Assembly: GCF_019798055.1 (NCBI RefSeq)
Contig: NZ_JAHOPH010000004.1
Span: 124,001 to 188,000 of the forward strand
Reading direction: 5' to 3'
Origin: Salsipaludibacter albus
Lineage (GTDB): Bacteria; Actinomycetota; Nitriliruptoria; Nitriliruptorales; Nitriliruptoraceae
Length of the DNA stretch: 64,000 nt
This document shows positions 1-64,000 of this stretch, one piece after another; the first letter of the stretch is position 1, and each line of letters begins with the position of its first letter. The notes below the pieces were generated by a model that saw only the letters and a program-made list of their open reading frames with translations, was not told where the DNA came from and did no database searches. A program made the translations under genes and the position numbers.

Positions 1-995
1 CACGTCGCTGCGAGGTCGCGCAGGCCGAAGCCCAGTGCTCGCACCGTGCCCTCCGGGGTCGCGCGGTCCACCGCCCCCGTGCGCAGGGTGCCCTCGGGGA
101 CCGTGACGTCGACCACCCAGGTGCCGGCCGCGAACGCGCCCAGGTCACCCCACTGCGGGACGGCCCCGTCGTTGTCGGGCACCGCGACGACGGCGGGCAG
201 CCAGTGGCCGAGGGTCACGACGTCACCGTGGTCGGCCAGGAGTCCGTAGCCGGCCGGTCCGCCCCCGGCGGCGAGGTCCTCGGCAGCAGGGAGGTCGTAG
301 GCCACGTCCAGGTGGAGCACGACCCCGTCCGGGGCGGCTGCGCCGAGGTCGACGACCACCCGGTCCAGCTCGGGCTCGACCGTGGTCGTGACGTCGCTCC
401 CGGTGACCGTGGCCGTGATCGCCAGCGAGTCCACCGAGGGCCCGATCGACTCGCTGGCGGCCAGGATCCGGAGCACGACCTGGTCGTCGGCGGCCGGCAC
501 GGCGACGGCCAGTGACGCGGTCACCCGGTCGCGGTCCACCGACGCCGACCCGACCGTGACCGGTCCGGCGCTCGTGGCCGCCTCGACCAGCGCTCGCTGG
601 CTCTCCACGACCACCCCGTCCGCGGTGGCCAGCAGGTCCACGGCAGCCTGCTGGAGTTCGGCCACCGAGGCCGTGGCTGCGACGTCGGGGGTGGCCAGGA
701 GGTCCGGCAGGGCCCACGACGTGGGCATCGGGCTGGCCTGTCCGTCCCGGTCGAGGGGACCGGTCGCCACGTCCGGCGAGACCGTCGCCGGCCCCGGGCT
801 CGACGTTGGGCTCGACGTCGCGGTGGAGCCGGGTGTGGGCGTCGTCGACGGCACCGGCGTCGCCCGAGCCGTCGTGGGGGACGGCTGGCCGGACCCCGTG
901 GACTCCGATGGCGTGCCACCGTCCGTGTCGCACGCCCCGAGCCCCAGGACCACCACCACGACGACCAGCACCACCCGTGCGCGCTCCCACCTCAT
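1..995 (-). CDS. Lipoprotein resembling the N-terminal domain of M1-type metallopeptidases (partial, runs off left edge)
   Basis: The reverse-strand frame from ATG at 995 stays open to base 1, giving at least 331 codons without a stop. It begins with a lipoprotein signal (Met-Arg-Trp, a Val-rich hydrophobic core, lipobox LGAC with Cys at about residue 21), then a Ser/Thr/Pro-rich linker of about 40 residues. Around residues 235-275 a stretch including GYGLLADHGDVVTLGHWLP resembles the beta-sandwich N-terminal domain of M1 aminopeptidase-like proteins; the zinc site would lie beyond the window. The start lies 28 bp downstream of the coaE stop, so the two are probably co-transcribed. The lipoprotein call is solid; the M1 assignment is by motif resemblance only. 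Confidence 0.6.
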   Translation of the reverse strand, partial: MRWERARVVLVVVVVVLGLGACDTDGGTPSESTGSGQPSPTTARATPVPSTTPTPGSTATSSPTSSPGPATVSPDVATGPLDRDGQASPMPTSWALPDLLATPDVAATASVAELQQAAVDLLATADGVVVESQRALVEAATSAGPVTVGSASVDRDRVTASLAVAVPAADDQVVLRILAASESIGPSVDSLAITATVTGSDVTTTVEPELDRVVVDLGAAAPDGVVLHLDVAYDLPAAEDLAAGGGPAGYGLLADHGDVVTLGHWLPAVVAVPDNDGAVPQWGDLGAFAAGTWVVDVTVPEGTLRTGAVDRATPEGTVRALGFGLRDLAAT

Positions 996-1023
996 CGCGG
1001 GCTCCGTCCCGGTCGTGGCATGC

Positions 1024-1641
1024 TCACGAGGTCGTGGCCCCGGCCGACCGCTGTCGCAGGTCGGTGACCAGGTCGGCGACCTGCCCGGCGAGGTCGTCGC
1101 GGGAGCCGCTGTTGTCGAGGACGTGGGTGGCGGCGGCACGTCGGGTGGCGTCGTCGACCTGGGAGGCCATCCGGGCGTCGACGTCGTCGGGGTCCATGCC
1201 GCGATGGGTCACCAGCCGGTCGCGTCGCTGCCGGGCCGGTGCCAGCACCACGACGAGCGCGTCCACGCTGTCGACCTGGTCGGTCTCGACCAGCAGCGGG
1301 TGGTCCAGCACGACGATCGCCTCGGGGTCGCGGGCCGTCGCGGCCCGGTGCCGGCGGCTGACCTCGGCGCGGATGGCGGGGTGGGTGATCGCCTCGAGCG
1401 CGGCGCGTTCGTCGTCGTCGCGGAACACGATCGCGGCCAGGGCGGCGCGGTCGAGCCCGCCACCGTCGTCGATGACGGTGTCCCCGAAGCGCTCCGCGAT
1501 CGCCGCCAGCGCAGGCTCGCCGGGCTCGACCACCTCGCGCGCGATCGCATCGGCGTCGATCACCACCATGCCCGCCTCCGCCAGCATCCCCGCCACGGTC
1601 GACTTCCCACTCCCGATCCCGCCAGTGAGCCCCACGAGCAT
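1024..1641 (-). CDS. coaE: Dephospho-CoA kinase CoaE
   Basis: This 205-residue protein would phosphorylate the 3'-hydroxyl of dephospho-CoA, the last step of coenzyme A synthesis in the cytosol. The Walker A motif GLTGGIGSGKST sits at residues 4-15, followed by the family-typical DADAIAREV segment at about 30-38 and a lid-like segment near 140-155. Length matches single-domain bacterial CoaE; the long C-terminal extension seen in mycobacterial CoaE is absent. The polA, rpsA, coaE order in this window matches mycobacteria, with extra genes inserted between them. ATG start. Confidence 0.95.
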   Translation of the reverse strand: MLVGLTGGIGSGKSTVAGMLAEAGMVVIDADAIAREVVEPGEPALAAIAERFGDTVIDDGGGLDRAALAAIVFRDDDERAALEAITHPAIRAEVSRRHRAATARDPEAIVVLDHPLLVETDQVDSVDALVVVLAPARQRRDRLVTHRGMDPDDVDARMASQVDDATRRAAATHVLDNSGSRDDLAGQVADLVTDLRQRSAGATTS

Positions 1642-1812
1642 CAGTCGTGCCTCCCGATCGCGGACCCGGCCAACCTATCCCGGCAGGTCCCCACCCCCTC
1701 ACCCACCCGCTTCCACCCCGTCGGTTGGGGACTGCGAAGGCGCTGATGGACGTCGAGACGACAACCGACTCGAGGTGGTCCGCGCGCTCGAGGGTGGCAC
1801 GCGCGGCGGGAG

Positions 1813-2232
1813 TCAGGCGGTCAGCAGGCCGATGCCGAGCGTTGCGGCCCCGGCCGCCAGCGCAACTGCCCCCAGCCAGACCAGGACGATCAGGCGGTTC
1901 GGCTCGTGGACATCGGTGCCCATCGAGGAGAAGAAGAACCCGGCCGGCATCAGGATCGCCGCGACCGGCACCCCGCTGCGGGCCACCAGCGACGCCACTC
2001 CGGTGAGGTGGGTGGCGTCGGTCAGCACCGCGGTCAGCACGCCGAGGATCACGAGCACGCCGGCGTGGGCATGGCCGGCCCGGGCGAAGTTCATCTGGAA
2101 CTCGGTCGCGGGTGCCCGCCCACGCACCAGCTTCACCAGGTACATCCCCCCGGTCTCGATGGTCACGAAGGCGAGCATCAGGATTCCCGCGAGCCGCAGG
2201 GCGGCGGGAGTGAGGACGAGGACCGGTTCCAT
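1813..2232 (-). CDS. Small membrane protein, four predicted helices, divergent from a TetR regulator
   Basis: The 139-residue product has four hydrophobic segments at about 10-32, 52-75, 80-102 and 112-138. Polar landmarks are TIETGG near residue 23 and RAGHAHAG near residue 50, the latter giving a His-x-His pair at a membrane edge. I chose ATG 2232 because the open frame upstream of it runs into the TetR promoter region and has no membrane-protein character. The function is unknown; I do not recognise a transport or enzymatic family. Its divergent neighbour at 2355 encodes a TetR protein that probably controls it. Confidence 0.8.
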   Translation of the reverse strand: MEPVLVLTPAALRLAGILMLAFVTIETGGMYLVKLVRGRAPATEFQMNFARAGHAHAGVLVILGVLTAVLTDATHLTGVASLVARSGVPVAAILMPAGFFFSSMGTDVHEPNRLIVLVWLGAVALAAGAATLGIGLLTA

Positions 2233-2257
2233 GTCGGGCTCCGACGGCGGGCGGGAC

Positions 2258-2282
2258 TGTTTCGTGACACCGTAACGTAACA
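2258..2282. promoter_or_regulatory. Candidate TetR operator (imperfect inverted repeat)
   Basis: TGTTTCG (2258-2264) and CGTAACA (2276-2282) form a 6-of-7 inverted repeat with an 11-bp spacer, in an A/T-richer patch between the divergent membrane-protein and TetR genes. Position and size fit a TetR dimer site; the specific protein-site link is inference. Confidence 0.35.
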
Positions 2283-2354
2283 CTGTTGCGCGCACGTGGC
2301 AAGGGTGGTTGAATCGGGCCGACCGATGCGCGCCGCCCGACCGGAGACCACGCC

Positions 2355-2969
2355 GTGCCCCGACCACGCGTGCACGACCAGGAGACGGCTGACGCCCTGG
2401 TGGACGCCGCCGCCCGCCGCCTGCGTGCCGGCGGGCCCGGGTCGGTCAGCGTGCGCGCCGTGGCCGACGAGGCCGGCGTGTCGACCCGCGCCGTGTACTC
2501 CCTGTTCGGCTCACGCGACGAGTTGCTCGCCGAGCTGTACCGCCGGGGCTTCGCCGGGCTGGCCGCCGAGCTCGCGGACCACCCCGAGGGGCTCGACCCG
2601 CTTGCCGAGCTGCGTGCCCTGGGCGACGCCTACCGGCGCAGCGCCCTTGCCCGCCCGAACCTCTACCACGCCATGTTCGACGGTCCCCACGGGGTCGACG
2701 ACCCCGACCCCGTCGCCCGCTCCGAGGCGACCTTCCACGTTCTGGTCGACGCGGTCCGTCGCTGTGTCGCGGCCGACCTGCTGGCCGGTGACCCGGTGCT
2801 GCTCGCCCGCCAGCTGTGGGCCCTGACCCACGGACTGGCCCTGCTGGAGCTGTCCGGCTCCCTGGGCGACGACCCCGAGCTGGTCTGGGACCAGGCGCGC
2901 CGCGCCATGGTCCTCGGACATGCAGGATCGGCCCTGGAGGAGCGAGGACTCGAACCGCCGGCCGGCTGA
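2355..2969 (+). CDS. TetR family transcriptional regulator
   Basis: This 204-residue protein has an N-terminal TetR helix-turn-helix: a first helix with TADALVDAAARRL, then VSVRAVADEAGVSTRAVYSLFGSRDELLAEL at about residues 30-60. The C-terminal ligand domain (roughly 65-195) resembles the WHG-type domain of TetR proteins. It starts with GTG 2355 and is divergent from the membrane-protein gene starting at 2232, so local regulation of that gene and of itself is likely. The ligand cannot be guessed. A strong hairpin lies 16 bp after the stop. Confidence 0.9.
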   Translation: MPRPRVHDQETADALVDAAARRLRAGGPGSVSVRAVADEAGVSTRAVYSLFGSRDELLAELYRRGFAGLAAELADHPEGLDPLAELRALGDAYRRSALARPNLYHAMFDGPHGVDDPDPVARSEATFHVLVDAVRRCVAADLLAGDPVLLARQLWALTHGLALLELSGSLGDDPELVWDQARRAMVLGHAGSALEERGLEPPAG

Positions 2970-2985
2970 GACGTGCAGCTGCACG

Positions 2986-3021
2986 ACGAGCGCCCCGACC
3001 GTTGCCGGCCGGGGCGCTCGT
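2986..3021. terminator. Bidirectional hairpin terminator between TetR gene and rpsA
   Basis: ACGAGCGCCCCG (2986-2997) pairs perfectly with 3010-3021, giving a 12-bp GC-rich stem and a 12-nt loop between two convergent genes. There is no T-tract, as is common in high-GC actinobacteria. Confidence 0.75.
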
Positions 3022-3040
3022 GGATGGTCGTGCGAGGCGC

Positions 3041-4861
3041 TCAGGCGTCCTCGGACGTCTCGGTGTCGTCGGCTGCCTCGGTGTCGTCGGAGGCCTCGGC
3101 CTCGTCGGAGGCCTCGGCCTCGTCGGACTCGTCGGTCGCCTCGACCTCGGCCATGTCGGCCTCGGCAGCAGGGGCTTCAGCCTCCGCCACGGGCTCGTCG
3201 GCGTCGTCGTCGGATGCCTCCTCGGCGTCGTCAGCCTCGGCGTCGTCCGCCGCGGGCTCCTCCGTCGTCTCGGCCGCAGCCTCCGGCGCGTCCTCAACAG
3301 ACTCGGCAGCCTCGTCGGCAACCGGGGCCTCGTCGGCCTCGGCCTCGGGCTCGTCGGCCGGCTCCGGGTCGGGCAGCTCGGCCTCGGCCAGGGCGATCTC
3401 CTCGGGAGACGCACCCTGGTTCTGGACCAGTCCGGCCGCGGCCAGGGCACCGGCCAGCGACGAGCCGCCGCCACCGGAGCTGTCGTCGTCACCCGACGAG
3501 TAGGCGTGCTCGACGCCACGGGCGTCGTCCTCGTACGGGCTCTCCGGGTCGCCCTCGGTGGCCTGCTTGAGCGACAGGCTCACGCGACGACGGACCGTGT
3601 CCACGTCGATGACCTTGACGTCGATCTCGTCGCCGACGTTGACGACGGCCTCCGGCACCTCGACGTGGCGGTTCGCCAGCTCCGAGATGTGGACCAGGCC
3701 CTCGATGCCCTCGTCGACCTTGACGAACGCGCCGAACGGCACCAGCTTGGTGACCTTGCCCTCGACGATCTCGCCGACACCGACCTCGCGGGCGAACTTC
3801 TGCCACGGGTCTTCCTGCGTGGCCTTGAGCGACAGCGACACGCGCTCGCGCTCCAGGTCCACGTCCAGGACCTCGACGTCGACCTCGTCGCCGACCTCGA
3901 CGACCTCCGACGGGTGGTCGATGTGCTGCCAGGACAGCTCCGAGACGTGCACCAGGCCGTCGACGCCACCCAGGTCCACGAAGGCCCCGAAGTTGACGAT
4001 CGACGAGACGGTGCCGCGACGGATCTCGCCCTTCTGCAGCGACTGGAGGAACTCGGCGCGGAACTCGCTCTGGGTCTCCTCCAGGAACTTGCGACGCGAC
4101 AGCACCACGTTGTTGCGGTTGCGGTCCAGTTCGATGATCTTGCACTCGAGCTGGGTGCCGACGTAGGGAGCCAGGTCGCGCACGCGACGCATCTCGACCA
4201 GGGACGCGGGCAGGAACCCACGCAGCCCGATGTCGAGGATCAGGCCACCCTTGACCACCTCGATGACGGTCCCGATGACGGTGCCGTCGTCGTTGTAGAT
4301 GCCCTCGATCGTGCCCCAGGCGCGCTCGTACTGGGCGCGCTTCTTCGACAGGACGAGACGACCGAGGTCGTCCTCCTTGTTCATGACCAGGGCCTCGACC
4401 ACGTCACCGACGCGCACGACCTCGTTGGGGTCGATGTCCATCTTGATGGACAGCTCGCGGATCGGGATGACGCCTTCGGACTTCCAGCCGATGTCCAGCA
4501 GGACCTCGTCGGGGTCGATCTTGACGACGACACCCTCGACGATGGAGCCCTCCTCCATCGACTTCATGGTGCCCTCGAGGGCAGCCTCGAACTCGTCGTC
4601 GGAGAGGTCGTTGTCGACGATCACGTCGCCGGTGGAGGTCATCGACGACCCGGGGTCGTCCATCACGACGACGGGGCCGGAGTCGGGCTGGCCCTCGGCG
4701 CCACCGTCACCCTCGGGGGCGGCGGTCTGGCCGGCCTCAGTGGTGTCAGTGCCTGCCTCGGGGGCGGCCTCGGCGTGGGCGGGATCCGGGGTCTGGGTCG
4801 CCTCGGCCTCGTCGGAGGTGGTGCTGGTGGTGCTCTCGGTGGTGGTGGTCTGGTCGCTCAT
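3041..4861 (-). CDS. rpsA: 30S ribosomal protein S1
   Basis: The 606-residue product carries four S1 RNA-binding repeats at about 104-175, 193-258, 279-347 and 364-432, consistent with the four-domain S1 of actinobacteria. The third repeat has the classic FGAFVDLGGVDGLVHVSELSW pattern and the fourth PFGAFVKVDEGIEGLVHISEL. The flanks are unusual: about 100 residues of Ser/Thr/Glu/Asp-rich sequence precede the first repeat, and residues about 490-606 are an almost pure Ala/Glu/Asp tail with repeated DEAEAS-like units. The ATG at 4861 is chosen because it begins this acidic leader; frames further upstream have no S1 character. It initiates translation of many mRNAs by binding them at the 30S subunit. 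Confidence 0.95.
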   Translation of the reverse strand: MSDQTTTTESTTSTTSDEAEATQTPDPAHAEAAPEAGTDTTEAGQTAAPEGDGGAEGQPDSGPVVVMDDPGSSMTSTGDVIVDNDLSDDEFEAALEGTMKSMEEGSIVEGVVVKIDPDEVLLDIGWKSEGVIPIRELSIKMDIDPNEVVRVGDVVEALVMNKEDDLGRLVLSKKRAQYERAWGTIEGIYNDDGTVIGTVIEVVKGGLILDIGLRGFLPASLVEMRRVRDLAPYVGTQLECKIIELDRNRNNVVLSRRKFLEETQSEFRAEFLQSLQKGEIRRGTVSSIVNFGAFVDLGGVDGLVHVSELSWQHIDHPSEVVEVGDEVDVEVLDVDLERERVSLSLKATQEDPWQKFAREVGVGEIVEGKVTKLVPFGAFVKVDEGIEGLVHISELANRHVEVPEAVVNVGDEIDVKVIDVDTVRRRVSLSLKQATEGDPESPYEDDARGVEHAYSSGDDDSSGGGGSSLAGALAAAGLVQNQGASPEEIALAEAELPDPEPADEPEAEADEAPVADEAAESVEDAPEAAAETTEEPAADDAEADDAEEASDDDADEPVAEAEAPAAEADMAEVEATDESDEAEASDEAEASDDTEAADDTETSEDA

Positions 4862-5198
4862 GGCTTCGCTTCGTTGTCGGGGCGGCGCGCGGCCTCGGTC
4901 TGCCGGGCACCGGGTCATCGGTGGATGACACGGGTGGACGATCGTGCGATCGGGTTGTGGTCGTCCGGTGACGGTGGCATGACCACCGCGGATGGTCGGC
5001 ACCGCCCTCGCGTGGGCGTGCACCATCGTTGCGCTCGGACGACGGAACGGGTGGACCACGTCCACCCGTGTGCCTCCATGGTCCCCCATCCGGGCCGGGA
5101 ATGCAATCCCGCGGCCGTGGCCCGGTCTGCATCGGCCCGCCAGTACGGTCGCAGCCCCACGGACGTGTCCGCGGGACGACCTGTGGAGGACTGCTCCC
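4862..5198. other. Divergent promoter region rpsA / hisN, no gene seen
   Basis: This 337-bp stretch separates the divergent rpsA and hisN starts. I see no convincing small gene. Short inverted repeats such as GACCA (4981-4985) with TGGTC (4993-4997) are present but are not diagnostic. A clear ribosome-binding site for hisN, GGAGGA, lies at 5185-5190. Promoters for both genes must be here, but I cannot assign -10/-35 boxes with confidence. Confidence 0.6.
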
Positions 5199-6041
5199 AT
5201 GACCCACCCCGACGCTCCCCGACCCGGCACCGCGCCCGGGGGCGACGCGACGGTCGACGAGCTCGTCGTGGTCGCCGCGGCCGTGGCCGAGGCGGCCCGC
5301 CACGAGGCCATGTCGGCCTTCCGCACGCCGTTGTTCGTCGAGGACAAGCATGACGACGGTGGCTTCGACCCGGTCACCATCGCCGACCGCACGGCCGAGG
5401 CGGCGATGCGCACCGTGCTGCGCGAGCGGCGACCCGACGACGCGGTCGTCGGCGAGGAGCTCGAGGACACCCCCGGCACGTCCGGACTGACCTGGGTGCT
5501 GGACCCCATCGACGGGACCCGCGCGTACATCTGCGGCCTCCCGACCTGGGGGACGCTGGTCGCGGTCACCGACGGCACCCGTCCGTTCCTGGGCGTGATC
5601 GACCAGGGACACACCGGCGAACGCTTCGTCGGCATCAGCCACGGCGACCGACGCGAGGCATGGCTCGAACACCGGGACACCACGACACCACTGGCCGTGC
5701 GTGACGGCATGGACCTCGCGCACGCGACCCTGTTCACGACCTTCCCCGAGGTCGGCACCCCCGACGAGCGGGCGGCCTTCGAGCGAGTCCGGGACCGGGT
5801 TCGACTGACTCGCTACGGCACCGACTGCTACGCCTACGCCATGCTGGCGGCCGGGCACGTCGACCTGGTGATCGAGGCCGGGCTGTCACCCCACGACGTG
5901 GCCGCACTCGTGCCGATCGTCGAGGGCGCCGGTGGCGTCGCGACCTCGTGGACCGGTGGACCCGGCCACGACGGCGGTCGGTTCCTCGCGGCAGCCACGC
6001 CCGACCTGCACCGGGCGGCGAGGCAGGCACTCGCCGCCTGA
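5199..6041 (+). CDS. hisN: Histidinol-phosphatase of the inositol-monophosphatase family
   Basis: The 280-residue enzyme has the metal-dependent IMPase fold: a DxxTxxD-like segment with FDPVTIADRTAEAAMR near residue 60, GEEL at about 86-89, the metal-binding DPIDGTRAYICGLPTWGT at about 104-121, and a C-terminal GLSPHDVAALVPIVEGAGG. The RAYICGLP variant favours histidinol-phosphatase (HisN) over inositol monophosphatase, and a histidine-pathway aminotransferase occurs 8 kb away. It would dephosphorylate histidinol phosphate to histidinol. ATG 5199 is preceded by a good ribosome-binding site. Confidence 0.85.
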   Translation: MTHPDAPRPGTAPGGDATVDELVVVAAAVAEAARHEAMSAFRTPLFVEDKHDDGGFDPVTIADRTAEAAMRTVLRERRPDDAVVGEELEDTPGTSGLTWVLDPIDGTRAYICGLPTWGTLVAVTDGTRPFLGVIDQGHTGERFVGISHGDRREAWLEHRDTTTPLAVRDGMDLAHATLFTTFPEVGTPDERAAFERVRDRVRLTRYGTDCYAYAMLAAGHVDLVIEAGLSPHDVAALVPIVEGAGGVATSWTGGPGHDGGRFLAAATPDLHRAARQALAA

Positions 6042-6132
6042 TACGTCCGAGATGCTGTCCGAACGGTCGTGGAGGACGACGCTGGCCGTGGCGGCCCAGC
6101 GGTAGGTTCGGCCGCAAGGCAAGGATCTCCTC

Positions 6133-6549
6133 ATGTTCGGTCGTTTCCGCACCTCCTCGTCGTCGCGGGCGCACGGCGGCACCGCCCTGGTCGAAGGTGG
6201 CGGCCCAGTGCCCGACGACCTCCCCCGTGACGCGTTCTTCGCCCGGCCGCTGCAGGTCAGCGAGCTGGTGACCAAGGTCGAGGAGCACGAGGACGGGGTG
6301 CGAGTCAGCTTCGTGGCCACCGTCAAGGACGCCGAGGGCAAGCGCTGCCCCGACATCGCCGTCCATGCCCGGGTCCGGGGGCCGCACCGGGCCGCCACCG
6401 GCATGGGTCACACCTCGATGATGGGCAAGGTCACCTTCCGGATGTCCGGGCCGGCCGGCGAGTACACGTGCGTCGTCGAGGACGTCGCGGGTGGCGCCCT
6501 TGGGCTGGACGAGGACGCGAGCACCCTGCGGGCGACCGTGACGGCGTAG
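6133..6549 (+). CDS. Hypothetical protein with an Ig-like beta-sandwich pattern
   Basis: The product is 138 residues with no signal peptide. After a Ser-rich N-terminus, residues about 50-130 alternate hydrophobic strands (VRVSFVATVKDAEGK, PDIAVHARVRGPHR, GKVTFRMSGPAGEYTCVVED) in a way typical of Ig-like or carboxypeptidase-regulatory-like folds. The function is unknown. AAGGA at 6121-6125 supports the ATG at 6133. It is followed after 25 bp by another small gene on the same strand. Confidence 0.7.
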   Translation: MFGRFRTSSSSRAHGGTALVEGGGPVPDDLPRDAFFARPLQVSELVTKVEEHEDGVRVSFVATVKDAEGKRCPDIAVHARVRGPHRAATGMGHTSMMGKVTFRMSGPAGEYTCVVEDVAGGALGLDEDASTLRATVTA

Positions 6550-6574
6550 CCGCCCGCGCTCCTATCCTGTTCGC

Positions 6575-6847
6575 ATGGAACCCACTGCCCTGACCATCGT
6601 CAGCCAACTGATCGTCGACGCCCAGACGCGTCACGGCGCCGCTGCCGTGCGCCGGCTCGACGTCGACCCGGACCTGCTCGACTCGAGCATGGACCAGGTG
6701 CTCGAGCTGGGAGGTGCGGTGGGCCTGGACTGGTGCCGCGTCGACGGCGTCGAGGTCCACGGCCTGCCCGACGACGTGGACCTCGCCCGCGCGTGGCTCC
6801 ACGGCGACGACGAGCCGCATCCGCTCACGCCGCTTGAGGACGACTAG
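6575..6847 (+). CDS. Small hypothetical protein
   Basis: This 90-residue acidic protein starts with ATG 6575 and shows no signal peptide or membrane segment. It appears mostly helical (QLIVDAQTRHGAAAVRRL; DSSMDQVLELGG) with an acidic tail. I do not recognise it. Its TAG stop overlaps the TAG stop of the converging SRPBCC gene within the tetranucleotide CTAG at 6844-6847. Confidence 0.65.
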   Translation: MEPTALTIVSQLIVDAQTRHGAAAVRRLDVDPDLLDSSMDQVLELGGAVGLDWCRVDGVEVHGLPDDVDLARAWLHGDDEPHPLTPLEDD

Positions 6848-7404
6848 TCCGCCGGTGTCGGCGACGTCCCTCGTTCGACGCGCCGCCGCAGGCCCCGCAC
6901 CATCGCGGCCTCCATGACCCGGTGACCGGGTCCCAGCAGCAGTTGCAGCGCCACGGCCCGCGTGCGTCCCGGACCGGCCCACATGCTGGTCGTGGTCTCC
7001 AACCGGGTGAGGACGTCGCCGTCGTCGCGGCGACGGGCACGCAACGCGAACCGCCACACCAGTGCCAGGTCGGTCGTCGCGATCCTGCTCCGGTGGTGGA
7101 ACTCCAACAGCCGGGGGCGGTCACGGGTCGCCACGACCAGCTCGGCGCCACGCCCGAGTGGCACGGTGTCGCCCGCGTCCAGCGCCTGCAGCTCCGGCGC
7201 GATCCGGTCGAGCGAGCGCCACCCGTCGAGTGATCCCTGCAGCCCGATGACGCGTTCCAGCAGGTCCAGCGAGTACCACCCGGCGCGCCCGTCCCCGATC
7301 TGGACGAGCCAGGGCCAGACGTCGTCCGGGGGCGCGGCCAGGACCGTGACCCGGCGATGGTGCAGGTCCGCCGTACGCGCGGGCGGCGCCATCGGACCGG
7401 CCAC
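6844..7404 (-). CDS. SRPBCC (START-like ligand-binding fold) family protein
   Basis: The 186-residue protein opens with the SRPBCC signature: a first strand RRVTVLAAPPDDVWPWLVQIG (about residues 17-37), RAGWYSLDLLERVIG, and later strands with GDTVPLGRGAELVVA and LALVWRFALRAR. This fold binds hydrophobic ligands; the actual ligand is unknown. The GTG start (7404) follows the polA stop with a single intervening base, implying translational coupling to polA; an ATG at 7392 is an alternative start. Confidence 0.8.
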   Translation of the reverse strand: MAGPMAPPARTADLHHRRVTVLAAPPDDVWPWLVQIGDGRAGWYSLDLLERVIGLQGSLDGWRSLDRIAPELQALDAGDTVPLGRGAELVVATRDRPRLLEFHHRSRIATTDLALVWRFALRARRRDDGDVLTRLETTTSMWAGPGRTRAVALQLLLGPGHRVMEAAMVRGLRRRVERGTSPTPAD

Positions 7405-7405
7405 G

Positions 7406-10090
7406 TCAGTGCTTCTGGGCGTCGAACCAGGTCGTGCCCGTCGCGGTGTCGACCTCCAGCGGGACCGCGAGGTCGGCGACCGAGGCCATCGCGTCGGTCA
7501 CCAACCGGGTGGCCGACGCGACCTCGTCGTCCGGGCACTCCAGGATGATCTCGTCGTGGACCTGCAGGAGCATCCGTGAGCGCATCCCGGCCGCGGCGAG
7601 CTGCTCGTCGACCGCGATCATCGCGAGCTTGATGATGTCGGCCGCGGTGCCCTGGATCGGGGCGTTGAGCGCCATCCGCTGGGCCATCTGCTGGCGGTTG
7701 CGGTTGGCCGACACGAGGTCCGGGAGGTAGCGCCGTCGGCCGAACAGGGTCGTGGTGTAGCCGTCGCGCGTGGCGTCCACGACCGCGGCCTGGAGGAACT
7801 CGCCCACCAGCGGGAACCGGTCGAAGTAGGCGTCGACGATCTCGGTCGCCTCGTCCGGCGGGATCCCGAGCTGCTGGCCCAGCCCGTACGGGGTCAGGCC
7901 GTAGGCGAGGCCGTAGTTGACCGCCTTGGCCCGGTCGCGCAGGCCCGCGTCCACGTGCTCCAGTGGCAGGTCGAACACCTTGGCGGCGGTCGTCGCGTGG
8001 ATGTCCTCGCCGGAGCGGAACGCGTCGAGCAGGCCGACGTCCTGGCACAGGTGGGCCATGACCCGCAGCTCGATCTGGCTGTAGTCGGCGACGAGCAGCT
8101 GGTCGAAGTCGCCGCCCACCGTGAACGCCCGCCGGATCTCGCGACCCTCGGCCCGACGGACCGGGATGTTCTGCAGGTTGGGGTTGGACGAGCTGAGCCG
8201 ACCGGTCGCCGCGACCGTCTGCGACAGGGTCGTGTGGATCCGGCCGGACTCGTCGTCGACGAGCGGGGGCAGGGCGTCCACGTAGGTCGTCAGCAGCTTG
8301 GTGACCTCGCGCCACTCCAGGATCGCCGGGACGATCGGGTGGCTGTCGATGATGTTGCCCAACTGGGTCGCGTCCGTCGACCAGCCGGTCTTGATCCGCC
8401 GGGTCTTGGGCAGCTCGAGCTCGGTGAACAACACCTCCTGGAGCTGCTTGCCCGACCCGACGTTGAACTCGTGGCCGGCGTGGTCGTGGATGGTCAGCTC
8501 GAGGTCCCGGGCCCGCTCCGTCATGGTGGTCGACATCTCCGCCAGGACGTGGCGGTCGACCGCCATCCCGGCGCGCTCCATGCCGGCCAGCACTCCGACG
8601 AGTGGCAGCTCGACCTCGTCCAGGAGCTTGCGCTGGTCGCGCTCGTCCAGGGCGGTGGCCAGGACCTCGGCCAGCTGGCGCACGGCCTCGGCCCGCAGCG
8701 CGCGGGCCTCCCACTCGTCGTCGCCCACGTCCAGGCTCAGCTGGTCGTCGGACCCGCGGCCCTCGGCCACCTCGAGGCGACGCTGGAGGTACTGCAGGGC
8801 GAGGGCGTCGAGGCTGAACGAGCGCTGGGCCGGGGCGAGCAGGTAGGCGGCCAGCTCGGTGTCGATCACGACCGCCTCGAGCTCGACCCCCAGTCCCCGG
8901 GCGACGTGGTCGAGCACCTTGGCGTCGTGGGCGACCACGGCGTGGCTGCCGGCCAGCAGCTCGGCCAGCGCGGTGCGGTCGTCGTCGGTGGCCTCGTCGA
9001 GCCGGAGGCTGACCGGGTCGACGTCGGCGTGGGACAGGCCGATGGCATCCAGCCGGAGGTGCGGCACCCGGTCCGACACGTCGGCCACCACCCCGACCGG
9101 GGCGTCGGTGGCATCGATGCCGCCCAGCCACCCCCGCAGCTCGCCACCGTCGAGTCGGCGCGGCACGCGCTGGAAGCCGCTGGCCTGGGTGTCGGCGATG
9201 TCCGCCTCGAGGACCTCGTCGGCGAACCGGTCGTACAGGGCGCGGAACTCCAGTGTCGCGAACAGCTTGCGGATCGCGTCGGCGTCCCACGGGCTCAGCC
9301 GCAGCTGGTCCAGGTCCACCTCCACGTCGACGTCGCGCCGCAGCCGCATGACCGCGACGTTGGTGCGGACCTGGTCCTGGTGCTCGACCAGCATCGCGGG
9401 GACCTTCTTGCCCCCGACCTCGTCGATGTTGGCATAGACGCCGTCGACGTCGCCGAACTGGTTGACCAGCTTGGCGGCGGTCTTGTCGCCCACGCCGGGG
9501 ACACCGGGGAGGTTGTCGGAGTTGTCGCCCCGCAGTGCCGCGGCGTACACGTACTGCTCGGGCCGGATCCCGTAGCGGTCCTCGACCGCGTCGGGCGTCA
9601 TCTCGGCCATCTCGGTGATGCCGCGGAGCGTGTAGAGCACGGTCAGGTGCTCGCGCGGCAGCTGCATCGCGTCGCGGTCGCCGGTCACGATGTAGACGTG
9701 CCAGCCGTCGTCGACCGCGCGCTCGGCGATGGTGGCCAGCACGTCGTCGGCCTCGATCCCGGCGACGGTCAGCACGGGCAGCTGGAGGACGTCGCAGACC
9801 TGCTTGATGAGGTCGACCTGGGGTCGGAACTCGTCGGGCGGTGCGGACCGGTTGGCCTTGTACTCGGGATAGGCCTCGGTGCGGGCGATGTCGCGGCCCT
9901 TGTCGAAGGCCACGGCCACGCCGTCCGGCTCGCGGTCCCCCAGCATCTTGATCAGCATGGAGGTGAAGCCGTAGACGGCGTTGGTCAGCATGCCCGTCTG
10001 GGTCCGCAGGGTGTCCGGCAGGGCGTAGAAGGCGCGATAGGCCAGGGAGTGGCCGTCGAGCAGCAACAGCGTGGGACGTTCCTCGGCCAC
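7406..10090 (-). CDS. polA: DNA polymerase I
   Basis: The 894-residue protein has an N-terminal 5'-3' exonuclease/flap domain (DGHSLAYRAFYALP near residue 10; GDNSDNLPGVPGVGDKTAAKL near 195), a central 3'-5' exonuclease-like domain that lacks the DxE metal site and so should not proofread, and a C-terminal polymerase domain. Polymerase motif A is DYSQIELR at about 669-676, the O-helix RDRAKAVNYGLAYG at about 718-731 and motif C VHDE at about 844-847. It fills gaps in repair and lagging-strand maturation. GTG 10090 begins the conserved N-terminus; the frame remains open far upstream but through non-coding repeats. The O-helix Tyr (Phe in E. coli) is the residue linked to dideoxynucleotide acceptance. 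Confidence 0.97.
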   Translation of the reverse strand: MAEERPTLLLLDGHSLAYRAFYALPDTLRTQTGMLTNAVYGFTSMLIKMLGDREPDGVAVAFDKGRDIARTEAYPEYKANRSAPPDEFRPQVDLIKQVCDVLQLPVLTVAGIEADDVLATIAERAVDDGWHVYIVTGDRDAMQLPREHLTVLYTLRGITEMAEMTPDAVEDRYGIRPEQYVYAAALRGDNSDNLPGVPGVGDKTAAKLVNQFGDVDGVYANIDEVGGKKVPAMLVEHQDQVRTNVAVMRLRRDVDVEVDLDQLRLSPWDADAIRKLFATLEFRALYDRFADEVLEADIADTQASGFQRVPRRLDGGELRGWLGGIDATDAPVGVVADVSDRVPHLRLDAIGLSHADVDPVSLRLDEATDDDRTALAELLAGSHAVVAHDAKVLDHVARGLGVELEAVVIDTELAAYLLAPAQRSFSLDALALQYLQRRLEVAEGRGSDDQLSLDVGDDEWEARALRAEAVRQLAEVLATALDERDQRKLLDEVELPLVGVLAGMERAGMAVDRHVLAEMSTTMTERARDLELTIHDHAGHEFNVGSGKQLQEVLFTELELPKTRRIKTGWSTDATQLGNIIDSHPIVPAILEWREVTKLLTTYVDALPPLVDDESGRIHTTLSQTVAATGRLSSSNPNLQNIPVRRAEGREIRRAFTVGGDFDQLLVADYSQIELRVMAHLCQDVGLLDAFRSGEDIHATTAAKVFDLPLEHVDAGLRDRAKAVNYGLAYGLTPYGLGQQLGIPPDEATEIVDAYFDRFPLVGEFLQAAVVDATRDGYTTTLFGRRRYLPDLVSANRNRQQMAQRMALNAPIQGTAADIIKLAMIAVDEQLAAAGMRSRMLLQVHDEIILECPDDEVASATRLVTDAMASVADLAVPLEVDTATGTTWFDAQKH

Positions 10091-10213
10091 CGGGACTCCT
10101 GTGGGTGCTGTGGGGAGATGTTCTGGGAGGTGTCGGACGATGCCTGACGAGTCTAGGACCCCCGTGCGCCACCCGGTCCGTCCACCCGCCGCCGCCCCGA
10201 CCCCGATGCCCCG

Positions 10214-10433
10214 GGCGTTCGCGACCGACCGACCCGGCACCGAACGCCATCCAGCCCCTCCCTCCACGACCGCCTGGCGTTCGCGACCGACCAACCCGGC
10301 ACCCAACGCCATACAGCCCCTCCTCCACGACCGCCTGGCGTTCGCGACCGACCAACCCGGCACCCAACGCCATCCAGCCCCGACCTGCACGACCGCCTGG
10401 CGTTCGCGACCGACCATCCCGGCACCGAACGCC
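10214..10433. repeat. Tandem array of four 35-bp hairpin units, period about 62 bp
   Basis: Four near-identical 35-bp units lie at 10214-10248, 10276-10310, 10337-10371 and 10399-10433. Each starts GGCGTTCGCGACCGACC and ends with CGAACGCC or CAACGCC, so every unit can fold with its ends paired (GGCGTTCG against CGAACGCC in units 1 and 4). Conserved 26-27 bp linkers (about ATCCAGCCCCTCCACGACCGCCT) separate them. The array lies between the divergent polA and enoyl-CoA hydratase starts. It is neither a CRISPR (linkers are conserved) nor an IS. Confidence 0.9.
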
Positions 10434-10472
10434 AACGCGCGGGCCCGGACGCAGACCCGTCCGGAGCGGGGC

Positions 10473-10597
10473 GGTCTCGGCGGGCACGCAGCTTCCGACC
10501 CCGCCCCCGGCCATGGAGTTGTGAGCGCAGCGAGCAACTCCAACGTGCCCGGACAGACCCGGGTCCGAAGCACCATGGGTCTCGGCGGGCACGCAGC
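10473..10597. repeat. Diverged direct repeat pair upstream of the hydratase gene
   Basis: GGTCTCGGCGGGCACGCAGC occurs identically at 10473-10492 and 10578-10597, each preceded by a related CCGGACNCAGACCC-like stretch, so a unit of about 45-50 bp seems duplicated. Between the copies is a hairpin GGAGTTG / CAACTCC with a GC-rich loop. The whole 10091-10661 stretch has no credible gene. Confidence 0.6.
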
Positions 10598-10661
10598 ATC
10601 TACGCTGCGAGGTCGACCCGCCGACGATGCCGGGGCGACGAGCCGAACGAAGGATCCAGGC

Positions 10662-11456
10662 GTGTCCGTGCTGCTGACCGAGCGCGACGACCGGGGCGTG
10701 GTGACGCTGACGATCGACCGGCCCGAGGTCCGCAACGCGATGTCGCCGGAGCTCATGACCGCCCTCACCGACACCCTGGCCGACCTGGCCGACGACCCGG
10801 ACGTGCGGGTGGTGGTCCTGACCGGGTCCGGCGAGGTGTTCTCGGCCGGTGGGGACCTGGAGTGGATGCGGGAGGGGGTCGACAAGGACCGGGCCGAGCA
10901 CGAGGCCGACTCGGCCCGCCTCGCCGACGTCTTCCGGGCGGTCGACGAGTTCCCCGCCCCGGTCGTGGGCCGGATGAACGGCCACGCCATCGCCGGCGGC
11001 ACGGGCCTGATGTGTGCGTGCGACGTCGTGGTCGCGGTCCGTGGCGCGAAGATGGGCTTCACCGAGGTCCGGCTGGGGATCGCCCCGGCGACGATCTCGC
11101 GGATCGTGCTGCCCAAGATCGGCCCCTCGGCAGCCCGTCGCTGGTTCCTGACCGGCGAGCTGTTCGACACCGAGGTGGCGCGCGACATGGGCCTGGTCCA
11201 CGAGGTGGTCGCGCCCGACGAGCTCGACGACCGCGTCGAGGAGGTCGTGTCCGCACTGCTGCTCGGCGCGCCGGAGGCCCAGCGCCGCACGAAGACCCTG
11301 GTCCGCGACGTGCTGGCGGACCCGGTCGACGCCGACCGCCACACCATCCCGGTGATCGCCGACCTGCGGGTCTCCGCGGAGGGCCAGGAAGGCATGGCGG
11401 CCTTCTTCGAGCGACGTCCCGCCGCGTGGGTGCCGACCGACGGCGCGTCGTCGTGA
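10662..11456 (+). CDS. Enoyl-CoA hydratase/isomerase family protein, likely methylglutaconyl-CoA hydratase
   Basis: The 264-residue crotonase-fold enzyme has VLTGSGEVFSAGGDLEWM (oxyanion-hole strand, about residues 48-65) and GHAIAGGTGLMCACDVVVA (about 106-124). Its position in an overlapping unit with a biotin-carboxylase/BCCP protein and HMG-CoA lyase points to the leucine pathway, where it would hydrate 3-methylglutaconyl-CoA to HMG-CoA. GTG 10662 is chosen as the point where family homology begins; the frame upstream runs through the repeat array. The stop codon overlaps the next start as GTGA. Confidence 0.8.
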   Translation: MSVLLTERDDRGVVTLTIDRPEVRNAMSPELMTALTDTLADLADDPDVRVVVLTGSGEVFSAGGDLEWMREGVDKDRAEHEADSARLADVFRAVDEFPAPVVGRMNGHAIAGGTGLMCACDVVVAVRGAKMGFTEVRLGIAPATISRIVLPKIGPSAARRWFLTGELFDTEVARDMGLVHEVVAPDELDDRVEEVVSALLLGAPEAQRRTKTLVRDVLADPVDADRHTIPVIADLRVSAEGQEGMAAFFERRPAAWVPTDGASS

Positions 11457-13453
11457 GCATCACCACCGTCCTGGTCGCCAACCGTGGCGAGATCGCCCGT
11501 CGGGTCCTCGCGACCTGTCGGTCCCGGGGCCTGCGCACGGTCGCGGTCCACAGCAGCGTCGACGCCGACGCCCCCCACGTGCACGAGGCCGACCTCGCCG
11601 TCGCGCTGTCGGGCGAGCCGGTCGCGGCCTACCTCGACGTCGACGCCATCGTCGCCGCCGCGGTCGACACCGGGGCCGACGCCATCCACCCGGGCTACGG
11701 CTTCCTGTCCGAGAACCCGGCGCTGCCCCACGCCTGCGAGGCGGCCGGGGTCACCTTCGTCGGTCCCTCCGCCGACGTCATCACGCTCATGGGCGACAAG
11801 GCCGCAGCCAAGGAGGTTGCTGCCGACGCCGGGGTGCCGGTGCTGCGCTCGATCGACCCCGCCGGCCTCGACGACGCCGCGCTGCGCCAGGCGGTCGACG
11901 AGCTGGGCCTGCCCGTGCTGGTCAAGGCCGTGTCGGGCGGTGGCGGCAAGGGGATGCGCCGGGTCGACGACCTCGACGACCTCGCGGACGCCGTCGCCGG
12001 GGCTGCCCGCGAGGGGGCCGCCTCCTTCGGCGACGACCGGCTGCTGATCGAGCGCTACGTCACCGCACCGCGCCATGTCGAGATCCAGGTCGCGGGCGAC
12101 GTCCACGGTGGTGCCGTGCACCTGTTCGAGCGGGACTGCTCGGTCCAGCGTCGCCACCAGAAGGTCGTCGAGGAGGCCCCCTCCCCCGCGCTGGACGCCA
12201 CGCTGCGCGAGGAGATGGGCGCGGCTGCCGTCGCCCTGGTCGAACGGGTCGGCTACGTCAACCTCGGCACGGTCGAGTTCATCCTCGACACCACCGGCGG
12301 CGGGACCGACTTCTTCTTCCTCGAGATGAACACCCGACTGCAGGTCGAGCACCCCGTCACCGAACTGGTCACCGGACTGGACCTGGTCGGCTGCCAGCTC
12401 GACATCGCCGACGGCGGCCACGTCCCCGAGCGCCCCGACCAGCCCGACGGCCACGCCATCGAGGTGCGCCTGTACGCCGAGGACGCCGCGGCCGGCCACC
12501 TGCCCCAGACCGGCCGGCTGGACCGGTTCGCGATCGGCGGCACCGACGTCCGGGTGGACGCCGGCGTCGAGCCCGGCAGCGTGGTCAGCCCGCACTACGA
12601 CCCCATGCTGGCCAAGGTGATCGCCCACGGCGCCGACCGTGAGCAGGCCCGCACCCGGCTGGTCGCCGCCCTGCGCAACGCACGGGTGACCGGGGTCGTG
12701 ACGAACCTCGCCCACCTGGCCGACGTCCTGGACCATCCGGCGTTCGCCGCCGGGGACGTCACCACGTCGTTCCTCGACGACCACCTCCCGGACTGGGCAC
12801 CACCGGACCTCGGGGACCACGAACTGGTCGCGGTCGCCGCCACGCTGGCCGCGACCGCGGACCGCGCTGACCCGACGCCGGACCCGTGGACGGTGCTGGG
12901 CCCGTGGCGCCTCGCGGGTGGCGGTGGCTGGACGCTCGACCTGGCCGGGGCGACCTGGCGGGTCGCCACGGACCCGGAGGGCTGGCGGGTGCGTCGCACC
13001 GACGCCGACGGCGACCAGCCCCCCACGATCGTCGGTCGGGTCAACGGACCGGCGGCCGACGGGACGCTGGTCGTCGAGGTGGACGGGGTCGACCGGCGGA
13101 TCACTGCCGACCGGGACGGCGACCACGCCTGGGTGACGATCCCCGGCCGGGGATCGTTGCGGGTGGCAGCGCCACGCCGGGTGCGCCACCTGGCCGAAGC
13201 CGCCGTCGCCGGAGCCGCCACGCTGGGCTCACCGATGCCGGGCCAGGTCGTCGACGTGCCGGTCGCCGTGGACGACCACGTCGCCGCCGGGGACGTCCTG
13301 GTCGTGGTCGAGGCGATGAAGATGGAGCACCCCGTGACCGCCCCGGGACCGGGCACGGTCACCGCGATCGAGGTCACGGTCGGCGACGCGGTCGCTGCCG
13401 ACCAGGTGCTGGTCGGGTTCGAGGTCGACGAGGAGGACCCCGATGCGTCCTGA
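11453..13453 (+). CDS. Acyl-CoA carboxylase biotin-containing alpha subunit, likely 3-methylcrotonyl-CoA carboxylase alpha
   Basis: The 666-residue protein joins a biotin carboxylase (residues 1 to about 445: LVANRGEIARRV, GYGFLSENPAL, ATP-grasp KAVSGGGGKGMR, EMNTRLQVEHPVTE) to a linker and a biotinyl domain whose EAMKME site lies close to the C-terminus. Length and order match the alpha subunits of 3-methylcrotonyl- and related acyl-CoA carboxylases. It would carboxylate its biotin with bicarbonate and ATP; the partner carboxyltransferase beta subunit is not in the window. GTG 11453 overlaps the preceding stop, and the gene's end overlaps the HMG-CoA lyase start by 11 bp. Confidence 0.9.
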   Translation: MSITTVLVANRGEIARRVLATCRSRGLRTVAVHSSVDADAPHVHEADLAVALSGEPVAAYLDVDAIVAAAVDTGADAIHPGYGFLSENPALPHACEAAGVTFVGPSADVITLMGDKAAAKEVAADAGVPVLRSIDPAGLDDAALRQAVDELGLPVLVKAVSGGGGKGMRRVDDLDDLADAVAGAAREGAASFGDDRLLIERYVTAPRHVEIQVAGDVHGGAVHLFERDCSVQRRHQKVVEEAPSPALDATLREEMGAAAVALVERVGYVNLGTVEFILDTTGGGTDFFFLEMNTRLQVEHPVTELVTGLDLVGCQLDIADGGHVPERPDQPDGHAIEVRLYAEDAAAGHLPQTGRLDRFAIGGTDVRVDAGVEPGSVVSPHYDPMLAKVIAHGADREQARTRLVAALRNARVTGVVTNLAHLADVLDHPAFAAGDVTTSFLDDHLPDWAPPDLGDHELVAVAATLAATADRADPTPDPWTVLGPWRLAGGGGWTLDLAGATWRVATDPEGWRVRRTDADGDQPPTIVGRVNGPAADGTLVVEVDGVDRRITADRDGDHAWVTIPGRGSLRVAAPRRVRHLAEAAVAGAATLGSPMPGQVVDVPVAVDDHVAAGDVLVVVEAMKMEHPVTAPGPGTVTAIEVTVGDAVAADQVLVGFEVDEEDPDAS

Positions 13454-14366
13454 CCTTCCCGAGCAGGTCCGGATCGTCGAGGTCGGCCCGCGTGACGGGC
13501 TCCAGAACGAGCCCGGCGTGGTCCCGACCGAGGTCAAGGTGGCGTTCATCGACCGGCTGTCGGCCACGGGCCTGCAGGCCGTCGAGGTGACCTCCTTCGT
13601 CCACCCGAAGTGGGTGCCGCAACTGGCCGACGCCGCCGAGGTGATGGCCGCGATCGGGGACCATCCCGGCGTCGCGCACCCGGTGCTGGTGCCCAACGAG
13701 GTCGGGCTCGACAAGGCCCTGGCCGCGGGCGCGACCGAGGTCGCCGTGTTCGCCGCGGCCTCCGAGGCCTTCTCGCAGGCCAACCTCAACACCGACATCG
13801 CCGGCTCGCTGGCGATGTTCGCCCCGGTCGTGCAGCGAGCCCGCGAAGCCGGGCTGGACGTGCGGGGCTACGTGTCGACCGTCCTGGGCTGCCCGTTCCA
13901 GGGCGACGTCCCGCACGACGACGTCCTGCGGGTCACCGCCGCGCTGCTGGAGATGGGCGTGTACGAGGTGTCGCTGGGCGACACCATCGGCGTGGGAACA
14001 CCGGGCGCGATGCAGGACCTCCTCGACCGCCTGGTCGACGAGGTCGGGGTCGCGTCCTTGGCCGTGCACTGCCACGACACCTACGGCCAGGGGTTGGCCA
14101 ACACGCTCGCGGCCTTCGAGGTCGGCGTCACGACGGCCGACGCCTCGGCCGGCGGGCTGGGTGGCTGCCCGTTCGCGCCCGGGGCCACCGGCAACCTCGC
14201 CACCGAGGACCTGGTCTACGCCCTGCACGGCTCGGGCGTCGCCACCGGGGTGGACCTCGACGCGCTGGTCGACACCAGCGCGTGGATGGCACGGCGGCTG
14301 GGCCGCCCGTCACCGTCCCGGGTCGTCACCGCCACGCTCGCCACGCGCGAGACCGCGGACCGCTGA
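13443..14366 (+). CDS. Hydroxymethylglutaryl-CoA lyase
   Basis: The 307-residue TIM-barrel enzyme has VEVGPRDGLQNE at residues 12-23, EVTSFVHPKWVPQLADA at about 45-61, and the diagnostic lyase loop GGLGGCPFAPGATGN near 238-252 with its active-site Cys. It cleaves HMG-CoA to acetoacetate and acetyl-CoA, the last leucine-degradation step. ATG 13443 lies inside the end of the carboxylase gene, indicating coupled translation. A hairpin follows the stop. Confidence 0.93.
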   Translation: MRPDLPEQVRIVEVGPRDGLQNEPGVVPTEVKVAFIDRLSATGLQAVEVTSFVHPKWVPQLADAAEVMAAIGDHPGVAHPVLVPNEVGLDKALAAGATEVAVFAAASEAFSQANLNTDIAGSLAMFAPVVQRAREAGLDVRGYVSTVLGCPFQGDVPHDDVLRVTAALLEMGVYEVSLGDTIGVGTPGAMQDLLDRLVDEVGVASLAVHCHDTYGQGLANTLAAFEVGVTTADASAGGLGGCPFAPGATGNLATEDLVYALHGSGVATGVDLDALVDTSAWMARRLGRPSPSRVVTATLATRETADR

Positions 14367-14370
14367 CACC

Positions 14371-14419
14371 CGAGCGGGTGCACGACCGAGCGGAACCCGC
14401 ACCCATCCGCACCCGCTCG
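14371..14419. terminator. Hairpin between convergent HMG-CoA lyase and hisC
   Basis: CGAGCGGGTGC (14371-14381) is perfectly complementary to 14409-14419; the 11-bp stem encloses a 27-nt loop that can fold further. Location between convergent stops suggests a bidirectional terminator. Confidence 0.6.
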
Positions 14420-14449
14420 AGGGGATCGGGCCGGGCTGGCAGGTGCGGG

Positions 14450-15514
14450 TCAGACCAGGACGGTGGCGGCGGCGGTCAGGAAGCGGTCGATCTCGTCGGG
14501 GGTGCCGACCGTGACCCGGATGCTGGAGGGCATGTCGTAGGGCAGCAGTCCACGCACGCCCACGCCCTGGTCGGCGAACGCGTCGATCACCGGTGCGGCG
14601 GGGCCGTCCACCTCGAAGGTCACGAAGTTGCCGAGGCTGGGCGTGTGGGGCACGCCGAGGTCGGCCAGGCCACGCTCGACCTGTTCCCGCCCGGCCAGCG
14701 TGCCCCGGACCGTCGCTTCGAGGTGCTCGGTGTCGTCCAGGGAGGCGACCGCCGCGGCCTGGGCCGGTGCGGCCACGTTGAACCGGGTCCGCCAGGCATC
14801 CACCTCGCCGACCAGGCTGCGGGGACCCATCACGTAGCCCACCCGCATGCCGGCCAGCGCGTGGGCCTTGGAGAAGGTCCGCATGACCAGCATGCGGGGG
14901 TGCTCCAGCCCGAGCTCGGCGACGGTCGCGTAGCCACGGTGGCCGACCGCGAACTGGTGGTAGGCCTCGTCGATCACCAGGGTGACGTGCCGTGGCGTGC
15001 CCTCGACCAGGGTGGTGAGCTCGTCGGCGTCGAGGTGCGCCCCGGTCGGGTTGCCCGGGTTGTCCACCACGACCAGCCGGGTGTGCTCGTCGATGGCCCC
15101 CACCAGGGCATCGACCGAGCGCTGGTAGCCACCGGCGTCGTCGACCGCGGGGCCGCCCGTCGCCACCTCGACGTAGTCCACGCCGGCGTTGCGAGCCGCC
15201 AGTCGATAGACGATGAACGCCCGCTCGAAGGTCAGCACGTCCCCGCCGTCCCGGCACTCGTGCCCGATGGCGTCCATCAGCAGGGCCGCGGAGCCGGTGC
15301 CGACGGCGATCTCCTCGACGTCGCGGTCCTCGTGCGCGGCGATGGCCGCCCGCAGCTCGGTCGCCTGGTCGTCGCAGTAGCGGTGCGCCTCGGGGACGGC
15401 GGCGGTCATCGCCGACACGGCCCGGGGTGAGGGCCCGAACGGGGCCTCGTTCGACGAGAGGCGGACCTCCATGCCCACGGGGGGTCCGACGGCGGCGGCG
15501 GAGTCGAGGCTCAC
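14450..15514 (-). CDS. hisC: Histidinol-phosphate aminotransferase-like (class I/II PLP enzyme)
   Basis: The 354-residue protein is a fold-type I aminotransferase: LSSNEAPFGPSP near the N-terminus, VVVDNPGNPTGA at about 157-168 (substrate/PLP Asn), DEAYHQFA, and the PLP lysine in RTFSKAHALAGMRVGY at about 215-230. These match HisC, which transaminates imidazole-acetol phosphate; some paralogues act on aromatic amino acids instead. GTG 15514 overlaps the stop of the GroES-like gene (GTGA), so the two are translationally coupled, an unusual pairing. Confidence 0.85.
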   Translation of the reverse strand: MSLDSAAAVGPPVGMEVRLSSNEAPFGPSPRAVSAMTAAVPEAHRYCDDQATELRAAIAAHEDRDVEEIAVGTGSAALLMDAIGHECRDGGDVLTFERAFIVYRLAARNAGVDYVEVATGGPAVDDAGGYQRSVDALVGAIDEHTRLVVVDNPGNPTGAHLDADELTTLVEGTPRHVTLVIDEAYHQFAVGHRGYATVAELGLEHPRMLVMRTFSKAHALAGMRVGYVMGPRSLVGEVDAWRTRFNVAAPAQAAAVASLDDTEHLEATVRGTLAGREQVERGLADLGVPHTPSLGNFVTFEVDGPAAPVIDAFADQGVGVRGLLPYDMPSSIRVTVGTPDEIDRFLTAAATVLV

Positions 15515-15840
15515 AGGTACAGCCCTGTCTTCGAGTCGGTTCGGACCGAGGCCACGGCATGCACGTCACGCTCGCGCACGACCAGGTAGGTGTCACCGCG
15601 GACGTCGACCTCGATGGCGTCCTCGGGGAGGTACAGGACCTCGTCGCTCGGGGCGACGTGGCGGACGTGCGGGCCGACCGTCTTGACCTCGCCCCACAGC
15701 CCCTTCCGGTCGACCGACTGCGCGGTCGCCGGGATCAGGATCCCACCACGGCTGGTCCGCTCGCCGCCGTCGGGCACCGCGATCATCACCCGGTCCCCCA
15801 TCACCTGGACGCTGCGTCTGGCCTCGTCGTCGTCGCTCAT
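15511..15840 (-). CDS. GroES-like (Cpn10) co-chaperonin family protein
   Basis: The 109-residue product has the Cpn10 fold: VMGDRVMIAVPDGGERTSRGGILIPATAQ at about 13-41 (including the mobile-loop region), then GEVKTVGPHV, DEVLYLPEDAIEVDVRGDTYLVV. It is slightly longer than typical GroES and diverges in the second half. No groEL lies nearby; the downstream partner is hisC. It could be an accessory Cpn10 paralogue rather than the main GroES. Confidence 0.8.
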   Translation of the reverse strand: MSDDDEARRSVQVMGDRVMIAVPDGGERTSRGGILIPATAQSVDRKGLWGEVKTVGPHVRHVAPSDEVLYLPEDAIEVDVRGDTYLVVRERDVHAVASVRTDSKTGLYL

Positions 15841-16015
15841 GGCTCCGTCGCGGTGTGGGCATCGGGGAGGTCGGGGGGCGTCGCACGGCGGCACCCGTGG
15901 GCGGTCTGGCGCGAGACGGCCACGACCACCGGGGCGGCACCCGGACCCGTCGAGTCTGCCCGATCGGGGACGGACCTGCAGTGGTGGCGCGCCGCCGGGC
16001 GACGTGACCCGGGTC

Positions 16016-16714
16016 TCACGCCCGGTTGACGACCCGGTGAACGGCGGGGACGACGGCGGCCAGGTAGCGGCCGAGCCGGACGAACGAGCGGCCCTGCTCG
16101 CGGAAGTGGTAGCGGATGGGCACCTCACGGTAGGCGAACCCCTTCGCGAGGAGGTCGAGGGTCAGGACCTGCGCGTAGTTGAAGTCATGGGCCACGACGG
16201 CCCGCTCGGCCGCCGCCGGGGACAGCGCCCGGTAGCCCGACTGGCCGTCGCTGATCGGCGTCCGGGCGGTCCAGGCGGTCCAGCGGGTCAGGACGACGTT
16301 GCCGAGGCGCCGGTGGGGCAGCATCCGCTCGATGTCGCCGTCGAAGCGACTGCCCACGACGTAGTCGGCCGTGCCGTCCAGCACCGGGCGGACCAGGTCG
16401 GCGAGGTCGGCCGGGTCGTACTCCCCGTCGGCGTCACAGAACGCGACCGCCACCGCGTCGCGAGCGGTGGCCTGTGCGAAGCCCTCGCGCACGGCCGCCC
16501 CCAGCCCGCGGTTGCTGGGCATCCGGACCACCTCGGCGCCCGCGAAGGTGGCGCGCCGGGCCGTGTCGTCCGTCGAGCCGTCGTCGATGACGAGGCAGAC
16601 CACGTCGTGGCCGTCCACCGTGGCGGGGCACCGCGCCACGACGTCGGCGACGGTGGCCTGCTCGTCGTGGGCCGGCAGGAACAGCACGACCGGACCGCTC
16701 GCCGGCCGGTCCAC
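16016..16714 (-). CDS. Family 2 glycosyltransferase (polyprenyl-phosphate sugar synthase type)
   Basis: The 232-residue GT-A enzyme shows VVLFLPAHDEQATVADVV at the N-terminus, VIDDGSTDDTARRA near 40, GLGAAVREGFAQA, and CDADGEYDPADLADLV (the DxD metal motif) near 90-105, with DGQSGYRALS further on. Length and motifs fit the DPM1/GtrB-like group that moves sugars onto polyprenyl phosphate. GTG 16714 is chosen because similarity starts four codons later; the same frame remains open upstream to 17104 but lies in the shadow of the flippase-like gene. A C-terminal membrane anchor is not evident. Confidence 0.85.
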   Translation of the reverse strand: MDRPASGPVVLFLPAHDEQATVADVVARCPATVDGHDVVCLVIDDGSTDDTARRATFAGAEVVRMPSNRGLGAAVREGFAQATARDAVAVAFCDADGEYDPADLADLVRPVLDGTADYVVGSRFDGDIERMLPHRRLGNVVLTRWTAWTARTPISDGQSGYRALSPAAAERAVVAHDFNYAQVLTLDLLAKGFAYREVPIRYHFREQGRSFVRLGRYLAAVVPAVHRVVNRA

Positions 16715-17304
16715 ACGGCGCCCACCACGGTCACGGCCACGGCCAGCACGGCCGCGGCCACCGCACCCCCGCGGGTCAGCGACCACAACAGGCCACCGGA
16801 CGCCACCAGCGCGAGCGCCACCAGCGCCACGAGGTCCAGCCCCCGGAGCAGGACCGTCGACGCACCCGCGGTCGCCGCGTCCACGTCGGTGCGCCGGGCC
16901 GCCGAGACGACCCGCAGCGGCTCGCCCAGGCGCAGCGGCAACACGTGGTTCCCGCCCAGGGCGAGGTGGATCCCTGCCAGCGACTGCCCCAGCGGCAGAC
17001 GCGGGACGACGTACTGCCAGACCCGTGCACGCACGAGGAAGGCCGTCCCGTAGACGGCCAGGACCACGACCAGCGACCAGGGATCGGCCAGCATCCGGCC
17101 CCACGCGAGCGCCCAGGTCCCCGGGTCCACGGCGCGCACCACCACGACCAGCGCGACCACCGAGAAGGCCGTCACCAGGACCCCCGCCAGCCCGGCGCGA
17201 CGGCGAGTCGTGGAGGTGCGTGGGGGCTTCGGCGTCGTCAGCGGCGGCTCGCCGGGTCCCCGGCTGGGACCGGGCGGGACGACGTCGAGGTCAGGGGCGG
17301 ACAT
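16288..17304 (-). CDS. Truncated or frameshifted flippase-like (UPF0104/LPG-synthase TM type) membrane protein
   Basis: From ATG 17304 the first about 195 residues look real: a Pro-rich N-terminus, four hydrophobic helices, and the family loop LGGNHVLPLRLGEPLRVV near residue 115. At about 16715 the frame turns into Arg/Ser/Thr/Pro-rich shadow sequence down to a stop at 16288, while the neighbouring frame becomes the GT2 enzyme. Full members have about eight helices, so the C-terminal half is missing. Either an indel fused two reading frames, or the gene is naturally truncated and overlaps GT2. Its start lies 37 bp from the IdeR-like box. Confidence 0.5.
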   Translation of the reverse strand: MSAPDLDVVPPGPSRGPGEPPLTTPKPPRTSTTRRRAGLAGVLVTAFSVVALVVVVRAVDPGTWALAWGRMLADPWSLVVVLAVYGTAFLVRARVWQYVVPRLPLGQSLAGIHLALGGNHVLPLRLGEPLRVVSAARRTDVDAATAGASTVLLRGLDLVALVALALVASGGLLWSLTRGGAVAAAVLAVAVTVVGAVWTGRRAVRSCCSCRPTTSRPPSPTSWRGAPPRWTATTWSASSSTTARRTTRPGAPPSRAPRWSGCPATAGWGRPCARASHRPPLATRWRSRSVTPTGSTTRPTSPTWSARCWTARPTTSWAVASTATSSGCCPTGASATSS

Positions 17305-17340
17305 TTCGGCCTCGCGGGGCGTGGGCAACGGCACGAGAAG

Positions 17341-17359
17341 TTAGGGCAGCCTAAACTAA
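17341..17359. promoter_or_regulatory. IdeR/DtxR-like iron box in a divergent promoter
   Basis: TTAGGGCAGCCTAAACTAA at 17341-17359 reads on the reverse strand as TTAGTTTAGGCTGCCCTAA, matching 16 of 19 positions of the mycobacterial IdeR consensus TTAGGTTAGGCTAACCTAA. It lies 37 bp from the flippase-like start and 40 bp from the epimerase start, in an A/T-rich patch of a GC-rich genome. The similarity is seen directly; iron control is inference. Confidence 0.65.
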
Positions 17360-17399
17360 CTTGCCAGTCGACATCCGATCGAACCCAGGCTCCACGACC

Positions 17400-18332
17400 A
17401 TGCCCCGACTGCTCGTCACCGGCGCGGCCGGCTTCATCGGCCGTCACGTCGTGGCTGCCGCGACCGCGGACGGCTGGGAGGTCGTCGGGCTGGATCGTCG
17501 CCGGTGGGCCGCGGGACCTGCCGAGCACGCCGTGGTGGCCGACCTCCACGACGCCGTGACCCGTCCGCTGCTCACCGAGGTCGACGCCGTCGTCCACCTG
17601 GCGGGCGCGCCGGGCGTGCGTGACGACCGCCCGGACGTGGCACGACGGCGGTGGAGCGACAACGTGGGCGCCACGGCCGTGGTCGCGGAGGGACTGCCCC
17701 GTGACCGCCCCCTGCTCGTCGCGTCGTCGTCGTCGGTCTACGGCGGGGCCGGCCGGGTCGGTCGCCACCGACCCTGCCACGAGGACGAGCCCCTGGCCCC
17801 ACGGGGTGGCTACGCACGCTCCAAGGTCGCGGTCGAGCAGGTGCTCGCACGCACCCGGACCGGGCCAGGTCCCACGGTGGTGGTGCGACCGTTCACCGTG
17901 GCCGGCGAGGGCCAGCGCCCCGACATGGCCCTGGCGAGGTGGCTGGCGGCAGCGCGGGCTGGCCAGCCGATCGAGGTGTTCGGGTCGCTCGACCGGCGGC
18001 GCGACGTCACCGACGTCCGCGAGGTCGCCGCGGCCATGCTGCGCCTGCTCGACGGTGGCCACCACGGCACGTTCAACCTCGGCAGCGGCACGACCCACAG
18101 CCTCGGCGACCACGTCGACGCCGTCGCCGCCGTCGTCGGGCGCCGACCCGAGGTCCGGGTGGTGGCGAGCCACCGACGCGAGGTCGCGACGACCTGGGCG
18201 GACACGACCCGGCTCGAGACCGCGGTCGGCGGGCTGGCAGCGACCTCGCTGGTCGACCTGGTCGCCCGCCAGGCGACCGCGCAGCCGGTCGTCGAGCACG
18301 CCGGCGGACGACCGGTCGCGGCGCACCCGTGA
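17400..18332 (+). CDS. NAD-dependent epimerase/dehydratase (extended SDR)
   Basis: The 310-residue protein has the Rossmann motif TGAAGFIGRHVV at about 7-18, the SSSSVYGG segment near 112-119 and the catalytic YARSK at about 139-143. It belongs to the nucleotide-sugar epimerase/dehydratase group but its substrate is not clear. ATG 17400 is preferred over a TTG at 17361, which would sit directly on the edge of the IdeR-like box. It is followed by an overlapping GT-C-like gene (GTGA), suggesting a shared role in a glycoconjugate. Confidence 0.85.
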   Translation: MPRLLVTGAAGFIGRHVVAAATADGWEVVGLDRRRWAAGPAEHAVVADLHDAVTRPLLTEVDAVVHLAGAPGVRDDRPDVARRRWSDNVGATAVVAEGLPRDRPLLVASSSSVYGGAGRVGRHRPCHEDEPLAPRGGYARSKVAVEQVLARTRTGPGPTVVVRPFTVAGEGQRPDMALARWLAAARAGQPIEVFGSLDRRRDVTDVREVAAAMLRLLDGGHHGTFNLGSGTTHSLGDHVDAVAAVVGRRPEVRVVASHRREVATTWADTTRLETAVGGLAATSLVDLVARQATAQPVVEHAGGRPVAAHP

Positions 18333-19699
18333 GATCCGACGTCCGCTGGGCCGTGGTGGCGGCCACGGTCGCCCTGGTGGCGGCACTCGCCGGCCTGGCC
18401 GTCCCGGCCACGTACGGCGCCCGCACCACGGCCGACGAGCCCCACTACCTCCTGACCGCCCTCAGCCTGGCCGAGGACGGCGACGTCGACATCGCCGACG
18501 AGTTGGCCGACGAACGGTGGCGTTCCTTCCACCGGGTCGAGCTGCCGCTGCAGGAGCGCGTGCTCGCCGATGGCCGGATGGTGTCGCCCCACGATCCGCT
18601 GCTGCCGGTCCTCCTGGTCCCCGGCGTCGCCCTGGGCGGGTGGGTCGGCGCCAAGATCGTCCTGGCACTGCTCGCGGCGGCGACGGCCGGCGCCACGGTC
18701 CTGCTGGCGACCCGTCGTCTCGCCGTCGCGGCCCCGCTCGCGGGGGTGGTCACGGCCGTGGCGTTCGCTTCGTGGCCGCTGGCCGCCCATGCGACCCAGG
18801 TCTATCCCGAGATGGCGGCGGGACTGGCCGTGGTGCTGGGGACCGGCGCGGTGACCGCCCGGCGACTCCACCTGCGCCACGTGGTCGTGCTGGTGCTCGC
18901 GGTGGTCGCGCTGCCCTGGTTGGCCGTCAAGTACGCACCCGTCGCGGCAGCCCTGGCCGCCGCGGCGCTGTGGCGACTGCGGTCCCGCCCTCGCGTCGTC
19001 GCGGCGACGGTCGCGGTCCTGGCCGTCGCCGGCGTCGTCTACCTGGTCGTCCACCAGGTCGTGTGGACCGGGTGGACCGTCTACGCGTCCGCCGACCACT
19101 TCGTCGAGCGGGGCGAGTTCTCGGTCGTGGGCTTCGCACCCGACCCGATCGGTCGCAGCCGGCGGCTGGTCGGACTGCTGCTCGGACGGGACTTCGGCCT
19201 GGTCGTGTGGCAGCCCGCGTTCCTGGTCGTCCCGGCGGGCGTGGCGGTCGGGCTGCGGGACCGGGTCGGCCGGGTGCTGGTGCTGGTCGCGGCCGCGGGC
19301 TGGCTGACGGCCACCTTCGTCGCGCTCACGATGCAGGGCTGGTGGGTCCCGGGGCGCCAGGTCGTGTTGGTACTGCCCCTGCTGGTCGTGCTGGTCGCGA
19401 CCTGGCTCGATCGTTCGCCCCGACCCTGGGCCGTGCCCGTCACCGCCGTGCTGGGGGCGCTCGGGCTCGTGACGGGCGGCTGGCTGGTCGTGGACGGCCT
19501 GTCGGGGGCGCTGACCTGGGTGGTCGACTTCGCCAGCGTGGGCGACCCCCTGCACGGCCTGCGTCGCGCCGTCCTCCCCGACTACCTCCGGGTCACCGGA
19601 CGGACCTGGGCACTCCAGGCGGCGTGGACCTGCGCCCTCGGCGCCCTCGCCTGGCTGGGATGGCGCGACGGCGACCCGGTCAGGAGTCGGCGAGCCTGA
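18329..19699 (+). CDS. Polytopic membrane protein, probable GT-C type glycosyltransferase
   Basis: The 456-residue product has about ten hydrophobic helices. After the first helix an external loop carries TTADEPHYLLTALSLAEDGD, the Asp-Glu pair typical of GT-C enzymes that use polyprenyl-phosphate sugars. This fits the divergent GT2 (which could make such a donor) and the coupled epimerase. The assignment rests on topology and this loop, so the exact family is open. GTG 18329 overlaps the epimerase stop; the 3' end overlaps the converging gene by 20 bp. Confidence 0.7.
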   Translation: MRSDVRWAVVAATVALVAALAGLAVPATYGARTTADEPHYLLTALSLAEDGDVDIADELADERWRSFHRVELPLQERVLADGRMVSPHDPLLPVLLVPGVALGGWVGAKIVLALLAAATAGATVLLATRRLAVAAPLAGVVTAVAFASWPLAAHATQVYPEMAAGLAVVLGTGAVTARRLHLRHVVVLVLAVVALPWLAVKYAPVAAALAAAALWRLRSRPRVVAATVAVLAVAGVVYLVVHQVVWTGWTVYASADHFVERGEFSVVGFAPDPIGRSRRLVGLLLGRDFGLVVWQPAFLVVPAGVAVGLRDRVGRVLVLVAAAGWLTATFVALTMQGWWVPGRQVVLVLPLLVVLVATWLDRSPRPWAVPVTAVLGALGLVTGGWLVVDGLSGALTWVVDFASVGDPLHGLRRAVLPDYLRVTGRTWALQAAWTCALGALAWLGWRDGDPVRSRRA

Positions 19700-20387
19700 G
19701 CGTCTCGGCCAGGCGCGAGGCCTCGTCGCGGGCCAGGTCCGGGTCGCCACCGACCCAGGCGGCACCCAGCACCAGCACCGTCCCGACGCCGGGCACCGGA
19801 GCGGTCGTCGCGACGGCGTACTGGGTGAACCCGCTCGCGGGCCCCTTGATGCCGGAGCCGGCGCTGCCGTTGGCCTCCCGGCAGGCCACCAGCAGGCCGT
19901 CCTCGGGCGCGTCCGGCCCGTCGACCAGTGGCCCTTCCACGGCAGGGGTGTCCAGCAGGGTCGTGGAGCGGGACGGCTCGACGGTCACGTCGATGGCGTC
20001 CGCCCACCACCCCGGCAGGTCGTCGACCTCGACCAGCGTGCGGGACTCCAGGTCCGGGGCCGCGTTGGTGACGACGAGGTGCACCGTGGTCGCGTCACCC
20101 TCCAGCGAGTTGAGCTGGATCCAGCCCGGGCAGCGCTCGCGACGGATCCAGTCGTGGGCGAGCTCGCCGGTGACCACGGCCGGTCCGAGCGCGAAGGTGG
20201 CCGTCCCCGCCTGCTGCTCGACCTCGTCCTCGTCCAAGAGCTGTTCGGTGGCGGTGCTGCCACTGCGGAACAGCGCGAACAGTGTGGCCACCATCACCAG
20301 GCCGACCACGACCATGGCGACCAGCGGCGGTCGGTTCGGCTGGTCACGGTCGGGCCCGGCGGTGGGGCGATCGGTCTCGGTGGTCAC
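19680..20387 (-). CDS. Membrane-anchored hypothetical protein
   Basis: The 235-residue protein has a Pro/Asp-rich cytosolic N-terminus, one transmembrane helix (PLVAMVVVGLVMVATLFALF, about residues 20-39), and an extracytoplasmic domain of about 190 residues with isolated Cys residues and beta-rich pattern. I recognise no family. GTG 20387 overlaps the stop of a tiny upstream lipoprotein gene (GTGA), so the two likely work together at the membrane. Confidence 0.7.
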   Translation of the reverse strand: MTTETDRPTAGPDRDQPNRPPLVAMVVVGLVMVATLFALFRSGSTATEQLLDEDEVEQQAGTATFALGPAVVTGELAHDWIRRERCPGWIQLNSLEGDATTVHLVVTNAAPDLESRTLVEVDDLPGWWADAIDVTVEPSRSTTLLDTPAVEGPLVDGPDAPEDGLLVACREANGSAGSGIKGPASGFTQYAVATTAPVPGVGTVLVLGAAWVGGDPDLARDEASRLAETLRLADS

Positions 20388-20545
20388 GACTGGTCCTCGA
20401 ACGGCACGCCGGCGCCGTCGCGGTCCCGCACGCGGATGCCGTCGTCGGTGGCCGTGCACGCCCCCAGCACGATGGCCACCAGCACGACCACCAGGCACCG
20501 AACGAGCCTGGCGGGCCGGACCGACGTGGAGGACAACGCAGGCAT
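20384..20545 (-). CDS. Small lipoprotein, 53 residues
   Basis: From ATG 20545 the product has Arg residues, a hydrophobic core and lipobox VLGAC with Cys at about residue 30, leaving only about 23 residues after processing (Asp/Arg-rich, ending FEDQS). The stop overlaps the GTG of the following membrane-anchored protein. Signal and coupling support a real gene; the function is unknown. Confidence 0.6.
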   Translation of the reverse strand: MPALSSTSVRPARLVRCLVVVLVAIVLGACTATDDGIRVRDRDGAGVPFEDQS

Positions 20546-20653
20546 GACGGCGCTCTCGACGACACGGATGTGGGACCGGGACGGTATCGCCCGCCAGTAG
20601 CCTGCCCGCGGCACGATCCCGGACCACGCCCATCCCTCCGACAGGTCGCCCCC

Positions 20654-21472
20654 GTGTCGCCAGACAGTCCCGACGTGGTCACCGAGCTCGCCGCGCTGGT
20701 GGCGGCCGCCCGCCGGGCCGTGGTGTTCACGGGTGCGGGCGTCTCGACCGGCTCGGGGCTGCCGGACTTCCGCTCCCCGACCGGCCTGTGGACCCGCTAC
20801 GACCCCCGCGAGATGACCTTCCAGCGTCACGTCGAGGACCCCGCGGTCCGCCGCGGCGGCTGGGAGATGCGACGGGAGTTCCTCGACGCCGACGCCCGTC
20901 CGAACCCGGCCCACCACGCGATCGCGGCCCTGGAGGCCGACGGGCACGTCGCCGGCGTGGTCACCCAGAACATCGACGGACTGCACCAGGCCGCGGGCTC
21001 CGCGCAGGTGGTCGAGCTGCACGGCACGGCGATCGTCACGACCTGCATCGGCGTGCGACCGGTCGGCGGCGAACCCGCCGGGTGCGGCTGGTCGGCGCCC
21101 ACCCGCGACGTGCTGGCGCGGATCGACGCCGGCGAGGACGATCCGCGTTGCCCGGACTGCGGAGGCATCCCCAAGCCGGCCACGATCTCGTTCGGCCAGG
21201 CCATGGACGTCGCGACGGTCGAGGCCGCCTGGGCGTTGGTCGACCGCGCGGACCTCGTCCTGGCTGTCGGCACCTCGCTGCAGGTGTATCCCGCGGCGTC
21301 CCTGGTCCCCACGGCCCACGAGATGGGCGTGCCGCTGGCGGTCTGCAACGCCGAGCCGACCCCGTTCGACCACCTGGCCCAGGTGGTGTCCCGCGACCTC
21401 GTCGAGACGGTCCTGCCGGCCGTCGTCACGCAGGTCCGCGCAGCCGACGACCGCACCGACCGCGACGGCTAG
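20654..21472 (+). CDS. cobB: Sirtuin-type NAD-dependent protein deacylase
   Basis: The 272-residue protein shows the sirtuin Rossmann core: VVFTGAGVSTGSGLPDFRSP near 25-44, TQNIDGLHQAAG near 98-109, the catalytic VVELHG, and GTSLQVYPAASL. It removes acyl groups from lysines using NAD. The zinc-binding Cys pairs are uneven: the first is C-x12-C (TTCIGVRP...AGCGW) and the second C-x2-C (PRCPDCGG). Acetyl-CoA synthetase, the classic substrate of bacterial CobB, is encoded at 30.5 kb. GTG 20654 is the first start before the conserved core. Confidence 0.92.
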   Translation: MSPDSPDVVTELAALVAAARRAVVFTGAGVSTGSGLPDFRSPTGLWTRYDPREMTFQRHVEDPAVRRGGWEMRREFLDADARPNPAHHAIAALEADGHVAGVVTQNIDGLHQAAGSAQVVELHGTAIVTTCIGVRPVGGEPAGCGWSAPTRDVLARIDAGEDDPRCPDCGGIPKPATISFGQAMDVATVEAAWALVDRADLVLAVGTSLQVYPAASLVPTAHEMGVPLAVCNAEPTPFDHLAQVVSRDLVETVLPAVVTQVRAADDRTDRDG

Positions 21473-21481
21473 CGTGCCGGG

Positions 21482-21931
21482 GTGTCCACCGGAGGACACC
21501 CGATGGCCGCCTCGCCACCCCGGTACGCCTGGGACTGGTTCGCACGCCAGCAACGGCTGTGGCGTGCGGTGCGACGCGACCTCGCCGACCTCGCCGATCC
21601 GCTGGGCAGTCGCTACACGCTGGTCGAGGCACGCGAGGACGTCATGGAACGCCTGCGCGTGGACTACCCGCGCGACGCCCTGGTCGTGGAGGCGGTGCAT
21701 CGCCACGTCGACGCCCAGGTGTTCCTGGGCCGGGCCGACCGTGGGTTCGAGGCGCTCGGGATCCGCAACGCGCCCCGCGGCCTGCGCTGGTGGTGGAGCG
21801 CGATCACCGGCCTGCCAGATCCCGGTCGACGGGCCCCGGCGGGATGGGACCGACAGTTGTCCCTGGACGTGCTCGTCGAGCCCGACGAGGCCGCCGTCCG
21901 CGACGAGGTGCGCTACGGCTGGGGCGACTGA
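21482..21931 (+). CDS. Hypothetical protein
   Basis: This 149-residue soluble protein starts at GTG 21482 (or ATG 21503), 9 bp after the sirtuin stop. It is rich in Arg, Trp and Asp, with a helical centre (RRDLADLADPLGSRYTLVEA) and a WWWSAITGLPDP patch. I do not recognise a family. Co-transcription with the sirtuin is likely from spacing. A strong hairpin follows. Confidence 0.65.
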   Translation: MSTGGHPMAASPPRYAWDWFARQQRLWRAVRRDLADLADPLGSRYTLVEAREDVMERLRVDYPRDALVVEAVHRHVDAQVFLGRADRGFEALGIRNAPRGLRWWWSAITGLPDPGRRAPAGWDRQLSLDVLVEPDEAAVRDEVRYGWGD

Positions 21932-21953
21932 GCCCAACGGCGCGTGAACGCCG

Positions 21954-21983
21954 ACGGGCCCCGCCGGAGTCGGCGGAGCCCGT
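21954..21983. terminator. Hairpin terminator
   Basis: ACGGGC (21954-21959) pairs with GCCCGT (21978-21983) around an inner GCCG/CGGC stem. It can end both the sirtuin operon and the converging tRNA-Val transcript. Confidence 0.65.
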
Positions 21984-21990
21984 GGGACGG

Positions 21991-22064
21991 TGGGGTGTAT
22001 TGGATTTGAACCAATGACCTCTCGCGTGTCGGGCGAGCGCTCTAGCCATCTGAGCTAACACCCC
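21991..22064 (-). tRNA. tRNA-Val (GAC)
   Basis: The 74-nt cloverleaf has acceptor GGGGTGT/ACACCCC, D stem GCTC/GAGC, anticodon stem CTCGC/GCGAG, T arm ATTGG-TTCAAAT-CCAAT and discriminator A. The anticodon loop reads CCGACAC, so the anticodon is GAC (Val) and A73 fits valine identity. Position 33 is C instead of the nearly universal U. CCA is not encoded. Confidence 0.9.
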
Positions 22065-22218
22065 GGGATCGACCGGACATGCTAACCGACCGCCCCCGGG
22101 CACGCGAACCCGTCGGGCCCTCCGCGGGCGCGGATGCGACCGCCCTCGAACCACCTCCACGTATCAGGACCGGGCCCGCGTGCTTCCTCATGGACGACAC
22201 CTCTGGGGAGAACCACAC

Positions 22219-25200
22219 ATGTCCATGCGCTCGTCCACCCTGTCCATCACCGGCCTGGCCGTCACGGCCCTGCTGGGATCCGTGCTCGTGGCGGGTCCCG
22301 CCGCGGGCCAGCAGCCGTCGGCGGCCACCGCCGATCCGGGCGGTGGGGCGATCGTGCGACAGGACCCGGCCACCGGCGCCGTGCGAACGCTGTCGTTCGC
22401 CGCCGACGAGGGCGCGGCCACCGGCACCGACGATCCCGTCGAGGCCGCCACCTCGTTCCTCGCGACCGAGGCCGACCTCCTCGGCGTCGCACCGGACGAC
22501 CTCGCCCTGGACACCACCGTGCCGTCGCCCGGCGGGATCACCCACGTCTGGTTCGACCAGGTCCTGGAGGGCCTTCGCGTCCACGGCGCACGGGTGGGGA
22601 TCACCGTCGACGCCGACGGGGTCGTCGCCCACGTCGCGAGCTCGCTCGTGCCCGACCTGGAGCTGGTCGGCGCCCGTCGCCTGGACGCCGCGGACGCGAT
22701 GGTCGCCACCGGCCGCGAGGTCGGCGAACGCCCCGACCGGACCGTCGGCCGGCTCCGCGCCGCGCCCGATGCACCCGGGCGCGGTGACGACGTGGTGCGC
22801 GGCCGGTCACCGTTCGTGACGGGCTCGGAGGCACTCGACGAGGCGACCGCCGAGCCGGTCGCGTACCCGACCAGGCGCGGCCAGGCCCGGTTGGCCTGGG
22901 CCACCGGTGTGCCGGTGACCGCGGAGGGCTTCTACGACGCAGTCGTCGATGCCGGCACGGGGGCCGTGCTCGCCATCGACAACCGCTGGAAGGACGACCA
23001 CGGCCCCGAGGGCAACGTCTTCACCGAGCAGCATCCCGACGTCGCCGGCGCCGACCAGGACGTCACGCCGTTCCCGGCCAACTGGATCACCGACGACACC
23101 ACGGTCGGCAACAACGCCGACACCTGGCACGACCCGGACGGCGACGACAGCCCGGGCTACCGGCCCGACACGGGCGACGCGGGTGACGCCGGCTACCAGC
23201 ACTTCGACTACACCTACACCGACGCGATCGACACCAGTGGTGGGACCGACTGGATCACCGACCGCGACGCGGTCATCACCCAGGCCCACTACTACGTCAA
23301 CATGCTGCACGACCGCTGGTACCAGTACGGCTTCGACGAGGCCTCCGGGAACTTCCAGGAGGACAACTTCGGCAACGGCGGCAGCGACGGCGACCGGGTC
23401 AACGTGCTGGTCGACTGGGACATCGAGGACGGCACCTGCTGCAACGCCTCGATGAACACCCCGGCCGACGGCTCCAACCCGTGGCTGCGACTGCGGGTCG
23501 GGCTGGCACCGGGCAACCTCGACATGCACCGCGCCATGAACGGCGACACCGTGACCCACGAGTTCGGCCACGGCGTGTCCAACCGCCTGGTCGGTGGCGG
23601 CTCGCTGGGTGGCGGCGTGCAGGCCGGCGGCATGGGTGAGGGCTGGAGCGACGCGTTGGCGACCAGCACCTGGAACGACCCGGTCTACGGCGAGTACAAC
23701 AACGGCGACACCGACGACGGGATCCGCTCGACCGGCTACGCCGACAGCACCCTGACCTACAGCGACCTGTGCTCGGGTGGCTGCCAGGTCCACAGCGACG
23801 GCGAGATCTGGGCGACGGCCCTGTGGGACGTCCGCGAGGCCCTCGTCGACCGCTACGGGCTGGCCAATGGGACGTTCCGCCACGAGCTGCTGATGATCGA
23901 CGGCATGAAGAACACCCCGACCGACCCGACCTATCTCGACGCCCGCGACGGCATCATCGCCAGCGGCGCCACCCTCCACGGCGGCGAGGACACCTGCCTG
24001 CTGTGGCAGGCGTTCTCCGAGGCGGGCCTGGGCGTGGACGCGTCGACCTCCGCCGACCGCGAGACCGGCTTCGACGGCTTCGGCGTGCCGGTTGCCTGCA
24101 TCCCGACCGCCGACGCCGGCGGTCCCTACGACGTCGACGAGGGCGCGACCGTGCAGCTCGACGGCAGCGCGTCGGTGCCCGGCACCCACCCGTCGGCCGG
24201 GGCCATCGTGACCTGGGAGTGGGACCTCGACGACGACGGGGACTTCGACGACGCCACCGGCGTGAACCCGACGTTCGGACCACGTGGCGACGACGCCGTC
24301 CAGCCGATCGGCCTGCGGGTGACCTCCGACGACGGCATCACCGACCAGGCGACCAGCACCGTCACGGTCCACAACGTCGCCCCGACCGTGACGATCGACA
24401 GCGTGACCGCCGACCCCGACGAGGGCGACACCGTGACCGTCGAGGCGTCGTTCTCCGACCCGGGCTGGCTCGACACCCACCAGGCGACGATCGACTGGGG
24501 CACGGGCGACGGTCCGGTGGCGGAGGCGATCGACTCGCTGACCCCGGGCGGTCCGGGCAGCCCCGACCAGGGCTCGCTGACCGCGTCGTTCACCTACGGC
24601 GACAACGGCCCGTTCACGATCACCGTGGCGGTGACCGACGACGACGACGGTGTCGGCAGCGACGACGTGGAGGTGGCGATCGCCAACGTCGATCCGACCG
24701 CGGCGATCGACCCGGCCGGCTCCGAGGACGTGTTCGGCGTGCCGACCTTCATCCTCCACGCCGGCGAGGAGCTGACCGTCAGCGGGGACACGACCGACCC
24801 CGGCAGCGACGACCTGACCGCCTCGTGGGACTGGGGCGACGGTGACACCACCGACACGACGTACCTCGTCAACCCACCGGCCGCGGACCCGTTCCCGAGC
24901 CCGTCGGTGCAGCCGCGTGACCTCACCGACACGCAGTCACACACCTATGGCGACGCCTGCCTGTACGAGCTGGTCTTCTCGGTGGCCGACGACGACGGTG
25001 GCGTGAGCCCCGACGACGTCGCGGCCGTGGTCGTCCAGGGCAACGCCGACGACAACCGGTCGGCCGGGTACTGGTACCAGCAGTACCGCGGCAAGACCGG
25101 CAACCTGCTGCCGCTGGCCGATCGCGAGTGCTACCTCGAGATCGTCGGCCACATGAGCGGGGTGTTCCACGAGGTGACCGACGTGTCGACCTTCGCGGCG

Positions 25201-25461
25201 GCGCGCGACCTGTTGAAGGGGTCGGGTGGTCCGACCTCGGAGAAGCTCGAGCGCCAGCTCCTGGCGGCGTGGCTCAACTGGGCCAACGGCGCGATGGAGC
25301 TGCACGAGCTGGTGGACACCGACTTCGACGGGGTGGCAGACACGCCGTTCTCCGACGCGGTGACCACGGCCGAGGAGGTGCTGCTGAACCCGGTGTACTC
25401 CGACGCCGACCGGCTCGCCCAGAAGGACGTGCTGGAGTCCATCAACCTGCAGGACCACTGA
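22219..25461 (+). CDS. Secreted M36 (fungalysin-type) zinc metalloprotease with PKD-like domains
   Basis: The 1080-residue protein has a signal peptide (residues 1 to about 31), a propeptide of FTP/PepSY type, and a catalytic domain with HEFGHGVSN at about 447-455 and the third zinc ligand in GEGWSD near 473-478. Two or three PKD/Ig-like domains follow from about residue 633 (GGPYDVDEGATVQLDG; VTADPDEGDTVTVEASFSDPGW). A C-terminal helical region of about 150 residues (GYWYQQYRGKTGNLLPL onward) has no fold I know. It probably degrades extracellular protein. ATG 22219 begins the signal peptide. The next gene starts 2 bp after its stop. Confidence 0.92.
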   Translation: MSMRSSTLSITGLAVTALLGSVLVAGPAAGQQPSAATADPGGGAIVRQDPATGAVRTLSFAADEGAATGTDDPVEAATSFLATEADLLGVAPDDLALDTTVPSPGGITHVWFDQVLEGLRVHGARVGITVDADGVVAHVASSLVPDLELVGARRLDAADAMVATGREVGERPDRTVGRLRAAPDAPGRGDDVVRGRSPFVTGSEALDEATAEPVAYPTRRGQARLAWATGVPVTAEGFYDAVVDAGTGAVLAIDNRWKDDHGPEGNVFTEQHPDVAGADQDVTPFPANWITDDTTVGNNADTWHDPDGDDSPGYRPDTGDAGDAGYQHFDYTYTDAIDTSGGTDWITDRDAVITQAHYYVNMLHDRWYQYGFDEASGNFQEDNFGNGGSDGDRVNVLVDWDIEDGTCCNASMNTPADGSNPWLRLRVGLAPGNLDMHRAMNGDTVTHEFGHGVSNRLVGGGSLGGGVQAGGMGEGWSDALATSTWNDPVYGEYNNGDTDDGIRSTGYADSTLTYSDLCSGGCQVHSDGEIWATALWDVREALVDRYGLANGTFRHELLMIDGMKNTPTDPTYLDARDGIIASGATLHGGEDTCLLWQAFSEAGLGVDASTSADRETGFDGFGVPVACIPTADAGGPYDVDEGATVQLDGSASVPGTHPSAGAIVTWEWDLDDDGDFDDATGVNPTFGPRGDDAVQPIGLRVTSDDGITDQATSTVTVHNVAPTVTIDSVTADPDEGDTVTVEASFSDPGWLDTHQATIDWGTGDGPVAEAIDSLTPGGPGSPDQGSLTASFTYGDNGPFTITVAVTDDDDGVGSDDVEVAIANVDPTAAIDPAGSEDVFGVPTFILHAGEELTVSGDTTDPGSDDLTASWDWGDGDTTDTTYLVNPPAADPFPSPSVQPRDLTDTQSHTYGDACLYELVFSVADDDGGVSPDDVAAVVVQGNADDNRSAGYWYQQYRGKTGNLLPLADRECYLEIVGHMSGVFHEVTDVSTFAAARDLLKGSGGPTSEKLERQLLAAWLNWANGAMELHELVDTDFDGVADTPFSDAVTTAEEVLLNPVYSDADRLAQKDVLESINLQDH

Positions 25462-25463
25462 TC

Positions 25464-25934
25464 GTGCGGATCGTCGGGCTCGCCCTGGCCGTCGTGCTGC
25501 TCGCAGCATGCGGTCGGGGCGAGCCCGCGTCCGGGCCATTGGTCGGGCCGTCGTCGAACGGGTCGCCTGCGTCGTCGGCCACCCCCACTCCCCCGGTGTC
25601 CAGCCCATCGGGATCCGGCGGTCCGTCGGCCGACGGGACGAGTGCGATCACGGAAGGTCCCGAGGTGGCCACACCCGTTCCCGAGGTCCTGGTGCCGGCC
25701 GACGCCGGTACGTACGCGCTGGAGGCCGAGACGTCCGTGGCGGTGCGGCTCGACCGTGAGCACGACTGGGACGAGCCCATCGTCGAGGGGGACGCCGTGG
25801 AGGTCACGCGCACCGCGTTCGAGTCCGACCCCGGCTACGACGAGTACGAGGTCCGGGCACGTGCGCCCGGCACGGCCGCCGTCGTCTTCGAGGCCCCGGA
25901 CGCGACCGCGGCGTTCTCCTTCGTCGTCGAGTAG
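25464..25934 (+). CDS. Lipoprotein with a small beta domain, coupled to the M36 protease
   Basis: GTG 25464 lies 2 bp after the protease stop. The 156-residue product has a short signal and lipobox LLAAC (Cys about residue 16), a Pro/Ser/Gly linker, and from about residue 80 a beta-rich domain with Trp/Asp (TYALEAETSVAVRLDREHDW, EYEVRARAPGTAAVVFEAPD) that loosely recalls chagasin-like or Ig-like folds. It may anchor, chaperone or inhibit the protease; that is inference from coupling only. Confidence 0.7.
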   Translation: MRIVGLALAVVLLAACGRGEPASGPLVGPSSNGSPASSATPTPPVSSPSGSGGPSADGTSAITEGPEVATPVPEVLVPADAGTYALEAETSVAVRLDREHDWDEPIVEGDAVEVTRTAFESDPGYDEYEVRARAPGTAAVVFEAPDATAAFSFVVE

Positions 25935-26017
25935 TGCACGGGCTCTCCCGACCGGCAGGATCTGTGGGTCTGGACCGTGCCTCGAGGATCCCCCATCGGC
26001 CTTGGGTCGGCTGTGGT

Positions 26018-26146
26018 CCGGTGGTCGGGCCGCACCGTCGGCCCGGGGTGGGCTGTGGGCCGGTGGTCGGGGCCGCACCGTCGGACCGGGTGGGCTTCTG
26101 GCAGCGGGCGCCAGGCCGGTGGTCGGGCCGCACCGTCGGCCCGGGG
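26018..26146. repeat. Three tandem hairpin units after the protease operon
   Basis: Copies of CCGGTGGTCGGGCCGCACCG plus TCGGCCCGGGG lie at 26018-26048, 26060-26091 (one insertion, one substitution) and 26116-26146. In copies 1 and 3 CGGGCCG pairs with CGGCCCG around a 6-nt loop. They occupy the gap between the lipoprotein and HNH genes; the rest of 25935-26426 holds no credible gene. Terminator or REP-like roles are possible. Confidence 0.75.
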
Positions 26147-26426
26147 CTCCGCTTGGTGCTCGCGCGCCCGCCAGCAGCGAGGGTCTTCGCCACGGACCAT
26201 GTTCGGGCGCACTGCGCTCCGCTTGAGTCGCCCCGGTCCGTCGGAACGGTCCCTCCCTCCGGCAGGAGGCTTCCTGGCGCAAGAGCCCGCCGTACGTGTG
26301 GAGCGGGCCTCCGGGTTGCCGGTCCGAGCGGTCGTTGCGAGCACCGGTTCCTGGGCGGATCAAGGTTCTCCACAACGGTCGAATTCGGAGCTCGGGATGT
26401 CGCAGCAGGGGTTTAAGGTGCATGAC

Positions 26427-27956
26427 ATGGACTCGAACGACGCCCCGACTCCCGACCCCCGACCCGCCGGTCGGGCACGCACCGTCGCCCCGGTGGCCGA
26501 GGGGGTGGCGCCGGCGCCGTCGGCAGCCAGGGAGGTCGACTGGTCCGGCACCCGCCAGGCCGCCACCGTCGGCAGGCTGGTCGAGGCGGCGGGACGGTTC
26601 GACCGGCTCGCGGCCGACCTGGTCGAGACGTTGATCCGCGCGATCGAGGACGACGCCTGCGAGACCACGCTGGGCGTGCCGGTCGAGGTCGTGTTGGCGC
26701 AGACGTGCCGGCAGGTCGGGTTCGAACGCAACACGCTGCTGCGGGTCGCGACCACGCTCGCCGCCATGCCCGCCCTCCGGTCCGCGTTCCAGCAAGGTCA
26801 GATCTCCTGGAGCCAGGTCCGCGGGATCGTCACCGCGGCCCGGACCGTGGACGTCGCGGGGCGTGACCGCATCGACGCACTCGTGGCCGAACGGGCCGTG
26901 TCACATGCCGATGTCGAGGCCGATCACCTCGTGTGGGAGGTCGACTGGCTCGCCGACCAACTCGTCGGGCAACGCACGAAGGAGCGTGACCACACGCCGG
27001 TCGCAGCGAACCGCACACGGATCATGCCTCGTGTGGACGGGTCCGGATCGTTCAACGGCGACTGGGACCCGACCCACTTCACCCCTTGGGTCGAGGCCAT
27101 CGACCACATGGCAGCCACCCTCGCCGCCGATGCTGGCGAAGGTGCCGGCGACGACCCGCTGGACGTCGTGAAGGCATCGGACGACTCCGACGCCCCCGAG
27201 GGCCACGACGGCTCGTCGGTGCACGACGACCGTGCTCTCACCGAGGCGCACCGGCATGCCGCTGCGCTCGAGGCGGCACGGAGCCGTCGGCGGGCCGATG
27301 CGTTGTTCGCGCTGGTCACCGGCAAGCGGGCCGGCACCCTGCAACCGCTCGACCCCGACGGCAACACGTCCGGGCGGGCCGGGCGGGGGCGGCGGGTGCC
27401 GTCGGTGACGCTGACGTGCCATGTCGACACGCTCATCGATGGGTCCACGCCGGCGTGGGTGCTGACGAAGCTGGCCGGACGGATGAAGGTCACCTCCGAC
27501 GTCGCCCGCCGCTGGGTCGCAGACGGGGCCGCGACCCGCCTGGTCGCGGTCGACGACGTCGGGCAGGTCGTCGGGGTCGGACACCGCACCCGCGTCCCAC
27601 CCGGATGGCTGCGTGACGCCGTGATCGCGCGGGACCTCCACGACACCGCACCGGCCTCCACGACCGCGGCGCGGCTGTGCGATGTCGACCATGTCGTTCC
27701 GTGGCCCCAAGGGCGGACCGACGTCGACAACCTCGGGCTCCTCTCGCGGCGGGCCCACACCCGCAAGACCCGCAAGCAGTGGCGGCTCGACCGCCACCCC
27801 GACGGATCCCGCACCTGGACCGTCCCCGCGTCCGGCTACCAGGTCCACCAACCTCCCCCCTTCCACCTCCCCACGCCACCGAGTCGACCGACCACTCGTG
27901 CTCGCCCGACCGACGACCGGTCCGGCAAGGATCCGCCGACGCCCCGCGGGCCCTGA
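26427..27956 (+). CDS. DUF222/HNH endonuclease family protein
   Basis: The 509-residue protein has the DUF222-type helical N-terminal region common in actinobacteria (LVEAAGRFDRLAADLVETLI; GFERNTLLRVATTLAAMPAL; GQISWSQVRGIVTAA) and a C-terminal HNH-like module CDVDHVVPWPQGRTDVDNLG followed by LLSRRAHTRKTRKQW. Such genes are often multicopy; their substrates are unknown. In the usual form of this module the segment reads as C-RRHH; here Cys is Ser and one His is Ala, while the terminal His remains. ATG 26427 follows a GGGGTTTAAGG stretch. Confidence 0.88.
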   Translation: MDSNDAPTPDPRPAGRARTVAPVAEGVAPAPSAAREVDWSGTRQAATVGRLVEAAGRFDRLAADLVETLIRAIEDDACETTLGVPVEVVLAQTCRQVGFERNTLLRVATTLAAMPALRSAFQQGQISWSQVRGIVTAARTVDVAGRDRIDALVAERAVSHADVEADHLVWEVDWLADQLVGQRTKERDHTPVAANRTRIMPRVDGSGSFNGDWDPTHFTPWVEAIDHMAATLAADAGEGAGDDPLDVVKASDDSDAPEGHDGSSVHDDRALTEAHRHAAALEAARSRRRADALFALVTGKRAGTLQPLDPDGNTSGRAGRGRRVPSVTLTCHVDTLIDGSTPAWVLTKLAGRMKVTSDVARRWVADGAATRLVAVDDVGQVVGVGHRTRVPPGWLRDAVIARDLHDTAPASTTAARLCDVDHVVPWPQGRTDVDNLGLLSRRAHTRKTRKQWRLDRHPDGSRTWTVPASGYQVHQPPPFHLPTPPSRPTTRARPTDDRSGKDPPTPRGP

Positions 27957-27967
27957 ACCTCCAGGGC
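27950..27967. terminator. Short hairpin overlapping the HNH gene stop
   Basis: GCCCTG (27950-27955) and CAGGGC (27962-27967) form a 6-bp stem with a 6-nt loop that includes the TGA stop. It is a weak terminator candidate. Confidence 0.35.
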
Positions 27968-28094
27968 GCCGGCCTCCGACCACCGACATCCACCATGTGT
28001 CACGGTGCATCAACGTCAAACGCGAACGTCTGGGCGTTCTACGGCCCGGAAGAGACATTCTGTGTTGTGCGCTGTCCGCACGGACTCATGGAGT

Positions 28095-28161
28095 GGCGCT
28101 CAGCACAAAGCCCCCGTGGACACCCAGCACATCGAATTGCTGAGCGCCTACAGGGGCTTTG
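28095..28161. other. Two interleaved perfect inverted repeats (pseudoknot-like order)
   Basis: GGCGCTCAGCA (28095-28105) pairs with TGCTGAGCGCC (28138-28148), and CAAAGCCCC (28106-28114) pairs with GGGGCTTTG (28153-28161). The order is a, b, a', b', so both stems cannot nest; an RNA would have to choose or form a pseudoknot. Both pairings are perfect (11 and 9 bp). Confidence 0.7.
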
Positions 28162-28220
28162 GGGCTGACCTTGACCGGCCAACGAGCGGCATGACCTTCT
28201 AGTTCATGCTGCCTATTGGC

Positions 28221-28322
28221 TCAGCGGTCACGGTCGTTGTAGTCGTTGAGGCGCTTCAACTGGGCGGACAGGGCCGTGACGGCAAGCGCCAACATCATCA
28301 CGGCTTCTGGCAGATTTTCCAT
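28221..28322 (-). CDS. Possible 33-residue small protein
   Basis: ATG 28322 opens a 33-codon frame with a hydrophobic helix (AVMMLALAVTAL) followed by a basic/polar tail (KRLNDYNDRDR). A GGAG lies about 17 nt upstream, somewhat far for a ribosome-binding site. It could encode a small membrane peptide of the integrated element, but the evidence is only compositional. Confidence 0.3.
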   Translation of the reverse strand: MENLPEAVMMLALAVTALSAQLKRLNDYNDRDR

Positions 28323-28650
28323 GGGGCCTGCTCTCATTCTCCGGGGAGTCGCTCTGTTGCGACTCGCTATTCAGATACACACTCACACGGTCTGGCGGAC
28401 AGAGGTTGCGGGAAGTCCCACCCGTGTTGTTACGCAGTAAACCCACTCCCCGCGACGCGTGGGAGGAACTGTCAGGCCGGGTGGGTTGAAGACGGTCCCT
28501 CAACCGGCAACCGACTGTTGGGGACCACTCAGATAGACGTAAGAATGACTGCCAGATGGACGTTCTCATAGTTGTAAACGTAGGATTTACGCAGTGGAAC
28601 GGCGATTTTCTTTACTGTGCTCTGAGCGCACGACAGCACGTAGCGGGTAC

Positions 28651-28690
28651 TCATCCACAGTTGCACAGGTGCATCGGTGTATTGTCCACA
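28651..28690 (+). promoter_or_regulatory. Two DnaA-box-like 9-mers 31 bp apart
   Basis: TCATCCACA (28651-28659) differs by one base from the E. coli consensus TTATCCACA, and TTGTCCACA (28682-28690) equals the form described for Streptomyces. Both are on the + strand about three helical turns apart in A/T-rich DNA. They could be chance matches. Confidence 0.3.
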
Positions 28691-28777
28691 GGTGTAGCAA
28701 GTGAGTTACATGGGTGTCGTAGGGCCGGACCTTCTTGAAGTTCAGGCCGTCGATGACCTCGGTGACCCCGTTGAACT

Positions 28778-28979
28778 GTGACCCTAGGCCAGCAGACGGT
28801 CCATGCCGTCAGCGAACGGCTGGGACGACTCGGTCAGCATGTGGGCGTAGACCTTGCCCCACGTGTCCAGCCACAACCTGCGTCACACCTACGTGTCCCT
28901 GTCCATCAATGCTGGCTTCACTGCCGAACAGATTTCACAGGTGGTTGGCTGCACCCCGCAGACGCTGGTGAAGAACTGA
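28778..28979 (+). pseudogene. Tyrosine recombinase (phage integrase) C-terminal remnant
   Basis: The last 38 codons before TGA 28977-28979 read SSHNLRHTYVSLSINAGFTA, then EQISQVVGCTPQTL, matching the integrase box II pattern H-x-L-R-H-T and the following helix. The upstream part (VSERLGRLGQHVGVDLAPRV, from about 28778) is in a different frame, so at least one frameshift separates them near 28870. The N-terminal catalytic Arg and the C-terminal Tyr are missing. It lies 133 bp from the 3' end of tRNA-Cys, a common integration target. Confidence 0.65.
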
Positions 28980-29062
28980 CGCGCTGAACCCTTCCTGTCG
29001 GGCCAAATCATTTGGCTGGAACTTGGCTGGCGCTCGTTTGGCACCGTGTTCAGCGTAAACAG

Positions 29063-29091
29063 AAAAAGCCCCCATAACCCTGTTTAGGGGC
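29063..29091 (-). terminator. Intrinsic terminator of tRNA-Cys
   Basis: On the reverse strand GCCCC (29091-29087) and GGGGC (29072-29068) enclose a 14-nt loop and are followed by TTTTT (29067-29063). It starts about 20 nt after the tRNA CCA end and is the only hairpin with a clear T-tract that I noticed in this GC-rich window. Confidence 0.75.
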
Positions 29092-29111
29092 CTGTAGGGG
29101 CGCGGCGTCGA

Positions 29112-29185
29112 TGGAGGCGGGGACGGGAATCGAACCCGTGATAGAGGATTTGCAGTCCCCTGCCTTACCACTTGGCTACCCCGCC
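29112..29185 (-). tRNA. tRNA-Cys (GCA)
   Basis: The cloverleaf has acceptor GGCGGGG/CCCCGCC, anticodon loop CTGCAAA (anticodon GCA), T arm CACGGGTTCGATTCCCGTC, discriminator T as expected for cysteine, and an encoded CCA at 29114-29112. The body is 71 nt. Confidence 0.95.
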
Positions 29186-29260
29186 GGGGCATGCGACCGG
29201 ACAGCGTAGCGATGCACCTTCGTGGTCGCGGACGGCGCCTCGCCCACCTGACCGGGTCGG

Positions 29261-30250
29261 TCACTGCCCCAGCAGGCCCTCGCGGATGCGCAGGTACGAC
29301 GACCATCGGGTGGGCGCCACCGCGTCGACGTCCAGCCGGCAACCGGGCTCACCCAGGTGCGCGCAGTCGTCCAGGTCACAGCCCAGGTCGGCCAGCTCCG
29401 GGAAGTGGTCCACCAGTTCGTCGGGCGCCAGCGTCCCGAGCCCGAACGACCGCACGCCGGGGGTGTCCACCAGCCACGCGTCCAGGTCCGGCGCGTGCTC
29501 GGCGATCGCGGCGACGGTCGTGTGGCGTCCGCCCCGCCGGCCCAGTTCGGCGACGTCCTGCTCGGCCGCCGGCACCACAAGGTTGAACAGCGACGACTTG
29601 CCCACCCCGGAATGTCCCGTGAACGCCGTCCAGCGACCCTGCAGTGCGTCCTCGAGATCGTCCAGCCCGGTCCGCGCCTCGGCCGACGTCTGCACGACCG
29701 TGACGTCGAGGTCGCGGTAGGGCGCCATGGCCTCGGCGACGATCGCGGGATCGGCGAGATCCATCTTGTTGACCACGACCAGCGGCTCCAGCCCGCCGAC
29801 CGAGCCGGCCACCAGCACGCGGTCGACGAACCCGACCGCCTCAACGATCCGGTCGCCTGCCACGACCACCCCGACGGCTTCGGCGTTGGCCACCACGACC
29901 CGCTCGACGTCGGCATCGTCGTCCGGGGTCCGGGTCAGCCAGGTCCGTCGCTCCTCCAGGCCCAGCACCCGGACGACGTCGGTGTCGTGTCGGGGCGGGC
30001 GGATGCGGACCTCGTCGCCCACCACGACCTTGGTGCCACGCATCGACCCACCGAACCGGGCCGGGTGGCGCTCGTCGTCGAAGTACACCTCCAGAAGGCC
30101 CCGCGCGACCGCGACGACCCGGGCCCGATCGGCGTCGTCGATGCGTTCCTGGGCCTTGGTGGATCGCTTGGTGCCCCGACGGCGTCGATGTCTCGCGTCG
30201 TCGAGGTCGTCGAACTCCTCTTCCCAGAGGTCCAGGTCGATCCCACTCAT
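29261..30250 (-). CDS. rsgA: Small ribosomal subunit biogenesis GTPase RsgA
   Basis: The 329-residue protein has the circularly permuted GTPase order: an OB-like N-terminal domain (RGTKVVVGDEVRIRPPR near 70-86), G4 NKMD at about 165-168, then G1 GHSGVGKSSLFN near 216-227, G2 RHTT, G3 DTPG, and a C-terminal zinc knuckle with CDLDDCAHLGEPGCRL. It checks late assembly of the 30S subunit. ATG 30250 is chosen; another ATG at 30259 would add three residues. tRNA-Cys follows on the same strand after 75 bp. Confidence 0.95.
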   Translation of the reverse strand: MSGIDLDLWEEEFDDLDDARHRRRRGTKRSTKAQERIDDADRARVVAVARGLLEVYFDDERHPARFGGSMRGTKVVVGDEVRIRPPRHDTDVVRVLGLEERRTWLTRTPDDDADVERVVVANAEAVGVVVAGDRIVEAVGFVDRVLVAGSVGGLEPLVVVNKMDLADPAIVAEAMAPYRDLDVTVVQTSAEARTGLDDLEDALQGRWTAFTGHSGVGKSSLFNLVVPAAEQDVAELGRRGGRHTTVAAIAEHAPDLDAWLVDTPGVRSFGLGTLAPDELVDHFPELADLGCDLDDCAHLGEPGCRLDVDAVAPTRWSSYLRIREGLLGQ

Positions 30251-30451
30251 GGACCCCATGCAACCAGAACCGGAGCAGGCGACGGACCAGGTGGCCACCA
30301 CCCCACGTCGACTGTGCGGATCGAGGACGCCCACGGCCGCGCACAGCACACTCGACGGTGAGGAGCGGGCGGACGGCCGTGCACGAAGGACGGGACCGGT
30401 TCCCGGTCGACCACTACCGTCGAACGCAACCGACCACGGAGCCGACGAACC

Positions 30452-32376
<1,925 letters not shown>

Positions 32377-32404
<28 letters not shown>

Positions 32405-33165
32405 TCGTCCGGTCGGGCGGGAGGGTCGCCCGTCACCCCGGCGACCGGGATGCGCAGCACGAACACCGATCCCCGACCGGGGCGGTCCCGCACCTCCGCC
32501 CGGCCACCGTGGTGGCGCGCCACGTCCCGCACCAGGCTCAGTCCGAGCCCGATCCCCGATCGTGGACCCGATCCGTCGCCCCGGGTGAACGGGTCGAAGA
32601 CGGTGCTCTTGAGCGGATCGGGGATCCCCGGCCCGTCGTCGGCCACGATCACCTCGGCCGCCCCGTCGTCGGTCCTCAGCGTGACGTAGACGGTCGTGTC
32701 CGAGGGCGTGTGCCGGAACACGTTGCCGATCAGGTTCCGGACACCGCGCGACACCAGTTCCCCGTTGGCGATGGCCACCACGGGCGCGAGGTCGGCCACG
32801 ACCGGGTGCCCGTTGCGCCCGGCGAACTCCTCGATGGCCGAGGAGACGAGCTCGTCCATCGCCACCGGGCCCCACCCGAGCGCCTCCCACTCGCCGACCT
32901 CCGCCTCGAGATCGGACAGCAGGCCGACCGTCTCGTCGACCAACCCGTGGAGGTCGTCGCGAGCCGCCGCCAAGCCCTCACGATCCCCGGCGGACAGCCC
33001 GGACGAGTGGCGCAGCACCGACTCGATGACGCCGATCACGCCCTCGATGATCCCGGCCTGGTCGTGCTGGACGGTCTTGACCAGCAGCCTGAGTGTCTCC
33101 AGTGTCTCACCCTGCGACGGCACCGCGTCCTGTTGGTGCGGTCGACGACCCCGGCTCGACGTCAC
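32377..33165 (-). CDS. Cytosolic sensor histidine kinase
   Basis: The 262-residue protein has no membrane segment. A short helical dimerisation region carries a candidate phospho-His at residue 34 (LVKTVQHDQAGIIEG), followed by a GHKL ATPase domain: N-box NLIGNVFRHT near 152-161, G1 ADDGPGIP and G2 GIGLGLSLV. There is no recognisable sensor domain, so the input is probably intracellular or through a partner. GTG 33165 overlaps the stop of the response-regulator gene (GTGA), so the two form a unit transcribed regulator first. Confidence 0.85.
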
Positions 33166-33905
33166 ATCGCCGCCCGCACGACGGCACCGTTGCGACGTGC
33201 GGCCGAGAGGGCCACGTAGGCGGCCACCTCCGTGCGGTTGCGCATCCCGAGCTTCGCGAGCACGTTGGACGCGTAGTTGCGGATCGTCTTCTCGGCCAGG
33301 CACAGCTCGTCGGCGATCTCGCCGTTGGTGCGCCCTCGTGCCATGAGCGCCACGATGGTGCGCTCGCGGTCGGTGAGACAGTCCAGGAGGTGGTCGTCGG
33401 GGAGCCAGTTGTCCACGGACACGTCGGCCATGGCATCCATCATCCCGGGCTCGATCAGGCGCGCCCCGCCCGCGACCTGCAGCACCACGTCGACGATCTG
33501 GTCACGAAGGCGATCCTTGATGAGGAACGCCGCAGCGCCGGCGATCGCGGCCTGGAAGTACGCCTCCTCCTCGCGGTACGACGTCAGGACCACATGTGCG
33601 ACGCGAGGGTTGCGCGCTCGCGCTTCACGCACGAACTCGATCCCGTTGCCCCAGGGCATGCTCACGTCGACCATCGCCACGTCCACGCGGTCGTCGACGA
33701 CGGCCTGCATGGCCACCTCGACGCGGTCGGTGCTCACCACGACCTCGGCGCGGTCATCCTCCTCCCACATGGACCGGATCCCCGCCCGGACCACGCCGTG
33801 GTCGTCCAGCGACAGCAGTCGGACAGGTCGTCGTGCCCCGATCCGATGACTGACACTCGTTCTGTTCTCCCCAGCCCTTCGCCAGGCATGATCGTCGAAG
33901 CCCAT
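33162..33905 (-). CDS. NarL/LuxR-family response regulator
   Basis: The 247-residue protein has a receiver domain (acidic LLSLDDHGVVRAG near 30-42, phospho-acceptor Asp in VAMVDVSMPWGNG, the Lys of AFLIKDRLRD) and a C-terminal LuxR helix-turn-helix (LTDRERTIVALMARGRTNGE; LCLAEKTIRNYASNVLAKLG). NarL-type regulators bind inverted half-sites around a 2-bp spacer, which fits the GGGACA-N2-TGTCCC palindrome about 230 bp upstream of this gene and before two surface loci. ATG 33905; a later in-frame start near codon 17 is possible. Confidence 0.92.
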   Translation of the reverse strand: MGFDDHAWRRAGENRTSVSHRIGARRPVRLLSLDDHGVVRAGIRSMWEEDDRAEVVVSTDRVEVAMQAVVDDRVDVAMVDVSMPWGNGIEFVREARARNPRVAHVVLTSYREEEAYFQAAIAGAAAFLIKDRLRDQIVDVVLQVAGGARLIEPGMMDAMADVSVDNWLPDDHLLDCLTDRERTIVALMARGRTNGEIADELCLAEKTIRNYASNVLAKLGMRNRTEVAAYVALSAARRNGAVVRAAM

Positions 33906-34131
33906 CCGGTATCCCCCCCGTGGGTGCTGTGCGAGTCTCGTCGCGGGCCCCAGGCCCCCGGCTGCTCACCTTGTCGCGTGCTGTGCGTCCCAGTACCTCC
34001 AGATGTCAGTCTGTGCTCATCAGCCCCGTAGAAGCAGTGTCACCCCGTGGCAACCCTCCCGTCAACCGCCTGTGCGCACACGGCCCCGGATGCGCAGCCA
34101 GCGGACCACATCGGCCCGATCCGGGCCTCTT

Positions 34132-34145
34132 GGGACGTCTGTCCC
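34132..34145. promoter_or_regulatory. GGGACA-N2-TGTCCC type palindrome before the two-component operon
   Basis: GGGACGTCTGTCCC matches 11 of 12 defined positions of the motif found twice perfectly at 56.5 kb. It lies 227 bp upstream of the response-regulator start, within its own intergenic region. Confidence 0.45.
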
Positions 34146-34355
34146 TTTGGCAGGGCAACGGCGAGCCCTAGGATCGATGCTCGGCGCGATCGTGCGGGGA
34201 CGATCGTCGCAGTCGGCTCAGGACCATGGTCCCAGCGCCATCCGGCGCCAGATCGACGACTCGTCGGCAGCACCCGGGTCCTCGCGTCGGCTGGGGGTGG
34301 AGCGAAGGTTCCGCTCGCGGGACGCGATGGACGCCGGGCACTGCCGACGAGGGTT

Positions 34356-34393
34356 GTCAGCAGGTCGGCGTTCGCGACCCCCGTCCTGCTGAC
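34356..34393. terminator. Nine-bp inverted repeat downstream of the giant gene
   Basis: GTCAGCAGG (34356-34364) and CCTGCTGAC (34385-34393) are perfectly complementary around a 20-nt loop. The loop contains GGCGTTCGCGACC (34367-34379), identical to the first 13 bases of the 10.2-kb repeat units. A terminator role for the upstream giant gene (reverse strand) is plausible. Confidence 0.4.
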
Positions 34394-34486
34394 CCCGGGC
34401 TGCCCCCCAGGTGCGGGGTAGCCGGCCGGCCCCGAAGGGCAACCTCAGTGTGCGGTGTCGTCTCCCGTGCTCGGTAGGGGCATATG

Positions 34487-37400
34487 TCATGTTCCCGACC
34501 GGTAGGTGAGGTGCAGCGTGGCGGACTGGTCCGCGACCCCGTCGTGGGCCTCCGCAGTGCGCTTGCCGGTGCCCTGGACCAGCACGACGACCGCGTTCCC
34601 GCTGGCCCAGCCGGGGCGATCCACCAGCTGCTGCAGGAGGGCCGCCAGGTTCGGGGTCTGCTGGGCCGGTCCGCGCTCCCCCACGACGTTCCACGACGGC
34701 GGTGTCCACGGCACCGGCGAACCGAGCCTCGGGCGCGACGTCAGGTCGAAGGCGGCCGACGAGAAGGTCGGCGGATCGTCGGCCTGCTGCAGCGCCACCT
34801 GCAGGGTCGTCACCTGGCCGTCGGTCTCGTCCGCCTGGAACTGCACGCGTGCGGACTCGATGATCGCCCCCGGTGGCACCGCCACGCCGTCGAATCGCAG
34901 GCCGACCGTCTGGACCGTGGCCTCCTGGACCATCTCGAGGTCCGAACTGCCGAGGTCCACCACGCCGCTGGCGCCTTCCTCGGCGTCGTCGCTGTCGGCC
35001 GCCACCTGGACCGCGATCGACGTGACGTCGCCGGTCACGGTGACCGTGACGGTGGCGGGTGCCGACACGTCGAGCCCGTCGGATGCCCGGTAGGTGAAGG
35101 TGTCCACCCCCGTGAACCCGGGATCGGGCGTGTAGGTGACCGTCCGGTCCACGTTGACGACCACGGTCCCGTGGCCGGGCTGGGCGAGGTCCACCACCTG
35201 CAGGGGCTGGCCGTCCGGATCGCTGTCGTTGGCCAGGACGGCGATGGTCCGCGCCAGTCCGATCCCGGTCGACGCCGTGTCCGCGGCGGCCACGGGCGCC
35301 TGGTTGTCGGTCGTGGCCCCCTCGCTCGCCCAGGCGACGTGCAGGGTCGCGGCCTGGTCCGGCACCCCATCGTGGGCCTCGGCGGTGCGCTTGCCACTGC
35401 CGGAGACGAGCAGGGCGACCGCGTTGCCGCTGCTCCATCCGGGGCGATCCACCAGCTCCTGGACCAGCCGCGCCAGGTCGGGCGTCTGCTGGGCGGCACC
35501 GCGCTGACCCACCGGGCTCCACGACGGCGGCGTCCACGTCACCGGCTCGTCCAGCACGGGCCGCGAGGACAGGTCGAACGCGCCCGGACCGAAGGTCGGT
35601 GGGTCGTCCGCGTCCTGCAGGGCCAGGTCCAGCTGCGTGGTCCGGCCGTCGGTCTCGTCGACCTGGAACTGCACCCGGGCGGTGGTGATGGTCGCCCCAC
35701 GCGGGATGGCCACGCCGTCGAAGCGCAGGCCCACCGTCTGCACGGATGCCTCCTGGACCATCTCGAGGTCGGTGCTGTCGAGCTCGACGACCCCGCTGGC
35801 GGCCTCCTCGGCGTCGTCGGAGTTCGCCTCGACCTGGACGTCGACCGTCGCCACGTCGGGCGTCACGGTCACCGTGACCGTGGCCGGGGGCGACACCTCG
35901 ACCGAGTCGTCGGCCCGGTAGGTGAAGGTGTCGACGCCGGCGAACCCCGGCGACGGCGTGTAGGTGATCGTCTGGTCGGGATTGACCACGGCGGTCCCAC
36001 CGGCCGGCTGGACCAGGTCGGCGACCGCGAGCGGCTGGTCCTCGGGATCGGCGTCGTTGGCCAGGACGTCGATGGTCCGGGCCAGGTCGATCCACGTCGT
36101 CACGGTGTCGTCGACCGCCACGGGTGGCTCGTCGGCAGCCCGCACCGTGACCGTCACGGTCGCCGGGGCGGACACGGTCGTGGCGTCGGTCGCGGTGTAC
36201 GTGAAGGTGTCGGCGCCGCGGAAGCCCACCGTCGGCGTGTAGGTGACGGTCCCGTCCCCGTTCACCTCGACGGACCCGTGGGACGGCGGCGTCAGGTCGG
36301 CCACGGCCAGCGGGTCCCCGTCGACGTCGACGTCGTTGGCCAGCACGTCCACCACGACCGCGACGCCCTCGTCGGTGCTGGCGGTGTCGTCGGCCGCCGA
36401 CGGGGCATCGTCGACGGCCGCGACCGCCACGGTGACGGTTGCCGCGTCGGAGTCGTCGGTGCCGTCGCTGGCGACGTAGGTGAAGGTGTCGATGCCGTGG
36501 AAGTCCGGGGCCGGCGTGTAGGTCACCCTGCCGTCGGCCTCGAGCACGGCGCTGCCGTTGGCTGGCGTGGAGAGGTCGGTGACCACCAGGGCCTGGCCGT
36601 CGACGTCGGTGTCGTTGGCGAGCACGTCGACGACGACGGCCACGTCCTCGTCGGTGCCGGCATCGTCGTCCACGGCCTGCGGAGGCGTGTTCACGAACGC
36701 GACCTCGATCGTCACGGTCGCCGTGTTCGAGTCGGTCGTGCCGTCGTTGGCCGTGTAGGTGAACGTGTCCAGGCCGGAGAAGCCGGGCTCCGGCGAGTAG
36801 GTCACGGTCCCGTCCGCCTCGACCACGGCCGTCCCGTGTGCCGGGGCACCGAGGTTGGTGACCGTGAGCACGTCCCCGTCGACGTCGAGGTCGTTGGACA
36901 GGACGTCCACCCCGACCGACACCTCGCTGTCGGTCGTGGCGGCGTCGTCGACCGCCACCGGGAGGTCGTCGACCGCGGTCACGGTGATCGTCACGGTCGC
37001 CACGTTGCCGTTCGACTGGCCGTCGTTGGCGGTGTAGGTGAAGGCGTCCACACCGTGGAAGTCGGGGTCCGGATCGTAGGTGACGGTCCCGTCGGCCTCG
37101 AGCACGGCCGTGCCGTGGGCGGGGGTGACCAGGTTCGTGACGACGAGCGGGTCACCATCCGGGTCGGTGTCGTTGCCGAGCACGTCGAGTCCGACGGGCA
37201 CGTCCTCCATGGTCACGGCGAGGTCGTCGGTCGTCGTCGGTGGGGTCGGCGGGGTGGTGCCGCAGGGCACGCCGAGCGTGTGGGTGTCGACCGGCCCGTC
37301 GACCGACGAGTGGAACGTCACGGTGAGCCCGGTGCCACAGGCCGTGGCCAGCACGGCACCGAAGCCGCCGCGGTAGTAGGCCCGGCTCTCGGGCAGCAAC

Positions 37401-40400
37401 GACGACGCGGCACTGGCGATCGAGGCGCCACCCAGCCCCGACACCAGGTAGGTCAGCCCGTCGACCTCCAGCCGTTCGTAGACGTGGCGGTCGCCCGAGA
37501 CCACGAGGTCCGCCCCCCAGTCGGCGTAGGGCCACTGGGTGTCGGTGTCGTTGCCGTTGGACGAGTAGGGAGGATCGTGCACGACCACCACCTGCCACGG
37601 CGTGGTCGAGGCCGCCAGGCCAGCCTGCAGCCACGCCGCCTGGGCCGAGGCGACGTCACGACCGTCGGGCTCGGAACTGTGCGGGTTGAGCACGAACAGG
37701 TGCACCGGTCCACGCACCACGTCGTAGTAGCGTTCGTTGCCCGAGTCCGCGGGTGCGGTGTGTCCCCCGCCGGGCAGGGTGTGGAAGTCCAGGTAGTCGG
37801 CCAGCCCGCCACCCGCCTCGATGTCCTCGTCACCCAGCGCGGTGAACAGGCGGTTCAGCGGGGCGCCGTCGCCGTGGTCGCCGCGGTAGTTGCCCATCCA
37901 GTCGCCGTAGAGCGCGCCGACGGTGCTGTCCTGGTCCCCCGGGCCGTAGTTGTTGTCCCCGGTGGTGACCAGGAAGTCCGGCTCCAGTCCGTCCAGCATC
38001 GCCGCGACCGCGGCGGCGTCCGACGACCCGTTGCCGTAGTCCCCGAACACGCCGAACGACACGGTCGACGGGCCGGTGTCGCCCGGCGCCACCACCTGGA
38101 CGGGGGCCAGGTCGGTGCCCACCAGGTCACCGTCGTCGACCGCCAGCGCCAACTGGTAGGTCCCGGGCTGGGAGAACGTCGCGGTCGTGTCCAGCGCGTT
38201 GGAGTCGGCGAAGGTCACCGTTCCCGGGCCCGAGACCTTCGACCAGGTCGCGTCCAGGGCACCACCGGGGAGGCCGTCGTCGACCGCCTCGCCCGACAGG
38301 TCCGCGGCTTCGCCGGCGAAGGTGGCGTCCGCGCTGGCGACGACGTCGGGTGCGGTGTTGCCACCCGTCCCGCCCCCGTCGAACCGCACGTGCAGCGTGG
38401 GCGACAGGGCCGGGAACCCGTCGTGGGCCTCGGCGGTCCGCTTGCCAGTGCCGGTCACCACCAGGACCATCGCGTTGCCTTCGTCCCACCCGGGTTGGTC
38501 GACCAGTTGCTGCACGACCGGGGACAGGTCCGGGGTCCGCTGGGCCGGTCCACGCTCACCGACGGCGTTCCACGCCGGCGGGCTCCACGGCACCGACTGG
38601 GCGAGCAGGGGTCGCGCCGAGATGTCGAACGGCGTGACCCCGAACGTCGGGGGGTCGTCGGCGTCCTGGAAGGCCAGGTCCAGGGTGGTCGGCGTCCCGT
38701 CGGTCTCGTCGGCCTCGAACTGCACCCACGCTTCCGTGACCGTCGCACCGGGCGGGACCGGGACCCCGTCGAAGCGCACGCCGACGGTCTGCACGGACGA
38801 CTCCTGGGTCATCTCCAGGTCCGAGCTGCCGCGGTCCATCGTCCCGCTGGCGGCCTCCTCGGCGTCGTCGGTGTCCGAACCGACCTGGACCACCACGGGT
38901 GGGTCCCAGTTCGCGGTGACCGTGACCGTCACCGTCGCCGGTGCCGACGTGTCGAGGCCGTCGCTCACCCGGTAGGTGAAGCTGTCGGTGCCCGCGAAGC
39001 CCGCATCCGGGGTGTAGGTCACGGTCTGGTCCGCGTTCACCACCGCCGTCCCGTCACCCGGCGGGACCAGGTCGGTGACCGTCAGGACCTGTCCCTCCGG
39101 GTCGGCATCGTTGACCAGCACCCCGATGGTGCGTGCCACGCCGACCCCGGTCGTGACGGTGTCGGCGACCGCCACGGGGGGTTGGTTCGCGGCCAGCACG
39201 GTGACGGTCACCGTCGCGGTGTCGCACTGCGGATCCGGGTCGCACACCTGGTAGGCGAAGCTGTCGGTCCCCACGAAGCCGGGATCCGGGGTGTAGGTGA
39301 TGGTGCCACCCGGGTCGGCCGCAGCCGAACCGTCCGACGGTGACCCGACGCCGCCCAGGGTGAGCGGGTCGCCGCCCAGGTCGGCGTCGTTGGCCAGCAC
39401 GTCGATCGTGACCGCCTGGTCGACCACGGTGGTGGCGGCGTCGTCCGAGGCGATCGGGGCGAGGTCGCCGACCTGTCCGGGGAAGCGCAACTCGTGGAGC
39501 CGTCCGTCGTTCTCGTTGGGGTCGGCGTCGTTGTCCACTCCCCGGTCCACCACGTACATGGACGTGCCGAGGCCGTCCGACGACGGCGCCAGCGTGATCC
39601 CGGCCGGCGTCCGCGGCGCCGCCGCCCCGATGTCGATGGTCCGGATCAGCCCCCCCGTCAGGGTCAGCTCGCTGACGAGGTCGGTCCGACGGTCGACCAC
39701 CAGCAGCGTGTCGTCGAACACGTTGTGGACGATTCCCTCCGGGTCCTGGATCGCGTGCCGGGCGAGGTCGAAGTGGGTGATCGTGTCGTCGCCGGTGGAG
39801 CCGCCACCCGTGAACGTGCCGTCCGGACCCGGCGCGATGCGCCACACCTCGGCATTGACCCCGTCCACCACGAACACCGTGTTGGACGGCGCGTGGTAGG
39901 TGACGTCCTCGACATCGATGGTCCCGAACCCGAAACTGCCCATCGTGGCCGTGGTGACCGCGTCGTCGGGGGTCCCGTAGCGCAGGTCCGGCCCCGGTCG
40001 GACCGTGTGCAGCTTCCCACTCGAGCGGTCGTCGGACACGAACAGGCGCCCGTTGCCGAGGTCCTGGGACAGCCCGGTCGGCTCGTTCGACCACGGCAGC
40101 GTCGCCCCGGTCCGCACCAGCGTCCCGCCACGCGTGGTCTGGAACAGGTTCGCCCCCGCGAAGATCGGCATCTCGTTGACCTCGGAGTCCGCGATCAGGA
40201 GGCGGTCCTGGTCCGCCAGCCAGGTCACGCCCGCCGAGTCGGGACTGGGCGGCGAGAACGCCGACAGCTGCGTGGTCCTGATCAGCTCGGCGACGTCGTC
40301 GATCGCGGCCGCCTCCACGACCGCGGCCAGCGACAGCTCCACCACGCCACCCGACACGTCTGCCGTGCCCGCGTCCGCCACGAACAGGCTCGTCGCGTCG

Positions 40401-41092
40401 GCGTCGTCGGTGGCGTCCGCCGACGGTGCGAACGTCATCGCACCGGGCTCGACCAGTGATGCCGCCTCGACCCGGCGGGTTCCGACGACCGCACCGGCGT
40501 CGTCGACGGCGACGACGGTGTCGGTCGACCAGTCCGCCACGTTGACCAGCCCGGTCGACGGGTCCACCGCCACCGCGTCCGGACCGTCACCCATCGAGGT
40601 GTCGTCCAGCGACGTCTCGGTCACGTCGCCCGAGGTCGACACCCGCACCAGGCTGGGGCCCGACGCGTCCAGCACCACCACGTCCCCGGTCCCCGGGTCC
40701 GAGGTGACGGCCGTGGCCTCGTCGATCGACGTGCTGACGGTGTCGACGGTTCCGCCGCCGTCGTCGATGGTCACCCGGCCCCCGTCCACCGACACGAGGT
40801 TCCCGCCTGCGGCGATGGTGGCCGTCGTGGGGTCCACCTCGGTCGCGCGGACGTCCAGCACCTCGCTGCCGTCGCGCGACAGGCCGACCAGCCCGTGGTC
40901 ACCGGGCTCGCCGATCCAGAGCACGTCCGCCTCGGGGTCCCACGCGACCCCCGACGGTCGCATCACCCCCAGGTCACCGGTCGTGACCACGTTCTCCTCG
41001 ACGGCTCGCCCGTCGGCCACGGCAGGCTCCTGGGCCGCGACCAGGCCGCCCGCCAGCACCGCCATCACCGTCATGACGGCGAGTGGCCGCAT
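34487..41092 (-). CDS. Giant secreted multidomain protein: beta-propeller, Ig-like repeats, DNRLRE-like domains, internal metallophosphoesterase
   Basis: This product of about 2201 residues begins with a signal peptide ([20 protein letters not shown]). Residues about 30-535 look like an NHL/YVTN-type beta-propeller. Eight cadherin-like/Ig repeats of about 95 residues occur (two at 540-730, five at 1285-1755, one near 1925-2020), each with DVLANDxDxDG and a TYTPxPGFxGxDxFTYxxxDG core. Three DNRLRE-like domains lie at about 733-903, 1752-1918 and 2028-2201. An Ig/PKD unit and a purple-acid-phosphatase-like domain (about 1005-1278; GDYG, GDNNYG, HDPPY) sit centrally. Two metal-ligand blocks are altered (GNHD is GDED; GHxH is GDRH). 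No sortase signal or membrane anchor is seen. ATG 41092 is picked for the signal peptide; the frame opens earlier at 41221. Confidence 0.88.
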
Positions 41093-41254
41093 CCGACTGG
41101 CCCGCTCGCCGGGCGGTCGACCACCCCCCGTCGACGAGATTTCGTGCACGCCAGTCACATCGCCATCGCCCATGCCACACCCGCCGCGCCCCAGACCACG
41201 CCACCTCGCGTGACGTGCCACGACATCCGACCACGGCCGGGCTCACCTGCGACA

Positions 41255-41268
41255 GGGGCAGGTGTCCC
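41255..41268. promoter_or_regulatory. GGGACA-N2-TGTCCC type palindrome before the giant secreted protein
   Basis: GGGGCAGGTGTCCC matches 11 of 12 positions of the motif, 163 bp upstream of the ATG at 41092 and just before the stop of the preceding gene. It shares the GG spacer with the site at 56516. Confidence 0.45.
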
Positions 41269-41286
41269 ACCCGCGGATGACGGGCT

Positions 41287-41772
41287 TCAGGCGGCTGGGG
41301 AGTCCGCCACCGCCCGGGCGCGCAAGGGCTCCAGCACGACCAGTGCGCAGAACACGACCAGCACGCCCACCGGCACGTCGTGCTCGGCCAGGGCGCTGCC
41401 CGGCTTGATCCGCAGGCGACTGGCGAACGTGGTGAGGTCCAGCAGCTGCGGTCCTGACAGGTCGTCGGTCACCTCCCACTTGAAGGGTCCGACGCCACGC
41501 TTGGTGATCCGGGCGCGGGTCGAGGCCAGCGTGACGTGGCCCGCACCGTGGGCCATGATCCGCAGCGACCCCAGTCGCGAGCCCAGTCCGGCGTCGACCA
41601 GCGTGGTGTAGCCGCGACCGTGGCGCAGCTCGAGCCGGCGGCCGTCCAGCGTGACCAGGTCGTCCTGCAGCCGGCCGAGGACGTCGCCGTCCCCGTGCAG
41701 CTCCCACTGGTCGTCGGACCCCGCCTTCCAGGTCAGGGCTCCGTCGCGCAGGGCGTCGTCGATGCGGCTCAC
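41287..41772 (-). CDS. Hypothetical protein with a C-terminal membrane helix
   Basis: The 161-residue protein has a beta-rich soluble part (ELHGDGDVLGRLQDDLVTLD, SLRIMAHGAGHVTLASTRAR, GPFKWEVTDD) that resembles twelve-stranded barrel folds such as the LURP-one-related group, and a C-terminal hydrophobic helix (VPVGVLVVFCALVVL, about 134-148). The resemblance is weak. It lies between the mechanosensitive channel gene and the giant secreted protein on the same strand. Confidence 0.65.
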   Translation of the reverse strand: MSRIDDALRDGALTWKAGSDDQWELHGDGDVLGRLQDDLVTLDGRRLELRHGRGYTTLVDAGLGSRLGSLRIMAHGAGHVTLASTRARITKRGVGPFKWEVTDDLSGPQLLDLTTFASRLRIKPGSALAEHDVPVGVLVVFCALVVLEPLRARAVADSPAA

Positions 41773-41851
41773 GGCGGTCTTCCGGTCGGGCGTGCAGGAT
41801 CGGCCGCAAGCCTACCCAGCACCCGGGGCCAGCCGTCCGGACCGCGGGGGC

Positions 41852-44901
<3,050 letters not shown>

Positions 44902-44921
44902 GCGTCGTTCCTCGGCACACG

Positions 44922-44959
44922 ACGACGGGGTGCGGACCCGAAGGCCCGCACCCCGTCGT
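44922..44959. terminator. Strong bidirectional terminator between parE and the secreted nuclease
   Basis: ACGACGGGGTGCGG (44922-44935) pairs perfectly with 44946-44959: a 14-bp stem and 10-nt loop between convergent genes. Confidence 0.85.
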
Positions 44960-44977
44960 GGGTGTGTCGGTCCGGAA

Positions 44978-47900
44978 CTATGGTCGGCAGCCGTTGCCGT
45001 TGCCCTTGCCCCTGTCCTGGCAGTTGCGGTTGCCCGGACGGTCCAGGTCCATGCCGACCAGCACGGCGTCGTGGTCCGACGCCCGGTACTCGTCCGGCGC
45101 GTAGATGGCGTCCTGGCCGTCGGACTTGAACGACATGTCGTAGTCGATCAAGTCCGGCTCGTCGGTGTTGGCGTGCCACACCGCGGCACCGGTGACGTCC
45201 TCGGCCAGGTCGGCGTTGGCCAACGCGTGGTCGAGGTAGCCCAGCTGCCCGTCGAAGACGTAGGAGTAGGCGTACTCACCCTGGTACTCGGCGATCAGGT
45301 CGACGTAGCCGCCGTCCACGATCGCGTCGATCGGGTCCTCCTTGTCGTAGGAGTTGAGGTCGCCCGTGACCAGGATGTTGCCCGGATGCACCTTGGTCGG
45401 GTTGCTGTCGAGCCAGTCGACGATGGCCTCGGCCGCCGCGGTGCGGACGCCGTCGCAGTTGCCACCCTCGGTGTCGGGCAGGTCGGGGTCACCGACGTCA
45501 CTGCACGACGAGCCCTTGGACTTCAGGTGGTTGACCGCCACCAGGACGTCCGCCCCGGTGCCGTGCTCGACGAAGGTCTGGGCCAGCACCGGCCGGTTCT
45601 TGGAGTCGAGGAACCGCGGGTCCACGGACTGGTCCAGGATCGCGTACTCACCCTTGGGATCGACGCTGTCGGTCTTGTAGATCAGCCCGACCTTGATCGC
45701 GTCGGTGCCCAGGTAGCCGGTCGAGATCGCGGCATAGGTGCCCTCCCCGACCTCGGCGTTGAGGGCCGCGACCAGTGTCTCGACCGCGGTCGGGCTGTTC
45801 TCGATCTCCATCAGCCCGACGACGTCGGCGTCCAGCTCGGCCAGTGCGGCCACGATCTTGGCCTCCTGGCGCTCGAACTCCAGTTCCGTGTCGGCGCCTC
45901 GGCACTCCTGGTTCATGTCCGGCCCGCACGCGTTGTCGAGCGGGTCCCCGGTCGGGTAGTCCAGCGTCGGGAAGTAGTTCAGGACGTTGAACGCGGCCAC
46001 CTGGAGCCGGCCACCGACGTCGGGCACGTCCGGCCGCGGGTTCGCGACCGTGAAGTCGGCCGGCCCGGTCGGCTGGATGCGGTACAGCCCGAAGCTCTCG
46101 TCGATCACCCCCACGGTGTTGGTGACCAGGTCACCACCACGGAAGCGGTTGTCGAGCGTGAACGGGTCACCGTTGGGGTGGCGGGTGACCTGCGGGTTCT
46201 GGGTGGACAGCCCGTCGTCGAGCGTGATGCGGGCCGTGTCGTTGTAGGTCTCCAGCGCCACTGCCTCGGCCGAACCGGGCTCGTACACCGCGGTGGGCTG
46301 GAACTGGCGCTCGGTCCCGAGCACGATCTCGCCGAAGCGGTCGTAGTTGAAGTACTCGAGGATCGCGAGGTCCTGGGGGAACGTGACGTACATGCCCTCG
46401 TAGCGCTCGAAGCCCGTGAAGTCGTCGAGGCCGGCGAGGTCGGTGGGCACCAGCACGTCGGTCGCTGCCGGCAGGTCGACCCCGCTGGCGCACACGACCA
46501 CGGAGTCGGCGTAGACCTGGGTCTGGCTCGCGCCGCCCGAGGTCTCGTACTCGGCGGCTTCGCCCACGACGTGCACGCGGTCACCCACGTTGACGTCGAC
46601 GAGCGGACTGCCCTCGTAGACGAACACGCCGTCGGAGGTGGCCGCGTCACCGTCGCCGGCGTCCTGCACGTGGAAGCCGCCCAGGTTGCCGAAGCCCTCG
46701 TCGTCGTACTGGAAGTCACCGACGACGACACCCTCGATGGCGACCGTCTCGCCCTCGACCGGAGTGGTGGCCCCGTCGCCCTGGACACTGCCGATGGTCA
46801 CGGTCGGGTCGCCGCACTCGCCACCGGGGCCGCCGGTGTCCTCGACCCACGCGTTGGGTGCGCCGGGGGTGTTGTAGGCCTCGCCCGGGGCGGGGTCGCC
46901 GTCCTCGATGCCGGCCAGGTCGAAGTCGTTGCGGACCCAGTCGTCCGCGGTGTCGGTGTCGGCGCCGTCGGGGATGCGCGATGCACCGCCGGGCGCGAAG
47001 GTGTTGGCGTCCCCGTCGAACAGCCCGTCGAGCGTGGTCTGGGCCCAGGTCTGGTCGCCGCTGTCCCCGTCGTCCACCGCGACCGAGTCGACCACGGTGC
47101 CGAGGTCGCCGGTCACGTCGGTCTCGCCGGTCCAGTCCCGCACGAGCAGCAGCGACAGGGTGCCGTTCTGCAGCGCCGGGCTGGGCGAGTCGAGCAGCGC
47201 GAAACCGGCGGCGTCGGTCGTGCCCACCGCGTAGTCGCCGATCACGGTGCCGAAGTTTGACGAGCCCTCGTCGCCCTCGACCTGCAGGACGGTGTAGGCG
47301 GACAGGTCGGTGTCGGCCGGCCCGTACAGCTCGACGTACTCGACGTCGGTGCCGGTGGTGCTGGCGGAGAACTCGTTGATGACGACGGAGCCTCCTCCGC
47401 CCCCACCTTCGCAGTCGACGGCGTGGCTGCCGAGGCCGTCGAAGGTGTCGTTGCCGAACTCGCTCCACTCCTGCGACGGGTCGAAGGCGTCGTCGACCAC
47501 CGTGTCGCCGGTGCAGACGTCGGCGTTGCGACGAAGGGTGTTGTTCGCGGTGGACGGCGTGCCCCAGCTGGTGCCGGGGTCGAGGCCGAGCGTGCCGAAC
47601 GAGTCCACCACGGTGTCGTCGGTGGTCCGCAGCGCCAGGAAGTCGTCACCGTTCCACAGGCTGGCGTTGGTCGTCTGGTCGGCGTAGGCCGCGAGGTCCT
47701 CGTCGGCGAACACGTAGGCATCACCGGCAGCCAGGGATCCCGACAGCGGGAACGTGGCCGTGGAGGTGCCGCCGTTGAACGAGACGAACAACTCGTAGCC
47801 CGACAGGTCGACTGCAGCGTCGGTGCCGTTGTAGAACTCCACGGCCTTGTTGAAGCTCGATCCCTCGACGTACTCGCTGATGATCAGGTCGGTCGGTGCG

Positions 47901-47998
47901 GCGGCTCGCGCTGCCGTTGCCGGGACCATGACCGCCGCGGCCAGCAGTGCGGCCAGCAACGACACCCCCCAGCGCCTCGTCGTCAACGTCGTCTCCAC
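44978..47998 (-). CDS. Secreted ExeM/NucH-type extracellular nuclease
   Basis: The 1006-residue protein has a signal peptide ([20 protein letters not shown]), two lamin-tail-like domains (about 35-170 and 205-340; [30 protein letters not shown]), an OB-like middle region, and a C-terminal endonuclease/exonuclease/phosphatase domain from about 610 with [31 protein letters not shown] and the final [12 protein letters not shown]. This order is that of ExeM/NucH nucleases that degrade extracellular DNA. GTG 47998 with AAGGGG upstream is the only start that keeps a normal signal peptide. It lies between the two topoisomerase genes on the opposite strand. Confidence 0.92.
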
Positions 47999-48269
47999 GT
48001 GTGTCCCCTTCGACTGTCTGGTCGTGTTCAGAGTGGACGGGACCACGAACCTCGCACCCCCGCGACGGCCGAGTGACCGACCGGATGCGAAGGCTACTGA
48101 GACAACACCCACGGAGGCATGGTCGGACGGCGGCCCGTCCGGTGAACGCTCACGGGCATGTCGGCGCCCGTCGCGCCCACCCTCCCCGACATCGTCGGAG
48201 GCGGTTCGTATCCTCGCGACAGACGTCGCCCGCCGTCCCGTCCCCCGCACCGCCGAAGGCCCGCCGAAC

Positions 48270-50672
<2,403 letters not shown>

Positions 50673-50827
50673 CCGGGGTCGGAGCGGCTCGCTTCGCACC
50701 GGACGAACGGCGGGGGGACGGTGCTCGGATCGCGGCGGTCCGCCACCTAGGCTCATCCCGATCCGCGCCGCGCTGCACCGACCGACCCGTTCCTCCTGCC
50801 GCACGCGCCCATCGAGCACGAAGGACG

Positions 50828-51118
50828 ATGATGGCCACCGTGGTCACCTCCGACAGCACGCCCTCCCCCCTGGTCGCCGACCGTCGTGACGACGACCGCG
50901 TGTGGGGCCGGGTGTGGTGGTTCTGCCCCGACCGAGGCTTCGGCTGGGTCCTGGACGACCGCGACCACGCCTGGTTCACGACCTGGAGCGACCTCCCGGG
51001 CCAGGGCTTCCGCTGGCTCGAGGACGGCGTGGCCGTGTCCTTCCGGACCGACCGCGACTGCCACGGCCCGGTCGCCCGTGACGTCGTCGTCGAGTCCGCA
51101 CGCCGGATGGCCGGCTAG
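50828..51118 (+). CDS. Divergent cold-shock-domain-like protein
   Basis: The 96-residue product aligns by eye with the cold-shock domain: GRVWWFCPDRGFGWVLDD matches GxVKWFNxxKGFGFI (RNP1), then HAWFTTWSDLPGQGFRWLED matches VFVHxSDIxGxGFRxLxE, and CHGPVARDVVVES matches KGPQAxNV. The RNP2 VFVHF is replaced by AWFTT, and there is a 25-residue N-terminal leader. It may bind single-stranded nucleic acid; whether it still does is open. AAGG precedes ATG 50828 (or 50831). Its stop shares CTAG with the converging polymerase gene. Confidence 0.75.
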   Translation: MMATVVTSDSTPSPLVADRRDDDRVWGRVWWFCPDRGFGWVLDDRDHAWFTTWSDLPGQGFRWLEDGVAVSFRTDRDCHGPVARDVVVESARRMAG

Positions 51119-52029
51119 GACGTCCCCAACGCCGGGAGTTGCTGCTCCAGCGTCAGCGTCGGGGCGAACAGGTCTCCCTGCTCGTCGATCCGGAGGAGCA
51201 CCTCGTCGGCGGTGAAGGCGAGCACGGTGTCGCGTCGGGCGGCGGTCTCGACCTCGTCACGCGTCACCGGCGTCGAGACCGTCGGGGTGTCGCGGGCGCG
51301 CAGCGAGTAGACCGCGACGGTCGTCTTGAGCGGCACGTTCTGGCTCCAGTCGACGAACACCTTCCCCGTGCGGGCGCTGCGGTCCATACTGGTCAGGACG
51401 AGGTCGGGGTGGACCCGCTCCAGCAGGCGTCCGACGGACCGGGCGAACTCCTTGGTCTCGTCATAGGTCGTGTCGTCCGAGTTCACCGGCACGTACACCT
51501 GCAGGCCCTTGGAGCCCGAGGTCTTGGCGAACGCCTCCAGGCCCAGCCGGTCGAAGACCTCGAAGAGCCAGCCCGCGACCACGCACGACTCGACGATGCC
51601 GGCGGGTGGTCCGGGGTCGAGGTCGAACACCACCATCGTCGGCCGGTGGGGATCGGGTGCCCGGCCCATCGGCACGTGCAGCTCGAGCGCCGCGAGGTTC
51701 GCGGCCCACACCAGCGCCGCGCGCTCGCGCAGGTCGCAGTGCGCCACGACCTTGTCGCGGCCGATCCGCCCCAGGTCGACGGTGGGCAGCCAGTCCGGAT
51801 GGTGCGGCGGACACCGCTTCTCGAAGAAGTGGTCGCCCTCGACGCCGTCGGGGTAGCGCACCATCGTCAGTGGCCGGTCACGCAGGTGGGGCAGCATCAC
51901 GTCGGCGACCCGCGTGTAGTAGTCGATCACGGCGGCCTTGGTGGTGCCCGTGGACGGGTACAGGACCTTGTCGAGGTTGGACAGGCGCAGTCGACGGTCG
52001 TCGACCGTGACAGTGACCCGTTCAGCCAC
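51115..52029 (-). CDS. ligD: Stand-alone LigD-type NHEJ polymerase/primase (PolDom)
   Basis: The 304-residue protein is the polymerase domain of bacterial LigD without ligase or phosphoesterase modules: LSNLDKVLYPSTGTTKAAVIDYY near 15-37, FFEKRCPPHHPDW, metal-binding VVFDLDPGPP (D-x-D) near 134-143, KTSGSKGLQVYVP and the third Asp in VFVDWSQN. It adds ribonucleotides and fills gaps during end joining with Ku. GTG 52029 overlaps the alpha/beta hydrolase stop by 8 bp. The ligase must be encoded elsewhere. Confidence 0.92.
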   Translation of the reverse strand: MAERVTVTVDDRRLRLSNLDKVLYPSTGTTKAAVIDYYTRVADVMLPHLRDRPLTMVRYPDGVEGDHFFEKRCPPHHPDWLPTVDLGRIGRDKVVAHCDLRERAALVWAANLAALELHVPMGRAPDPHRPTMVVFDLDPGPPAGIVESCVVAGWLFEVFDRLGLEAFAKTSGSKGLQVYVPVNSDDTTYDETKEFARSVGRLLERVHPDLVLTSMDRSARTGKVFVDWSQNVPLKTTVAVYSLRARDTPTVSTPVTRDEVETAARRDTVLAFTADEVLLRIDEQGDLFAPTLTLEQQLPALGTS

Positions 52030-52837
52030 GCGGTCGATCCGGATCGAGCGGTGCCAGGAGGTGGTCGCGGACCAGTTCTGCGGTCACCGCCGGGGCTTCC
52101 CAGGCCGGGAAGTGGGCGACTCCCTGGATCGCCTGCCCGACGGCGTTGGGCAACTCCTCGCGGTACCGCCGGGCGGCGTGGTGGATCGCGGGGTGGTCGT
52201 GGGTCCCGACGCCCACCAGGGTCGGCGCCTCGATGGTCGCGAGCCGATCGCGCAGGGGCGGGTCGATCTCCCGTGGCTCACCACCGTCCCAGGCGCCCTG
52301 CTCGCGTGCGGCCGCAGCCATCAGCAGGCCCATCACGCCCGACGCCAGCGGTTGGGGCAGGTCGGTCAGCGTGCGATCCCGTCCGACCACGAACAACTCC
52401 GCGTGGATCTCGGCCGTGAGGTCGAAATCGCCCTCCTGGCACGCGCGATCGGCCTCCTGGAGCCGTCCGAAGTCGTCCGGGAAGTCATCCCAGGAACCAC
52501 CCCCAGGCAGGGCCGGGCCCAGCAGGACCATCGCGTCCACCGCCGTCGGCGTGGTCGCCGCGACGTCCGCGACGATCCGGCCCCCGTTCGAGCACCCGAC
52601 CCATCCGGCGTGGTCGAACCCGGCCTCCTGGAGGACGTCCAGTGCGTCCTCGTGGTCGAAGTAGTCGCCCACCGGGTTGGGCGACTCGCCCTGCCCGCGC
52701 GGGTCCATCGTGATCACGGTGAAGTCGCGTCCCAGATCGGTGGCGACCCGGTCGAACTGCCGGCGCGAGCCGATCCCGGCCGGGACGAGCACGACCGGTG
52801 GTCCATCACCGACCACGTCCCAGGCGACGTCGGTCAT
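52022..52837 (-). CDS. Alpha/beta hydrolase embedded in the NHEJ operon
   Basis: The 271-residue protein has PVVLVPAGIGSRRQFDRVA, then DPRGQGESPNP, the nucleophile elbow GWVGCSNGGRIV (Gly-x-Ser-x-Gly is replaced by Gly-Cys-Ser-Asn-Gly, Ser retained), APTLVGVGTHDHPAIH (acid) and GVAHFPAWE (His). The Ser-Asp-His triad therefore looks intact. The substrate is unknown. Its ATG overlaps the ku stop (ATGA) and its stop overlaps the polymerase start, so it is translationally locked between the two NHEJ genes. Confidence 0.88.
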   Translation of the reverse strand: MTDVAWDVVGDGPPVVLVPAGIGSRRQFDRVATDLGRDFTVITMDPRGQGESPNPVGDYFDHEDALDVLQEAGFDHAGWVGCSNGGRIVADVAATTPTAVDAMVLLGPALPGGGSWDDFPDDFGRLQEADRACQEGDFDLTAEIHAELFVVGRDRTLTDLPQPLASGVMGLLMAAAAREQGAWDGGEPREIDPPLRDRLATIEAPTLVGVGTHDHPAIHHAARRYREELPNAVGQAIQGVAHFPAWEAPAVTAELVRDHLLAPLDPDRPRG

Positions 52838-53652
52838 GCCGACTTCTCGGCGGCGCCCTTGGCGTCCCCCTTGGCATCCTTGGCGGCTTGCAGGCTCTGC
52901 TCGAGCGCGGCCATCAGGTCGACGACCTCGCCACCCTCCTCGACCTCGGGCGGGGTCGCGATCTCCTGGCCCTCGGCCTTCGCCTCGATCAGGGCCAGGA
53001 CCTTCTCGCGGTAGGTGTCGGTGTAGCGCTCGGGCTCCCAGTCGCTGGTCATCGACTCGATCAGCTGCTCGGCCATCTTGATCTCGGCGTCGGACACGTC
53101 GAGCTCGTCGCGGTCCGGCAGGTCCAGGCGTCCCGGCTTGATGATCTCGTCGTCGTAGGTCAGCGTGGACACGGCCAACGCGTCGTCCAGCGGCCGGATC
53201 ACGACCAGGTACTCCTTGCTGCGCATCACGAACCGCGCAACCGCCGCCTTGCCGGACTCGGTCATGGCCTCGTGCAGGAGCAGGTAGGGCTTGGCGGCGG
53301 TCTCCTGGGGCACCAGGTAGTAGGACGAGTCGTAGTAGATGGGGTCGATGTCCGCCAGGTCCACGAAGTCCGCGATGTCGATGGTCCGGGACTTCTTGGG
53401 GTCCAGCGACTTCAACTCGTCGGGCTCGATCACGATGTACTGGTCGGGCGCGACCTCGTAGCCCTTGACGATCTCGTCGTTGGCGACCTCCTCCTCGTCG
53501 ATCTCGGCCACCTTGCGGTAGCGGATGCGCGAGCTGTCGGACCGGCGGATCTGCTTGAACGACACGTTCTTGGAATCCACCGCGGTGACCAGCTTGATCG
53601 GGATGTTGACCAGCCCGAAGCTGATCGAGCCGGTCCAGATGGAGCGTGGCAT
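52834..53652 (-). CDS. ku: Non-homologous end-joining protein Ku
   Basis: The 272-residue protein starts MPRSIWTGSISFGLVNIPIK, the conserved Ku N-terminus, and continues through DPIYYDSSYYLVPQE, EYLVVIRPLDDALAVSTLTY and the C-terminal minimal region ending in an Ala/Lys-rich tail. It forms the homodimeric ring that binds DNA ends and recruits LigD-type enzymes. ATG 53652 is chosen over an earlier in-frame start at 53679 because conserved sequence begins there. First gene of a three-gene overlapping operon. Confidence 0.95.
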   Translation of the reverse strand: MPRSIWTGSISFGLVNIPIKLVTAVDSKNVSFKQIRRSDSSRIRYRKVAEIDEEEVANDEIVKGYEVAPDQYIVIEPDELKSLDPKKSRTIDIADFVDLADIDPIYYDSSYYLVPQETAAKPYLLLHEAMTESGKAAVARFVMRSKEYLVVIRPLDDALAVSTLTYDDEIIKPGRLDLPDRDELDVSDAEIKMAEQLIESMTSDWEPERYTDTYREKVLALIEAKAEGQEIATPPEVEEGGEVVDLMAALEQSLQAAKDAKGDAKGAAEKSA

Positions 53653-53730
53653 GACGACCTCCCGGACATGTCCGACCACGATAGTGCCGCATCACGCCGC
53701 GCCGCACCCGTCGTCGGCGGGGCCCGGTGC

Positions 53731-55692
53731 TCAGGCGGCCACGCGTCGCGGCGGCGCAGGCGGGACGGTCACCAGGTCCGGCACGCAGTGGCCCAGGGCT
53801 GCCAGGACGACCTCGGTCGTGGCATCCACCGTGTCGTGGGGCCCGATCGACACCTGCACGACCCGGTCGTGGGGCACGCCCAGGCGGCCCAGCGAACCCA
53901 CCAGGTCGTCCAGGACCCGGGCGCCGTGCCCCACCATCCGCGACCGCTGGTCGCCCGTCACCTGCTCGATCCGACTGTGGGGGTCGGCGCGCCGGGCCAG
54001 CCGTGCCTCCACGACCGCGGTTGGCGGGCGCAGCACCACGACCACGTCGGGGCGCAGCCACCGCCGGTCGCGCATCCATGCCTCCAGCAGACCGCGGTGG
54101 TCGCCGACCAGTCCCAGCGACCACGTGGCCTGGAGCGTGCCCTCGTCGAGCACGGCGTCCACACCCCCGGCCCGGGCCCGGCCCAGGAGTCGCTGGGCCA
54201 CCACCCAGGCGACCGTGCGGCGGGCCACGGCACGCGGGTCGCCCTGTCCCGACGTCGCCACGGCCACCGTCGCCACCGCGGTCGGGCCCGGGTGCGTGAC
54301 CGCCTCCGACACCACCGCGCCGACCTTGCGGGCGAGCCGGGCGGGCGTCGGGGTGCCTGCGCCGGTCCCGGCCGTCGTCACCGTGCCGACCCGCATGGCG
54401 GTCGCGACGGCCGCAGCCAGGGTGGACTTGCCCGATCCGGGCAGGCCGAGGAACTCCACGACCACGGGTGGTCGCTGCGTCGTGCGGCCGTGCCGCTCCG
54501 GGGACCGCCCGGTCGTGGCGGCCCAGACCTCCCGGTGGCGACTCCGGATGACGTCCGGCGACCACTCCCCGAGGGCGGCACGGATGGACGGGCGAGGCGC
54601 ACGCGGAGCGTCGGCGGCCAGCAGCTCCGCGACCGCCGCCACCGCGGCGTCGAGGTCGTCGTGGGCCACGACACGTCCCTCGGCCCCGAGGGCACGCAGC
54701 TCCGCCACGCCGTCGACCGGGTGGGCGACGAACGGCGTGCCGGCGGCTGCCGCCTGCAGGAGGACCTGTGGGAGGCCCTCCGCTCGGCTGAGCAGCACCA
54801 CGACGTCGGCGGCCAGCAGCAGGTCGTCGACCGGCGACACCCACCCGGGCATCGCGACGTCGTCGGCGAGCCCGAGCTCGTCGACACGCGCCGACAGCTC
54901 CCGGGCCTGCGGCCCCTCCCCCGCGATGACCAGCTGCGGATCCGACGACGTCGTCGCCTGCAGTCGCACCAGCAGCTCCGGCAGGGCGAGCACGCGCTTG
55001 CGGGCGTCGAGACTCCCCAGGGAGAGCACCACCGGTCGTCGGGGGTCCAAGCCCAGCCGTCGTGCCACGTCGGCTCGCGCCGCCGCGGATCGGCGGGACG
55101 CGTCCGGCAGGGGCGCACCGGAACGCACGACGTGCAGGCGCGCAGGGTCGGCACCGATCCGCCGGTACTTCTCGGCCAGGTCGGCGCCCACCACGACCCA
55201 GCCGGCGGTCAACGGGACCAGCGCCGTCTCGGCGAGACGCTGCAGTCCGCCCTCCAGGCGTCCGTACCCGTCCCCGAAGGTGGCCATCGACAGGGAGTGG
55301 ACGACCGGTGGGCCTCCACGCAGTCGCACGGCGACACGGCCGAGCACGCCGGCCTTGGACTGGTGGGTGTACACGACGTCGCACGCGACCAGGCCGGGCA
55401 GCCGCAGCAGCCAGCGCAGGCAACGCGCGTCCCGGACGGGGTCGACGGCGCGCACCAGGTCGGGCGCCACGACCACCCGGGCGGGTGCGAGCTGGTGGCG
55501 GGCCAGGTCGAGGTCGGACTCGGCGCCGACCACGACGACGTGGTCGACCTCGGGGAGGGCCGCGACCACGTCACGGACGCGGCGCTCGGAGCCCCCGCGC
55601 AGGTAGCGCGTGCACAGGTGCAGGGCACGCGGGCGACGGTGGGTCGCGCCCGGCCCGGCCGGTGGCGACCCGCCGGGCGTGACCGGGGCCAC
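53731..55692 (-). CDS. Fusion of a family 4 glycosyltransferase and a P-loop kinase-like domain
   Basis: Of 653 residues, about 20-385 form a GT-B family 4 glycosyltransferase (LHLCTRYLRGGSERRVRDV; VVLSLGSLDARKRV; LVIAGEGPQAREL; VVVLLSRAEGLPQVLLQAAAAG). Residues about 410-653 form a P-loop nucleotide kinase-like domain with Walker A GLPGSGKST (416-424), a DEG segment and an Arg-rich lid. The GT would add a sugar during repeat-unit assembly; the kinase substrate is unknown. GTG 55692 lies 1 bp after the stop of the initiating transferase gene, implying coupling. Confidence 0.85.
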   Translation of the reverse strand: MAPVTPGGSPPAGPGATHRRPRALHLCTRYLRGGSERRVRDVVAALPEVDHVVVVGAESDLDLARHQLAPARVVVAPDLVRAVDPVRDARCLRWLLRLPGLVACDVVYTHQSKAGVLGRVAVRLRGGPPVVHSLSMATFGDGYGRLEGGLQRLAETALVPLTAGWVVVGADLAEKYRRIGADPARLHVVRSGAPLPDASRRSAAARADVARRLGLDPRRPVVLSLGSLDARKRVLALPELLVRLQATTSSDPQLVIAGEGPQARELSARVDELGLADDVAMPGWVSPVDDLLLAADVVVLLSRAEGLPQVLLQAAAAGTPFVAHPVDGVAELRALGAEGRVVAHDDLDAAVAAVAELLAADAPRAPRPSIRAALGEWSPDVIRSRHREVWAATTGRSPERHGRTTQRPPVVVEFLGLPGSGKSTLAAAVATAMRVGTVTTAGTGAGTPTPARLARKVGAVVSEAVTHPGPTAVATVAVATSGQGDPRAVARRTVAWVVAQRLLGRARAGGVDAVLDEGTLQATWSLGLVGDHRGLLEAWMRDRRWLRPDVVVVLRPPTAVVEARLARRADPHSRIEQVTGDQRSRMVGHGARVLDDLVGSLGRLGVPHDRVVQVSIGPHDTVDATTEVVLAALGHCVPDLVTVPPAPPRRVAA

Positions 55693-55693
55693 G

Positions 55694-56413
55694 TCAGTGC
55701 GCCCCGTTGCGTCGGACGGTGACCATCTGTCCGGCCGTCCGGGCCATGATGGCCAGGTCGCCCGCCAGGCTGCGCCCCCGGACGTAGCGAACGTCGAGGG
55801 CGACCCGCGTGTCGTAGTCGATGTCACTGCGTCCCGACACCTGCCACAGGCCGGTCAGTCCGGGGCGGTCGGCGAACACGACGTCGGCCCACTGGCCGTA
55901 GCGCTCGAGCTCGTCGGTCACGATCGGGCGGGGACCGACCAGGCTCATGTCGCCCCTGAGCACGTTCCAGAACTGCGGGAGCTCGTCCAGGCTCGTGCGT
56001 CGCAGCCAGCGCCCGATCCGCGTGACACGCGGGTCGGCCGGCAGCTTGTAGTCGGCGTCGAACTGCCGTCGCAGGCCGTCGTCGGCAGCGAGCAGCTCGG
56101 CCAGGATGCGCTCGGCGTCGACCACCATGGTGCGGAACTTCAGACAGACGAACGAGGTGCCCGCCCGGCCAACCCGCTCGTGGCGGAACAGCACCGGTCC
56201 CGGCGAGGTCGTCATCACGACGAGCGCCACGAGCAGGAACACCGGTGCCCCGAGCACCAGGGCGACCGACGCCAGGACGACGTCCATCAGTCGCTTCGCG
56301 ACGTGCCCGACGCGCCCCGCCGCGGGGCGGGCCACCTCCCGCCCGGCCACGACGTCCGCCGGCGTGATGATCGGCACCGCTCCCGGCCCCGAGATCTCGA
56401 GTCCCGCACTCAT
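55694..56413 (-). CDS. Undecaprenyl-phosphate sugar-phosphate transferase (initiating, short form)
   Basis: The 239-residue protein has one N-terminal membrane hairpin ([20 protein letters not shown]) and the bacterial sugar-transferase catalytic core: [50 protein letters not shown] and [15 protein letters not shown]. It loads the first sugar phosphate onto undecaprenyl phosphate at the inner leaflet, starting polysaccharide synthesis. It is the ExoY-like short form rather than the five-helix WbaP type. Two perfect GGGACA-N2-TGTCCC palindromes lie 103 and 143 bp upstream of ATG 56413. Confidence 0.93.
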
Positions 56414-56436
56414 GTCGCCCCCTCGTCGAACGGACA

Positions 56437-56569
56437 GGGCGGCGTGTCCCTGCGTTTCCCCTGCAGTCACCCGCCCGTCACCTCCGAGACTGCTGGGCGG
56501 CGTGTCGCACCTGAAGGGACAGGTGTCCCCGGCGGCCGGCTCCTCGGGCACAAAGGGGACACTTGTCCC
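56437..56569. promoter_or_regulatory. Two perfect GGGACA-N2-TGTCCC palindromes (plus one degenerate) before the exopolysaccharide operon
   Basis: GGGACAGGTGTCCC (56516-56529) and GGGACACTTGTCCC (56556-56569) are spaced 40 bp, about four helical turns. A weaker copy, GGGCGGCGTGTCCC (9 of 12), is at 56437-56450. The 242-bp gap between the sulfurylase fusion and the sugar transferase has no gene. Confidence 0.6.
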
Positions 56570-56655
56570 GAACGGGTTCGTCCGCGTCGTCCGCGACGGG
56601 ACACGGCGATGCCGGGACCGACCCCGGCGGTCGATCCCGACGTGCTCGGGTGGCG

Positions 56656-58893
56656 TCAGTCGCGGAACACCGGGCGCCCGCTGGCGACCTCCGCCAGCAG
56701 GACGTCCTGGACCGTGCTGCGCATGAACCAGTCGGGCAGGCGCTCCCCCCGGCGGAAGGCGCTGCGGACGTGGGTGCCGGAGATGTGCGACAGTTCCTGC
56801 CCACGGGAGGTCTCGTGCGCACCGGTCGCCGGGTTGTAGCCCACCGTGTCGAAGAACTCGGGGGCGATGCCGAGGTCGCCGAGGCGATCGAACATCTCCC
56901 GGTTGGCCTCCGGCCCGTAGAAGTCCCGCACACCGGTGTGGTCCCGGCCGATGATGAAGTGGCTGCACCCCATGTTCTTGCGGCACAGGGCCGTGAAGAC
57001 GGCCTCACGGGGGCCGGCGTAGCGCGACCACGTGAACAGGGAACCCAGCACGACCTTGCGCGCCGGGTAGCGACCGAACGCCATCAGGGTCTGGTAGCTC
57101 AGCAGGACCGGCTCGGGCAGGAAGTCCCCCGGGTTCTCGGGACTCGCCACCGGGCTGATGTAGATGCCGTCTGCCCCCGTCCGCTCCAGCGCACGCAACT
57201 GGATCGACTCGTGTGCGCGGTGCGCGGGATTGCGCGTGTGGAACCCGATGACCCGTGACCACCCCATCCGGTCGAAGATGAACCGGGTCTGCGTGGGGGT
57301 GAGCAGGTAGGGCCGCTGGGTCGACGCGAGTGGCTCGACCAGCGTCACGGCGCCGGCCAGGAAGTGGTTGCCGAGCGCCATGGTCCGTTCGACGCCGGGG
57401 TGGCGCGGGCTGGCCGTGCCGAACCAGGCCTCGGTCAGGGCGGGGAGGTCGAAGGTGAACCGCTCGGTCACGTCGAGCAGCGCCCGGACCACCCCGTCGG
57501 CGTCGACCAGGGCGACCCGCTCCCCGACCCGGACGGCTCCGGGGCCGGTGGCGTGGCGCGGATCCACGGCCAGCAGGAGCGGCATGGTCCACACCGTGCC
57601 GTCGGGCAACCGACAGTCGGCCAGCACCGACCCGAGGGTCTCGCGGTCCATGAAGCCGGTCAGCGGCGAGTAGGTCCCCTCGGCCAACTGCTCGCAGTCC
57701 ATCACGTCGCGGTCGGTGACCGTGATCGTGCGCAGCCCGTCGATCCCGGCGCGGTCGTCGTCGGTGGCACGGCGTTGGACGAGCCGGCCACCGTGGGGCT
57801 CGGTCAGCAACGAGATCTGCCCCGGGGACTGCCCCACCGCGAGCTCCTCGTCGCCCCGCTCGAAGACCCGGACCATCTTCTGCACCATCAGGGCACACCG
57901 GACGGGGTAGCGGCCGATCGCCGTCTCGGCGGCGAGCACCAGGCCGTCGGCACCGTCCGCGAGCGTCGTGTGGATGTCGTTGACCTCGGCCCGGGTGGGC
58001 GACGGCTGGGAGACCATCGACTCCAGCAGGTTGGTGGCCACGTAGACCTTGCGGCCCATCGCCCGGGCCCGCGCGATGATCCGCTTCTGGGTCTGGGGCA
58101 GCATCTCGATGGCCACCTGTCGGGACAGGTCCCCCCGGTCGATCAACAGCGCGTCCGCCTCGGCCGCGATGTCCTCGAGGTTGTGCAGGCCGGCGATGGT
58201 CTCGATCTTGGCGATGACGTGGGCGTCCTGTCCCGCGAGCTCACGCAGCTCGCGGACGTCGGCGCCACGCCGCGCGAACGACAGGGCCACGTGGGCGATC
58301 CCCAGGGCATGCCCGATCTCCAGCGCCTCGCGATCCTTGTCGGTCAGCGAGGGGATGTCGACCTCGCGTTCGACGCTGACCCCCTTGTTCTGGCCGACCA
58401 GGCCCCCCTGCAGGACCCGCATCCGGACCCCGTCGGCGTCGGTGTCCAGCACCTGGACCAGCGCAGAGTTGAAGTCGATGCTGAGGAAGTCCCCCGGGAC
58501 CAGTTCGTGGGCGACGTCACGGGGGTAGAGGTTGAAGTTCCAGTCGTCGCCGGGCACCGGGAGGTGGTGCACGCGGACGACCGTGTTGTCGTGGAGCTCG
58601 ATCGAGCCGTTGATCAGGTTGCCGGTGCGGACCTGGGCGCCCTCGGTGTCCAGGCAGATCGGCACATCCGTGGCGTCACGGATCGTGGCGATGATCTGGC
58701 GTAGGTCCCGCACCTTCGTGTGGCTGAGGTTGACCCGGAACAGCGACGCCCCGCACTGGGCCAGGCGACGGATCGTCCCGGCCTGCATCGAGGCCGGCCC
58801 GAGCGTGCACAGCAGCTCGGGGGACGCCTGCCGTGCTCCGGGCCTCGGGGCGACCGGGGCGACCGTCGGGACGGGGAGTTCGTCGATGCTCAC
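56656..58893 (-). CDS. Fusion of a pyruvate kinase-like domain and ATP sulfurylase
   Basis: The 745-residue protein joins two enzymes. Residues about 25-355 resemble pyruvate kinase A and B domains: LLCTLGPAS, RVNLSHTK, DTEGAQVRTG, NKGVSVE, IAKIET (catalytic Lys), IDRGDLS (usually ARGDLG), ATNLLESM (usually ATQMLESM) and AAETAIGRYP. The pyruvate kinase C-terminal effector domain is missing. Residues about 362-745 are ATP sulfurylase: PHGGRLVQR, GFHTRNPAHRAHES (usually QTRNPxHRAHE), GRDHTG (usually GRDHAG) and ISGTHVRSAFRRGE. ATP sulfurylase makes APS from ATP and sulfate. The neighbouring sulfotransferase starts 37 bp upstream, so this supplies activated sulfate for sulfation. ATG 58893. Confidence 0.92.
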   Translation of the reverse strand: MSIDELPVPTVAPVAPRPGARQASPELLCTLGPASMQAGTIRRLAQCGASLFRVNLSHTKVRDLRQIIATIRDATDVPICLDTEGAQVRTGNLINGSIELHDNTVVRVHHLPVPGDDWNFNLYPRDVAHELVPGDFLSIDFNSALVQVLDTDADGVRMRVLQGGLVGQNKGVSVEREVDIPSLTDKDREALEIGHALGIAHVALSFARRGADVRELRELAGQDAHVIAKIETIAGLHNLEDIAAEADALLIDRGDLSRQVAIEMLPQTQKRIIARARAMGRKVYVATNLLESMVSQPSPTRAEVNDIHTTLADGADGLVLAAETAIGRYPVRCALMVQKMVRVFERGDEELAVGQSPGQISLLTEPHGGRLVQRRATDDDRAGIDGLRTITVTDRDVMDCEQLAEGTYSPLTGFMDRETLGSVLADCRLPDGTVWTMPLLLAVDPRHATGPGAVRVGERVALVDADGVVRALLDVTERFTFDLPALTEAWFGTASPRHPGVERTMALGNHFLAGAVTLVEPLASTQRPYLLTPTQTRFIFDRMGWSRVIGFHTRNPAHRAHESIQLRALERTGADGIYISPVASPENPGDFLPEPVLLSYQTLMAFGRYPARKVVLGSLFTWSRYAGPREAVFTALCRKNMGCSHFIIGRDHTGVRDFYGPEANREMFDRLGDLGIAPEFFDTVGYNPATGAHETSRGQELSHISGTHVRSAFRRGERLPDWFMRSTVQDVLLAEVASGRPVFRD

Positions 58894-58929
58894 GATGGTT
58901 CCTCCGGACGTCCGGGTGGGTCGAGGTCG

Positions 58930-59892
58930 TCAGTGCCGAACATTGCCGACCGGCTGCGTTGGGGGCGTGGACAGGTCCCATGCGACGCCGAGCTCGACGG
59001 CGGCAGCGCGGACCTCGTCGGGCACGGCGTAGCGGTGGCGTTGCATCTCCGGGAGCAACTCCGGCAGGAGTCGCGCCAGGTCCGCGGGATCGAACCGACG
59101 CCACTTGTCCATGCGTGACGGGTCGACCTTGCGATCGGCCGCGGTGGCCATCTCGTCGGTCATCTCCAGGCCGCAGTGCTGGGTGACCCGCTCGAGGTGT
59201 GCGATCGGGTCCTGCACGAAGTCCTCGTAGCGCAGGCAGAGCAGCTGGTCGTCGGGGAACGCCGCCAGTGCCTCGGCTGCCAGTCGCGACGGGATCGCCC
59301 ACTGGCGGGCGATCACCGTCAGCTGGTCGTGGTGGCGCAGGTCGTCCTGGATCCCCCGGTAGCGCGGTCCCCACACCGACAGGTACTCCGAGCCGGAGAC
59401 GTGTTTGTCCCACAACTGACGGGCGTACTTGCGGGCGTAGTGGTGCACCTGGGTCGGTGGGGTCTCGCCCAGGCGGCGCCACGCACCACGCGCCGTCACC
59501 GGCTTCTGCCACTTGCGCTCCACCGAGCTCAGGAAGGCGAAGGGGTCACGCACGATGGCGAGGTAGGTGGCGTCGGGGAAGATCTCCCGCACGTACGGCA
59601 CCCGCAGGATGTTCGCCGGGGTCTTCTCGACCACCGTCGACCCGCCGTGCTCCTCCTGGAAGCGCAGGAACCGACGACGCACGTAGCGCTGCACCCGGGG
59701 CGTCGCGTCGCCGGCGTCGTACTCGTCGTGGCGTCGCCCCGGGTCGGCGACCTGCCACAGCGTGCGTGGCTCGTACCAGCCGACGAGGTCGGGGTGTCGC
59801 GACAGGCTCCGTTGGAGGATGCTGGTGCCCGACCTGGTGTTGCCCAGGATGATCACGGGCGTTCGAAGTCCTGCGGCCACTCCCACCCCCAT
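58930..59892 (-). CDS. Sulfotransferase family protein
   Basis: The 320-residue protein has the PAPS 5'-phosphosulfate loop PVIILGNTRSGTSILQRSL (residues 12-30) and the 3'-phosphate site YLAIVRDPFAFLSSVERKW near 126-144. It would transfer sulfate from PAPS to a hydroxyl, most simply of the polysaccharide made by this locus. ATG 59892 is chosen because conserved sequence starts ten residues later; the frame is open to 60003. A weak GGGACA-type site is at 59974-59987. It lies 37 bp upstream of the sulfurylase fusion. Confidence 0.9.
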   Translation of the reverse strand: MGVGVAAGLRTPVIILGNTRSGTSILQRSLSRHPDLVGWYEPRTLWQVADPGRRHDEYDAGDATPRVQRYVRRRFLRFQEEHGGSTVVEKTPANILRVPYVREIFPDATYLAIVRDPFAFLSSVERKWQKPVTARGAWRRLGETPPTQVHHYARKYARQLWDKHVSGSEYLSVWGPRYRGIQDDLRHHDQLTVIARQWAIPSRLAAEALAAFPDDQLLCLRYEDFVQDPIAHLERVTQHCGLEMTDEMATAADRKVDPSRMDKWRRFDPADLARLLPELLPEMQRHRYAVPDEVRAAAVELGVAWDLSTPPTQPVGNVRH

Positions 59893-60055
59893 GGCGTGCG
59901 TGCTGGTTCCCGTGCGGCGATGTCGTTCCCCCACCACGAGGACGAGGGAACTCCCCGAGGCCGGTTGCGGGTAGGGACATTCGCCCCCTCTCGTCGTTGC
60001 CACCGGGGTCTAGTCTCCCGGCAGTTGCTGGGAACGGGCATGGGGGTGGCTGGCC

Positions 60056-61228
60056 ATGGCGACGACAACGACGACGGGCACGGCCGGCGACCTCGTCGAC
60101 CCGGTCCGCAGCGTGCTGGTCGGCCTCGACCAGGCCGGCATCCAGTGGTGCCACTGGAAGAGCAACGAGGCCCTGGCGGCGTCTGCGGCCGGGATCAACG
60201 ACCTGGACCTGCTGGTCCGTCGTGACCAGGTCGGGACGTGCCGGGCGATGCTCCACGGGCGGGGCTTCGTGCAGGCCCTGCCCCCGGCGTCCCGACGCAT
60301 CCCGGGCGTGCTCGACTACCACGGGGACGACCCGCGGCTGGAGCGTCCCGTCCACGTGCACCTGCACACCATGCTGGTGCTGGGCGACGACATGACGAAG
60401 AACCACCGGCTCCCGATCGAGGTCGAGTACCTGGCGGCCTGTCGCCGCGAGGGACCGTGGCTCCTCCCCGCACCCCAGTTCGAGCTGGTCGTCTTCGTCC
60501 TGCGGATGGTCGTCAAGCACTTCGCGTGGGACGCGATCCTCATGCTGCAGGCCGACCTGGCGCCCTCCGAGGAACGCGAGTTCGACCAGCTCGTGGCCGC
60601 GGCCGACCCCGGGGCCTGCGAGGCCCTGGTCGACGACCTGCTGCCGGAGGTCGGCAGCGCGCTGTGGACCCGCTGCCGTGATGCCCTGGCCACGACGACC
60701 TCGGGACGCGAGCGCGTGCGCCTGGAACGGGAGCTGGTCCGGGCACTGCGCCCGTTGGCACGCCGCGGCCCGGTGGTCGACACCACCCTGAAGGCCGGGC
60801 GCCGGATCGTGGCCCTCGGGCGACGCACCCTGGCGCCCAGGGACCGACGCAAGACGCTCCCCGACGGCGGGTTGGTGGTGGCGGTCGTCGGTGCCGGCCC
60901 GGAGGACCGGGCACGGCTGGTGGCGGACCTGGACGCCTGGCTCCGTCGTGACCTCGTCGTCCACGTGGTGACGTTCGCCGACGACCCCGGCCGCGCCGCA
61001 CGCCGCGTACGCGCCGTGGCCGGGCGGGGTGGCATCGCGCTCGTGGCAGACCATCCCGCGACGCGCGGCCGGCGGCCGACGGGGATCCCGGCACCGGACC
61101 TCGAGCTCGACCTGGACCGACCGGTCGACGACGCGGCCGAGGGGCCCGGACCGGTGATCGGGGTCGCCGGGACGAACCCCGCCGACCGACTCATGGCCGC
61201 CCGGACCGGTCTGTGGCGTCGCGCCTGA
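60056..61228 (+). CDS. Nucleotidyltransferase-like protein fused to a degenerate P-loop domain
   Basis: Residues about 20-200 resemble the nucleotidyltransferase-like fold found in polysaccharide loci, with GIQWCHWKSNEAL and GINDLDLLVRR (an Asp-x-Asp pair). Residues about 271-390 resemble a P-loop kinase, but the expected GADGSGKST reads GAGPEDRAR, so it cannot bind nucleotide in the usual way. The gene faces the opposite way to its neighbours, converging on the flippase-kinase gene, whose kinase domain is intact. Function is unknown; a scaffold or regulatory role is possible. Confidence 0.75.
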   Translation: MATTTTTGTAGDLVDPVRSVLVGLDQAGIQWCHWKSNEALAASAAGINDLDLLVRRDQVGTCRAMLHGRGFVQALPPASRRIPGVLDYHGDDPRLERPVHVHLHTMLVLGDDMTKNHRLPIEVEYLAACRREGPWLLPAPQFELVVFVLRMVVKHFAWDAILMLQADLAPSEEREFDQLVAAADPGACEALVDDLLPEVGSALWTRCRDALATTTSGRERVRLERELVRALRPLARRGPVVDTTLKAGRRIVALGRRTLAPRDRRKTLPDGGLVVAVVGAGPEDRARLVADLDAWLRRDLVVHVVTFADDPGRAARRVRAVAGRGGIALVADHPATRGRRPTGIPAPDLELDLDRPVDDAAEGPGPVIGVAGTNPADRLMAARTGLWRRA

Positions 61229-61261
61229 CGGGCCCGGGCCGGGCCAGTGAACGGTCAGGCG
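61222..61261. terminator. Hairpin spanning two convergent stop codons
   Basis: CGCCTGAC (61222-61229) and GTCAGGCG (61254-61261) pair perfectly, with a GC-rich 24-nt loop. Each arm contains one of the two facing TGA stops, so the hairpin can terminate both transcripts. Confidence 0.5.
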
Positions 61262-63459
61262 ACCGTGACGACCTCGCGGATCGCCGCCACCGCGGCCGAG
61301 TGGACCCGGTCGGGCGGCGCCGAGGCGTCCAGGACGACCGTCGGGCAGCCCAGGTCCAGGGCACGCACGAGATGGACCCTCGCCCGGAGGTACTCCGGGT
61401 CCAGGCCCGGACGTCGCCCGTGCGCCACCTCGACGGGAACGTCGAGCTTGAGGACGAGGTCGGGCAGCACCTGCAGCGCCCGTTCGTAGGCCCGCCACTC
61501 CCACCGCGCAACGGCCCGCAGGACGCCCGAGGCACTCGCCGACCAGTGGTCCAGCAGGGGGCCGTCGTTGCCGCCCGGACACTGGGTCTGGGGGTACCGG
61601 TCGCAGACCACGATCGCCCCGCGCCGGCGGGCCCGGTCCGCGTGGCGCGTCTTGCCGACCTTCTCCGCCGCGAGCGTGCACGCCCATGCCGTCCGCAGCG
61701 AGGTCCGCAGGGTCGCCCGGAGGCCGGACGAGCGGGCCCCGGCGGGTCCCGGCACCCCCTTGCGTGTCGACGGCGGGTCGAGCCGGTCCCGGACGGCCTT
61801 CATCGGCCGGCGGTACCACGCCGCCGGACCGTCACCACTGCCCAGGTACAGCCACTCGACCGGCGTGCCGGGCAGCACGTCCGCGAGGTCGCCACCCAGC
61901 CGTGCGGTCAGGGTCGACTTGCCCGACCCGTCGGCCCCCAGCACGGCCACGATGGCACCACGACGCGGCGCCGGGCGACCCGGCCCGGACCGTCGTCGTC
62001 GCACGCGGGACAGCAACCACTGCACGTCCGGGCCCAGCACCGTGCGCGGGGCCACGACCGCCAGCATCCCCACGACCACGACGACCAGGGCCGAGACACC
62101 GACGAGCACGACCAGGGACCCGGCGCCCGTGGCGCGCAGCCAGGCAGTCGACGGCACCGCGACCGCCCCGACCAGGCCGGCCAGGGCGAGGCCACGCCCG
62201 TGGGCTCCGAGCCAGCCCGACCACCGCATGCCGACGATGTCCAGGCTCAGGTGGGCCATGAGCAGGGCGTTGACCAGGATCGCGACGGCCACGCTGGCCG
62301 CGACGGCACCCAGTCCCCAGAACGTCCCGACCCACGCACCGAGCACGACCAGCCCGGCGTAGACGAACTGGCGCCAGGCACGGCGGTAGACCCGTCCCGA
62401 CGCCCTGACCAGGGAATCCGACGGCTTGTAGGCGGTGCGGGCCACCAGGCCTGCCGCCAGCACCTGGAAGGGCAGGACGGCGGCGTCCCACTGGGATCCC
62501 AGCACGACCGCGACGATCTCGGGTCCCAGCACGACCCCCATGATGGCCATGGGACCCGACACCGACGCCGCCAGCGACACCGAGCGGCGGTAGGTCTCGG
62601 CCAGTCGGGCCCGATCGTCCTGCAGCGCCGCCATGACCGGGAACAGCACCTTGTCGAGCGCCTGCCCCAACAGCATCGCGGGCTTGACGGCCAGCTGGTA
62701 GGCACGTCCGTAGACCCCCAGGGCCCCGACCGACAGCCACCGCCCGACCACGAAGTAGTCGCCCTGGAGCGCGACCTGGTTCGCGGACTTGCCGAGTGTG
62801 TGGCCGGCGCCGTACCGCAGCACCTCGGCCGCGGCCACGCGGTCCGGCACGAGACCGCGTGGGTGGGGCCGCCAGGCCAGGGTCAGCCCGCTGCGCACGG
62901 CGGCGTAGGCGAGCTGGGCGGCGACCAGGGCCCACACACCGGTGCCCGCGACGGCCAGCACGCAGCCGACCAGGGCGTAGCCGAAGACGTAGGACAACGC
63001 CTCGGCCTGGGCCAGTCGTCGGAAGGCCAGGTCACGCTGGAGCAGGGCGATCGGCACGGTGCTGAGGGCGTCCACGACCAGGATCGGCGACAGCCCACGC
63101 AGCACGGGGCCCAGCCCGTCGATCGCGAACAGCCGAGCGGCGAGATCCGCACCGACCCACAGGGCCGCCATGCCCACGATCCCCGCGGCGACCGCCAGCA
63201 CGAAGGCGGTGCGGACATGCTCGTCGGTCAGGTCCGGCTTCTGGGTGATCGCCGGGCCGACCAGCGAGTCGGTGACGATCCGGGCCAGCGAGATCACCAC
63301 GAGGGCGCCGCTGGCGAGACCGAACTCCACCGGGGTGAGGAAACGGGCGAGCAGGGCCAGGACGACGAACTGGGCGACCGCCTGGACCGCGTAGCCCCCG
63401 CTCGTCCAGGCCATCCCGTGGACGGCCTGGCGTCCGCTGGCCCGGGGTGCTGCACTCAT
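61255..63459 (-). CDS. Wzx-like polysaccharide flippase fused to a P-loop kinase
   Basis: The 734-residue protein starts with a MATE/PST-type flippase (residues 1 to about 470, 12-14 hydrophobic helices; AWTSGGYAVQAVAQFVVLAL; GDYFVVGRWLSVGALGVYGRA). After a basic linker, residues about 501-734 form a thymidylate-kinase-like domain with Walker A GADGSGKST (508-516), CDRYPQTQCPGG and an Arg-rich lid. It would flip lipid-linked units across the membrane; the kinase substrate is unknown. ATG 63459 overlaps the stop of the upstream ligase-like gene (ATGA). Confidence 0.88.
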   Translation of the reverse strand: MSAAPRASGRQAVHGMAWTSGGYAVQAVAQFVVLALLARFLTPVEFGLASGALVVISLARIVTDSLVGPAITQKPDLTDEHVRTAFVLAVAAGIVGMAALWVGADLAARLFAIDGLGPVLRGLSPILVVDALSTVPIALLQRDLAFRRLAQAEALSYVFGYALVGCVLAVAGTGVWALVAAQLAYAAVRSGLTLAWRPHPRGLVPDRVAAAEVLRYGAGHTLGKSANQVALQGDYFVVGRWLSVGALGVYGRAYQLAVKPAMLLGQALDKVLFPVMAALQDDRARLAETYRRSVSLAASVSGPMAIMGVVLGPEIVAVVLGSQWDAAVLPFQVLAAGLVARTAYKPSDSLVRASGRVYRRAWRQFVYAGLVVLGAWVGTFWGLGAVAASVAVAILVNALLMAHLSLDIVGMRWSGWLGAHGRGLALAGLVGAVAVPSTAWLRATGAGSLVVLVGVSALVVVVVGMLAVVAPRTVLGPDVQWLLSRVRRRRSGPGRPAPRRGAIVAVLGADGSGKSTLTARLGGDLADVLPGTPVEWLYLGSGDGPAAWYRRPMKAVRDRLDPPSTRKGVPGPAGARSSGLRATLRTSLRTAWACTLAAEKVGKTRHADRARRRGAIVVCDRYPQTQCPGGNDGPLLDHWSASASGVLRAVARWEWRAYERALQVLPDLVLKLDVPVEVAHGRRPGLDPEYLRARVHLVRALDLGCPTVVLDASAPPDRVHSAAVAAIREVVTVA

Positions 63460-64000
63460 GGCAGGCGGGCCACCGCGCGGCGACGGATCCGACGCACCTC
63501 CGGCGCGAGGTCACCGGTCACGCGCTCGTCCAGCACGACGGCCAGCGCCAGCAGCAACCACAGATGTCGGTAGTGCCACGTCTCGCGCACCAGGCTCTGG
63601 AGTGCACAGCCGATCACGAAGGCCCGGGTGAGCCCGCCGCGTCGCCCGTAACGCCACAGGGCGCCGTACAACGCCACCATGCCGACGAGCCCGACGATGC
63701 TGCGCTCGGACAGGTACGCGAGGTACTCGTTGTGGGCCTCCTGCTGCTCCGGCAGCAGGCCGAGCGCGCGGTTGCTGCCGGGGCCGATGCCCAGGGGGTG
63801 GTCGATGACCACCTCGACGGTGGCGGTCCACTTGCCCATCCGTCCGGTGGTGCTGCGGTCGAGGTGCTTGGCGTTGAAGCCCGAGTCGCTCGTGGACGAG
63901 GGCAGGTTGACCATCGCCAGCACGGCTGCGGCCACCACCACGACCGGGATGACCAGGCGGAGCCGATTGGTGACCCGCCCGCTGGTCACCGCCCCGAGCT
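63456..64000 (-). CDS. O-antigen ligase/polymerase-like membrane protein (partial, runs off right edge)
   Basis: The frame is open to base 64000; 181 C-terminal codons are present. A hydrophobic helix, then HPLGIGPGSNRALGLLPEQQ and EAHNEYLAYLSERSIVGLVG match the Wzy_C/O-antigen-ligase region, where the His-Asn pair begins the C-terminal loop and helix. It would polymerise or ligate lipid-linked repeat units outside the membrane. Its stop overlaps the flippase-kinase start. Confidence 0.8.
   Translation of the reverse strand, partial: LGAVTSGRVTNRLRLVIPVVVVAAAVLAMVNLPSSTSDSGFNAKHLDRSTTGRMGKWTATVEVVIDHPLGIGPGSNRALGLLPEQQEAHNEYLAYLSERSIVGLVGMVALYGALWRYGRRGGLTRAFVIGCALQSLVRETWHYRHLWLLLALAVVLDERVTGDLAPEVRRIRRRAVARLP

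Follow-up and report, generated by a model that had tools for sequence, protein, structure and literature searches.

NHEJ in bacteria is seen as a minimal system of Ku and a LigD-type enzyme. By family, Ku binds broken ends, which are processed and sealed by the LigD-type primase-polymerase domain (PolDom) and an ATP-dependent ligase encoded separately. In Streptomyces, the kuA-polK and ligC-polR loci colocalize a standalone PolDom gene with ku and keep the ligase gene separate (PMC5124664). The 64,000-nucleotide stretch of Salsipaludibacter albus DNA analysed here (the window) contains a split locus of the kuA-polK type (Table 1), with a standalone PolDom gene beside ku and a separate ligase gene; unlike in Streptomyces, ku and PolDom are separated by an alpha/beta hydrolase gene. 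The locus resembles the Ku + LigD NHEJ of B. subtilis and M. tuberculosis in its homologs of Ku, the LigD-type PolDom and the ligase, and differs from it in that the LigD activities are split over genes, a PE domain is found on a different contig and the hydrolase gene is extra. That hydrolases stand outside known bacterial NHEJ agrees with the original prediction as far as this was checked: a limited search of the literature, covering few subscription papers, found no hydrolase named as a bacterial NHEJ part, and the word "hydrolase" is absent from PMC7719229. This silence is at most a weak sign of novelty.

The three genes lie on the minus strand where they had been predicted, hydrolase in the middle, and each scores above its family threshold. 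Ku matches PF02735 (E 9.7e-50) and, as a bacterial Ku by the curated cut-off, TIGR02772 (E 1.5e-96, 322.8 bits vs 150); it is the single ku detected in its genome. PolDom matches PF21686 (E 5.6e-84, 282.1 bits vs 27.4) and TIGR02778 (269.7 bits vs 214.7), carries the motifs VVFDLDPG and FVDWSQN, and is a standalone LigD polymerase domain with no ligase or PE domain matched. The ligase is a separate gene (PF01068+PF04679, L205:9010-9951) about 17 kb upstream of the ku-PolDom locus in the window genome, whereas it is near ku-PolDom in the two relatives that share the hydrolase. Between ku and this ligase (53731-61228, on to about L205:6371) runs a series of genes resembling a sulfated-polysaccharide cluster, with a glycosyltransferase bearing a C-terminal P-loop domain, a sugar transferase, a sulfotransferase and polysaccharide-type membrane proteins. 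The frame at 56656-58893 is an unusual fusion, in which a pyruvate-kinase barrel (PF00224) is followed by PUA_2 and ATP-sulfurylase (PF01747) in one open frame.

Table 1. Coordinates of the ku locus and its immediate flanks within the window
Feature	Position	Strand	Details
ku, NHEJ DNA-end-binding protein	53652-52834	minus	ATG..TGA, 272 aa, C-terminal VVDLMAALEQSL stretch
Alpha/beta hydrolase	52837-52022	minus	ATG..TGA, 271 aa, triad S83-D214-H242
Standalone LigD-type primase-polymerase domain (PolDom)	52029-51115	minus	GTG..TAG, 304 aa
ATGA overlap, ku stop/hydrolase start	52834-52837	minus	4 nt
Overlap, hydrolase end/PolDom GTG start	52022-52029	minus	8 nt
Gap 5' of ku	53653-53730	minus	78 nt; candidate promoter of the ku-hydrolase-PolDom unit, judged from sequence
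Small cold-shock-domain (CSD) protein	50828-51118	plus	PF00313 E 2.7e-6; convergent with PolDom

The hydrolase is a real gene under purifying selection inside the ku-PolDom unit. The PF00561 score (E 1.1e-21, 78.1 bits vs a cut-off of 25.8), the fold of a confident AlphaFold model (pLDDT 93.3, pTM 0.92) and the Ser-Asp-His triad together identify an alpha/beta hydrolase. The triad had been predicted to be kept and is indeed intact, its serine (GCSNGG), aspartate (GTHDHP) and histidine (GVAHFP) unchanged across 22 aligned homologs. By the Nei-Gojobori method, which is rough at this GC, dN/dS between the window and its sister species is 0.23 for the hydrolase, 0.13 for ku, 0.24 for PolDom, 0.27 for the ligase and 0.19 for gyrA2; the hydrolase value marks a working protein and no chance ORF. 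The modeled fold is predicted to be ordinary and esterase-like, without an added domain. Its nearest solved neighbors are esterases and lactonases, headed by the Est816 esterase/AHL lactonase (5egn), which is the best match in both sequence (E 1.1e-9) and fold (Foldseek 1.2e-16). The fold and triad are shared with Est816 and related alpha/beta hydrolases, but the window protein is only 22% identical to Est816 and, unlike it, is encoded after ku. PcaD 3-oxoadipate enol-lactonase (TIGR02427) is among the best-scoring named families, yet the hydrolase is not a member, scoring 67 bits where the cut-off is 255.85. A structure search returned 1594 PDB matches at E<=0.001, and similarity this broad says little about the substrate. 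A scan of genome contigs with the hydrolase gave a single match, archaeal and irrelevant. PADLOC anti-phage defence profiles (E<=0.001) gave zero matches for ku, hydrolase or PolDom, and a defence-system reading of the trio was dropped.

The original prediction held that ku, hydrolase and PolDom overlap by 3 and 8 bp, are translationally locked and are thereby made in fixed stoichiometry. The 8-nt overlap is as predicted, whereas the ku/hydrolase overlap is 4 nt rather than 3. The ku/hydrolase spacing is kept, at -4 in the window, -4 with the same four nucleotides in the sister species (G001), and -1 nt (TGATG) in G017, a member of another genus in the same family. From these spacings, the hydrolase would be translated by reinitiation from the ku message, and its translation is likely coupled to that of ku by termination-reinitiation. 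The hydrolase/PolDom spacing is not conserved (-8, +32 and +4 nt, respectively), and the +32 of the sister species exceeds the distance of approximately 20 nt that all but abolished reinitiation in the reporters tested (PMC10666635). A lock is thus likely at the ku end and not conserved at the PolDom end, and a fixed ratio does not follow from so variable a spacing; even among E. coli pairs at -8 to +10 nt, only 30% code for one complex, vs 7% of distant pairs (PMC10666635). Moreover, a 4-nt overlap is a possible reading for two other gene pairs in the window, and -4 and -1 nt are the most frequent spacings in prokaryotes (PMC10666635), so the ku/hydrolase overlap is not unusual.

Upstream of ku, a CTATCGTGG stretch lies about 30 nt before the ATG, within the 78-nt gap, and is present in the sister species too. 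A sigma-70 scan found no consensus promoter, and no terminator was found either. The perfect 12-nt palindrome CGGACATGTCCG (53663-53674) was considered as an operator and rejected, as it was not found ahead of ku in those relatives that were checked.

The trio recurs in two related genomes. In the sister species, the gene order is the same, with ku 91%, PolDom 82% and hydrolase 75% identical to the window, and the ligase about 3 kb from ku. In G017, ku is followed directly by a hydrolase gene, within which the contig breaks off; the start of PolDom lies near the end of a different contig. Within the hydrolase gene, the two contigs have exactly 55 nt in common, and the joined frame encodes a 270-aa hydrolase (Abhydrolase_1, 80.9 bits); the assembly overlap is strong but indirect evidence for the join, which would give the order ligase - EthD - ku - hydrolase - PolDom. 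The EthD-domain gene (L062:1254-1562) lies between ligase and ku and overlaps the ku start. With the trio in both genomes, the hydrolase is not absent from the operon in all relatives, the outcome that would have told against the original prediction. The hydrolases of the two genera are just 32-40% identical.

Across the family, the arrangement is ligase-ku-PolDom near gyrA2, with CSD in most members; CSD-gyrA2 lies near NHEJ genes in several relatives, and the CSD gene is a flank of the conserved locus, outside the operon. A CTAG palindrome (51115-51118) holds the overlapping stop codons of PolDom and the convergent CSD gene. The CSD protein (50828-51118 vs L061:8685-8987) evolves fast between the sister species, at 44% identity and dN/dS of about 0.96, vs 75-91% identity for its neighbors. 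A large protein (44978-48046), which has an endonuclease/exonuclease/phosphatase domain as well as a Lamin Tail Domain, is probably a secreted nuclease or phosphatase; the sister species has a similar large gene at the same place before gyrA2.

The slot between ku and PolDom holds the hydrolase in the window genome (G000), the sister species and G017, and is empty in five relatives (G007, G012, G023, G028 and G033). In G002, it contains an opposite-strand GTPase gene (MMR_HSR1, L063:9095-9676), which by eye we take to be EngB-like, so the slot tolerates unrelated insertions. A remnant of the hydrolase was sought there and none was found. A class-wide search detected ku in 41 of 66 genomes. Across the class and the wider phylum, in a non-exhaustive survey biased towards loci where ku is near the query, ku and PolDom are co-directional in 32 of 104 ku loci, 26 of them separated by at most about 0.4 kb; among the 32, a hydrolase occurs only in the window's genus, the second genus having been found separately. 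A profile made from the hydrolase and its homologs found a same-strand member of the subfamily immediately next to ku in G000, G001 and G017 only. One other hydrolase is adjacent to ku (G404), convergent with it and of a different type by sequence, and was set aside; the remaining hydrolases near ku lie further away, at about chance frequency by rough estimate. The closest outside homologs (G051 and G053, 40-45% identical) sit beside genes that, reading their sequences, we take to be uppS, recO and era; both genomes carry ku elsewhere. In the phylum sample, 14 of the 41 genomes with a hydrolase homolog at E<=1e-14 have no ku match at 1e-40, although one of these (G049) contains a ku fragment. 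Rather than co-occurring with ku and PolDom across lineages, as an NHEJ component would, the hydrolase accompanies them in three genomes of two genera.

Taken as a whole, these data make it probable that the locus is a split NHEJ operon containing a coupled, selected enzyme of the esterase/lactonase type, carried as a passenger on ku expression. The starting state would have been a split NHEJ locus like kuA-polK of Streptomyces, with ligase, ku and PolDom as separate genes, in which Ku would act at broken ends and PolDom and the separate ATP-dependent ligase would process and seal them, roles assigned here from the families. A metabolic hydrolase gene would then have been inserted between ku and PolDom. 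Made by termination-reinitiation off the ku message, its product is most likely a stand-alone enzyme that cleaves some small ester or lactone, gains ku's expression and takes no part in end joining; the co-transcription of the three genes, the substrate and the lack of an NHEJ role are what we infer. Most relatives have no hydrolase at the slot, which makes a co-expressed passenger likelier than a repair part, and the window genome encodes 32 Abhydrolase_1 proteins (less than 1% of genes, a rough estimate), which makes such a gene a common passenger. Against this, two genera have kept this order despite the low identity of their hydrolases and the ku overlap is retained, when a pure passenger might be lost; overlapping pairs are also enriched for complex subunits, as in the E. 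coli figures above (PMC10666635).

A less likely reading is that linkage was selected for timing, the hydrolase being a co-regulated stress or stationary-phase enzyme (for detoxification, or the breakdown of a lactone or signal) that is produced when Ku is and acts outside NHEJ. The conserved coupling with ku is consistent with this, as are the entry of the EthD gene into the same operon in G017 and fold neighbors that include the AHL-degrading esterase and the stress-signalling RsbQ (1wom); the breadth of the fold similarity, however, is too great for these neighbors to indicate a substrate.

A dedicated accessory role in NHEJ in this lineage, in which the hydrolase would bind Ku or PolDom, work at DNA ends or act on a repair protein's acyl/ester modification, is improbable. 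Its presence in the same slot in two genera, the retained ku coupling overlap, selection resembling that on PolDom and the enrichment of overlapping pairs for complex subunits (PMC10666635) all argue for such a role. Nonetheless, five relatives that have this ku-PolDom locus lack the hydrolase in the slot, as do the other co-directional loci surveyed, homologs occur away from ku or in genomes without a ku match, and the esterase-like model, with no added domain, gives no pointer to DNA binding.

A possible repeated recruitment would also favour an accessory, and the phylogenies bear on this. The ku clade of nine rows has support 99. In the concatenated gyrA2-ku-PolDom-ligase tree, g1 is joined with g5+g2 at 80/91, and a g1+g5 clade on gyrA2+ku+PolDom+ligase is neither demonstrated nor rejected (p 0.205). 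In the hydrolase trees, which have long branches, the window enzyme groups with those of G051 and G053, from another family (100/97), and the G017 enzyme is placed elsewhere. Forcing the ku-linked hydrolases together gives an AU p of 0.067 with the sister species included and 0.013 without it, so that a one-clade origin is neither demonstrated nor firmly rejected by the trees. From these sequences, one ancient gain followed by a loss in G002 is possible, as are two recruitments into the same slot. Should the hydrolase trees be correct, one subfamily has been taken into this slot on two occasions, a history that would be surprising in a passenger. We nevertheless give little credence to the fuller version of the accessory reading, in which the ku|PolDom slot recruited a serine hydrolase of one subfamily, perhaps in two independent events, and the enzyme serves NHEJ as a lineage-specific accessory produced in step with Ku.

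That the gene is an artefact, whether a mis-called ORF, an assembly chimera or a degraded gene, might be suggested by its position in a 1133-aa open frame on a GC-rich strand, but this has next to no probability given the intact triad, the purifying selection, the confident model and the same order in an independent assembly, the sister-species locus already refuting it.

The locus is a small, lineage-specific variant of a known one. As a probable passenger in a split NHEJ operon, the hydrolase is a useful example of how an unrelated enzyme gene can enter a repair operon, and it illustrates why shared function cannot be read from a short overlap alone. The ku|PolDom slot, whether empty, with a GTPase gene or with the hydrolase, amounts to a small natural experiment on operon insertion, in which two independent recruitments, if true, would be more interesting than one gain. 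Set against the minimal NHEJ of bacteria, an extra gene that is under selection and coupled to ku would make a concrete candidate for an accessory.
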